IMG/VR virus record: IMGVR_UViG_3300028384_000457 | Coordinates: 1-26,422 of that record | DNA from: a virus | Reading direction: 5' to 3' (one strand) | DNA length: 26,422 nt | Shown: positions 1 to 26,422 of the stretch, piece by piece | Layout: each line of letters begins with the position of its first letter | How positions within the stretch are numbered: position 1 is the stretch's first letter | Made by a program: the position numbers and the translations under genes | The notes under the pieces: model-generated | The model's input: only the letters and a program-made list of their open reading frames with translations | Databases searched by the model: none | Told to the model about the DNA's origin: nothing

Positions 1-1
1 A

Positions 2-577
2 CGTACAATCTCTAATGCAGAAAACATTCTGGCAAAATTCTCTGGCGAAGAAGTATTTCCTACTGACTTCGCAATTTATGATCTCAGTCAGTTTCTTAGC
101 GGTATCTCTCTTTTCAATGACCCTCAGCTCGAATTTACCTCTAGCGATTTTGTTTTTATCCGTGGGGGGCGTACTTCTGCAAAGTACTATTTCTCGGATC
201 CAGAAATTACACTTAAGAGTGCTCCAGAGAAAAATGTAAAGTTCCCTGGTGCTGATATCGAGTTTAATCTAACTGGTGATGACCTGATTGCTTTACAGAA
301 AGCATCTGCTGTCTATAGTCTTCCTGATCTGACATTCTCGTCTGAGGAAGGTTCTAACGAAATCAAACTTATCCTTCGTGATAAAGAAAATGATACCAGC
401 AATACTTACGATCTCACGGTGGCAGGTAATTCTACTGGCACCTATTCTCTTGATCTTAAGATTGAGAACATTCGTTTGCTACCTGGGGATTATACTGTCA
501 AAGTATCCCAGCACTTGATTTCTGAATGGACTAATGTTAATGTTGATTTGACATATTACATTGCTCTCGAACCTTGA
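2..577 (+). CDS. 45: Sliding clamp gp45, 5'-truncated by the window edge
   Basis: This is the open frame running in from the left edge (frame starting at base 2) to TGA at 575-577, about 191 residues. It resembles the C-terminal part of T4 gp45, the trimeric processivity clamp for DNA polymerase that also activates late transcription. The visible match is FAIYDLSQFLSGISLFND against the T4 stretch VAIYDLNGFLGILSLVND, plus the C-terminal YYIALEP against YVVALE. The start codon lies outside the window. The stop overlaps the next start (TGATG), so translation is probably coupled to speD. Gene 44 two genes downstream supports the call. A 74-aa ORF at 15-239 in another frame is a shadow of this gene. 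Confidence 0.9.
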   Translation, partial: RTISNAENILAKFSGEEVFPTDFAIYDLSQFLSGISLFNDPQLEFTSSDFVFIRGGRTSAKYYFSDPEITLKSAPEKNVKFPGADIEFNLTGDDLIALQKASAVYSLPDLTFSSEEGSNEIKLILRDKENDTSNTYDLTVAGNSTGTYSLDLKIENIRLLPGDYTVKVSQHLISEWTNVNVDLTYYIALEP

Positions 578-912
578 TGAAGCATATTCTTTTTACCCTT
601 AAGGGTTGTCCTTGGGAAGCACTTAACGATGATGCATATATCAAACATTGTTTAGTGGAAGCTTCTAAGTGGGGAAAAGCTACAATGTTAAACGTCACAA
701 GTCATAAGTTTTTCCCTCAAGGTTTGACTGCTTTTGCTCTTCTTTCTGAAAGTCATATCAGCATTCATACTTGGCCAGAAAAAGGTATGGCAGTTTGTGA
801 CGTTTTTACATGTGGAGATCATACAGATCCTATGGCAGCAGTTCAATTTCTAAAAGCAGAACTTGACGCTACTGATATTATTGTAAATGAATTCGTGAGA
901 CCTTTGGAATGA
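577..912 (+). CDS. speD: S-adenosylmethionine decarboxylase proenzyme (SpeD, short prokaryotic type)
   Basis: The protein has 111 aa. Family members cleave themselves at a Glu-Ser bond to make a pyruvoyl cofactor, then decarboxylate S-adenosylmethionine to give the aminopropyl donor for spermidine synthesis. The key residues are visible: E58-S59 in LSESHISIHTWPE, H64, and C79 in DVFTCGD. These have the same spacing as the pyruvoyl Ser, His and Cys of the Thermotoga enzyme (63, 68, 83). The ATG at 577 is chosen over the in-frame TTG at 574 because it overlaps the gene 45 stop as TGATG. The 3' end overlaps gene 44 as ATGA. This is a host-like metabolic gene placed between two replisome genes, so it is probably expressed early with them. 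SpeD is known as an auxiliary metabolic gene in some cyanophages. Confidence 0.93.
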   Translation: MKHILFTLKGCPWEALNDDAYIKHCLVEASKWGKATMLNVTSHKFFPQGLTAFALLSESHISIHTWPEKGMAVCDVFTCGDHTDPMAAVQFLKAELDATDIIVNEFVRPLE

Positions 913-1853
913 GTAAAGAGTTTTTGTGGGTCGAAAAGTATCGCCCCAACATTGTTGAAGATTGTATTCTTCCTGACAGCATCAAAGAAGTGTTTCAGGG
1001 TTTTGTCAATCAGGGCGAACTGCCCAACCTGCTGCTGAGTGGCACTGCAGGCGTGGGCAAGACTACCATCGCTAAGGCGCTGTGTGAGGAGATTGGTGCC
1101 TCTTATATCGTGATCAATGGATCCGATGAGGGACGCTTCCTAGACACTGTGAGGAACCGTGTGCGTCAGTTTGCTACAACGGTCTCTCTGACCTCTGGAG
1201 CGTCTCACAAGGTCGTTATCATCGATGAGGCAGACAACACCACCAACGACGTTCAGTTGTCCTTGAGGACCGCTGTGGAGGAGTTCCATAGTAACTGCCG
1301 CTTTATTTTTACTTGTAACTTCATCAATAAAATCATCGAACCATTGCATTCTCGATGCACGGTTGTTGATTTTCGTATTAAACACGAACAAGCAGTTAAA
1401 CTTCAGGGTGAGTTCTTTACTCGTCTGAAAACTATTTTGACTCATGAACAAGTTCAGTATGAAGATAAAGTTCTCGCCAAGTTGGTTAAGCGTTACTATC
1501 CTGATTGGCGTCGTCTTATTAATGAGTGCCAACGCTACGCTGCTACTGGAAGTATTACTTCTGCTATCCTTGTGGATGTTGCTGACGTTAATTTGGACTC
1601 TCTTCTTGGTGCGTTGAAGAAGAAAGAATTCACAACAGTCAAGAACTGGGTTGTTCAACACATGGATAATGATCCCAGTATGGTGATGCGTAAAATCTAT
1701 GACAGTTTGTATGGTGTGTTGAAACCAGCATCTATTCCAGAAGCTGTTCTCATCATTGCTAAGTATATGAAGGACATCACTATTGTTCCTGATCAAGAAA
1801 TTAATCTTCTTGCTTGTTTAACTGAGATCATGATGAGTTGTGAATTTAAGTAA
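909..1853 (+). CDS. 44: Clamp loader large subunit gp44 (AAA+ ATPase)
   Basis: The protein has 314 aa, close to the length of T4 gp44 (319). The gp44/gp62 complex uses ATP to load the gp45 clamp at primer ends. Visible motifs are the N-terminal WVEKYRP signature of clamp loaders, Walker A GTAGVGKT (residues 45-52), Walker B VVIIDEAD (102-109) and a sensor-1-like IFTCNF followed by an SRC-type arginine-finger stretch (LHSRC). The ATG at 909 overlaps the speD stop by 4 bases. Codon use shifts inside the gene. The stretch around 1010-1290 is rich in G/C-ending codons (CTG, GGC, AAG, GAG), whereas the remainder prefers T- or A-ending codons. The 218-aa antisense ORF at 1140-1796 is a shadow. Confidence 0.96.
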   Translation: MSKEFLWVEKYRPNIVEDCILPDSIKEVFQGFVNQGELPNLLLSGTAGVGKTTIAKALCEEIGASYIVINGSDEGRFLDTVRNRVRQFATTVSLTSGASHKVVIIDEADNTTNDVQLSLRTAVEEFHSNCRFIFTCNFINKIIEPLHSRCTVVDFRIKHEQAVKLQGEFFTRLKTILTHEQVQYEDKVLAKLVKRYYPDWRRLINECQRYAATGSITSAILVDVADVNLDSLLGALKKKEFTTVKNWVVQHMDNDPSMVMRKIYDSLYGVLKPASIPEAVLIIAKYMKDITIVPDQEINLLACLTEIMMSCEFK

Positions 1854-1860
1854 GAATTAT

Positions 1861-1868
1861 TATAAATA
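1861..1868 (+). promoter_or_regulatory. T4-late-type promoter element TATAAATA
   Basis: A perfect TATAAATA lies in the 73-base gap after gene 44 and before the gene at 1927. This octamer is the T4 late promoter core, and related motifs are reported for cyanophages. An imperfect inverted repeat (TGGGTAG at 1874-1880, CTTCCCA at 1894-1900) follows it. The function is inferred from the motif and its position only. Confidence 0.55.
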
Positions 1869-1926
1869 ATTGATGGGTAGTACACACAACACACTTCCCA
1901 CATAAAACCACTATACCAGAAAGAAT

Positions 1927-2202
1927 ATGAGCAATCCTTACGAGTTAAGGTTGGATTTGTATAATTCAGCCAAAGATTTTATTCAAGAAAAATATAACGC
2001 AGAAGTTAATAGATATGATGCTGCGTTTAGTGCTTTCTTAGAAAAGAAAGAAAGGTGGCAAGTATTGAAAGATATGGGTCAAGATCCAGGAGAATATCCA
2101 AGCGTATCTTTACCACAATATCCATCATTTCCATCTCCTGATGATATTGCTGAGTTTGCAGTACATATCAGATCATTTGTTTCCGATAAAGGAGAAGAGT
2201 GA
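1927..2202 (+). CDS. Conserved-type cyanophage protein of unknown function (91 aa)
   Basis: I do not recognise the family. The protein is 91 aa, rich in charged and aromatic residues, and has no Cys. Residues 1-50 look largely helical (YNSAKDFIQEKYNAEVNRYD). A proline-rich stretch follows (PSVSLPQYPSFPSPDD), then a short C-terminal helix. There is no signal peptide or membrane segment. The ATG follows AGAAAG, a weak ribosome site, and a TATAAATA element sits about 60 bases upstream, so it may have its own late transcript. It lies between gene 44 and the HNH gene and ends one base before the HNH start. Confidence 0.75.
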   Translation: MSNPYELRLDLYNSAKDFIQEKYNAEVNRYDAAFSAFLEKKERWQVLKDMGQDPGEYPSVSLPQYPSFPSPDDIAEFAVHIRSFVSDKGEE

Positions 2203-2203
2203 A

Positions 2204-2719
2204 ATGATTACTGTATTTGGAGAAGAAATTATGAAACCCGTGAGAAAATATGGATTTGTAATTCCAGAATATTTTGTAACTAGAGATGCTAAAGTCTATA
2301 GTGAAAAAACAAAGAGATATCTTACAGACTGTGCTGCAAATAAAAAATCTCCTTATAGGAAAATTAGTCTAAACATTCCTATTGGTCACTTTAGTGATGA
2401 TAGTTATCCTTATTATGAGGACAACAATACTTGCTCTCGTCATAGTTTTGATCTCCATCGTATTGTGATGGAAGCATGGAAACCAATTGATGAATATCCT
2501 CCAGATCAAATTAATGATGAATGGTTTGAAGTAATTACTCCAGACATGGTAGGACAACCTAGGATTCCTCCTAAAACTAGGCAATGGGTTCGTGATACAG
2601 CATTAATTGATCATAAAGATAATAATCCAGAAAATAATAATATAGAAAATCTTCGTTACACCACCCCAAGAGGAAATAATTGTTATCGTAAAGAATATGA
2701 GTCTGCTCAAATTCATTGA
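2204..2719 (+). CDS. HNH homing-endonuclease-like protein
   Basis: The protein has 171 aa. The C-terminal half carries an HNH nuclease pattern typical of phage homing endonucleases: FDLHRIVMEAWKP, then LIDHKDNNPENNN and IENLRYTTPRGNN. The His-Asn-type metal and catalytic residues are in DHKDNN and the following Asn-rich stretch. Such enzymes cut intron- or gene-less alleles and spread by repair of the break. I chose ATG 2204 (MITVFGEE) rather than the in-frame ATG at 2141 because GGAGAAGAG lies just upstream and 2204 abuts the previous stop. The gene is very A/T-rich at its 3' end. It appears freestanding, since I see no split gene on either side. Its target is unknown. Confidence 0.85.
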   Translation: MITVFGEEIMKPVRKYGFVIPEYFVTRDAKVYSEKTKRYLTDCAANKKSPYRKISLNIPIGHFSDDSYPYYEDNNTCSRHSFDLHRIVMEAWKPIDEYPPDQINDEWFEVITPDMVGQPRIPPKTRQWVRDTALIDHKDNNPENNNIENLRYTTPRGNNCYRKEYESAQIH

Positions 2720-2837
2720 GAAAGAACCTAAATTTATTATGATGGAGGAAATGCTTGAACGCCTTGAGAAAGAACCCGAACGACAATACAAACGGATACG
2801 TGAAAACAACACCACAAAATGTAAAAGAAGCGCATGA
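2697..2837 (+). CDS. Small charged protein, 46 aa, overlapping the HNH gene
   Basis: The frame ATG 2697 to TGA 2835-2837 encodes MSLLKFIEKEPKFIMMEEML and onward, a highly charged, probably helical peptide with two copies of the tetrapeptide EKEP. It overlaps the end of the HNH gene by 23 bases and the start of the next gene in another frame. Internal ATGs at 2739, 2742 and 2751 are alternative starts. Only a weak purine run (GTAAAG) precedes 2697. The peptide looks protein-like rather than random, but coding is uncertain because it competes with the neighbouring frame. Confidence 0.4.
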   Translation: MSLLKFIEKEPKFIMMEEMLERLEKEPERQYKRIRENNTTKCKRSA

Positions 2838-2997
2838 AGGATTATTTCATGCTACAATGAACCTACCTACTGCTGCTGCCCATTGTGGCATGACACAGAA
2901 GGAATTGAAAATGACCTTTTGGGAATACTTAAAATACAATGAGCCTAACTTCCAAGTCACTGAAAACACCTCTTCGTTATCCAGGAGGGAAGAGTAG
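2755..2997 (+). CDS. Small putative helix-turn-helix protein, start uncertain
   Basis: The well-formed part is VKEAHEGLFHATMNLPTAAA followed by HCGMTQKELKMTFWEYLKYN. The helix-Gly-helix spacing (TAAAHCGMTQKELK) resembles a helix-turn-helix DNA-binding unit; this is inference. There is no ATG in front of it. TTG 2755 has a good GGAGG six bases upstream and gives 80 aa. GTG 2800 gives 65 aa with a weak ribosome site. The 3' end overlaps the adenine methylase by 59 bases. It lies between an HNH nuclease and a methylase, both DNA-acting, but there is no direct evidence for a shared role. Confidence 0.6.
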   Translation: MNALRKNPNDNTNGYVKTTPQNVKEAHEGLFHATMNLPTAAAHCGMTQKELKMTFWEYLKYNEPNFQVTENTSSLSRREE

Positions 2998-3784
2998 AGC
3001 AACTGCTAAACTTGCTCAGTTTCTTCCTGACCTAAAAAACTACAAAGAGTTTCGAGAACCCTTCTTGGGTGGAGGTTCTGTAGCATTGTATATTACCAAA
3101 ATGTATCCTGACTTGGATATCTGGGTCAATGATTTATACGAACCCCTCGCAACATTTTGGCAAGAACTACAGGATAATGGCGATGAAATTACGCAAAAAC
3201 TTGAGTATCTTAAACAAAGGCACCCTAACCCCATGTCAGCAAGGGATCTCTTTAATGAACATAAAGAGTATCTTAATCAAGATTATGATGACCGTGATCC
3301 GTTTAAGACAGCCATTGCTTTTTATATTGTCAATAAGTGTTCTTTCAGTGGTCTCTCTTCAAATTCTTCTTTCTCCGCCCAAGCAAGTGACTCCAATTTC
3401 TCCATGCGTGGAATCAGAAGGTTGCCTGAATACTCAGAACTGATTGCTAATTGGAAAATTACTAATCAGTCATATGAAAAATTAATGACTGATGATCGTG
3501 ATACTTTCATTTATCTAGATCCTCCTTACGATATTCGGGATAATCTTTATGGTAATAAAGGTAATATGCATAAAGGATTTGATCATGATCAGTTTGCCAA
3601 AGATTGTGACCTTGCTGCTTGTCATCAACTAATCTCCTACAATTCTCACTTCTTAGTGAAGCAGCGTTTTGACGCATGGACACTTGCTGAATTTGCACAT
3701 ACTTATACCATGCGCTCCGTGGGAAGTTATAATACTGATCAAGCGACGAGGAAGGAGCTCGTTATCCTAAACTATGAAGTGTGA
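2939..3784 (+). CDS. dam: DNA adenine N6-methyltransferase, Dam/D12 class
   Basis: The protein has 281 aa, typical for Dam. The enzyme transfers a methyl group from S-adenosylmethionine to adenine N6. Motif order is visible: N-terminal PLRYPGGKSRA, the SAM-binding FREPFLGGGSVAL around residues 38-50, NKCSFSGLSSNSSFS, and the catalytic FIYLDPPYD (DPPY motif) around residue 195. The target is likely GATC by family analogy, but this cannot be read from sequence. GATC is frequent throughout the window, so there is no sign of avoidance. No partner restriction endonuclease is adjacent, which suggests an orphan methylase that protects phage DNA or marks it. The start overlaps the upstream small gene, and the stop overlaps the next ATG at 3774. 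Confidence 0.92.
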   Translation: MSLTSKSLKTPLRYPGGKSRATAKLAQFLPDLKNYKEFREPFLGGGSVALYITKMYPDLDIWVNDLYEPLATFWQELQDNGDEITQKLEYLKQRHPNPMSARDLFNEHKEYLNQDYDDRDPFKTAIAFYIVNKCSFSGLSSNSSFSAQASDSNFSMRGIRRLPEYSELIANWKITNQSYEKLMTDDRDTFIYLDPPYDIRDNLYGNKGNMHKGFDHDQFAKDCDLAACHQLISYNSHFLVKQRFDAWTLAEFAHTYTMRSVGSYNTDQATRKELVILNYEV

Positions 3785-3914
3785 AGTACAACTGTTCGTA
3801 GCGGGTAAGGTCTTCAAAGAAGAGGTTTATGCCCGCAACTATCAGGAAGCAAGGGAAGTTGCTCTAGCTCGCAACCCTAATGCAAAAATTATTGGAGTTA
3901 CCGCTAAATTTTAA
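3774..3914 (+). CDS. 46-aa protein of unknown function
   Basis: ATG 3774 to TAA 3912-3914 encodes MKCEVQLFVAGKVFKEEVYA followed by RNYQEAREVALARNPNAKIIG and a short tail. The alternation suggests two beta strands, a helix (YQEAREVALARN) and a final strand, a compact alpha/beta mini-domain. It overlaps the methylase stop by 11 bases and the gene 62 start as TAATG, so it fills the gap exactly and is probably translationally coupled. I do not recognise a function. Confidence 0.75.
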   Translation: MKCEVQLFVAGKVFKEEVYARNYQEAREVALARNPNAKIIGVTAKF

Positions 3915-4306
3915 TGACATATCAACTGAAGGATTACCTGTATTCAATTAATCAATCTAAAAAGAATATTCTCGATGATGACACTGATGCTGAGCGAGGG
4001 TATCCTCCTTATATTATTAACAGGTGCCTCAGTTCTTTCACTGATACTATCTTGTTTGCTAATGAGATGAATAAAAATCCTCATTTACCACACAAGCTAC
4101 AATACGATTTTTTTATAAATAGTGTCAAACCTAGGAAACGTTTCTCTCCATGGGCGAGAAAGGATTCTATTGATTATCTTGAAATAGTCAAAGAGTATTA
4201 TGGTTATAATGACGATAAAGCTCTCCAGGCGCTCAGGATTCTCACCAAGGATCAACTAGATCATATAAAAAAAGTATTGAGTAAAGGTGGAAAAAATGAG
4301 CGTTGA
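3914..4306 (+). CDS. 62: Clamp loader small subunit gp62
   Basis: The protein has 130 aa, shorter than T4 gp62 (187), as I recall for cyanophage versions. It partners gp44 in loading the gp45 clamp. Recognition rests on the tail RILTKDQLDHIKKVLSKGG, on the helical character throughout, and above all on position: directly upstream of regA in the order 44-62-regA, as in T4. Here several genes separate 44 and 62. The start overlaps the previous stop (TAATG), and the end overlaps regA by 11 bases. Sequence similarity to T4 gp62 is low, so the name depends partly on synteny. Confidence 0.8.
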   Translation: MTYQLKDYLYSINQSKKNILDDDTDAERGYPPYIINRCLSSFTDTILFANEMNKNPHLPHKLQYDFFINSVKPRKRFSPWARKDSIDYLEIVKEYYGYNDDKALQALRILTKDQLDHIKKVLSKGGKNER

Positions 4307-4718
4307 TACTGAAGTACAATGGAAACCAGCAGACATGGTTGAAGTCGTCTTGAGCGAACCAGACGATTTTTTAAAAGTAAGAGAGACGCTCACTCGCATT
4401 GGTGTAGCATCAAGAAAAGAAAAAAAGATTTATCAGTCTTGTCATATCCTACACAAGCAAGGCAGATATTATATTGTTCATTTCAAAGAGTTGTTTGCTC
4501 TTGATGGAAAAAATACTAATTTTTCTTTGAATGATGTACAAAGACGTAACCGTATTGTGCAACTCCTTAGTGATTGGGGGTTGATTGCTGTGGTGAATGC
4601 TGAACAAATTGCTGACCTAGCACCTTTAAATCAGATTAAAGTTCTTGCCTTTAAAGAAAAAGAAGAGTGGACACTTGAGAGCAAGTACAATATTGGTAGG
4701 AAAAAAACTGAAGCGTAG
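4296..4718 (+). CDS. regA: Translational repressor RegA
   Basis: The protein has 140 aa. RegA binds the translation start regions of early phage mRNAs and represses several replication genes, including its own. The match to T4 RegA is clear by eye: PDDFLKVRETLTRIGVASRK, then YQSCHILHKQGRYYIVHFKE (T4 has YQSCHILQKKGLYYIVHFKE), DWGLI, and a C-terminal KEEWTLESKYNIG. ATG 4296 follows AAAGGTGG and is preferred over the in-frame GTG 4287. The N terminus carries about 12 extra residues (MSVDTEVQWKPA) before the T4-like start. It overlaps the gene 62 stop and ends in front of a structured 110-base gap. Confidence 0.97.
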   Translation: MSVDTEVQWKPADMVEVVLSEPDDFLKVRETLTRIGVASRKEKKIYQSCHILHKQGRYYIVHFKELFALDGKNTNFSLNDVQRRNRIVQLLSDWGLIAVVNAEQIADLAPLNQIKVLAFKEKEEWTLESKYNIGRKKTEA

Positions 4719-4732
4719 AGGAAACCGTAACT

Positions 4733-4757
4733 TTTAATAAGGAAAACCGTTATTAAA
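4733..4757 (+). repeat. A/T-rich stem-loop after regA
   Basis: TTTAATAA (4733-4740) and TTATTAAA (4750-4757) are perfect 8-base inverted arms around a 9-base loop. The loop contains AACCG (4745-4749), which can alternatively pair with CGGTT at 4765-4769, so the two pairings compete. It could be a transcript end, an RNA-stability element or a protein-binding site. There is no U-run as expected for an intrinsic terminator. Confidence 0.4.
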
Positions 4758-4783
4758 GATTAAGCGGTTATCGTTAAATAGTA

Positions 4784-4806
4784 GTGTGATGCTTAATTGG
4801 TCACAC
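4784..4806 (+). repeat. Inverted repeat GTGTGA-11-TCACAC upstream of hsp20
   Basis: A perfect 6-base inverted repeat with an 11-base spacer ends 22 bases before the hsp20 ATG. It could form an RNA hairpin in the leader or serve as a dyad operator. A late-promoter-like TTAAATA (4774-4780) lies directly upstream. Neither role is shown by the sequence alone. Confidence 0.35.
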
Positions 4807-4828
4807 GTAAACGTCGCTTTTAAAGGAC

Positions 4829-5227
4829 ATGGTAACATTTAACACATATACCCCATATTCTCTTGGATTGGATGAAACATTCAGCAGACTTGAAGCTCTT
4901 GCAGGAAGTGGATCAAATTACCCACCATACAATGTTGTTGATGGAGGTGATGGTAGAACACTACTGGAAGTCGCTCTTGCTGGATTTTCAGGAGAACATA
5001 TTGAAGTCACAACAGAACGAAATGTTCTAACAGTTTCTGCTAAAAAAGCACCAGAAGAGAAAGAACGTAACTATTCTCATAAAGGAATTTCATATAGAAC
5101 ATTTGCTCGTAACTGGCAGATGGCAGATGATGTAGAAGTTGAAGAAGTAAAATTTATTGATGGTCTTCTTACAATCACTCTTGTCAAACAGTTACCCGAA
5201 AAACAGAAAAGAAAAATTTGGTTCTAA
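4829..5227 (+). CDS. hsp20: Small heat shock protein, Hsp20/alpha-crystallin family
   Basis: The protein has 132 aa. Hsp20 proteins hold unfolding proteins in solution without ATP. The alpha-crystallin core is visible from about residue 32: YNVVDGGDGRTLLEVALAGF, then NVLTVSAKK, YRTFARNWQMADDVEVEEVK and DGLLTITLVKQLP. The C terminus QKRKIWF lacks a clear I-x-I oligomerisation motif. ATG 4829 has AAAGGAC just upstream. It stands alone between the structured regA-hsp20 gap and a terminator, so it is probably a single transcription unit. Hsp20 is common in T4-like cyanophages and is thought to help phage assembly or protect host proteins. Confidence 0.95.
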   Translation: MVTFNTYTPYSLGLDETFSRLEALAGSGSNYPPYNVVDGGDGRTLLEVALAGFSGEHIEVTTERNVLTVSAKKAPEEKERNYSHKGISYRTFARNWQMADDVEVEEVKFIDGLLTITLVKQLPEKQKRKIWF

Positions 5228-5236
5228 ATATAATTG

Positions 5237-5262
5237 AAGGGTGCTTGACGGCATCCTTTTTT
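5237..5262 (+). terminator. Intrinsic terminator after hsp20
   Basis: GGGTGC (5239-5244) pairs with GCATCC (5251-5256), with one G-U pair, around a 6-base loop. TTTTTT follows directly. It begins 12 bases after the hsp20 stop, as expected for a rho-independent terminator. Confidence 0.75.
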
Positions 5263-5273
5263 AATGATAGACT
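5245..5273 (+). promoter_or_regulatory. Candidate early (sigma-70-type) promoter
   Basis: TTGACG (5245-5250) lies 17 bases from TAGACT (5268-5273), which is preceded by TGA, giving an extended -10 form (TGnTAGACT). The -35 box sits in the loop of the hsp20 terminator. It would start transcripts just upstream of the three-gene set at 5295 and DNA polymerase. The -10 is a weak match to TATAAT, so this is a candidate only. Confidence 0.45.
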
Positions 5274-5294
5274 ACATTGAAACTCAAAATAACT

Positions 5295-5648
5295 ATGGCA
5301 GTATCAATCGTCACACTAAAGACGGGTGATCGCATCATTACTGAGTTGAAAGAAATCTTCGATGGAGAAGGTGAAGACAAACGTGGTGTTTGCCTTTTCA
5401 TGGAAGATCCTTATATTCTCAACCTTGATAGCGGAACACCACAATACTTGACTGAAGCACATGGTATGGAATACCAAGTTCGCTTTAGTAAATGGAATCC
5501 TTATTCTTCCGATTGGCAGTTTAAGATTCCATATGATTGTGTAATGACAATCAGCAATCCAGAACCAGGACTAGAAAATGCCTGGAAACAAAAATTAGCA
5601 CAACGTGAGGAATTAGAAAATGACGGAACAAGCACCACTGAAGACTAA
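5295..5648 (+). CDS. Unknown protein, first of three related tandem proteins
   Basis: The protein has 117 aa from ATG 5295 (MAVSIVTLKTGDRIITELKE); an in-frame TTG at 5277 would add six residues. It begins with two predicted beta strands, then GVCLFMEDPYILNLD, WNPYSSDWQFKIPYDCVMTI, SNPEPGLENAWKQKL and an acidic tail. The same pattern (IVTL, PY-L, W-P-S, then a strand and NP--L) recurs in the next two proteins, so I take the three as diverged duplicates. The small all-beta layout with a final helix is compatible with an Sm-like or other small-barrel fold; that is inference. The gene lies downstream of a candidate promoter and overlaps the next gene by 29 bases. Confidence 0.85.
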   Translation: MAVSIVTLKTGDRIITELKEIFDGEGEDKRGVCLFMEDPYILNLDSGTPQYLTEAHGMEYQVRFSKWNPYSSDWQFKIPYDCVMTISNPEPGLENAWKQKLAQREELENDGTSTTED

Positions 5649-6015
5649 TCATAATATTCGCATTGTAACTCTAACCACTGCAGAGAGAGTTCTCTGTATG
5701 TTTGGAGAGGTTCGTAATGAAGATGACGATAATAAAGTAGTCGGTTATCGATTGCTTTATCCTTATACTCTTTCTCTTGGGAAAGTCAATGAAGATGGAA
5801 CTATTCCAATTTCTTATGAGCGTTGGTGTCCATTCTCTCCTGTAGAAGAACATCGCTTGAGTGGTGAGCATATTATTAGTGTTGTTTTTCCTGATAATAA
5901 TATTCTTGAGAATTTTGCAAACAGACTGAAAGAAATTGGTTTGACAGATGAAAATATTTTCTTCCCCGAGGTAACTGATGGAGATAACAGCGAACCTGCT
6001 GAAACTGCAGAATGA
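5620..6015 (+). CDS. Unknown protein, second of three related tandem proteins
   Basis: The protein has 131 aa. It opens with HNIRIVTLTTAERVLCMFGE, then has GYRLLYPYTLSLG, SYERWCPFSPVEEHRLSGEH, IISVVFPDNNILENFANRL and a long acidic tail (EVTDGDNSEPAETAE). These blocks line up with the preceding 117-aa protein in the same order and spacing. The ATG at 5620 overlaps the upstream gene. No Cys-rich, membrane or catalytic motif is visible. It is probably co-translated with its neighbours and DNA polymerase. Confidence 0.85.
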   Translation: MTEQAPLKTNHNIRIVTLTTAERVLCMFGEVRNEDDDNKVVGYRLLYPYTLSLGKVNEDGTIPISYERWCPFSPVEEHRLSGEHIISVVFPDNNILENFANRLKEIGLTDENIFFPEVTDGDNSEPAETAE

Positions 6016-6235
6016 GTGGATCATTGCTCAAGTAGAACCATCTGAAGGGGACACCTTGCCAGGTGACCCTGACGTGTGGATGATTGAACCATACGTGCTA
6101 GACTCTGAAGGTCAGATCACACCATGGGCACCATATGCTGATGAGCGTGAATTTAATGTCAGGTCTTCTGACTTAACTGTTGTGACTAATCCAAGCAAAT
6201 CTTTGCTTGCTCGTTATATTGAATGTCTTGAATGA
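5978..6235 (+). CDS. Unknown protein, third of three related tandem proteins
   Basis: The protein has 85 aa and is the shortest and most diverged of the set. NEWIIAQVEPSEGDTLPGDP replaces the first strands. VWMIEPYVLDSEG, ITPWAPYADEREFNVRSSDL, TVVTNPSKSL and LARYIECLE then match the PY-L, W-P, strand and NP--L blocks of the two upstream proteins. ATG 5978 follows CGAGGT at suitable distance and overlaps the previous gene by 38 bases. The stop overlaps the DNA polymerase start as ATGA, so its translation is likely tied to that of gp43. Confidence 0.8.
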   Translation: MEITANLLKLQNEWIIAQVEPSEGDTLPGDPDVWMIEPYVLDSEGQITPWAPYADEREFNVRSSDLTVVTNPSKSLLARYIECLE

Positions 6236-8721
6236 AGTTTTACACTAGTGTTGAGCAAGCAGGCAACCGTCTGCTTGTACGTGGTTATGAGAATGGCAAT
6301 CGTTACAGCGTGAGGGTTCCTTTTAACCCTACGCTGTATTTGCCTACTAAGAATTATTCTGAGTGGAGAACACTGGAAGGTGATTGTGTAGAACCTCATC
6401 AGTTCGGATCTATTACCGAAGCAAGAGACTTTGTAAAACAATACAAAGAAGTAGATGACTTTGAGATTTATGGTAACTCTCGTTTCTTATATCAATATAT
6501 CGCAGAGCAGCATCCAGAAGAAGAACTAAAGTTTGACAGCAGTAAGATTCGTGTCTTTACTATTGACATTGAGACTGCTGCTGAGAATGGTTTTCCTGAC
6601 ATTGAAAGTGCTGATCAGGAGATTCTTGCTATCAGTATCAAGGATAGTTTCTCTGGTCGTATTACGGTTTTTGGAGCTAGAGCATTTGATAATAAAGATC
6701 CTATGGTGGATTACATGCATTTTCGCTCAGAAGAGAGCATGATGGGTGCATTCCTTGATTTCTGGCAAGAGAACTATCCTGATGTTGTCACGGGATGGAA
6801 CTGTCAGTTGTTCGATATGCCATACATTCATAATCGTATCAATCGTATTATGGGTGAGAAGTTTGTGAAACTTCTTTCTCCTTGGAAACTTGTGTCTCAG
6901 CGTGAGATCTTTATTAAAGGTCGTAAGAATTTTTCTATCGACATGCTTGGTATCTCTACGCTTGACTATCTGGAACTGTATAAGAAATTTACTTATACAA
7001 ACCAAGAGTCATACCGTCTGGATCATATCTGTTCTGTAGAACTGAATGAGAAGAAACTAGATCACTCTGAGTTTGATACGTTCAAAGAGTTCTATGAGAA
7101 CGACTGGCAGAAGTTCATCGAGTACAACATCCATGACGTTCGTCTGGTGGATAAGCTTGATGACAAGATGAAACTGATTGAACTGGCATACACCATGGCA
7201 TATGACGCTAAGGTGAATTATGAAGATGTGTTTAGTCAGGTCCGTATGTGGGATAACTACATTTATTGCGAACTACTAAAGCGTAAGATTGCAATCCCTC
7301 CCAAGAAAGAGGCGACTAAGACTGAGAAGTATGCAGGTGCTTATGTCAAGGAACCAAAACCAGGATTTTATGATTGGGTGGTTAGTTTTGACCTTAACAG
7401 TCTGTATCCTCACCTTATTATGCAGTACAACATCTCTCCAGAGACACTCCAAGATACCAGACATCCATCAGTCACCGTTGATAAGATACTTCAGAAGCAA
7501 GTAGAGATTGACGGTGAGTATGCTGTGTGTGCTAACGGAGCACAGTATTGTAAGGATAAGCATGGGTTTCTTCCTCAGATGATGAAGAAGATGTATGACA
7601 GCAGAGTTATTTTCAAGAAGAAGATGATTGCTGCTAAAAAAGAATATGAGAAGACACCTACTGTTGAACTCATGAAAGAGATTGCTCGCTGTAATAACAT
7701 TCAGATGGCAAAGAAGATCTCTTTGAACTCTGCTTATGGTGCCATTGGTAATGAACACTTTCGTTACTATCGTCTTGCTAATGCTGAAGCAATCACTTTG
7801 TCTGGACAAGTGTCAATCCGTTGGATTGAGAACAAAATGAACGGATACCTAAATACTCTTTTGCAAACCGAGGATATAGATTATGTCATCGCTAGCGATA
7901 CCGACTCAATCTATCTTAATCTTGGACCTCTTGTTAGTAAATTTTTTGGTGCTAAGTCTAGCGACAAAGCAGCAGTTGTGGGGATACTTGACAAGATCTG
8001 CCAAGAGAAATTGGAACCTTTTATTGAACGTTCATATCAAGAACTTGCGAATTACGTTTCGGCGTATGACCAAAAGATGAGTATGAAGCGTGAGAATATC
8101 GCTGATCGTGGTATTTGGACTGCGAAGAAGCGTTACATTCTTAACGTATGGGACAGTGAAGGTGTTAGATATAAGGAACCAAAAATGAAGATTATGGGTT
8201 TGGAGACTGCCCGTTCTTCTACTCCAGCGTATTTTAGAGACAAGTTATATGCAGCGTTTAAGATTATTATCGGCAAATCAAATGATGAACTTATCACTTT
8301 CATCGATGATGTGCGAGCAGAAACGAGACTGCGACCTTATGAGGAAGTTGCTTTCCCTAGAGGAGTCAATAATCTCTCAAAATATCGTCACCCAACTGAG
8401 ATCTACCAAAAAGGAACACCCATCCATGTGCGAGGTGCTCTGCTCTACAACCACTATGTCAAAAAGCACAAAGTAGAAAACAAACATCAACTTATTCAAG
8501 AGGGTGAGAAGATTAAGTTCATGTATCTTAAAACACCAAATCCAATTCATGAGAATTGTATTAGTTTTTTTGGTGAGTTGCCTCATGAGTTTGGACTTGA
8601 GAAGTATGTTGATTATCAAACTCAATTTGAAAAGTCATTCTTGGAACCTCTCAAGAATGTGCTAGAATGTGTGGGATGGACCCATGAGAAAAAAATTTCA
8701 CTTAGCAGTTTCTTTGAATAG
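6232..8721 (+). CDS. 43: Family B DNA polymerase gp43
   Basis: The protein has 829 aa (T4 898) in a single uninterrupted frame. It is the replicative polymerase with 3'-5' proofreading. Exonuclease motifs: FTIDIET (D112, E114, the same numbers as in T4), [13 protein letters not shown] (D195) and [11 protein letters not shown] (D302). Polymerase motifs: [12 protein letters not shown] (D387); [25 protein letters not shown] near residue 555. The C terminus [10 protein letters not shown] fits the clamp-binding peptide expected at the end of gp43. The ATG overlaps the upstream stop (ATGA). No intron, intein or split is seen. Confidence 0.99.
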
Positions 8722-8729
8722 GAGTTATT

Positions 8730-9743
8730 ATGAGTTTTCTAGATAGTGTAATTAAGGACAGTGGAAATGAATTTGCTGGTCTGGTTAGTGAAGGAGTCGC
8801 TGCTGGCGACATCACTTCTTATGTTGATACTGGGTCTTATATCTTTAACGCCTTGGTTAGTGGTTCGATTTATGGAGGACTTCCTTCCAATAAAGTTACA
8901 GCTCTCGCTGGTGAATCAAGCACGGGAAAGACTTTTTTTGCTCTCAGTGTCGTTCGTAGTTTCCTTAACGCTAATCCTACAGGCGGCGTCATTTATTTTG
9001 AAACTGAGTCCGCCATTTCCCGTGAAATGATTGAAAGTCGTGGGATTGATTCTAATCGTATGGTGCTATTCCCAGTAGCAACTATTGAAGAATTTAGAAC
9101 ACAAGCTTGTCGTATTGTTGATAAGTATCTTAAAGAACCAAAGGATGAACGCCAACCGATGATGTTTGTTCTTGATAGTCTTGGTATGCTTTCAACCACC
9201 AAAGAGATGAAGGATGTTGCTGATGATAAGCAAGTTCGTGACATGACTAAATCTCAATTGATCAAGGGTGCCTTCCGTGTGCTAACTCTCAAACTGGGTC
9301 AAGCACAAGTCCCTATGATCGTCACCAATCATACCTATGATGTGATTGGATCCTATGTGCCACAAAAAGAAATGGGTGGTGGCACTGGACTAAAGTATGC
9401 TGCTTCTACTATAATCTATTTGTCCAAATCAAAGGAGAAGGACGGCACAGAGGTGGTGGGTAACATCATCAAATGTGAAGCAAAAAAATCACGATTAACC
9501 AAGGAGGGCAGCAAAGTTGCAACACGTCTTTTCTTCGATGACCGAGGACTCGATCGCTATTATGGACTACTGGAATTGGGTGAACAATACGGAGTCTTTG
9601 AGCGTGTGGGAAATCGTATCAAGATTGATGGTTCTTCTGTTTATCCTAAATCTATTCTCAGCGATCCTGAAAAATACTTCACCAAAGAAGTGATGGACAA
9701 ACTTGAAGAGGCAGCAAAACAAGAATTTACTTATGGCAACTGA
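8730..9743 (+). CDS. uvsX: Recombinase UvsX (RecA-like)
   Basis: The protein has 337 aa. UvsX forms filaments on single-stranded DNA and drives strand exchange in recombination-dependent replication and repair. Walker A is GESSTGKT (61-68). Walker B is MMFVLDSLG, and the DNA-binding loop region includes [10 protein letters not shown] and [15 protein letters not shown]. The start has a good GGAG five bases upstream. The gene follows 43 after 8 bases and overlaps gene 41 by 11 bases, a typical cyanophage order 43-uvsX-41. Confidence 0.97.
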
Positions 9744-11121
9744 GCGTATTGAAACTACTATCTTACGAAATCTCATCTTTACTGAGGAGTATTATCGTAA
9801 GGTAGTACCTTTTTTAAAAGCAGATTACTTCCAAGAATATCATGAAAAAATTATCTTTGAAGAGATTGCTGACTTTGCAAGTAAGTATGATAAAATACCT
9901 ACTAAAGAAGTCTTATCGATTAATCTCCAGAATCGTAACGATCTTACTGACGACACGTACAAAGATTCGTTACAGACAGTACAAGGACTTACCGACGAGT
10001 GGGTCGATTACGAATGGCTCCTCGATGCCACCGAAAAGTGGTGTCAAGACAGAGCAATCTATCTCGCCCTTATGCGGTCGATCCAAATTGCAGATGGAGG
10101 CGATAAAAAAATATCAAAGGATGCGATACCAGGCATTCTACAAGAAGCACTAGCAGTATCTTTTGATGAACATATTGGACACAGTTATACGGAGCAAGCA
10201 GAAGAACGTTATGAGTTCTATCACAGAAAAGAAGAGAAAGTCCCATTTGATTTGGAGAAGTTTAACTTCATTACCAAAGGTGGTCTCTCTAACAAGACTC
10301 TCAATGTCGCTCTTGCTGGAACGGGCGTCGGCAAGTCTTTATTCATGTGCCATTGCGCTGGTGCCGCACTCACAGAGGGGTACAACGTACTCTATATTAC
10401 ATGTGAAATGGCAGAGGAAAAGATTGCTGAACGAATTGACGCAAACCTTTTGAATGTCAATGTTAAAGATATTGCTGAACTACCAGAAGTTATCTTCACT
10501 AGCAAGATTCAGGAGATTGCTAGGAAGACTAGAGGCAAACTTATTATCAAAGAATATCCCACAGCGTCTGCCCACGCAGGACATTTCAAAGCACTCCTGA
10601 GCGATCTTTCTCTTAAGAAAGATTTTAAACCACATATTATCTTTATCGATTATCTAAACATCTGTGCGTCAGTGAGGTATAAAGGTGCGATTGTCAATAG
10701 TTACACGTATGTTAAAGCGATTGCTGAGGAGCTTCGTGGTCTTGCTGTGGAAGTTGGGGTTCCTATTGTTAGTGCTACTCAGACCACTCGTAGTGGTTTT
10801 GGGAATTCTGATCCTGATCTTACCGATACTTCTGAGTCTTTTGGCTTACCTGCCACTGCTGATTTTATGTTCGCTCTTATCAGCACTGAGGAGCTTGAAC
10901 AACAGGGTCGCCTTATGGTCAAACAACTTAAAAACAGATACTCAGATCTCGTTACCTCACGAAAATTCATGGTGGGAATTGACAGATCGAAGATGAAGCT
11001 GTATGATGTAGCGGACGATGCTTCCGCTATCAGCATCGATGCAGAGGATCCTGGTGAGGAGTTCTCACAATTTGCCGAAACACAAAACCGTCTATCTAAA
11101 TTTGCTGAGTGGAATGTATGA
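9733..11121 (+). CDS. 41: Replicative DNA helicase gp41 (DnaB-type)
   Basis: The protein has 462 aa from ATG 9733 ([16 protein letters not shown]); the in-frame TTG at 9703 would extend it into uvsX with no better ribosome site. gp41 is the hexameric 5'-3' helicase that works with primase gp61. An N-terminal helical domain is followed by the RecA-like motor: Walker A AGTGVGKS (195-202), [13 protein letters not shown], Walker [11 protein letters not shown] near residue 300, and the motif [10 protein letters not shown]. The 3' end has an acidic tail with DPGEEF. It overlaps uvsX upstream and mazG downstream (ATGA). Confidence 0.97.
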
Positions 11122-11519
11122 TTAATTTTAATAAGTATGAAGAGTTTGTTGCAGAAGTTACTTCTGACTGTTCAACGAACTTTGTTGATTTCGCTGATCG
11201 TATTGGCGAGTTGGATCGTGAGGGTGCCAATATTGAGCGTCTCCTTACTGCTGGTGTTGGGATTAATGCTGAAGGTGGTGAGTTCCTTGAGATCATTAAG
11301 AAGATGGTATTCCAAGGCAAGCCTTGGAACGACGATAATCGAGAACATCTTATTATTGAGTTGGGTGATGTCATGTGGTATGTGGCACAAGCTACTCAAT
11401 CGCTAGGTGTATCGATGGAAGAAGTTCTTGATCGAAATATCACTAAACTTTCTAAACGTTATCCTGAAGGAACTTTTGACGCTTACTATTCCGAAAATCG
11501 TCAAGCAGGAGATCGATGA
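11118..11519 (+). CDS. mazG: MazG-type nucleotide pyrophosphohydrolase
   Basis: The protein has 133 aa from ATG 11118, chosen over GTG 11109 because it overlaps the gene 41 stop as ATGA. MazG-fold enzymes hydrolyse nucleoside triphosphates to monophosphate and pyrophosphate. The metal-binding acidic residues are visible: INAEGGEFLEIIKK (E52, E55, E58) and IIELGDVMWYVA (E81, D84), followed by SMEEVLDRNITKLSKRYPEG. Cyanophage MazG is a known auxiliary gene, linked in the literature to alarmone control or recycling of host nucleotides. Its position beside helicase and a thioredoxin-like gene fits nucleotide supply. Confidence 0.92.
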   Translation: MINFNKYEEFVAEVTSDCSTNFVDFADRIGELDREGANIERLLTAGVGINAEGGEFLEIIKKMVFQGKPWNDDNREHLIIELGDVMWYVAQATQSLGVSMEEVLDRNITKLSKRYPEGTFDAYYSENRQAGDR

Positions 11520-11809
11520 CTAAGTTTTATATCTTCACCAAGGATTCTTGTGGTCCTTGTGGTCTAGTTAAGCGATACTTTAACGCTATCAAAGATGATC
11601 GCACCAAACTCATTGAAGAAGTTCATCTTGAGGACTTTAGTGATGAACCAATTCCAGAAGAGAATATTGCTCTTGCTAAGAAGTATGGTGTGACTGCTAC
11701 TCCTGTTTTGGTTATTGTTGATGGGAATGGGGAACTGCTTGAAACCTTAATTGGTGGTGTTAATATTACTCAAAACATTCGTAAATTATTCAGCAAATAC
11801 GATGTATAG
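11516..11809 (+). CDS. Thioredoxin/glutaredoxin-like protein
   Basis: The protein has 97 aa. It starts MTKFYIFTKDSCGPCGLVKR with the active-site CGPC at residues 12-15, identical to the thioredoxin motif. ATPVLVIVDGNGELL supplies the cis-proline strand, and a GG precedes the last helix. Likely roles are reducing ribonucleotide reductase (nrdA/nrdB are downstream) or redirecting host redox control. It is too short for a full thioredoxin (about 105 aa) but well formed. The start overlaps mazG as ATGA, and the stop overlaps the next small gene. Confidence 0.92.
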   Translation: MTKFYIFTKDSCGPCGLVKRYFNAIKDDRTKLIEEVHLEDFSDEPIPEENIALAKKYGVTATPVLVIVDGNGELLETLIGGVNITQNIRKLFSKYDV

Positions 11810-12002
11810 TTTCTGGATTCACCTAGTAGCATTCTTCCAAGTTGTTGTGATGAATTGTATTCAACCAGTCAATTGGAAGTATTGCTACAGGGTGGACCAG
11901 TGGTTGATACCAGAAGTCGTCCAAGGATATAAAATTTGGAGTGGGCAAGAAAAACCTTATCAAAAAGAACAAGAATATCTTAAAACCCTCCAGTCTAAAT
12001 AA
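11802..12002 (+). CDS. 66-aa protein of unknown function with hydrophobic N terminus
   Basis: The gene runs from ATG 11802, overlapping the thioredoxin-like stop by 8 bases, to TAA 12000-12002. The first 18 residues (MYSFWIHLVAFFQVVVMN) form a hydrophobic helix that could be a membrane anchor. The rest is Trp- and Tyr-rich, then charged (EKPYQKEQEYLKTLQSK). The last codons lie inside the following terminator hairpin, and the stop codon is in its loop. I do not recognise the family. Confidence 0.7.
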   Translation: MYSFWIHLVAFFQVVVMNCIQPVNWKYCYRVDQWLIPEVVQGYKIWSGQEKPYQKEQEYLKTLQSK

Positions 12003-12020
12003 TTAGACGGGAGGTTTTTT
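11987..12020 (+). terminator. Strong intrinsic terminator between early and late modules
   Basis: Left arm CCTCCAGTCTAA (11987-11998), loop ATAA and right arm TTAGACGGGAGG (12003-12014) make a 12-base stem with one A-G mismatch. TTTTTT (12015-12020) follows. It should end the transcript carrying 43-uvsX-41-mazG-thioredoxin. The right arm contains GGGAGG, which is also the ribosome site of the next gene. Confidence 0.85.
11995..12001 (+). promoter_or_regulatory. Late-promoter-like CTAAATA inside the terminator
   Basis: CTAAATA matches the late motif seen elsewhere in this window. It straddles the hairpin's left arm and loop. A late start about 6-7 bases downstream would leave out the left arm, giving a leader of roughly 14 bases with GGGAGG (12009-12014) exposed seven bases before ATG 12022. 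Confidence 0.5.
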
Positions 12021-12021
12021 C

Positions 12022-13173
12022 ATGGCATTTAATAGCATACCTAAAAATCTTTCAGAGATGCGAGCGGTTGCTGGCAGCAGCATCGACGAAAAATATAGAG
12101 GTGGAATTATCCAGTTCTATAGTAAAATTAAAAAAGCACATGGGATGGAAGATCCCTTAGCATTTAATCCTACAACTAAATCTGGCAAGAGTTGTAAATT
12201 AGTTCGTGCTCTTAAAGGAGAAGTAGATATTGCTAAACTAAAAAGAGAATGTAACTTAGATTCTAATTTTAAAATCAGTTGGGGAGACGGTAGCAGAGGC
12301 AATCGTGGCACAGGTAATACTGGTAATCTATTTGAGGGACAACTTGAGAAAGGATTAAATGATTGGATTGAAGAAGGAGACTATCGCACTAATCCATACA
12401 GAGATTTTATTGCTGATTTAATTAAATTTTATGACCTTGAGGATTGTCAGATTGTAAAGGTAATTGCTGAGGGAGGAGAAAATAAAAAGAGACCAATTAC
12501 ATTTGATGGAGGTAACTGGAAGATTGGTGATGCTGATGCCAATCACTATAATATTGGTCCAATCGTTACTGACCTAACTCTAACAACCAAGTGTAAAGGG
12601 AAACCTGAGAAATTAATTTACCTTTCACTGAAGAAAGGTGGAACAACTACGATGTCAAATCTTGGTGTTAAGAAGATATTCACCAAAGAAGATATCCAAA
12701 ATGGAATGATTGAAACAGACATTGGCAAAAAAATTTTAAATACTTTTGGCATAGATAATTCTAGGTTTTGTCGAATATTTAATGAAGCAATGATTGGTGC
12801 GGTGAAGAGTGGTGGTGATGATACAAATCCATCATTCAACAGAACACTTCTCCAAGGAATGATTCGTGGTTCTATTGGATATGGATATCATTATACACAT
12901 AAGCAAAGTGGAAATAAGATTAAAAATTTCCCGATGACAAAGGAAGTTTGTGATAGGGCGACCCATGTCAGTTCTGTAACTGTCCATTATGGAGGCAAGA
13001 CTGGAACTGGACAACGTGTAGATATCACGGTTAAAACACCTGTCATGGAACTGAAGTTTAACATTCGTGACACAAGCGGCAGTTCAGACCCATGGCCTGA
13101 TAAACTACAGTCAGCATACAAGTTCAAGGGCGAGCAGATCTTCAGCACACCAGAGGACGGTTACGAAGACTAA
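12022..13173 (+). CDS. 383-aa protein of unknown function, possibly a PD-(D/E)XK-type nuclease
   Basis: I do not recognise this protein by name. It is 383 aa and soluble, with a Lys-rich N-terminal helix region and a Gly/Arg/Asn-rich linker (GDGSRGNRGTGNTGN, 88-102). A helix with acidic residues (LFEGQLEKGLNDWIEE) is followed by GPIVTDLTLT (D184) and LIYLSLKKGGTTTMSNLGVK (S202-L-K204). The order acidic helix, D, strand, [E/S]-x-K resembles PD-(D/E)XK nucleases of the type with ISLK in the second catalytic strand; this is inference. It has its own GGGAGG ribosome site and late-like promoter. TAA overlaps the next gene's ATG, which codes for the ligase-like protein, so a nucleic-acid role is plausible. 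A structural role cannot be excluded. Confidence 0.8.
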   Translation: MAFNSIPKNLSEMRAVAGSSIDEKYRGGIIQFYSKIKKAHGMEDPLAFNPTTKSGKSCKLVRALKGEVDIAKLKRECNLDSNFKISWGDGSRGNRGTGNTGNLFEGQLEKGLNDWIEEGDYRTNPYRDFIADLIKFYDLEDCQIVKVIAEGGENKKRPITFDGGNWKIGDADANHYNIGPIVTDLTLTTKCKGKPEKLIYLSLKKGGTTTMSNLGVKKIFTKEDIQNGMIETDIGKKILNTFGIDNSRFCRIFNEAMIGAVKSGGDDTNPSFNRTLLQGMIRGSIGYGYHYTHKQSGNKIKNFPMTKEVCDRATHVSSVTVHYGGKTGTGQRVDITVKTPVMELKFNIRDTSGSSDPWPDKLQSAYKFKGEQIFSTPEDGYED

Positions 13174-14375
13174 TGGCAAACATCAAACAGCTCAAGCACC
13201 TAGAACACCTTGAAGATGAGATGCTGAACTATGGCGTCGAAGGATGTATGGCAGCAGTATCGTTCCTGAAAGAACTGAGGAAGATGCTGGGTCATCAGGA
13301 GAGTAGTGGTTTCATGCAGACTAAATGGGACGGTGCTCCTTCTGTCATCTGTGGTGTGGATCCTCTTGCTAATATTTTCTTTGTTGGAACGAAGTCTGTA
13401 TTTAACAAAGACACTCCTAAGATTTGTTATTCTGAGGATGATGTTGATGAAATGTATAGTGGAGATCTCGCAGAGAAACTTAAGTTCTCTTACAGATACT
13501 TTAGTGAGTTGGGAATCAAAGGTGTGATTCAGGGCGACCTTCTCTTTACATCTGATTTAAAACGAGAGACTATTAATGACGAAAAACTCTATACTTTCAG
13601 ACCCAACACAATTACCTATGCTATTCCTGTTGATCATCCTATTGGAAAAGCAGCGGGCAGAGCAAAGATCGGTGTAGTATTTCATACGCATTATGCTGGA
13701 TCTGATCTTCCTACAATGCAGGCAATGGCAGGTGCTCCTGTTGATACCTTTAATAAAATTCCTGAAGTTCTAGTTGTAAAGAATGATACTCCTATGAACC
13801 GAGTTGGTTTCTCTCTCACAGAGATGACTAAGTTTGACAACTATATCACTAAAATTGAACGCATGTGTAAGATCTGTGGTGATTTCTTAGATGAATTAGT
13901 TGGTGCTACTGGTACAACTGGAGATGCCAAGTTCCACATAGCATCTTACTTAAAGCAGTTCTTTAATAACGAGATCAAGAATGCTAGAAGCATTGGTAAT
14001 ATCGATGAAAGTTTGTATGATCTAGCAAACTTCTATCATGAGAAGATGAGTAAGGAACTTGCCAAGATCAAGACAGCAGCAAACTTAACCAAAAAACGCA
14101 ACCTTGTTTATCAGAGTGAAAACTACCTTGTGGATAATGTCTATAAGTTTAAAGCGATGCTGACCTTGTATAAAGAACTTCAGGCAGTGAAGCAAATGGT
14201 TATAGATAAACTGGACCACCTGGAAGAGTTCAGAACTTTTGTTCAAACGGAGAAAGGATATAAGGTCACAACTCCAGAAGGATATGTTCTTCACAAGGAT
14301 GGCAGTATGATTAAGTTTGTCAATCGCTTGGAGTTTGCTTACAATAACTTTACCTTACAGAAGCAATGGCGTTAG
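13173..14375 (+). CDS. Putative polynucleotide ligase / covalent nucleotidyltransferase-like protein
   Basis: The protein has 400 aa. FMQTKWDGAPSVICG (K51-W-D53-G54) fits ligase motif I KxDG, whose lysine takes AMP. FFVGTKSVFNK fits the following strand. GVIQGDLLF (118-125) fits motif III. Near the C terminus, TPEGYVLHKDGSMIKFVNR (E369-G370, K381) fits motifs IV (EGxV) and V (KxK-like). A mostly helical insertion of about 170 residues (210-365) separates the two halves, which is unusual. Family members seal DNA or RNA ends through an enzyme-AMP intermediate; substrate and cofactor are unknown. It is coupled to the 383-aa protein upstream (TAATG-type overlap) and overlaps the NMN-adenylyltransferase-like gene by 10 bases. 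Expression is probably late. Motif calls are by eye. Confidence 0.6.
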   Translation: MANIKQLKHLEHLEDEMLNYGVEGCMAAVSFLKELRKMLGHQESSGFMQTKWDGAPSVICGVDPLANIFFVGTKSVFNKDTPKICYSEDDVDEMYSGDLAEKLKFSYRYFSELGIKGVIQGDLLFTSDLKRETINDEKLYTFRPNTITYAIPVDHPIGKAAGRAKIGVVFHTHYAGSDLPTMQAMAGAPVDTFNKIPEVLVVKNDTPMNRVGFSLTEMTKFDNYITKIERMCKICGDFLDELVGATGTTGDAKFHIASYLKQFFNNEIKNARSIGNIDESLYDLANFYHEKMSKELAKIKTAANLTKKRNLVYQSENYLVDNVYKFKAMLTLYKELQAVKQMVIDKLDHLEEFRTFVQTEKGYKVTTPEGYVLHKDGSMIKFVNRLEFAYNNFTLQKQWR

Positions 14376-14929
14376 ACGGAAAGGTTTGCTACTTTACATT
14401 TGGTAGGTTTCAACCAGCAACTACTGGGCATGGAGAAAACTTTGCTGGTGTAAAACGTGCTGCTGGTCAGCATGACTATCGCATTTATATTTCTCAAACT
14501 GTAGATAAGAAAGGTAGCAATCCTTTACCACCAGATAGAAAGTTATATTATATGAATAAGTCTTTTCCAGAACATCGTGGTAAAATATTTTCTGGACCTA
14601 AACAACCTGTCGCTATCCTCCAAGATCTTATGCTGGCAGGATACGATGAGGTTGTTTTTTTAGTAGGTTCTGATAGAGTTTCTGCCATGCAGTTCCTTCA
14701 TAAATATAACGGAACTGAGTTTTCGTTCAGAAAGATTGATATTCAGTCTTCTGGAAGTAGAGACGCTGATGGTGATACCTTTGCCATTTCTGGAACTAAG
14801 ATGAGACGTGCGGCATTTGCTGGCGACTTCGATACATTCAGAAAAGGTATTCCTAGAGCATTAAGTGATCGTGATTGTCGCGCTCTTATGGGTGAAATTG
14901 CGGCAGCACTACCTAAGAATTTTAAATGA
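14366..14929 (+). CDS. Nucleotidyltransferase of the NMN-adenylyltransferase/cytidylyltransferase type
   Basis: The protein has 187 aa. GRFQPATTGH (13-22) is the (G/A)RFQPxHxGH signature of NadM/NadR-like enzymes, with Thr at the first His position. FLVGSDR (98-104) and ISGTKMR (141-147), the ISxTxxR motif, complete the HIGH-superfamily active site. The family moves a nucleotidyl group onto NMN or a phosphorylated small molecule; NAD synthesis or salvage is the best guess, but substrate cannot be read here. The loss of the first conserved His may change activity or specificity. It overlaps the ligase-like gene and, as ATGA, the next small gene. Confidence 0.85.
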   Translation: MALDGKVCYFTFGRFQPATTGHGENFAGVKRAAGQHDYRIYISQTVDKKGSNPLPPDRKLYYMNKSFPEHRGKIFSGPKQPVAILQDLMLAGYDEVVFLVGSDRVSAMQFLHKYNGTEFSFRKIDIQSSGSRDADGDTFAISGTKMRRAAFAGDFDTFRKGIPRALSDRDCRALMGEIAAALPKNFK

Positions 14930-15180
14930 AAGATTTTAAGAAATTACGAGAAGAAGCATTACGCCAACAGCAAAGACAGCAGGAAGTATTCAAAGAAGGC
15001 GATGCTATTATGTCATCACGAACTGGCGATAAAGGATACATCCATCGCCTTGGTGGAAACTACGCTATTGTTATAACAGAAGATGGAAATATGCTTCGTG
15101 AGTGGATGAGAAATATTAGATCTATAAATAATACAAGAAGAACCTCCCTTTTAAACGATGAAGTATCAGGAACCAACTAA
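14926..15180 (+). CDS. Small SH3/KOW-like protein of unknown function
   Basis: The protein has 84 aa. A basic, Gln-rich N-terminal helix (LREEALRQQQRQQEVFKEGD) precedes a short beta-rich region, IMSSRTGDKGYIHRLGGNYA and IVITEDGNMLREWM. The Gly turns and strand spacing resemble a small SH3/KOW barrel; this is inference. The start overlaps the previous stop as ATGA. A perfect TATAAATA lies within its last codons and probably serves the next gene. Confidence 0.75.
   Translation: MKDFKKLREEALRQQQRQQEVFKEGDAIMSSRTGDKGYIHRLGGNYAIVITEDGNMLREWMRNIRSINNTRRTSLLNDEVSGTN
15123..15130 (+). promoter_or_regulatory. T4-late-type promoter element TATAAATA
   Basis: A perfect TATAAATA is embedded in the 3' end of the preceding gene, 27 bases before ATG 15158. 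It would start a transcript for the zinc-knuckle/EF-hand protein and the structural-looking genes after it. No clear Shine-Dalgarno follows. Confidence 0.55.
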
Positions 15181-15808
15181 TACAGTAAAAAATCAAGATG
15201 AGTTTTCGTCAGGATTGATGGAAGCTTATGATAGATGGATGGGTGGAGATACGTTCCAGAATACTGAAATCGTAGAATCTTATGGTAATAAGGCACCTCA
15301 GTCACACGGTGCTGAAATTGAAGATACCACTAAGAAAAAGAAGACTGCTAAGAAAGGTTCTTATGTAGGACAAGAAAGTGCTCCTAAGAATGAGGAAGTT
15401 CAAATTTGCGAAAAGTGTGGTGGCGAGCATCCTACCGATGAGTGCCCTAACATTCTTGAGCGTGAAGAGTATGAGATTGATGGCGAAGTTCATGTTCTTG
15501 AGTTGATCAAGATGGAGGGTAGCATGGAGACAGCACGTAATAATGTTGGTGCTTCTACTTGCTGGAAAGGATATAAAGCAAAGGGAACTAAGAAGAAAGG
15601 CGGTAAGACCGTTCCCAACTGTGTAAAAGAAGAGGAACTAGCAGAGAAGAAGTTAGATAAGGTTGATCATTCTGAACTAAAGGGTAAGCACGCTGATCGT
15701 AAAGATAAGGACATCGATAACGATGGTGATGTAGATGGTTCTGACAAGTATCTACATATGCGTCGTAAGAAAGTTTCTAAGATCATTGCAATGAAAGGTA
15801 AAAAATGA
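15158..15808 (+). CDS. Basic protein with zinc-knuckle-like motif and EF-hand-like loop, probably virion-associated
   Basis: The protein has 216 aa. Residues 84-96 read CEKCGGEHPTDEC, a CX2CX3HX4C arrangement one residue shorter than a retroviral zinc knuckle. Residues 125-155 are a basic segment bounded by two Cys (STCWKGYKAKGTKKKGGKTV then PNC). Residues 185-196, DIDNDGDVDGSD, match the 12-residue EF-hand/dockerin calcium loop. Lys-rich linkers join these modules, and the last 20 residues are basic. No catalytic motif is seen. The modular, metal-binding, basic nature suggests nucleic-acid or assembly binding in the virion. The start overlaps the upstream gene by 23 bases; ATG 15218 (MEAYDRWMGG) is an alternative. 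Confidence 0.8.
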   Translation: MKYQEPTNTVKNQDEFSSGLMEAYDRWMGGDTFQNTEIVESYGNKAPQSHGAEIEDTTKKKKTAKKGSYVGQESAPKNEEVQICEKCGGEHPTDECPNILEREEYEIDGEVHVLELIKMEGSMETARNNVGASTCWKGYKAKGTKKKGGKTVPNCVKEEELAEKKLDKVDHSELKGKHADRKDKDIDNDGDVDGSDKYLHMRRKKVSKIIAMKGKK

Positions 15809-16263
15809 AATCGTTTGAACAATTCCGTGAGGAGTGTGGTTGCGAAAAAAAGAATCGCAAGGTAAAATCGAAAAAGAAAAGCACTGTGGAAGTGATGCCA
15901 ACAGTTAATGATGGTGAGAAGGGTATGACTACAAGACCCAATAACGAGAGTGTTAAGTTCGCTGGCAACTATCAAGGTCCATTGTATGCAAGACATCCTG
16001 ATTTGGTCAAAGAAGAGGCACCAAAGGGAAAAAAGTATGAGCGTATGATCAAACATATTAAAAGATCATACGCTAAAGATGGCAAACTGTCCGACGATGA
16101 AAAGTCTATCGCATACGCTACCGCGTGGAAACATAAGAACAAGAAAGAATCTTTTGAAGGTGGTGTTCAAAAAGCACGCCGCGATTATCGTTCTGGCACG
16201 CTATTGACCTTTAAACAATTTGTTGCTAAACTTACTGACATTTTAGATGAGTGGGAGAAATAA
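15805..16263 (+). CDS. Basic protein, probably virion-associated (152 aa)
   Basis: It begins MKSFEQFREECGCEKKNRK, a short amphipathic lead followed by a Lys-rich segment. The middle has VKFAGNYQGPLYARHPDLVK, and KKYERMIKHIKRSYAKDGKL plus SDDEKSIAYATAWKHKNKK form a helical basic module that I associate with cyanophage structural proteins. A repeated-looking KSFEQFREE / LLTFKQFVAKLTD pattern sits at the two ends. The start overlaps the previous stop as ATGA. The function is unproven. Confidence 0.75.
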   Translation: MKSFEQFREECGCEKKNRKVKSKKKSTVEVMPTVNDGEKGMTTRPNNESVKFAGNYQGPLYARHPDLVKEEAPKGKKYERMIKHIKRSYAKDGKLSDDEKSIAYATAWKHKNKKESFEGGVQKARRDYRSGTLLTFKQFVAKLTDILDEWEK

Positions 16264-16266
16264 ATA
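16260..16266 (+). promoter_or_regulatory. Late-promoter-like ATAAATA
   Basis: ATAAATA overlaps the stop of the preceding gene and lies 23 bases upstream of ATG 16290. It has the same arrangement as the other late-type elements in this module but is one base short of the full octamer. Confidence 0.4.
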
Positions 16267-16289
16267 GAAGAGCTCCATGCTTTAAGATC

Positions 16290-16493
16290 ATGCTCGCTTT
16301 TCTACTTCCACTCGCATCAAAAGTTATTTCAGACGCTGTTGCTAAGATTCCTGATAACGAGGAACTTGGTGAGCAGTTGATTAAGATCTGTCTAGTTATT
16401 CTCAAGAAGGCAGTTGCTCTAACCAAAACAGATATGGATGATAAATTACTTGCAGTTGTTGAGCAAGCAATCAACAACCGCGAAGAAGTTTGA
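16290..16493 (+). CDS. Small helical protein of unknown function (67 aa)
   Basis: From ATG 16290 it reads MLAFLLPLASKVISDAVAKI, PDNEELGEQLIKICLVILKK, then AVALTKTDMDDKLLAVVEQA. It is entirely helical in character, with a hydrophobic N terminus and a hydrophobic middle helix, so it may be amphipathic or membrane-associated. An in-frame GTG 16251 would add 13 residues that overlap the upstream gene. The late-type element between the two favours 16290. A holin-like role is conceivable but unsupported. Confidence 0.65.
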   Translation: MLAFLLPLASKVISDAVAKIPDNEELGEQLIKICLVILKKAVALTKTDMDDKLLAVVEQAINNREEV

Positions 16494-16496
16494 GAA

Positions 16497-16504
16497 TATA
16501 AATA
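16497..16504 (+). promoter_or_regulatory. T4-late-type promoter element TATAAATA
   Basis: A perfect octamer lies in the 46-base gap between 16493 and 16540. GGAG (16526-16529) and ATG 16540 follow. This is the best-placed late promoter in the window. Confidence 0.65.
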
Positions 16505-16539
16505 AATTTTAGGAATAGTAAATCTGGAGTAAGTTATCC

Positions 16540-17229
16540 ATGTCCCTGTATAGTCGCGCTGAAACAGACGCACAAAGTTTGAAACTACTTAATACTACAG
16601 AGAAAAACTCTGTAGATAAGTATGATCATGATAACACCAAGATCGTAGATGGTGATAGCACTGTTGCTGGCGCACAGGGTTATGCCACTGCTGCCCGTCG
16701 TTCAATTTTTATTGATGACACAGAAGCAACTCTTGCTGAGAATATTGAACGTGGTTTAACTGCTCCTGGTTGGTGGGAGTATATGACTTATACTGATGCT
16801 TCAGGTGCTACTCGTCACAAAGCAACCCACCTTGTATCATTCAAGGATGCTCCTGTTAATACCGCTGACGCTGATGATGATATCGCAGCAGATGTAGCAT
16901 CGGCAATCACAGTTGGCACTCTTGCTGCTGTCACTGTTGCTGCTGGAGTCGCAGCTACTTTCGATGCTGCTTCTGTTTCTTCTACTGATTCTGGAACGCT
17001 CGTCTTCACATGGCAGCGTCAGAAAACTGCTAATGGTCGCTGGGCAAACGTCACAGCAACCCTCGATGGTGGTATCTATGACACCACTTCAGTTAATGGC
17101 GAACTTACAATTGCTGCTGGCGATGTAGTAGTTGGTCTTGATGGTTATGAGTTCCGTGTTAAGGTAACCAACACTGTTGGTGGTGAGGAAGTTGTTTCCA
17201 ACGATGCTACTCTAACAGTCACCGCATAA
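16540..17229 (+). CDS. Virion structural-type protein with C-terminal Ig-like domain
   Basis: The protein has 229 aa. The N-terminal half includes YATAARRSIFIDDTEATLAE and GLTAPGWWEYMTYTDASGAT, ending in HLVSFKD. An Ala/Val/Asp-rich linker (about 105-140) leads to a beta-rich C-terminal domain: GTLVFTWQRQKTANGRWANV, ELTIAAGD, GYEFRVKVTNTVGGEEVVSN and ATLTV. The Trp in the second strand, YxFRVxVTN and the final ATLTV are typical of Ig-like (bacterial/phage type) domains that decorate capsids and tails. It is the only gene here with a clear intergenic TATAAATA plus GGAG, consistent with abundant late expression. Confidence 0.8.
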   Translation: MSLYSRAETDAQSLKLLNTTEKNSVDKYDHDNTKIVDGDSTVAGAQGYATAARRSIFIDDTEATLAENIERGLTAPGWWEYMTYTDASGATRHKATHLVSFKDAPVNTADADDDIAADVASAITVGTLAAVTVAAGVAATFDAASVSSTDSGTLVFTWQRQKTANGRWANVTATLDGGIYDTTSVNGELTIAAGDVVVGLDGYEFRVKVTNTVGGEEVVSNDATLTVTA

Positions 17230-17234
17230 TTTGA

Positions 17235-17591
17235 ATGAACTTTTCTGAATTGACGCCAGAAAACTGGCTCTTCTTTGCTATTCAAAACTACAATAACCCG
17301 TCGTCAGTAACTTATAGTGATTTTGAAGAAGACTTAAAGAGATTTAAGTATATCAAAAGATTGTTAAAAAGATACTCGACGACGGGTGAATTGAAAACAC
17401 ATCTCATTTTAAATCATGTGATTGTATTGTATAATGTGTTTAATGATGCAGCAACTCCGTTGTTGTTTTATAAAACTGAAGCAACACATTGGTCTCAAAT
17501 TAAGGCATTTATGTTGTTTCTAAATAGATTACCACCTTCACTTTACAAGGATGTTGACGAAGAATGTCTAAAGAGTCTAAATCTAATTTAA
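17235..17591 (+). CDS. Protein of unknown function, 118 aa, helical
   Basis: It begins MNFSELTPENWLFFAIQNYN, then SSVTYSDFEEDLKRFKYIKR, TGELKTHLILNHVIVLYNVF and FMLFLNRLPP. The protein is all-helical and aromatic-rich, with no transmembrane segment or catalytic motif visible. It looks like a conserved small protein of marine T4-like phages, but I cannot name a function. It sits five bases after the Ig-domain gene and overlaps the next gene by 28 bases. A CTAAATA lies in its 3' part. Confidence 0.75.
   Translation: MNFSELTPENWLFFAIQNYNNPSSVTYSDFEEDLKRFKYIKRLLKRYSTTGELKTHLILNHVIVLYNVFNDAATPLLFYKTEATHWSQIKAFMLFLNRLPPSLYKDVDEECLKSLNLI
17520..17526 (+). promoter_or_regulatory. Possible late-promoter CTAAATA
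   Basis: CTAAATA lies inside the 3' end of the 17235 gene, 37 bases before ATG 17564. It could serve the next gene. Position is the only support, and it also encodes ordinary residues. Confidence 0.25.
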
Positions 17592-18277
17592 ATGAAATGG
17601 TTGCTGGAGACGGTTCTGGTCTTCAGTTACCACCTGCTTTTGTTATGGTGAATCCTAGACAACATCGTAAGTATAAGAAGGCAAATCAAGATAAAGTTGA
17701 TGGTCGCACTAAAGGTGCCCGCTCTCTCTTCAATCGTATCCAAAAAAGAAAAATGAAAGAACAACTAGAATCTCAAATTGATGAGGCAATTGTGTCTGAC
17801 ACAGAGAGGGCACAGAAGTCAATCGCTCAAAGTAAAAAACTCACTCGTTCCAAAGAACTTCAAAAGAAGAGAAAGGAAGCGAAAGAGAAGATGATGAATA
17901 AGTCTAAAGAGATGGACACTCTTATGAAAGCTCGTCTTTCCGATTTCAAGAAGAAAGAGAAAGATCAGCAGAAAAAAGTTCAAATGCAAAAAAACTCTAT
18001 TGAATTTGAAGGTAATGTAATGATGGAAAATCAAGATGTAGTTCAAGTTGCTCTCGACGTTGCAACTTCTGAACTCAATCCTCAAGGCGAGGGTTCATTT
18101 GCCAAGATTCAGTTCGCTGATGGTGGCGTTCAAAATCTCGACAACTTCTCAGCAAAGCGTATTGCTGCTTGTTATGCTCAGTTAGATGACACGCACAAGC
18201 AACAGTTCCAGTATATGCTGAACAAAGACGCTTCTACGTATCAATCTGCTCTTGATTTTGCCATCAGAAACGTTTGA
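17564..18277 (+). CDS. Lys-rich coiled-coil protein, possibly structural or core protein
   Basis: The protein has 237 aa. Residues 65-150 are a long, very basic coiled-coil-like helix rich in K, R, E, M and Q (RSKELQKKRKEAKEKMMNKS and onward). A C-terminal domain of about 85 residues follows, with VVQVALDVATSELNPQG and FSAKRIAACYAQLDDTHKQQ then YMLNKDASTYQSALDFAIRN. No enzyme motif is visible. The composition resembles phage scaffolding or core proteins, but this is inference from composition and late location. The start overlaps the upstream gene. Confidence 0.75.
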   Translation: MSKESKSNLNEMVAGDGSGLQLPPAFVMVNPRQHRKYKKANQDKVDGRTKGARSLFNRIQKRKMKEQLESQIDEAIVSDTERAQKSIAQSKKLTRSKELQKKRKEAKEKMMNKSKEMDTLMKARLSDFKKKEKDQQKKVQMQKNSIEFEGNVMMENQDVVQVALDVATSELNPQGEGSFAKIQFADGGVQNLDNFSAKRIAACYAQLDDTHKQQFQYMLNKDASTYQSALDFAIRNV

Positions 18278-18289
18278 TTCGGGGGAATC

Positions 18290-18724
18290 ATGGCATTCGG
18301 TCTTGGTAAAATAGCGGTCCTTGAAAGCAAACTCGATATTTATGAAGACCTATCAAAGGAGATGCTCGACAAGCTCGAAAAAGCAGTCGGCACTATCTCA
18401 GAAAACAGCAACAGAGTTGCTGTAATTTTGGAGCGCCATGAAAATAGATTGGATGAAAGCGAGAGGGCAGATAAATTGATTATCGGTATGTTGGAAGAGA
18501 TGAAAGCAAGGCACGAAAAGGATAATGAAACTATCCACAGCAGAGTGTCTGCTCTTCAAAAGAAAGTAGATATCAATGCTAAGTTTGTGATTGGTGCTGG
18601 TGCTGTTCTTGCTACTGTTGTGACAGTGTTACAAGTGGTCCCACCTATCATTAAAGTCTTGACGCCACAGGAATCTTCTGTTAGTATGAACTCAGTAGTA
18701 ACAGACATTAGTGAGTTATCTTGA
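18290..18724 (+). CDS. Coiled-coil protein with C-terminal membrane segment
   Basis: The protein has 144 aa. Residues 8-95 form a heptad-like coiled coil (IYEDLSKEMLDKLEKAVGTI and VAVILERHENRLDES). A hydrophobic segment follows, KFVIGAGAVLATVVTVLQVV, long enough to cross the membrane, and then a short Ser-rich tail. The layout resembles phage XhlA-like or other lysis-accessory proteins, or a membrane-tethered structural protein; neither is proven. It has a strong GGGGGAA ribosome site (gap of 12 bases after the previous gene), and its stop lies within the gene 61 start region. Confidence 0.75.
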   Translation: MAFGLGKIAVLESKLDIYEDLSKEMLDKLEKAVGTISENSNRVAVILERHENRLDESERADKLIIGMLEEMKARHEKDNETIHSRVSALQKKVDINAKFVIGAGAVLATVVTVLQVVPPIIKVLTPQESSVSMNSVVTDISELS

Positions 18725-19700
18725 CGTAAAGTATATCCAACTAGTATCCTCTCGCTTAGTTCTCTTTACCCGTAAGAAGGCAGACCTGTATAACTTCAGA
18801 TGTCCTTATTGTGGTGATTCTCAGAAGAGAAAGAACAAAGCTAGAGGATATCTTTTTAAGATCAAGAATGACTTTGTGTTTAAGTGTCACAATTGTGGCA
18901 TGGGAAGAACACTTGCTAATTTTTTAAAGGATCAAGATACGCATCTTCATGATCAATATGTCATGGAGAAGTTTAAGGATGGGAAGACTGGTAAAGGGAC
19001 AACTGTTCCTAATCCTAAGTTTGAGTTTAAGGAACCAAAATTTGTAAAACGCGATACCGATTTAGAGAAAATTTCTGATCTAAATAGTTCTCACCCAGCG
19101 AGAGAATATCTTGAGAAGAGAGGCATCAAAGATCTAGATTACTTTTATTACTGTCCGAAGTTTAAGGCTTGGACAAATAAACAAAAGAAGATGTTTGACA
19201 ATCTTAGACAAGATAGTCCCAGAATTATTATTCCATTCCGAGACAAAGAAGGTAACCTCTTTGGATATCAAGGCAGATCTCTTGCCCCTAAGGCAAAACT
19301 AAGATACATAACGATCATGCTGGACGAGGAACAACCCAAGATCTTCGGACTGGACAAAATAAAACAAAACGAAACCGTTTATATTGTTGAAGGACCATTT
19401 GATTCTACTTTTCTAAAGAACTCAGTCGCCATGGCGGGTTCTGATGCTGATGTTCGTTCTTATAATTGGAACGATTATGTTTGGATTTTTGACAACGAAC
19501 CAAGAAATAAAGAAATCGTTGATAGAATCGATAAAACTTTGAAGCGTGGAGACAAAGTAGTCATCTGGCCAAAAACTATACAACAAAAAGACATCAATGA
19601 CATGCATCTTGCTGGACATGATGTTCAAACTCTGGTAGAATCTAACATCTATCAGGGTCTAACTGCTACTCTTAAATTTAACGACTGGAAGAAAGTATGA
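18711..19700 (+). CDS. 61: DNA primase gp61
   Basis: The protein has 329 aa, close to T4 gp61 (342). It makes RNA primers for lagging-strand synthesis with helicase gp41. Motifs are an N-terminal zinc ribbon (CPYC at 31-34 and CHNC at 59-62), RIIIPFRDKEGNLFGYQGRS, and a Toprim-like catalytic domain with VYIVEGPFDS and VWIFDNEPRN. The start is GTG 18711 (no ATG precedes the zinc ribbon in frame), overlapping the upstream gene by 14 bases. The stop overlaps nrdA as ATGA. Confidence 0.93.
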   Translation: MSYLDVKYIQLVSSRLVLFTRKKADLYNFRCPYCGDSQKRKNKARGYLFKIKNDFVFKCHNCGMGRTLANFLKDQDTHLHDQYVMEKFKDGKTGKGTTVPNPKFEFKEPKFVKRDTDLEKISDLNSSHPAREYLEKRGIKDLDYFYYCPKFKAWTNKQKKMFDNLRQDSPRIIIPFRDKEGNLFGYQGRSLAPKAKLRYITIMLDEEQPKIFGLDKIKQNETVYIVEGPFDSTFLKNSVAMAGSDADVRSYNWNDYVWIFDNEPRNKEIVDRIDKTLKRGDKVVIWPKTIQQKDINDMHLAGHDVQTLVESNIYQGLTATLKFNDWKKV

Positions 19701-21943
19701 CAAACGGGCACAGTATCAATGTAAAGAAGCGCAGCGGCGCTGTAGAGGCATTGAACCTCGACAAGATTCATAAGATGGTTGATGAAGCTTGTGAGGGTTT
19801 AGGGAGCGGCGTAAGCGCCTCACAGGTCGAAATGAACTCAGGGTTACAGTTTTTCGATGGTATCGAAACTAAGGACATTCAGGAGATCCTGGTGCGTTCT
19901 GCTAGTGACTTGATTAGTTTAGAGAATCCTAACTATCAGTTCGTTGCTGCTCGTCTGCTTCTTTTTGCTGTCCGTAAACAAGTATTTGGATCTGAGTGGG
20001 TGAATGGTTATCCATCAATCCTAGATCATGCTAAGGATTGTGTTGATAAGAAAGTATATGATGGCGAAATTATAGATAAGTATAGTTATGATGAATGGAC
20101 CAAGATTGATTCTTGGATCGATCACGACAGAGATATGCTATTCACCTATGCTGGTCTTCGCCAGGTAGTTGATAAGTATCTTGTTCAAGATCGCAGTAGT
20201 GGTATCTTGTTTGAGACACCTCAATACATGTATATGATGATTGCTGCTACTCTCTTTCAAAACTATCCTAAGGAGACAAGACTTGAGTATGTCCGAAAAT
20301 ACTACAACGCAATCTCAAAACACAAAATCAACATTCCCACACCTATCATGGCGGGAGTGCGAACTACACTTCGACAATTTGCTAGCTGTGTTCTTGTTGA
20401 TTCTGATGACACCCTCGATAGCATCTTTAGTTCTGATATGGCTATCGGCAGATATGTTGCACAAAGGGCGGGAATCGGTATCAACGCAGGCAGAATCCGT
20501 GGCATCAACAGTTGTACACAGAATGGCATCCGAGGTGGATCAGCGACAGTACACTTCCCCATCTGGCACCAGGAAATAGAAGATATTTTAGTTCTTAAGA
20601 ATAATAAAGGCACAGAAGATAATCGCGTAAGAAAACTTGACTACTCAATTCAAATCAGCAAACTGTTTTACGAACGTTTCATCAACAACGAAGACATCAC
20701 TCTCTTCAGTCCGCATGACGTTCCTGGTCTGTATGACGCTTTTGGCACTCCTGAATTTGATGATCTCTATCGCCAGTATGAATCTGATGGATCAATTCCA
20801 AAGCGATCTATTGGCGGTCAAGAACTTCTTCTGGACCTCCTGAAGGAGAGAGCAGAGACTGGTCGTTTGTACATCATGAACATCGACCACTGTAATGAGC
20901 ATTCGTCTTTCAAAGACAAGGTTTATATGAGCAACCTATGCCAAGAGATCACACTTCCAACTAAACCATTGCAACATATTGATGATGACAATGGAGAAAT
21001 CGCCCTCTGTATTTTGTCTGCTGTTAATGTGGGTAAGGTCTCTAAGAAGGAAGAGCTTGAGGAAATCTGTGATCTTGCTGTACGTGGTCTTGAGGAGTTG
21101 GTGGACTATCAAGAGTATCCAGTCGCAGCAGCAGAATTGAGCACCAAGAATCGCAGATCTCTTGGGATTGGTTATATCGGATTAGCACATTACCTAGCAA
21201 AACAAGGAGAACACTATGACGATCCAAAAGCATGGAAACTCGTCCACGACTTGTCTGAATCTTTCCAATATTACCTGCTCAAGTCAAGCAACCAAATCGC
21301 TAAAGAGAAGGGCAAGTGTGGATATTTTGATAGAACCAAGTATGCAGATGGTATCCTCCCAATCGACACTTACAAGCGTGACATCGATGAGTTCTGCGGA
21401 ACAGAACTGAATCATGATTGGGAAAGTCTTCGAGTATCTATCACCACCCATGGTCTTAGGCACTCAACACTGTCCGCACAAATGCCATCAGAGAGCAGTT
21501 CCGTTGTGTCAAATGCCACAAATGGAATTGAACCACCTAGAGCATACTTGTCCACTAAAAAGTCAAAGAAGGGACCGCTCAAGCAGATCGTTCCTCAGTA
21601 TGGTAGTTTCAAGAATAACTACACTCTTCTTTGGGACATGAAGGATAATGATGGTTACATCAAAATTGTTGCTGCCATGCAAAAGTTTTTTGACCAGGCA
21701 ATTTCTGGTAACTGGAGTTATAATCCAGAAAATTATGAGAACAATGAGGTGCCAGTATCTGTCATGGCAGGTGACTTCCTGAAAACATACAAGTATGGAT
21801 GGAAGACTTCTTATTATCAAAACACTTATGATCAAAAAGGAGATGAACCACAACTAACAGAAGAAAAGAAAGCATCTATTGAAGATTTACTACAAGAAAT
21901 TTTAGAGACCGAGGAGGAAGATTGTGACAGCTGTAAAATTTAG
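19697..21943 (+). CDS. nrdA: Ribonucleotide reductase large subunit, class Ia (NrdA)
   Basis: The protein has 748 aa (E. coli 761). It reduces ribonucleoside diphosphates to deoxy forms, supplying phage DNA synthesis. The N terminus matches E. coli NrdA (KRSGAVEALNLDKIHKMVDE, an ATP-cone-type start). LRQFASCVLV holds the first redox Cys. NLCQEITLPTKP carries the conserved N-x-C-x-E active site. SAQMPSESSSVVSNATNGIEP is the C-terminal barrel signature. The last residues, CDSCKI, supply the swinging-tail cysteine pair, spaced CX2C rather than CX4C as in E. coli. The start overlaps gene 61 (ATGA). No intron or split is seen. Confidence 0.98.
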   Translation: MTNGHSINVKKRSGAVEALNLDKIHKMVDEACEGLGSGVSASQVEMNSGLQFFDGIETKDIQEILVRSASDLISLENPNYQFVAARLLLFAVRKQVFGSEWVNGYPSILDHAKDCVDKKVYDGEIIDKYSYDEWTKIDSWIDHDRDMLFTYAGLRQVVDKYLVQDRSSGILFETPQYMYMMIAATLFQNYPKETRLEYVRKYYNAISKHKINIPTPIMAGVRTTLRQFASCVLVDSDDTLDSIFSSDMAIGRYVAQRAGIGINAGRIRGINSCTQNGIRGGSATVHFPIWHQEIEDILVLKNNKGTEDNRVRKLDYSIQISKLFYERFINNEDITLFSPHDVPGLYDAFGTPEFDDLYRQYESDGSIPKRSIGGQELLLDLLKERAETGRLYIMNIDHCNEHSSFKDKVYMSNLCQEITLPTKPLQHIDDDNGEIALCILSAVNVGKVSKKEELEEICDLAVRGLEELVDYQEYPVAAAELSTKNRRSLGIGYIGLAHYLAKQGEHYDDPKAWKLVHDLSESFQYYLLKSSNQIAKEKGKCGYFDRTKYADGILPIDTYKRDIDEFCGTELNHDWESLRVSITTHGLRHSTLSAQMPSESSSVVSNATNGIEPPRAYLSTKKSKKGPLKQIVPQYGSFKNNYTLLWDMKDNDGYIKIVAAMQKFFDQAISGNWSYNPENYENNEVPVSVMAGDFLKTYKYGWKTSYYQNTYDQKGDEPQLTEEKKASIEDLLQEILETEEEDCDSCKI

Positions 21944-21959
21944 AACAAACGGGGAACCC

Positions 21960-23111
21960 ATGCGTACTAAAGTAGAAGGAATGACAGTATTTAATACAGA
22001 TATTGTCGATAGCACAAAACAAAAGATGTTCTTTGGACCTCCTCTTGGGGTCCAAAGATATGATAAGTTTAAGTATCCTGTGTTTGATAAATTGACACAG
22101 CAACAACTTGGATACTTCTGGCGTCCTGAGGAGGTATCTCTACAAAAAGATCGTGCTGATTACCAAGTTCTAAATGATGCTCAAAAACACATCTTCACGT
22201 CGAACCTCAAGTATCAGATCCTCTTGGACTCTGTACAAGGTCGTGGTCCTGGTATGGCTTTCATGCCTTATTGCAGCCTACCCGAACTTGAGGGTGCCAT
22301 GAATATCTGGCAGACCATGGAGATGGTTCATAGTCGCTCTTATACCCATATCATTAAGAATGTATATGCTGACCCTTCAGAGGTATTTGACAAGATCCTA
22401 GAGGATGAGAAGATCCTTTCACGGGCACAATCTGTTACTCATGCGTATGATGAGTTCCTACGAGCAGCACAGGAGTGGGGTGCTGGTAAGATGTGGGAAC
22501 ATGCACTTGATGAAGTACCTGTCGCACAAGAAGAACTTCATGAACTCAAAAGAAAACTATATCGAGCGGTCGCTAATGTCTATATCCTTGAGGGAATTAG
22601 ATTTTACGTCTCGTTTGCTTGCTCTTTCGCATTCGGGGAACTTAAACTTCTGGAAGGAAGTGCTAAAATTATCGGACTCATCGCAAGAGACGAATCACAA
22701 CACATGACCATTACTCAGAATATTCTGAACAAGTGGCGTGATGGAGATGATCCTGAAATGGTAGAGATTGCTGCTGAAGAGGAGGAAAATGTCTATAATA
22801 TGTTCAGAAATTGTGTTGAGGAGGAGAAGTCTTGGGCAGAATATCTGTTCAAGGATGGTTCGATTATTGGTCTGAATGACAAATTGCTTGCTAAGTATGT
22901 TGAATGGACTGCTAATCGTCGTCTAAAGTCTATCGGACTCAAGGCAATTTTTGACACTCCTGTTAGCAACAATCCTCTGCCCTGGACAGAGCACTGGTTA
23001 TCCTCTAAGGGTATGCAAGTGGCACCACAGGAGACTGAGGTTGAGTCTTACCTTATTGGGAGTATCAAACAAGATGTTAAAAAGGATACGTTCGCTGGTT
23101 TCAAACTATGA
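21960..23111 (+). CDS. nrdB: Ribonucleotide reductase small subunit, class Ia (NrdB)
   Basis: The protein has 383 aa from ATG 21960. It holds the di-iron/tyrosyl radical centre used by NrdA. The visible match to E. coli NrdB is strong: FFWRPEEVSLQKDRADYQVL, FTSNLKYQILLDSVQGRGPG, EMVHSRSYTHIIKN with the radical Tyr and iron-binding E and His, IRFYVSFACSFAFGE, and IIGLIARDESQHMTI. The C terminus ends FAGFKL, the NrdA-docking tail. The start is uncertain. GTG 21924 has an ideal GGAGG but overlaps nrdA by 20 bases, ATG 21960 has GGGGA, and ATG 21981 (MTVFNTDIVD) aligns best with E. coli but lacks spacing. The stop overlaps the next gene. Confidence 0.97.
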   Translation: MRTKVEGMTVFNTDIVDSTKQKMFFGPPLGVQRYDKFKYPVFDKLTQQQLGYFWRPEEVSLQKDRADYQVLNDAQKHIFTSNLKYQILLDSVQGRGPGMAFMPYCSLPELEGAMNIWQTMEMVHSRSYTHIIKNVYADPSEVFDKILEDEKILSRAQSVTHAYDEFLRAAQEWGAGKMWEHALDEVPVAQEELHELKRKLYRAVANVYILEGIRFYVSFACSFAFGELKLLEGSAKIIGLIARDESQHMTITQNILNKWRDGDDPEMVEIAAEEEENVYNMFRNCVEEEKSWAEYLFKDGSIIGLNDKLLAKYVEWTANRRLKSIGLKAIFDTPVSNNPLPWTEHWLSSKGMQVAPQETEVESYLIGSIKQDVKKDTFAGFKL

Positions 23112-23920
23112 GAAAAGATGAAGAACATGTATTGATCCCTGGTCCAGACATAGATTTCAATGAGATCAGAGATCTGTTTGATCCTACAATATGGGACGTT
23201 GGATATCTGAATCAAGTAGGGTTTCAACGTGCGAGTGCCTCACCAGTCAAAGCAAAGTTTCATCTTTATGGTTATGATGCTACTACTAACATCCATAGTG
23301 GTGTGTGGAATGGTATTGTCTTAGCAAGATATACAGAGGTAGGCAGTGATTACTCTCTTTATGAAGAAGCAGAAAGGATTCTGCTAGATAAATTTGATCA
23401 TTCAAATTTTATTTTTACATATACAAACTTCAAAGAATCTGCCGTTCTTTCTGGCATAGGAACTAGAGCAAAAAACTCTCTTATCTACAACAGAAAGTTT
23501 GGATTCCAGTCCAAAATCTGTTCTTTTATGTTTGTGTCTGATATTGTCAATACTCCTGACATCAAACCCAATAAAGGATTGCTAGATTTGTGTGATGGTT
23601 GTGAAGATTGTATCAACAACTGTCCTGTAGGTGCTATTCATGAAGATTGGATTGATGCTAAAGCATGTGACAATCATATTGGACAAGGCATTAAGTGGTT
23701 CTGGTATGAAAAAATGAAACCAGACATTCCTTTTGAGGAGGTTGAGTCTTGGTCATCGTGGGAATCTATGCCTGTGCTCGAATGGGGACAGGGTGTTGAT
23801 GGTTTCTACAAAATGGATGGGTATCAACTAAAAAAAGATGGAGAACCCATTTCTATTACGCACTGTAGGGAGTGTGTGCTTCAACCACGATGTAGTAAAG
23901 CACCATGTTTAAGTCAATAA
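23108..23920 (+). CDS. 4Fe-4S protein resembling epoxyqueuosine reductase (QueG) family
   Basis: The protein has 270 aa. CDGCEDCINNCP (162-173) is a CX2CX2CX3CP iron-sulfur motif. The stretch before it (SGIGTRAKNSLIYNRKFGFQ, then FMFVSDIVNTP) resembles the QueG / reductive-dehalogenase layout, where a G-KNSL-I segment and a strand precede the cluster. Four more Cys at the C terminus (C253, C256, C262, C267: CREC, RC, PC) could bind a second cluster. QueG uses a corrinoid and 4Fe-4S clusters to make queuosine in tRNA; whether this protein acts on tRNA, on ribonucleotide reductase or as an electron carrier is open. The start overlaps nrdB as ATGA. The length is shorter than cellular QueG (over 300). 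Confidence 0.75.
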   Translation: MRKDEEHVLIPGPDIDFNEIRDLFDPTIWDVGYLNQVGFQRASASPVKAKFHLYGYDATTNIHSGVWNGIVLARYTEVGSDYSLYEEAERILLDKFDHSNFIFTYTNFKESAVLSGIGTRAKNSLIYNRKFGFQSKICSFMFVSDIVNTPDIKPNKGLLDLCDGCEDCINNCPVGAIHEDWIDAKACDNHIGQGIKWFWYEKMKPDIPFEEVESWSSWESMPVLEWGQGVDGFYKMDGYQLKKDGEPISITHCRECVLQPRCSKAPCLSQ

Positions 23921-24096
23921 AGTCTATTCTGGAGAGGTATGACAGAAAAATCTTTGCCTGGTTGGAAGGTGAAAGCACTCCAAGATCCAAACGTGAGCAC
24001 CCGCCACGCAAGGATCATAATGGACGGACCCAAGTCTCTCAGCGAGGCGTGGGTCCTAAGCGCCATGCGCCTCAAATACCAGATCCTTGGGACTGA
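23905..24096 (+). CDS. Small basic protein (63 aa), overlapped by another frame
   Basis: It begins MFKSIKSILERYDRKIFAWL, an amphipathic helix, then a Pro/Arg/His-rich tail ending PQIPDPWD. It starts inside the end of the iron-sulfur gene (16-base overlap). No motif is recognised. A second plausible frame (23939-24100) covers most of it, and I cannot tell which is expressed. Confidence 0.5.
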   Translation: MFKSIKSILERYDRKIFAWLEGESTPRSKREHPPRKDHNGRTQVSQRGVGPKRHAPQIPDPWD

Positions 24097-24100
24097 CTAA
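23939..24100 (+). CDS. Small protein (53 aa), in a frame overlapping the 63-aa ORF
   Basis: ATG 23939 follows a good GGAGAGG. The protein reads MTEKSLPGWKVKALQDPNVS then TRHARIIMDGPKSLSEAWVL and SAMRLKYQILGTD, a globular-looking composition with a mixed helix/strand pattern. It uses a different frame from the 63-aa ORF over about 155 bases. The ribosome site and balanced composition favour it, but both remain candidates. The stop TAA is part of the CTAAATA late-type element. Confidence 0.5.
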   Translation: MTEKSLPGWKVKALQDPNVSTRHARIIMDGPKSLSEAWVLSAMRLKYQILGTD

Positions 24101-24103
24101 ATA
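24097..24103 (+). promoter_or_regulatory. Late-promoter-like CTAAATA
   Basis: CTAAATA spans the end of the 53-aa gene and lies 23 bases before the GTG start of the GIY-YIG gene. AAAGG (24107-24111) follows. It is the only such element in the right third of the window near a gene start. Confidence 0.4.
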
Positions 24104-24126
24104 ACAAAAGGTTACAATATGATCAT

Positions 24127-24561
24127 GTGGAAGAATATGAAAATCCCTGGAGATATAATGGCAGCGTCTTTGACGGGAGTCTTATTGGGGATAACTACGG
24201 TTTTGTTTATCTCATTGCCAATCTCAAGAACCAACGACAATACGTTGGGAGAAAGTATTTTTGGCAAAAAAGAAAACCCAAAGGAGCTAAACGTAGAGTT
24301 ACATCTGAAAGTAATTGGAGATCCTACTATGGATCCTGTCCAGAACTCAAAGAAGATATCCAACTCTACGGTAAAGAAAACTTCAGTCGCACCATCCTCT
24401 CCCTCCACACCACACCAGGAAGGACTAACTACGAAGAGACCCGACAGCTCTTTCTTCACGACGTTCTGACGAGGAGCTTGACAGATGGCACTCCTGCGTA
24501 TTATAATTCTAACATCCTCGGTCGTTATTACAGGAAGGATTATTTCCCCTATGATTCTTGA
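24127..24561 (+). CDS. GIY-YIG homing-endonuclease-like protein
   Basis: The protein has 144 aa. DNYGFVYLIANLKNQRQYVG matches the GIY-YIG core (GFVY and YVG), followed by GRKYFWQKRKPKGAKRR. SNWRSYYGSCPELKEDIQLY, GKENFSRTILSLHTTPGRTN and YEETRQLF provide the conserved Asn/Glu helix region. This type of freestanding nuclease occurs in many large phages. No ATG exists in frame between the last stop and the motif, so GTG 24127 is the likely start; the ribosome site (AAAGG) is rather far. An out-of-frame ATG 24119 is better placed, but its product has no recognisable content. The gene overlaps the lysozyme-like gene by 11 bases. Confidence 0.82.
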   Translation: MEEYENPWRYNGSVFDGSLIGDNYGFVYLIANLKNQRQYVGRKYFWQKRKPKGAKRRVTSESNWRSYYGSCPELKEDIQLYGKENFSRTILSLHTTPGRTNYEETRQLFLHDVLTRSLTDGTPAYYNSNILGRYYRKDYFPYDS

Positions 24562-25102
24562 AATACTAACAGCATTTCTTATGACACCTCCCCCAGTAGA
24601 AGCACCTCCAGTGCCAATCGCTGTGGTAGAATATGAAGAACCAACTTGGAAGTGTCCAGATTGTACTCCTGAAGAAAAGTATGTCCTTGAGAAACTCCAA
24701 GAGAAAACCAAAATCTCAGATCGCAATGCTCTTGCTACGATCATGGGAAACATTAAACAGGAGAGCAAGTTTATTTCCAACATATGCGAGGGAGGGGCTA
24801 GAGTTCCTTACAACGCTTGCCATCGTGGGGGTTATGGTCTTATTCAATGGACAACCCTAGGACGTTATAATGGTCTTGGTAAGTTTTGTTCTAAATATGG
24901 TTGTGATCCAAGCAGTTTAGAAGGTCAAACTCGCTGGATGATTAATGAACCTATCTTCCAGAAGTATCTTCCTATGTTTGAGGGTCCTGGACAAACTGTT
25001 AGACAGTATATGGTTCCAGCATATTATTGGTTGGGTTGGGGTATTAAAGGAAATCGTGAGATCTATGCTTACGATTACCATAAAAAATTAGTCTGGTCAT
25101 AG
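24551..25102 (+). CDS. Phage lysozyme-like cell-wall hydrolase
   Basis: The protein has 183 aa from ATG 24551 (MILEILTAFLMTPPPVEAPP); an in-frame ATG 24485 would add 22 hydrophobic residues but lies well inside the GIY-YIG gene. The N terminus is a short hydrophobic, signal-anchor-like helix, then a Pro-rich linker. The catalytic-type domain reads NALATIMGNIKQESKFISNI with a conserved Glu (QESKF), CEGGARVPYNACHRGGYGLI, QWTTLGRYNGLGKF and TRWMINEP, the pattern of phage tail-lysozyme/glycosidase domains. Cys pairs (CPDC and several more) suggest a disulfide-bearing exported form. It likely acts as an endolysin or a virion hydrolase. It is followed directly by the tRNA cluster. Confidence 0.85.
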   Translation: MILEILTAFLMTPPPVEAPPVPIAVVEYEEPTWKCPDCTPEEKYVLEKLQEKTKISDRNALATIMGNIKQESKFISNICEGGARVPYNACHRGGYGLIQWTTLGRYNGLGKFCSKYGCDPSSLEGQTRWMINEPIFQKYLPMFEGPGQTVRQYMVPAYYWLGWGIKGNREIYAYDYHKKLVWS

Positions 25103-25110
25103 CACCACAC

Positions 25111-25182
25111 GGGTCCATAGTTAAACGGATATAACTACCGCCTTCTAAGCGGTTATTCTAGGTTCGATTCCTAGTGGACCTG
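25111..25182 (+). tRNA. tRNA-Arg (anticodon TCT)
   Basis: It folds as a full cloverleaf. Acceptor GGGTCCA/TGGACCT (one G-U), D stem GTTA/TAAC, anticodon stem ACCGC/GCGGT with loop CTTCTAA (TCT at 25144-25146), and T stem CTAGG/CCTAG. The discriminator base is G. No CCA is encoded. It reads AGA. Confidence 0.95.
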
Positions 25183-25186
25183 CCTC

Positions 25187-25268
25187 GTCGCTGTGGCGGA
25201 ATTGGTAGACGCGCTGGGTTTAGGTTCCAGTGGGGTATCCCGTGAAGGTTCAAGTCCTTTCAGCGACA
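25187..25268 (+). tRNA. tRNA-Leu (anticodon TAG)
   Basis: Acceptor GTCGCTG/CAGCGAC, anticodon loop TTTAGGT with TAG, a long variable arm as expected for Leu, and T loop TTCAAGT. No CCA is encoded. It begins four bases after tRNA-Arg and reads CUA (and CUN by wobble). Confidence 0.95.
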
Positions 25269-25272
25269 CTCT

Positions 25273-25344
25273 GGGCGATTAGCTCAGCGGTAGAGCGCCT
25301 CCCTTACAAGGAGGATGTCACAAGTTCGATCCTTGTATCGCCCA
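25273..25344 (+). tRNA. tRNA-Val (anticodon TAC)
   Basis: Acceptor GGGCGAT/ATCGCCC, anticodon stem CCTCC/GGAGG with loop CTTACAA (TAC), T loop TTCGATC. No CCA is encoded. It is followed after two bases by the ATG of a small gene. Confidence 0.95.
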
Positions 25345-25346
25345 TT

Positions 25347-25496
25347 ATGAAAGATAAAAAACTGAAAAAACTAATACAGAAACCTCTTAGGTTTCACCAT
25401 CAAGATATTCATGAGGAATTAGATGAGATAAAGGAGATGTTAAAAAATGTTATCAGCGAGATGCAAACTATGCAACAAAGAATTGACAAGCAGTAG
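25347..25496 (+). CDS. Small coiled-coil protein (49 aa)
   Basis: The gene starts ATG 25347, just after tRNA-Val: MKDKKLKKLIQKPLRFHHQD then IHEELDEIKEMLKNVISEMQ and TMQQRIDKQ. A basic N terminus precedes a clear heptad-like coiled coil. The longer in-frame ORF from 25230 runs through the tRNA genes and is not real. It overlaps the next gene by 50 bases. The function is unknown. Confidence 0.65.
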   Translation: MKDKKLKKLIQKPLRFHHQDIHEELDEIKEMLKNVISEMQTMQQRIDKQ

Positions 25497-25695
25497 CAAA
25501 GTTCAATTCTGTGGGTGCTCAAATCAAATGTCAGTCATTGATGATCATGTTGGAGCGAATGATTTAAATCAAGTCATTCTTACGAAACATGAAAATAATA
25601 TTAAATATAATGGAATTCTGACAAAAGATGACCTAAAATATCAAGAAGAACGACGCAAACGCAAAGTTCGCAAACTTGAATTTGAAGAACGATAA
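25447..25695 (+). CDS. Small Cys-containing, possibly zinc-binding protein (82 aa)
   Basis: The N terminus has RCKLCNKELTSSSKVQFCGC, a CX2C...CXC arrangement fitting a short zinc-ribbon-like site. The middle is Asn/Asp-rich, and the C terminus is a basic helix (LKYQEERRKRKVRKLEFEER). The ATG lies inside the coiled-coil gene. Its stop overlaps the next start as TAATG. I cannot name a function; nucleic-acid binding is plausible. Confidence 0.7.
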   Translation: MLSARCKLCNKELTSSSKVQFCGCSNQMSVIDDHVGANDLNQVILTKHENNIKYNGILTKDDLKYQEERRKRKVRKLEFEER

Positions 25696-25934
25696 TGATC
25701 AATCTAGATGCCCGCTACCACGACTACTTACATACTAACAAATGTTTTAGTATTGATAATCGATGTGAGCGGGTTATTGGTTATGGTTTCACTTGCGACA
25801 CCAAAACAATTGATGGTTATTATGTCTTGACAGAAAACTATAAACTGTTCTATAATCTTCAAGAACAGTTCCTTTACAAAGAAGATAGGAAGGTCAATCC
25901 GATAGGCGACGGAACCGCTCTTGAAAAGCGTTGA
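25695..25934 (+). CDS. Small protein (79 aa) whose 3' end runs into tRNA-Ser
   Basis: It begins MINLDARYHDYLHTNKCFSI, is Tyr- and Cys-containing and shows no known motif. The first 64-65 residues precede the tRNA. The remaining 15 or so (KVNPIGDGTALEKR) are read from the 5' half of tRNA-Ser, with the stop at 25932-25934 inside that tRNA. Such an arrangement suggests an insertion or deletion joined the two, or that the mRNA is cut when the tRNA is processed. The start overlaps the upstream stop. Confidence 0.6.
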   Translation: MINLDARYHDYLHTNKCFSIDNRCERVIGYGFTCDTKTIDGYYVLTENYKLFYNLQEQFLYKEDRKVNPIGDGTALEKR

Positions 25935-25974
25935 GGTGTTAAAGCCCTTGAGAGTTCGACTCTCTCACCTTCCG
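25888..25974 (+). tRNA. tRNA-Ser (anticodon TGA)
   Basis: Acceptor GGAAGGT/ACCTTCC, anticodon stem CCGCT/AGCGT (one mismatched or G-U end pair) with loop CTTGAAA (TGA), long variable arm, T stem GAGAG/CTCTC with loop TTCGACT. Discriminator G fits Ser. No CCA is encoded. It overlaps the CDS at 25695 on the same strand by 47 bases. Confidence 0.94.
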
Positions 25975-25977
25975 TTT

Positions 25978-26051
25978 CGGAATGTAGCTCAGTTTGGTAG
26001 AGCACTGCTTTTGGGAAGCAGGGGTCGCAGGTTCGAATCCTGTCATTCCGA
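25978..26051 (+). tRNA. tRNA-Pro (anticodon TGG)
   Basis: Acceptor CGGAATG/CATTCCG, anticodon stem CTGCT/AGCAG with loop TTTGGGA (TGG), T loop TTCGAAT. No CCA is encoded. It starts four bases after tRNA-Ser. Confidence 0.95.
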
Positions 26052-26074
26052 TTGGACATTTATTATCCAAACCA

Positions 26075-26422
26075 ATGAAAATTTTTCTCGATACTGCTGA
26101 TTACAATGCTATTGCTGAACGCTATCAAACTGGTTTAGTAGATGGTATTACAACTAATCCAACCTTAGTTCGCAAGTCTGGTGTGAATTATCTTGATTTT
26201 ATCAAGACACTAGCAAATGATTTTGCTTTTGAAAGTATCTCTGCTGAAGTCGATGGTGAGACTTATGATGTGATGCTTGAGAATGCTAATCAGTTCCTCA
26301 ATATTGATCCTTCTATTACCATTAAACTGCCTCTCACTAAAGAAGGTTTGATTGCTTGTCGTGATCTTGCTTCGAGTGGTATTAAGACTAATGTCACTCT
26401 ATGTTTCAGTGCTGCTCAGGCA
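26075..26422 (+). CDS. talC: Transaldolase TalC (fructose-6-phosphate aldolase-like), 3'-truncated by the window
   Basis: 116 residues are visible. MKIFLDTADYNAIAERYQTG then GITTNPTLVRKSG are the N-terminal barrel strands of the short transaldolase family. ITIKLPLTKEG carries the Schiff-base Lys (K84, matching Lys85 of E. coli FsaA), and TNVTLCFSAAQA is the next signature. TalC is a well known cyanophage auxiliary gene thought to push carbon through the pentose phosphate pathway for NADPH and ribose. It starts 23 bases after tRNA-Pro. The 3' part lies outside the window. Confidence 0.95.
   Translation, partial: MKIFLDTADYNAIAERYQTGLVDGITTNPTLVRKSGVNYLDFIKTLANDFAFESISAEVDGETYDVMLENANQFLNIDPSITIKLPLTKEGLIACRDLASSGIKTNVTLCFSAAQA

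Follow-up and report, generated by a model that had tools for sequence, protein, structure and literature searches.

Cyanomyoviruses are among the most abundant viruses of the ocean, and no known function was found for the small genes that lie beside their polymerase gene and are described here. The closest described relative is PDB entry 3BY7, an ocean-metagenome protein whose PDB title calls it structurally similar to Sm/LSm RNA-binding proteins; in their 2009 report on it, Das and co-workers are said to have proposed that it is of cyanophage origin, forms a pentamer and has a nucleic-acid role. The same protein forms the LSm part of the TIP60 nanocage, a part described as pentameric (PMC10374429), and a 2008 metagenome paper had already pointed to it as homologous to a gene carried by phage-like marine contigs (PMC2530865). 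In cyanophage genomes, the described counterparts are the gene clusters T4-GC 176 (phrog_431) and T4-GC 177/417 (phrog_483). The window analysed here is the whole of a 26,422-base virus record from a T4-like marine cyanophage, with Synechococcus phages Sf-CH1b, S-WAM2 and S-RSM4 as its nearest isolates (82-83% DNA identity across the polymerase region). It carries both types in the same gene order, with two GC176-type copies (proteins A and B) followed by one GC177/417-type copy (protein C), whereas most genomes have a single GC176-type copy.

Gene layout, family membership and predicted fold

An earlier note on this DNA had described three tandem, diverged copies of one unknown small domain at 5295-6235, directly before the DNA polymerase gene, and three + strand reading frames are indeed found there. 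Downstream of their conserved neighbour, the small heat-shock protein gene hsp20 (4829..5227, + strand), lie the genes for protein A (5295..5648, 117 aa), orthologous to T4-GC 176, protein B (5620..6015, 131 aa), a lineage-specific and fast-evolving second GC176-type paralogue with an acidic tail, and protein C (5978..6235, 85 aa), orthologous to T4-GC 177/417; regA is two genes upstream of the three. The overlaps described in the note were also recovered from the reading-frame coordinates, with 29 nt shared between the end of A and the start of B (5620..5648), 38 nt between the end of B and the start of C (5978..6015), and 4 nt, as ATGA, between the stop of C and the start of gene 43 (6232..6235), the DNA polymerase gene that follows immediately on the same strand (6232..8721). 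Of about 241 loci, 191 have a last copy before gene 43 that ends in an ATGA of this kind. The acidic tail of B falls within the second overlap and was not used to argue for a function, since its final 13 codons are shared with C. Elsewhere in the window, reading frames at 2141-2719 and 24127-24561 resemble, by eye, HNH and GIY-YIG endonucleases, and are possible homing endonucleases.

Pfam family PF20198 (DUF6561) matched protein C above its cut-off (E 6.9e-16) and protein A beneath it (E 1.6e-4; 22.1 bits against a cut-off of 27), with no Pfam match for protein B, and a search of NCBIfam gave no believable match. Single-sequence phmmer searches of the PDB returned weak matches to 3BY7 for A (E 0.16) and C (E 0.012) and none to it for B, and profiles were therefore needed. 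With profiles, 3BY7 was matched across the whole domain both by the A/B family (E 4e-11) and by the C family, whose profile includes some A/B-type rows (E 1.6e-10); the only other strong PDB profile matches were TIP60 designs, which contain 3BY7.

AlphaFold2 models of B (pLDDT 87.5) and C (pLDDT 89.6) each predict a small barrel with a helix after it at the C-terminus, and both superpose on 3by7, at Z 13.1 (2.2 A over 86 residues) for B and Z 13.5 (1.2 A over 76 residues) for C. The next fold matches of both models are Sm/LSm chains at Z of about 6-7. Together with the profile matches to 3BY7, these fold matches strongly support the Sm-like small barrel that the note had raised as one possibility. 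Its proposal that the first strand is lost in the third protein does not hold for the model of C, in which strand 1 is present at residues 6-10, the sequence motif alone having drifted. The Sm-like fold is thus predicted from models for B and C, and by homology to B for A. On these profiles and predicted folds, A, B and C are paralogues with an Sm-like barrel and belong to the marine-phage family represented by PF20198/DUF6561 and 3BY7, and the domain is not the unknown one that it had been taken for: the family and its solved structure are already known, and the three proteins add new members. They match 3BY7 at full length in profiles and share its fold, with a small barrel and C-terminal helix in both, but they differ from it in identity (about 15-22%), in sub-family (3BY7 belongs to phrog_527), in being more acidic, and in lying in tandem, two or three copies together.

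Canonical Sm/LSm proteins (archaeal SmAP, eukaryotic Sm and Lsm) have the barrel in common with the B and C models, at a moderate Z backed by the stronger match to 3by7. In the canonical proteins, however, the helix comes before the first strand, whereas the models of B and C begin with strand 1, have no N-terminal helix, and place a helix after the last strand. Unlike canonical Sm/LSm proteins, A, B and C are also strongly acidic (pI 4.0-4.5, with domain charge averaging about -6 to -8 across the family), and the Pfam matches listed include none to LSM (PF01423), either for the three proteins at E-values as high as 10 or for 77 A/B-type members at E-values as high as 0.01. With neither an LSM match listed nor an N-terminal helix in the models, the three proteins are kept apart from canonical Sm/LSm. 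Likewise, no Pfam Hfq match is listed for A, B or C, and Hfq is absent among the fold matches listed for the B and C models, a listing still compatible with likeness to Hfq.

Gene order, copy number and further family members

In the annotated cyanophages that were examined, hsp20 is followed by the family copies and then by gene 43, a conserved order in which other small genes sometimes intervene, and the synteny of regA, hsp20, copies and gene 43 extends across the Kyanoviridae. Two copies occupy the slot before gene 43 in S-PM2, Sf-FP1, P-SSM2, S-RIM44, S-BM3, S-CREM1, S-RIM8, S-CAM8, ACG-2014d, Bellamy, S-CAM1, S-CAM9, DSL-LC02 and Syn33, and three in S-RSM4, Sf-CH1b and P-HM1. The fetched loci with both hsp20 and polymerase, a sample in which relatives of the queries are over-represented, comprise 109 with three copies and 59 with two. 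Across cyanomyoviruses two copies are usual, with three in some lineages, and the idea that all three are always present in these phages is refuted. Since most genomes have only two copies at this slot, a three-part ring could not be universal.

Several members are obscured by annotation. The S-RSM4 orthologue of C (SRSM4_073, L002:4804-4944) is cut short in its annotation, to 141 bases, yet the sequence retains the whole 85-aa frame; shortened versions of this kind probably make up phrog_15830 (41 aa). In S-CREM1, an Sm-like copy upstream of gene 43 (L096:1769-2167) is unannotated, and the record gives a partly overlapping 'Arc repressor' instead. Two contigs carry an extra domain-like match between regA and hsp20 (L010:1489-1818, and L016).

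At least one further family member was found away from the gene 43 slot in all 18 of the complete phage genomes searched, with family totals of 3-5 per complete cyanophage genome as lower bounds. In S-PM2, Syn33 and S-RSM4, a further copy lies between uvsW and the late sigma gene 55 (gp55). T4-GC 139 genes at this site were located at L247:1714-2133, L250:1465-1863 and L248:1396-1794. T4-GC 139 (phrog_471) is thus one more paralogue with this domain that these genomes carry, distinguished from A, B and C by a longer C-terminal part and by its site; its name in S-PM2 and Syn33, 'methylamine utilization', looks like a misannotation. Syn33 additionally has a phrog_527 member between gp44 and gp62. 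Given the slots at gene 43, uvsW-gp55 and gp44-gp62, most of the members with a determined position are found among genes for replication, recombination and late transcription, and several 'hypothetical' or misnamed genes are brought into one family through Sm-like paralogues at gene 43, gp55 and the clamp-loader genes.

Among isolates, Pelagibacter phage Mosig has the gene most closely related to 3BY7 itself (L245:7992-8306; 44% by tblastn, phmmer E 2e-24), with a single gene lying between it and gene 43. This relationship suggests a pelagiphage-like virus, and not a cyanophage, as the source of the 3BY7 protein.

Possible roles beside the polymerase gene

The fixed place beside replication genes, together with repeated duplication, suggests a putative role there. 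The best explanation of the data as a whole, to which a probability of roughly 0.55 is given, is that A, B and C are Sm-like family copies whose expression is coupled and which form small rings that serve the replication module. The nested, overlapping start and stop junctions and the ATGA coupling to gene 43 support this reading, and so do the controlled homology, the profile and fold matches to 3BY7, the conserved gene order, the purifying selection, and the siting of the Mosig relative near gene 43 and of paralogues at uvsW-gp55 and gp44-gp62. The three proteins would be made in coupled amounts with the polymerase. They may then assemble into small rings like the pentameric 3BY7 protein, given the pentameric state described for the LSm part of TIP60 (PMC10374429), and in three-copy lineages the rings would probably be mixed, since several paralogues would be made together. 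More tentatively, such a ring could resemble Hfq/LSm and either bind nucleic acids or serve as an adaptor within the module for early replication and expression, where it would handle phage mRNA or single strands or dock partners at the replisome. Counting against this explanation are the strong acidity seen family-wide, which is unusual for a strong nucleic-acid binder, the lack of any listed Pfam LSM match, and the presence of only two copies at this slot in most genomes. The acidity and the missing LSM match call for caution over the hetero-oligomeric ring and the RNA binding that had been put forward from the sequence, and they weigh against a standard Sm RNA-binder, for which reason a protein-binding adaptor is ranked level with an RNA-acting protein among the alternatives.

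The first of these alternatives, a possible one with less than even odds, is that the Sm-like rings bind proteins and not RNA, for instance as accessory subunits of the replisome or of late transcription that dock on gp43, gp45 or gp55. It is favoured by the acidity of A, B and C, by their lack of a listed LSM match, and by the examined slots in replication, recombination or late-transcription modules (gene 43, gp44-gp62, uvsW-gp55). However, docking on gp43, gp45 or gp55 is putative, the next matches in fold below 3BY7 are Sm/LSm proteins that bind RNA, and acidic subunits also occur in the RNA-binding Sm rings of eukaryotes. A fifth copy in S-RSM4 (L249:2128-2463, phrog_431 type) is moreover sited beside a 2OG-Fe(II) oxygenase gene near the tail-fibre genes instead.

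The second, equally tentative, is that the proteins act as a phage Hfq-like chaperone which works with the neighbouring RegA to control how early mRNAs, that of gene 43 included, are translated. The Sm-like fold and the position of regA two genes upstream favour such a regulator, as does the precedent of T4, in which RegA and gp43 regulate the same set of genes post-transcriptionally (PMC3014915), but the acidity of the proteins speaks against it. A further point in its favour is that fourfold-site diversity is low in C, at 0.24 where A and B have 0.44-0.46, and also low, at 0.16, in codons 1-25 of gene 43, as a cis-acting RNA element might give; such an element is possible across the low-diversity stretch at 5978-6310, although about 2.5% of gene 43 windows show diversity as low as that of C. 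Within C, a conserved 8-bp hairpin (6158-6177) pairs in 95% of cells, compared with 66% with random synonymous codons. When this hairpin and a second one in gene 43 were set against shuffles, pair counts were 95.0% compared with 94.8% (reached in 100 of 500 shuffles) and covariation was likewise not beyond shuffles (reached in 40 of 500), a result that counts against RNA regulation here. RNAalifold favours other pairs than those of the candidate hairpins, and no RNA element is claimed. The single Rfam match was below threshold and was to an implausible microRNA.

A more far-reaching and rather doubtful proposal is that mixed Sm-like rings are assembled in T4-like marine phages from a set of paralogues that the phages encode themselves, placed beside clamp-loader, polymerase and late-sigma genes and made in step with the polymerase, as a phage-specific equivalent of the eukaryotic heteromeric LSm ring that would link replication to gene expression. 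Whether such phages encode Sm-like rings, perhaps mixed ones, and whether these act on RNA or on the replisome, has become a testable question.

Duplication, selection and common ancestry

In a maximum-likelihood tree of 75 domains, many forks are poorly resolved because the alignment comprises 83 columns, but the split between C-type and A/B-type domains has support of 99/100. Protein B forms its own clade (100/99) beside a clade of A and the S-PM2-type single GC176 copy, with joint support of 97/84. For the domains aligned, the tree shows an ancient C-type versus A/B-type split and a later duplication that produced B, while the extra copies of P-HM1 and of a further locus (L107) are placed elsewhere in the tree, which suggests that they arose by separate duplications. 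Outside the overlaps, dN/dS is mostly 0.07-0.3 and at most 0.47, indicating purifying selection on A, B and C. Protein B is the fastest of the three in amino-acid change (55-69% identity to relatives), and its close orthologues (at least 52% identity) are limited to 24 phage records, as might be expected of a decaying or dispensable extra copy with no function of its own. This is nevertheless improbable, as B has an intact frame, forms one well-supported clade and has a dN/dS of 0.12-0.47 outside the overlaps.

Direct comparison of profiles of about 60 orthologues each gave HMM-HMM E-values of 7.3e-17 for A-B, 7.3e-6 for B-C and 3.4e-5 for A-C, against a best value of 0.004 among controls comprising reversed profiles and 30 column shuffles per pair, and iterated searches seeded with A, B or C ended on near-identical sets of 626-627 reading frames (243/244 loci). 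On this evidence the three are homologous copies of one domain with a common ancestry, and their duplication and divergence, as first proposed from the sequence, is borne out by the profile comparisons, the tree and the purifying selection on all three. That they are unrelated small proteins alike by chance, a view for which their pairwise identity of only about 20% could be cited, is refuted by these controlled comparisons, the convergence of the searches and the common match to 3BY7, and has next to no probability. Against the phrog families, A and B both match phrog_431 (E 5e-37 and 6e-32) and C matches phrog_483 (E 5e-22), with weak cross-matches from A to the family of C and from C to the family of A.

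Follow-up and report, generated by a model that had tools for sequence, protein, structure and literature searches.

In bacteriophage T4, late expression of genes e, soc and 49 is gated by RNA hairpins. The T4 internal head proteins and the head-carried enzyme Alt, which uses NAD+, are also products of late genes. For the single enzymes considered below, the closest described counterparts are T4 RNA ligase 2 (Rnl2) and the covalent nucleotidyltransferase superfamily, NadR and archaeal NMNAT, and the type II restriction endonucleases. Reports of NMNAT-like proteins in the virions of cyanophages go back to 2010, their way of entry being left unexplained in the literature examined. Orthologues of the NMNAT-like protein described here (gene 3) are virion proteins in the published proteomes of S-SM1, S-SCSM1 and S-CREM2 (PMC3037559, PMC9602691, PMC10665884). 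Its family, T4-GC190, was found in S-SM1 virions and is core to 16 cyanophages, and an NMNAT-like protein has also been reported for S-CBWM1 virions. By the proteome authors' own statement, CsCl-purified virions may carry contaminants.

The window analyzed here is the whole 26,422-base stretch of viral record IMGVR_UViG_3300028384_000457. It comes from an ocean cyanobacterium virus and is close to Synechococcus phage S-RSM4, which was used as the near relative for comparisons, the window's own record being these 26,422 bases only. The original prediction was of a late-expressed, coupled trio encoding a possible nuclease, a ligase-like enzyme and an NMN-adenylyltransferase-like enzyme. All three overlapping reading frames are present as described, with overlaps of 1 base between genes 1 and 2, 10 bases between genes 2 and 3, and 4 bases between genes 3 and 4. 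The features of the locus are as follows.

11987..12020, + strand: RNA hairpin and T tract, holding the late-promoter-like TCTAAATA and the gene 1 Shine-Dalgarno sequence
12022..13173, + strand: gene 1, 383 aa; phrog_8438; E105, D184 and S202-x-K204 invariant; lies in a hypervariable nuclease-like slot
13173..14375, + strand: gene 2, 400 aa; DUF6267 / phrog_455; motifs I (K51xDGAP), III, IV and V; AlphaFold pLDDT 89
14366..14929, + strand: gene 3, 187 aa; T4-GC190 'cytidylyltransferase' / phrog_3041; T/HxGH and ISxTxxR; NMNAT-like; orthologues are virion proteins
14926..15180, + strand: gene 4, 84 aa; domain fused to the C terminus of the gene 3 orthologue in other phages (phrog_395)
15805..16263, + strand: gene 6, 152 aa; part of the coupled chain; N terminus MKSFEQFREEC, a degenerate capsid-targeting-like sequence

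The gene order slot protein, (DUF6267), NTase is kept across the Kyanoviridae and in Methylophilales phage Melnitz. In S-SM2, S-SCSM1 and S-CREM2, DUF6267 is located elsewhere, away from the gene 3 orthologue, and a strict obligate trio is therefore not supported. An apparent lack of DUF6267 in S-CREM2, suggested by a simple motif search, proved wrong, as a Pfam search identified it as gp87.

Upstream of gene 1, TCTAAATA at 11994–12001 is one base off the published late promoter NATAAATA. On the coding strand of S-RSM4, 17 of 28 CTAAATA and 26 of 38 ATAAATA sites have an annotated start no more than 60 nt downstream; for seven control anagrams the count is 12 of 109. Both the late-type promoter and the separate ribosome site predicted for gene 1 are present, and with the motif enriched upstream of S-RSM4 starts, late expression of the three-gene set is supported. 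The promoter lies in a hairpin with stems at 11987–11991/12010–12014 and 11993–11998/12003–12008, a loop at 11999–12002 and a T tract at 12015–12020; the Shine-Dalgarno GGAGG (12010–12014) is part of it. The folding energy is −15.7 kcal/mol (z −4.5; 0/200 shuffles), and the device is kept in S-RSM4 at 44480 with a compensatory pair change. As in T4 genes e, soc and 49, a late promoter inside the hairpin would leave the ribosome site hidden in longer, read-through transcripts, whereas transcripts begun at the late promoter would lack the 5′ hairpin arm and be translatable, so that the gene products would be made during head assembly. The window device, as predicted from sequence, differs from those of T4 in its additional 3′ T tract.

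Gene 3 contains the predicted GRFQPATTGH and ISGTKMR motifs exactly, and G21, H22, S142 and R147 are invariant in 22 sequences. Against Pfam CTP_transf_like, gene 3 itself scored 14 bits, below the 21-bit cut-off; 19 of 22 relatives matched at E ≤ 0.1 (best 2.1e-9), and the fusion protein L198 was above the cut-off. The best real PDB matches of the gene 3 profile were NadR (E 0.018) and archaeal NMNAT (E 0.063), both weak, and the NTase of L213 matched the NMNAT family phrog_3462 at 1.4e-4. An NMNAT-like fold is well supported, as had been proposed; as to NMN specificity, the sequence shows a weak preference for NadR/NMNAT. Gene 3 shares GRFxPxTxGH, NPL and SGTKMR motifs with NadR and archaeal NMNAT (and with the T4-GC190 'cytidylyltransferase'), and the L213 relative is fused to a P-loop kinase, as NadR is to its kinase. 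It differs from them in having TxGH in place of HxGH, the first His being Thr in most family members, as in pantetheine-phosphate adenylyltransferases, and in a DxKKNPL motif; its relatives additionally have an N-terminal targeting-like extension and a small C-terminal domain. In L198 and S-PM2 the NTase is fused to DUF6267. Because the nucleotidyltransferase motifs of gene 3 do not vary, a purely structural function was discarded. The protein would make or restore an adenylylated cofactor, most likely NAD+.

For gene 2, the motifs KWDG (51–54), QGDLLF (120–125), EGYV (369–372) and K381 are exact, and K51, D53–P56, Q120, D122, E369, G370, V372 and K381 are invariant both in 8 divergent sequences and in 46 sequences. 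Motifs III, IV (EGxV) and V occur in order, and in the AlphaFold model each falls on, or next to, a predicted strand of the antiparallel beta core. A structure search with this model against the PDB gave no match below 0.1, T4 Rnl2 ranking second at 0.35; in BFVD the best named non-family match was the RNA ligase of phage Atu_ph07 (E 2.4e-3, prob 0.95), a weak resemblance. Alignment of DUF6267 with T4 Rnl2 and gp30 by hhalign, using shallow profiles, returned probabilities below 1%, and a control alignment with the NTase gave no signal. The one PDB sequence match with a low E-value was to a designed helical protein aligning to the helical insertion, with nothing credible otherwise. DUF6267 thus has the KxDG motif, the order of motifs III, IIIa, IV and V and the strand placement of the superfamily, and differs from T4 Rnl2 in lacking detectable profile similarity, in its long form with an insertion of ~100 helical residues, and in having QGD as motif III and K-L/F-V as motif V. 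The ligase-like assignment is favoured by the motifs and by their strand placement in a confident model, whose resemblance to phage RNA ligases is weak, and not by profile comparison; a nucleotidyltransferase fold is likely. DUF6267 would then be an RNA/DNA-ligase superfamily nucleotidyltransferase forming lysyl-AMP at K51, and its most likely role would be the sealing or adenylylation of nucleic-acid ends.

The predicted D184...S202-L-K204 motif of gene 1 is also exact, with E105, D184, S202 and K204 invariant among 27 homologues. Relative to the PD-(D/E)XK set E...D...(D/E)xK, Ser replaces Asp/Glu; SxK is likewise found in the two slot proteins with long matches to a type II restriction-enzyme model (PADLOC PDLC03459; 1.4e-9 and 6.1e-11). 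D...SxK occurs in 7 of 8 slot family representatives and in 29 of 46 slot proteins versus a 6% shuffled rate, a better yardstick than the Fisher value, which is unclean as the control set was contaminated with slot proteins of other loci. A Foldseek search of the PDB with the gene 1 model (pLDDT 80) placed no nuclease of PD-(D/E)XK fold among the 50 best matches, the gene 1 profile matched no known family, and PDB sequence searches with the gene 1 and phrog_1462 profiles gave nothing credible. Slot proteins are very diverse; phrog_1462 occupies the slot of gene 1 in S-CAM4 and ACG-2014h, and because hhalign of the gene 1 family against phrog_1462 was not significant, the slot proteins are possibly analogous rather than one family. 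The nuclease prediction therefore carries over to the genomic slot, at which level a PD-(D/E)XK-like enzyme is plausible from sequence, and not to the model of gene 1 itself, whose fold is unrecognized and which, in contrast to the two same-slot proteins, does not match type II restriction endonucleases. Gene 1 may represent one form of a restriction-endonuclease-like nuclease that diverges fast.

The N termini of virion-detected relatives were compared with a targeting motif modelled on T4 IPIII. The three virion-detected gene 3 orthologues begin MKKFSAFLNEAE, MKSFLQFLKEAA and MKNFSSFLTEAD, and the T4-type capsid-targeting-like MKxFxxFLxEA is present in 3/3; its conserved positions, an aromatic residue at 4 and 7, a hydrophobic residue at 8 and Glu at 10, are those important in T4 IPIII. 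The motif marks 4 of the 13 non-structural virion proteins of S-CREM2, among them a SAM hydrolase and a kinase, against 3 of the 167 proteins not detected there (Fisher p 5e-4). It also stands immediately before the conserved core in 6 of 56 diverse DUF6267 proteins. Matches to UvsX in many loci, and several related-looking DUF6267 N termini that the motif missed (MFSFKGFITKDK, no Glu at 10), were not counted as support. In S-SCSM1 the gene directly upstream of the NMNAT-like gene is annotated 'virion protein' and belongs to phrog_1462.

Because gene 3 orthologues and a slot member occur in virions, and because gene 3 orthologues and some DUF6267 proteins have targeting-like N termini, the set is better read as packaged and injected. 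Of the late break-processing, end-joining or NAD-tied unit originally proposed, late expression and, to differing degrees, the enzyme classes are retained, and the setting is not. We consider evenly poised the reading in which the locus encodes a cassette of enzymes, expressed late, that are packed in the head and injected with the phage DNA. In the relatives, N-terminal MKxFxxFLxEA would direct the protein to the prohead and would itself be cut by the gp21 protease; S-RSM4 has the g21 gene. In the window, a capsid-targeting-like N terminus is absent from genes 1–3, and co-packaging would proceed via gene 4, which begins with the degenerate MKDFKKLREEA and in other phages forms a fusion with gene 3. 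The locus would thus resemble the T4 internal head proteins and Alt in being late genes of a T4-like phage and, for Alt, in encoding head-carried enzymes; the enzymes themselves differ, and for the window phage we infer head location, injection and biological purpose. Together with the missing N termini of genes 1–3, the absence of DUF6267 (gp87) from the S-CREM2 virion list, its distance from gene 3 in several phages, possible CsCl contaminants and the UvsX motif matches were counted against the head-cargo reading. The missing nuclease and known-family profile matches of gene 1 and the negative DUF6267 hhalign result were likewise counted against the best explanation.

An intracellular late repair unit is unlikely but carries some weight. 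In such a unit the nuclease would trim and DUF6267 seal phage DNA or RNA ends in packaging or recombination, replacing the missing gene 30 ligase, with gene 3 supplying its NAD+ and virion detection due to carry-over. Of 8 DUF6267 phages tested, 7 lack gene 30 as expected, with neither a canonical DNA ligase (ATP or NAD+) nor a member of the RNA_ligase family found in them, and g30 is noted as missing from cyanomyoviruses in the literature; the invariant nucleotidyltransferase motifs and the position of the locus among the replication genes gp43, uvsX, gp41 and gp61 also fit. The eighth phage, S-CRM01, however, carries a PF01068 ligase in addition to DUF6267, a phage can be served by the host ligase, and the repeated presence of gene 3 orthologues and the slot protein in virion proteomes, the former with capsid-targeting-like N termini, counts against this reading.

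Virion presence is shared by a rather unlikely reading, in which an injected NMNAT-like protein, joined to a P-loop kinase in some phages as in NadR, counters NAD-depleting defences by restoring NAD+ or serves NAD metabolism, DUF6267 being an accessory non-ligase adenylyltransferase. The NadR, archaeal NMNAT and phrog_3462 matches and the kinase–NTase fusion point the same way, whereas the Thr of TxGH does not, and the nuclease-like slot is left unexplained. It is very unlikely that genes 1–3 are unrelated neighbours tied by nothing more than a shared late transcript in a region where genes turn over fast: several genomes have DUF6267 and the NTase apart, and the slot proteins are highly diverse, but DUF6267–NTase fusions and the conserved gene order speak for a connection. 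Within the head-cargo reading, a bolder version is quite unlikely, namely that marine T4-like phage heads carry hypervariable restriction-endonuclease-like nucleases, NMNAT-like and ligase-like enzymes via T4-type targeting sequences as an injected offensive nuclease-plus-repair kit, which on entry would cut the DNA of the host or of a rival, the phage's own DNA being protected (e.g. by a phage-coded methylase) and resealed.

For the head-cargo reading, the targeting-like sequence on NMNAT-like proteins, a SAM hydrolase and a kinase offers a direct, testable answer to how such proteins enter the virion, and a rule by which injected proteins could be predicted from sequence throughout the abundant marine myoviruses. 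A likely function class is gained for DUF6267, a widespread family of unknown function that may provide the cyanomyoviruses with a ligase-like enzyme of their own, and a nuclease-like gene slot that evolves fast is marked beside it.

Synechococcus phage S-RSM4 is a very near relative of the window, with gene 2 95% identical between the two. As the original prediction stated, three genes adjoin and overlap here, and every motif that it listed for them was found.

12022-13173, gene 1 (383 aa), after mazG and a thioredoxin gene
13173-14375, gene 2 (400 aa), 1-base overlap with gene 1
14366-14929, gene 3 (187 aa), 10-base overlap with gene 2
Starts at 14926, 15158 and 15805, further genes of the coupled chain, 3′ of gene 3

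The late-type promoter and ribosome site proposed ahead of gene 1 were supported by motif enrichment and a conserved hairpin. At 11994-12001 stands TCTAAATA, one base off the late motif NATAAATA reported for cyanophages (PMC2984593). S-RSM4 has 28 copies of CTAAATA on its mainly coding strand, against two on the opposite strand; 17 of these 28 copies, as well as 26 of 38 copies of ATAAATA, lie ≤60 nt upstream of a gene start, compared with 12/109 for seven control anagrams taken together. A hairpin (window 11987-12020; −15.7 kcal/mol, z −4.5) encloses the late motif. Its 3′ arm contains the Shine-Dalgarno, and a T tract follows; S-RSM4 keeps the same hairpin, with a compensatory pair change. 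At T4 genes e, soc and 49, a hairpin-embedded late promoter means that only transcripts initiated there are translatable, and by analogy translation of gene 1 would be restricted to transcripts begun at its late promoter. Terminator-like hairpins with a late-promoter motif and ribosome site occur at least twice in S-RSM4 (87377 and 44480).

An NMN-adenylyltransferase-like fold for gene 3, in line with the proposed class, was well supported. Its family (phrog_3041/395, "cytidyltransferase") conserves G-R-F-x-P-x-T-x-G-H, K-x-x-N-P-L and S-x-T/S-K-M-R; CTP_transf_like matched 19/22 relatives at E ≤ 0.1 (best 2.1e-9), and the top real PDB matches of the profile, both weak, were NadR and an archaeal NMNAT. 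This nucleotidyltransferase (NTase) is fused to DUF6267, the gene 2 family, in a 591-aa protein (L198) and in S-PM2 (A0A0M6VVW4), to a P-loop kinase in a 913-aa protein (L213; AAA_33 at 2.8e-12), and to gene 4 in phrog_395. In other marine phages, the NMNAT-like domain is fused to or lies beside a P-loop kinase (AAA_33/zeta-like) whose N-terminus is targeting-like (L213 7174-9915, L211 5348-6031). Gene 4 homologues are called ribonucleotide reductase subunits in several GenBank records (L154 6757-7014 and similar) and phrog_4808, which looks like misannotation.

Gene 2 belongs to Pfam DUF6267 (421 bits) and phrog_455, present in 468/50,697 phage records, almost exclusively cyanophages, and absent from 14/14 control cellular genomes; our search of the open literature found no paper that names DUF6267. 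Alignments of 8 and 46 sequences (lowest identities to the window protein, 26% and 35%) revealed invariant K51-x-D-G-A-P, K74, Q120, D122, H171, T172, E369-G-x-V and K381. In the AlphaFold model (pLDDT 89.3, pTM 0.79), K51 ends one strand with another strand next, and motifs III, IV and V lie on strands, an arrangement shared with the ligase superfamily. A Foldseek search of the PDB gave weak matches only (E 0.35-2.9), including T4 Rnl2, Naegleria and archaeal RNA ligases and a capping enzyme; among viral models, the top named non-DUF6267 match was the phage Atu_ph07 RNA ligase (E 2.4e-3, probability 0.95). Profile–profile comparison detected no similarity to T4 Rnl2 or gp30. For the proposed ligase-like enzyme, a nucleotidyltransferase fold is likely and putative ligase activity is plausible. 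The expected absence of a gene 30-type ligase held for seven of eight DUF6267 phages, S-CRM01 alone having canonical PF01068; PF01653 and PF09414 occurred in 0/8. DUF6267 is broken into fragments at L217 3581-4804, and the annotated P-SSM2 start (L242 4100-4912) removes the conserved N-terminus.

Gene 1 (phrog_8438) is rare, with 24 phage records by tblastn. Its position, immediately upstream of DUF6267 or of the NTase directly, is a variable slot filled in other phages by proteins of different families, phrog_1462, 2496, 13937, 22045 and 3060. A D...[hydrophobic]S[LMV]K pattern was seen in 7/8 slot family representatives and 29/46 slot proteins (6% in shuffles); the eighth representative, from S-CAM9, has D...SHK; one type II restriction-enzyme model hits both this protein (1.4e-9) and the L182 slot protein (6.1e-11). 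Within gene 1's own family, E105, D184, S202 and K204 are invariant. The suggested PD-(D/E)XK nuclease is therefore a reasonable reading for the slot proteins, with gene 1 itself only a candidate, because its model (pLDDT 80) matched no nuclease in the PDB and its profile no known family. Proteins at L223 4553-5986 and L226 4274-5707 join a gene 1-family N-terminal domain to an unrelated C-terminal part, which suggests domain swapping in the slot.

Published virion proteomes bear on where these proteins act. The gene 3 family (T4-GC190), a core gene of 16 cyanophages, was detected in S-SM1 virions (Sullivan et al., PMC3037559); S-SCSM1 virions are reported to contain its NMNAT, and the same paper cites one in S-CBWM1 virions (PMC9602691). 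The S-CREM2 virion list includes the cytidylyltransferase and the next two proteins (PMC10665884). Both latter author groups acknowledge possible contamination of virion preparations (PMC9602691; PMC10665884). Immediately before the S-SCSM1 NTase lies a gene labelled "virion protein"; it belongs to phrog_1462, which fills the slot in S-CAM4 and ACG-2014h. DUF6267 is not known from any virion and is missing from the S-CREM2 list, although S-CREM2 encodes it (gp87); it lies away from the NTase in S-SM2, S-SCSM1, S-CREM2 and P-SSM2.

T4 internal proteins enter the head by means of their first 10 residues, of which 4 and 7 act in guidance, and 8 and 10 make cleavage possible (PMC9026906). All three virion-detected NTases examined begin MKxFxxFLxEA (S-SM1, MKKFSAFLNEAE; S-SCSM1, MKSFLQFLKEAA; S-CREM2, MKNFSSFLTEAD). 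A motif built on T4 IPIII, one looser version having been tried before, matched 8/219 S-CREM2 proteins, 5 of them virion-detected (p 0.02), and 4/13 non-structural virion proteins (SAM hydrolase, gp13, kinase and NTase) versus 3/167 undetected proteins (p 5e-4); the data are independent but the idea is not, because such NTase N-termini had been noticed in loci beforehand. The motif also picks up T4 Alt and gp24, and it matched UvsX in many loci and so is not specific alone. It stands immediately ahead of the HLEHLED core in 6/56 diverse DUF6267 proteins. Window genes 1-3 lack it at their N-termini; gene 4 starts with MKDFKKLREEA and gene 6 with MKSFEQFREEC, degenerate versions that have Arg at position 8. 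In the same open literature we found no paper that describes capsid-targeting sequences for proteins of cyanophages. Virion-listed S-CREM2 gp6 (SAM hydrolase), gp13 (small), gp14 (APH-like kinase) and gp136 share a capsid-targeting-like start (L258, L260), and the virion-detected "Cas9-like" gp12 (L258, 7704-10313, minus strand) carries LRFASFMAEAA near residue 17; this would make a good such start if that codon is truly where translation begins.

The trio as observed was confirmed and its proposed enzyme classes found partial support, but the locus is better read as a late, head-delivered enzyme cassette, in which, for lineages resembling that of the window, DUF6267 is probably a member with a ligase fold. 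Its proteins would be catalytic and may be injected; the cassette would share the theme of head-delivered proteins with the T4 internal proteins, as a new variant.
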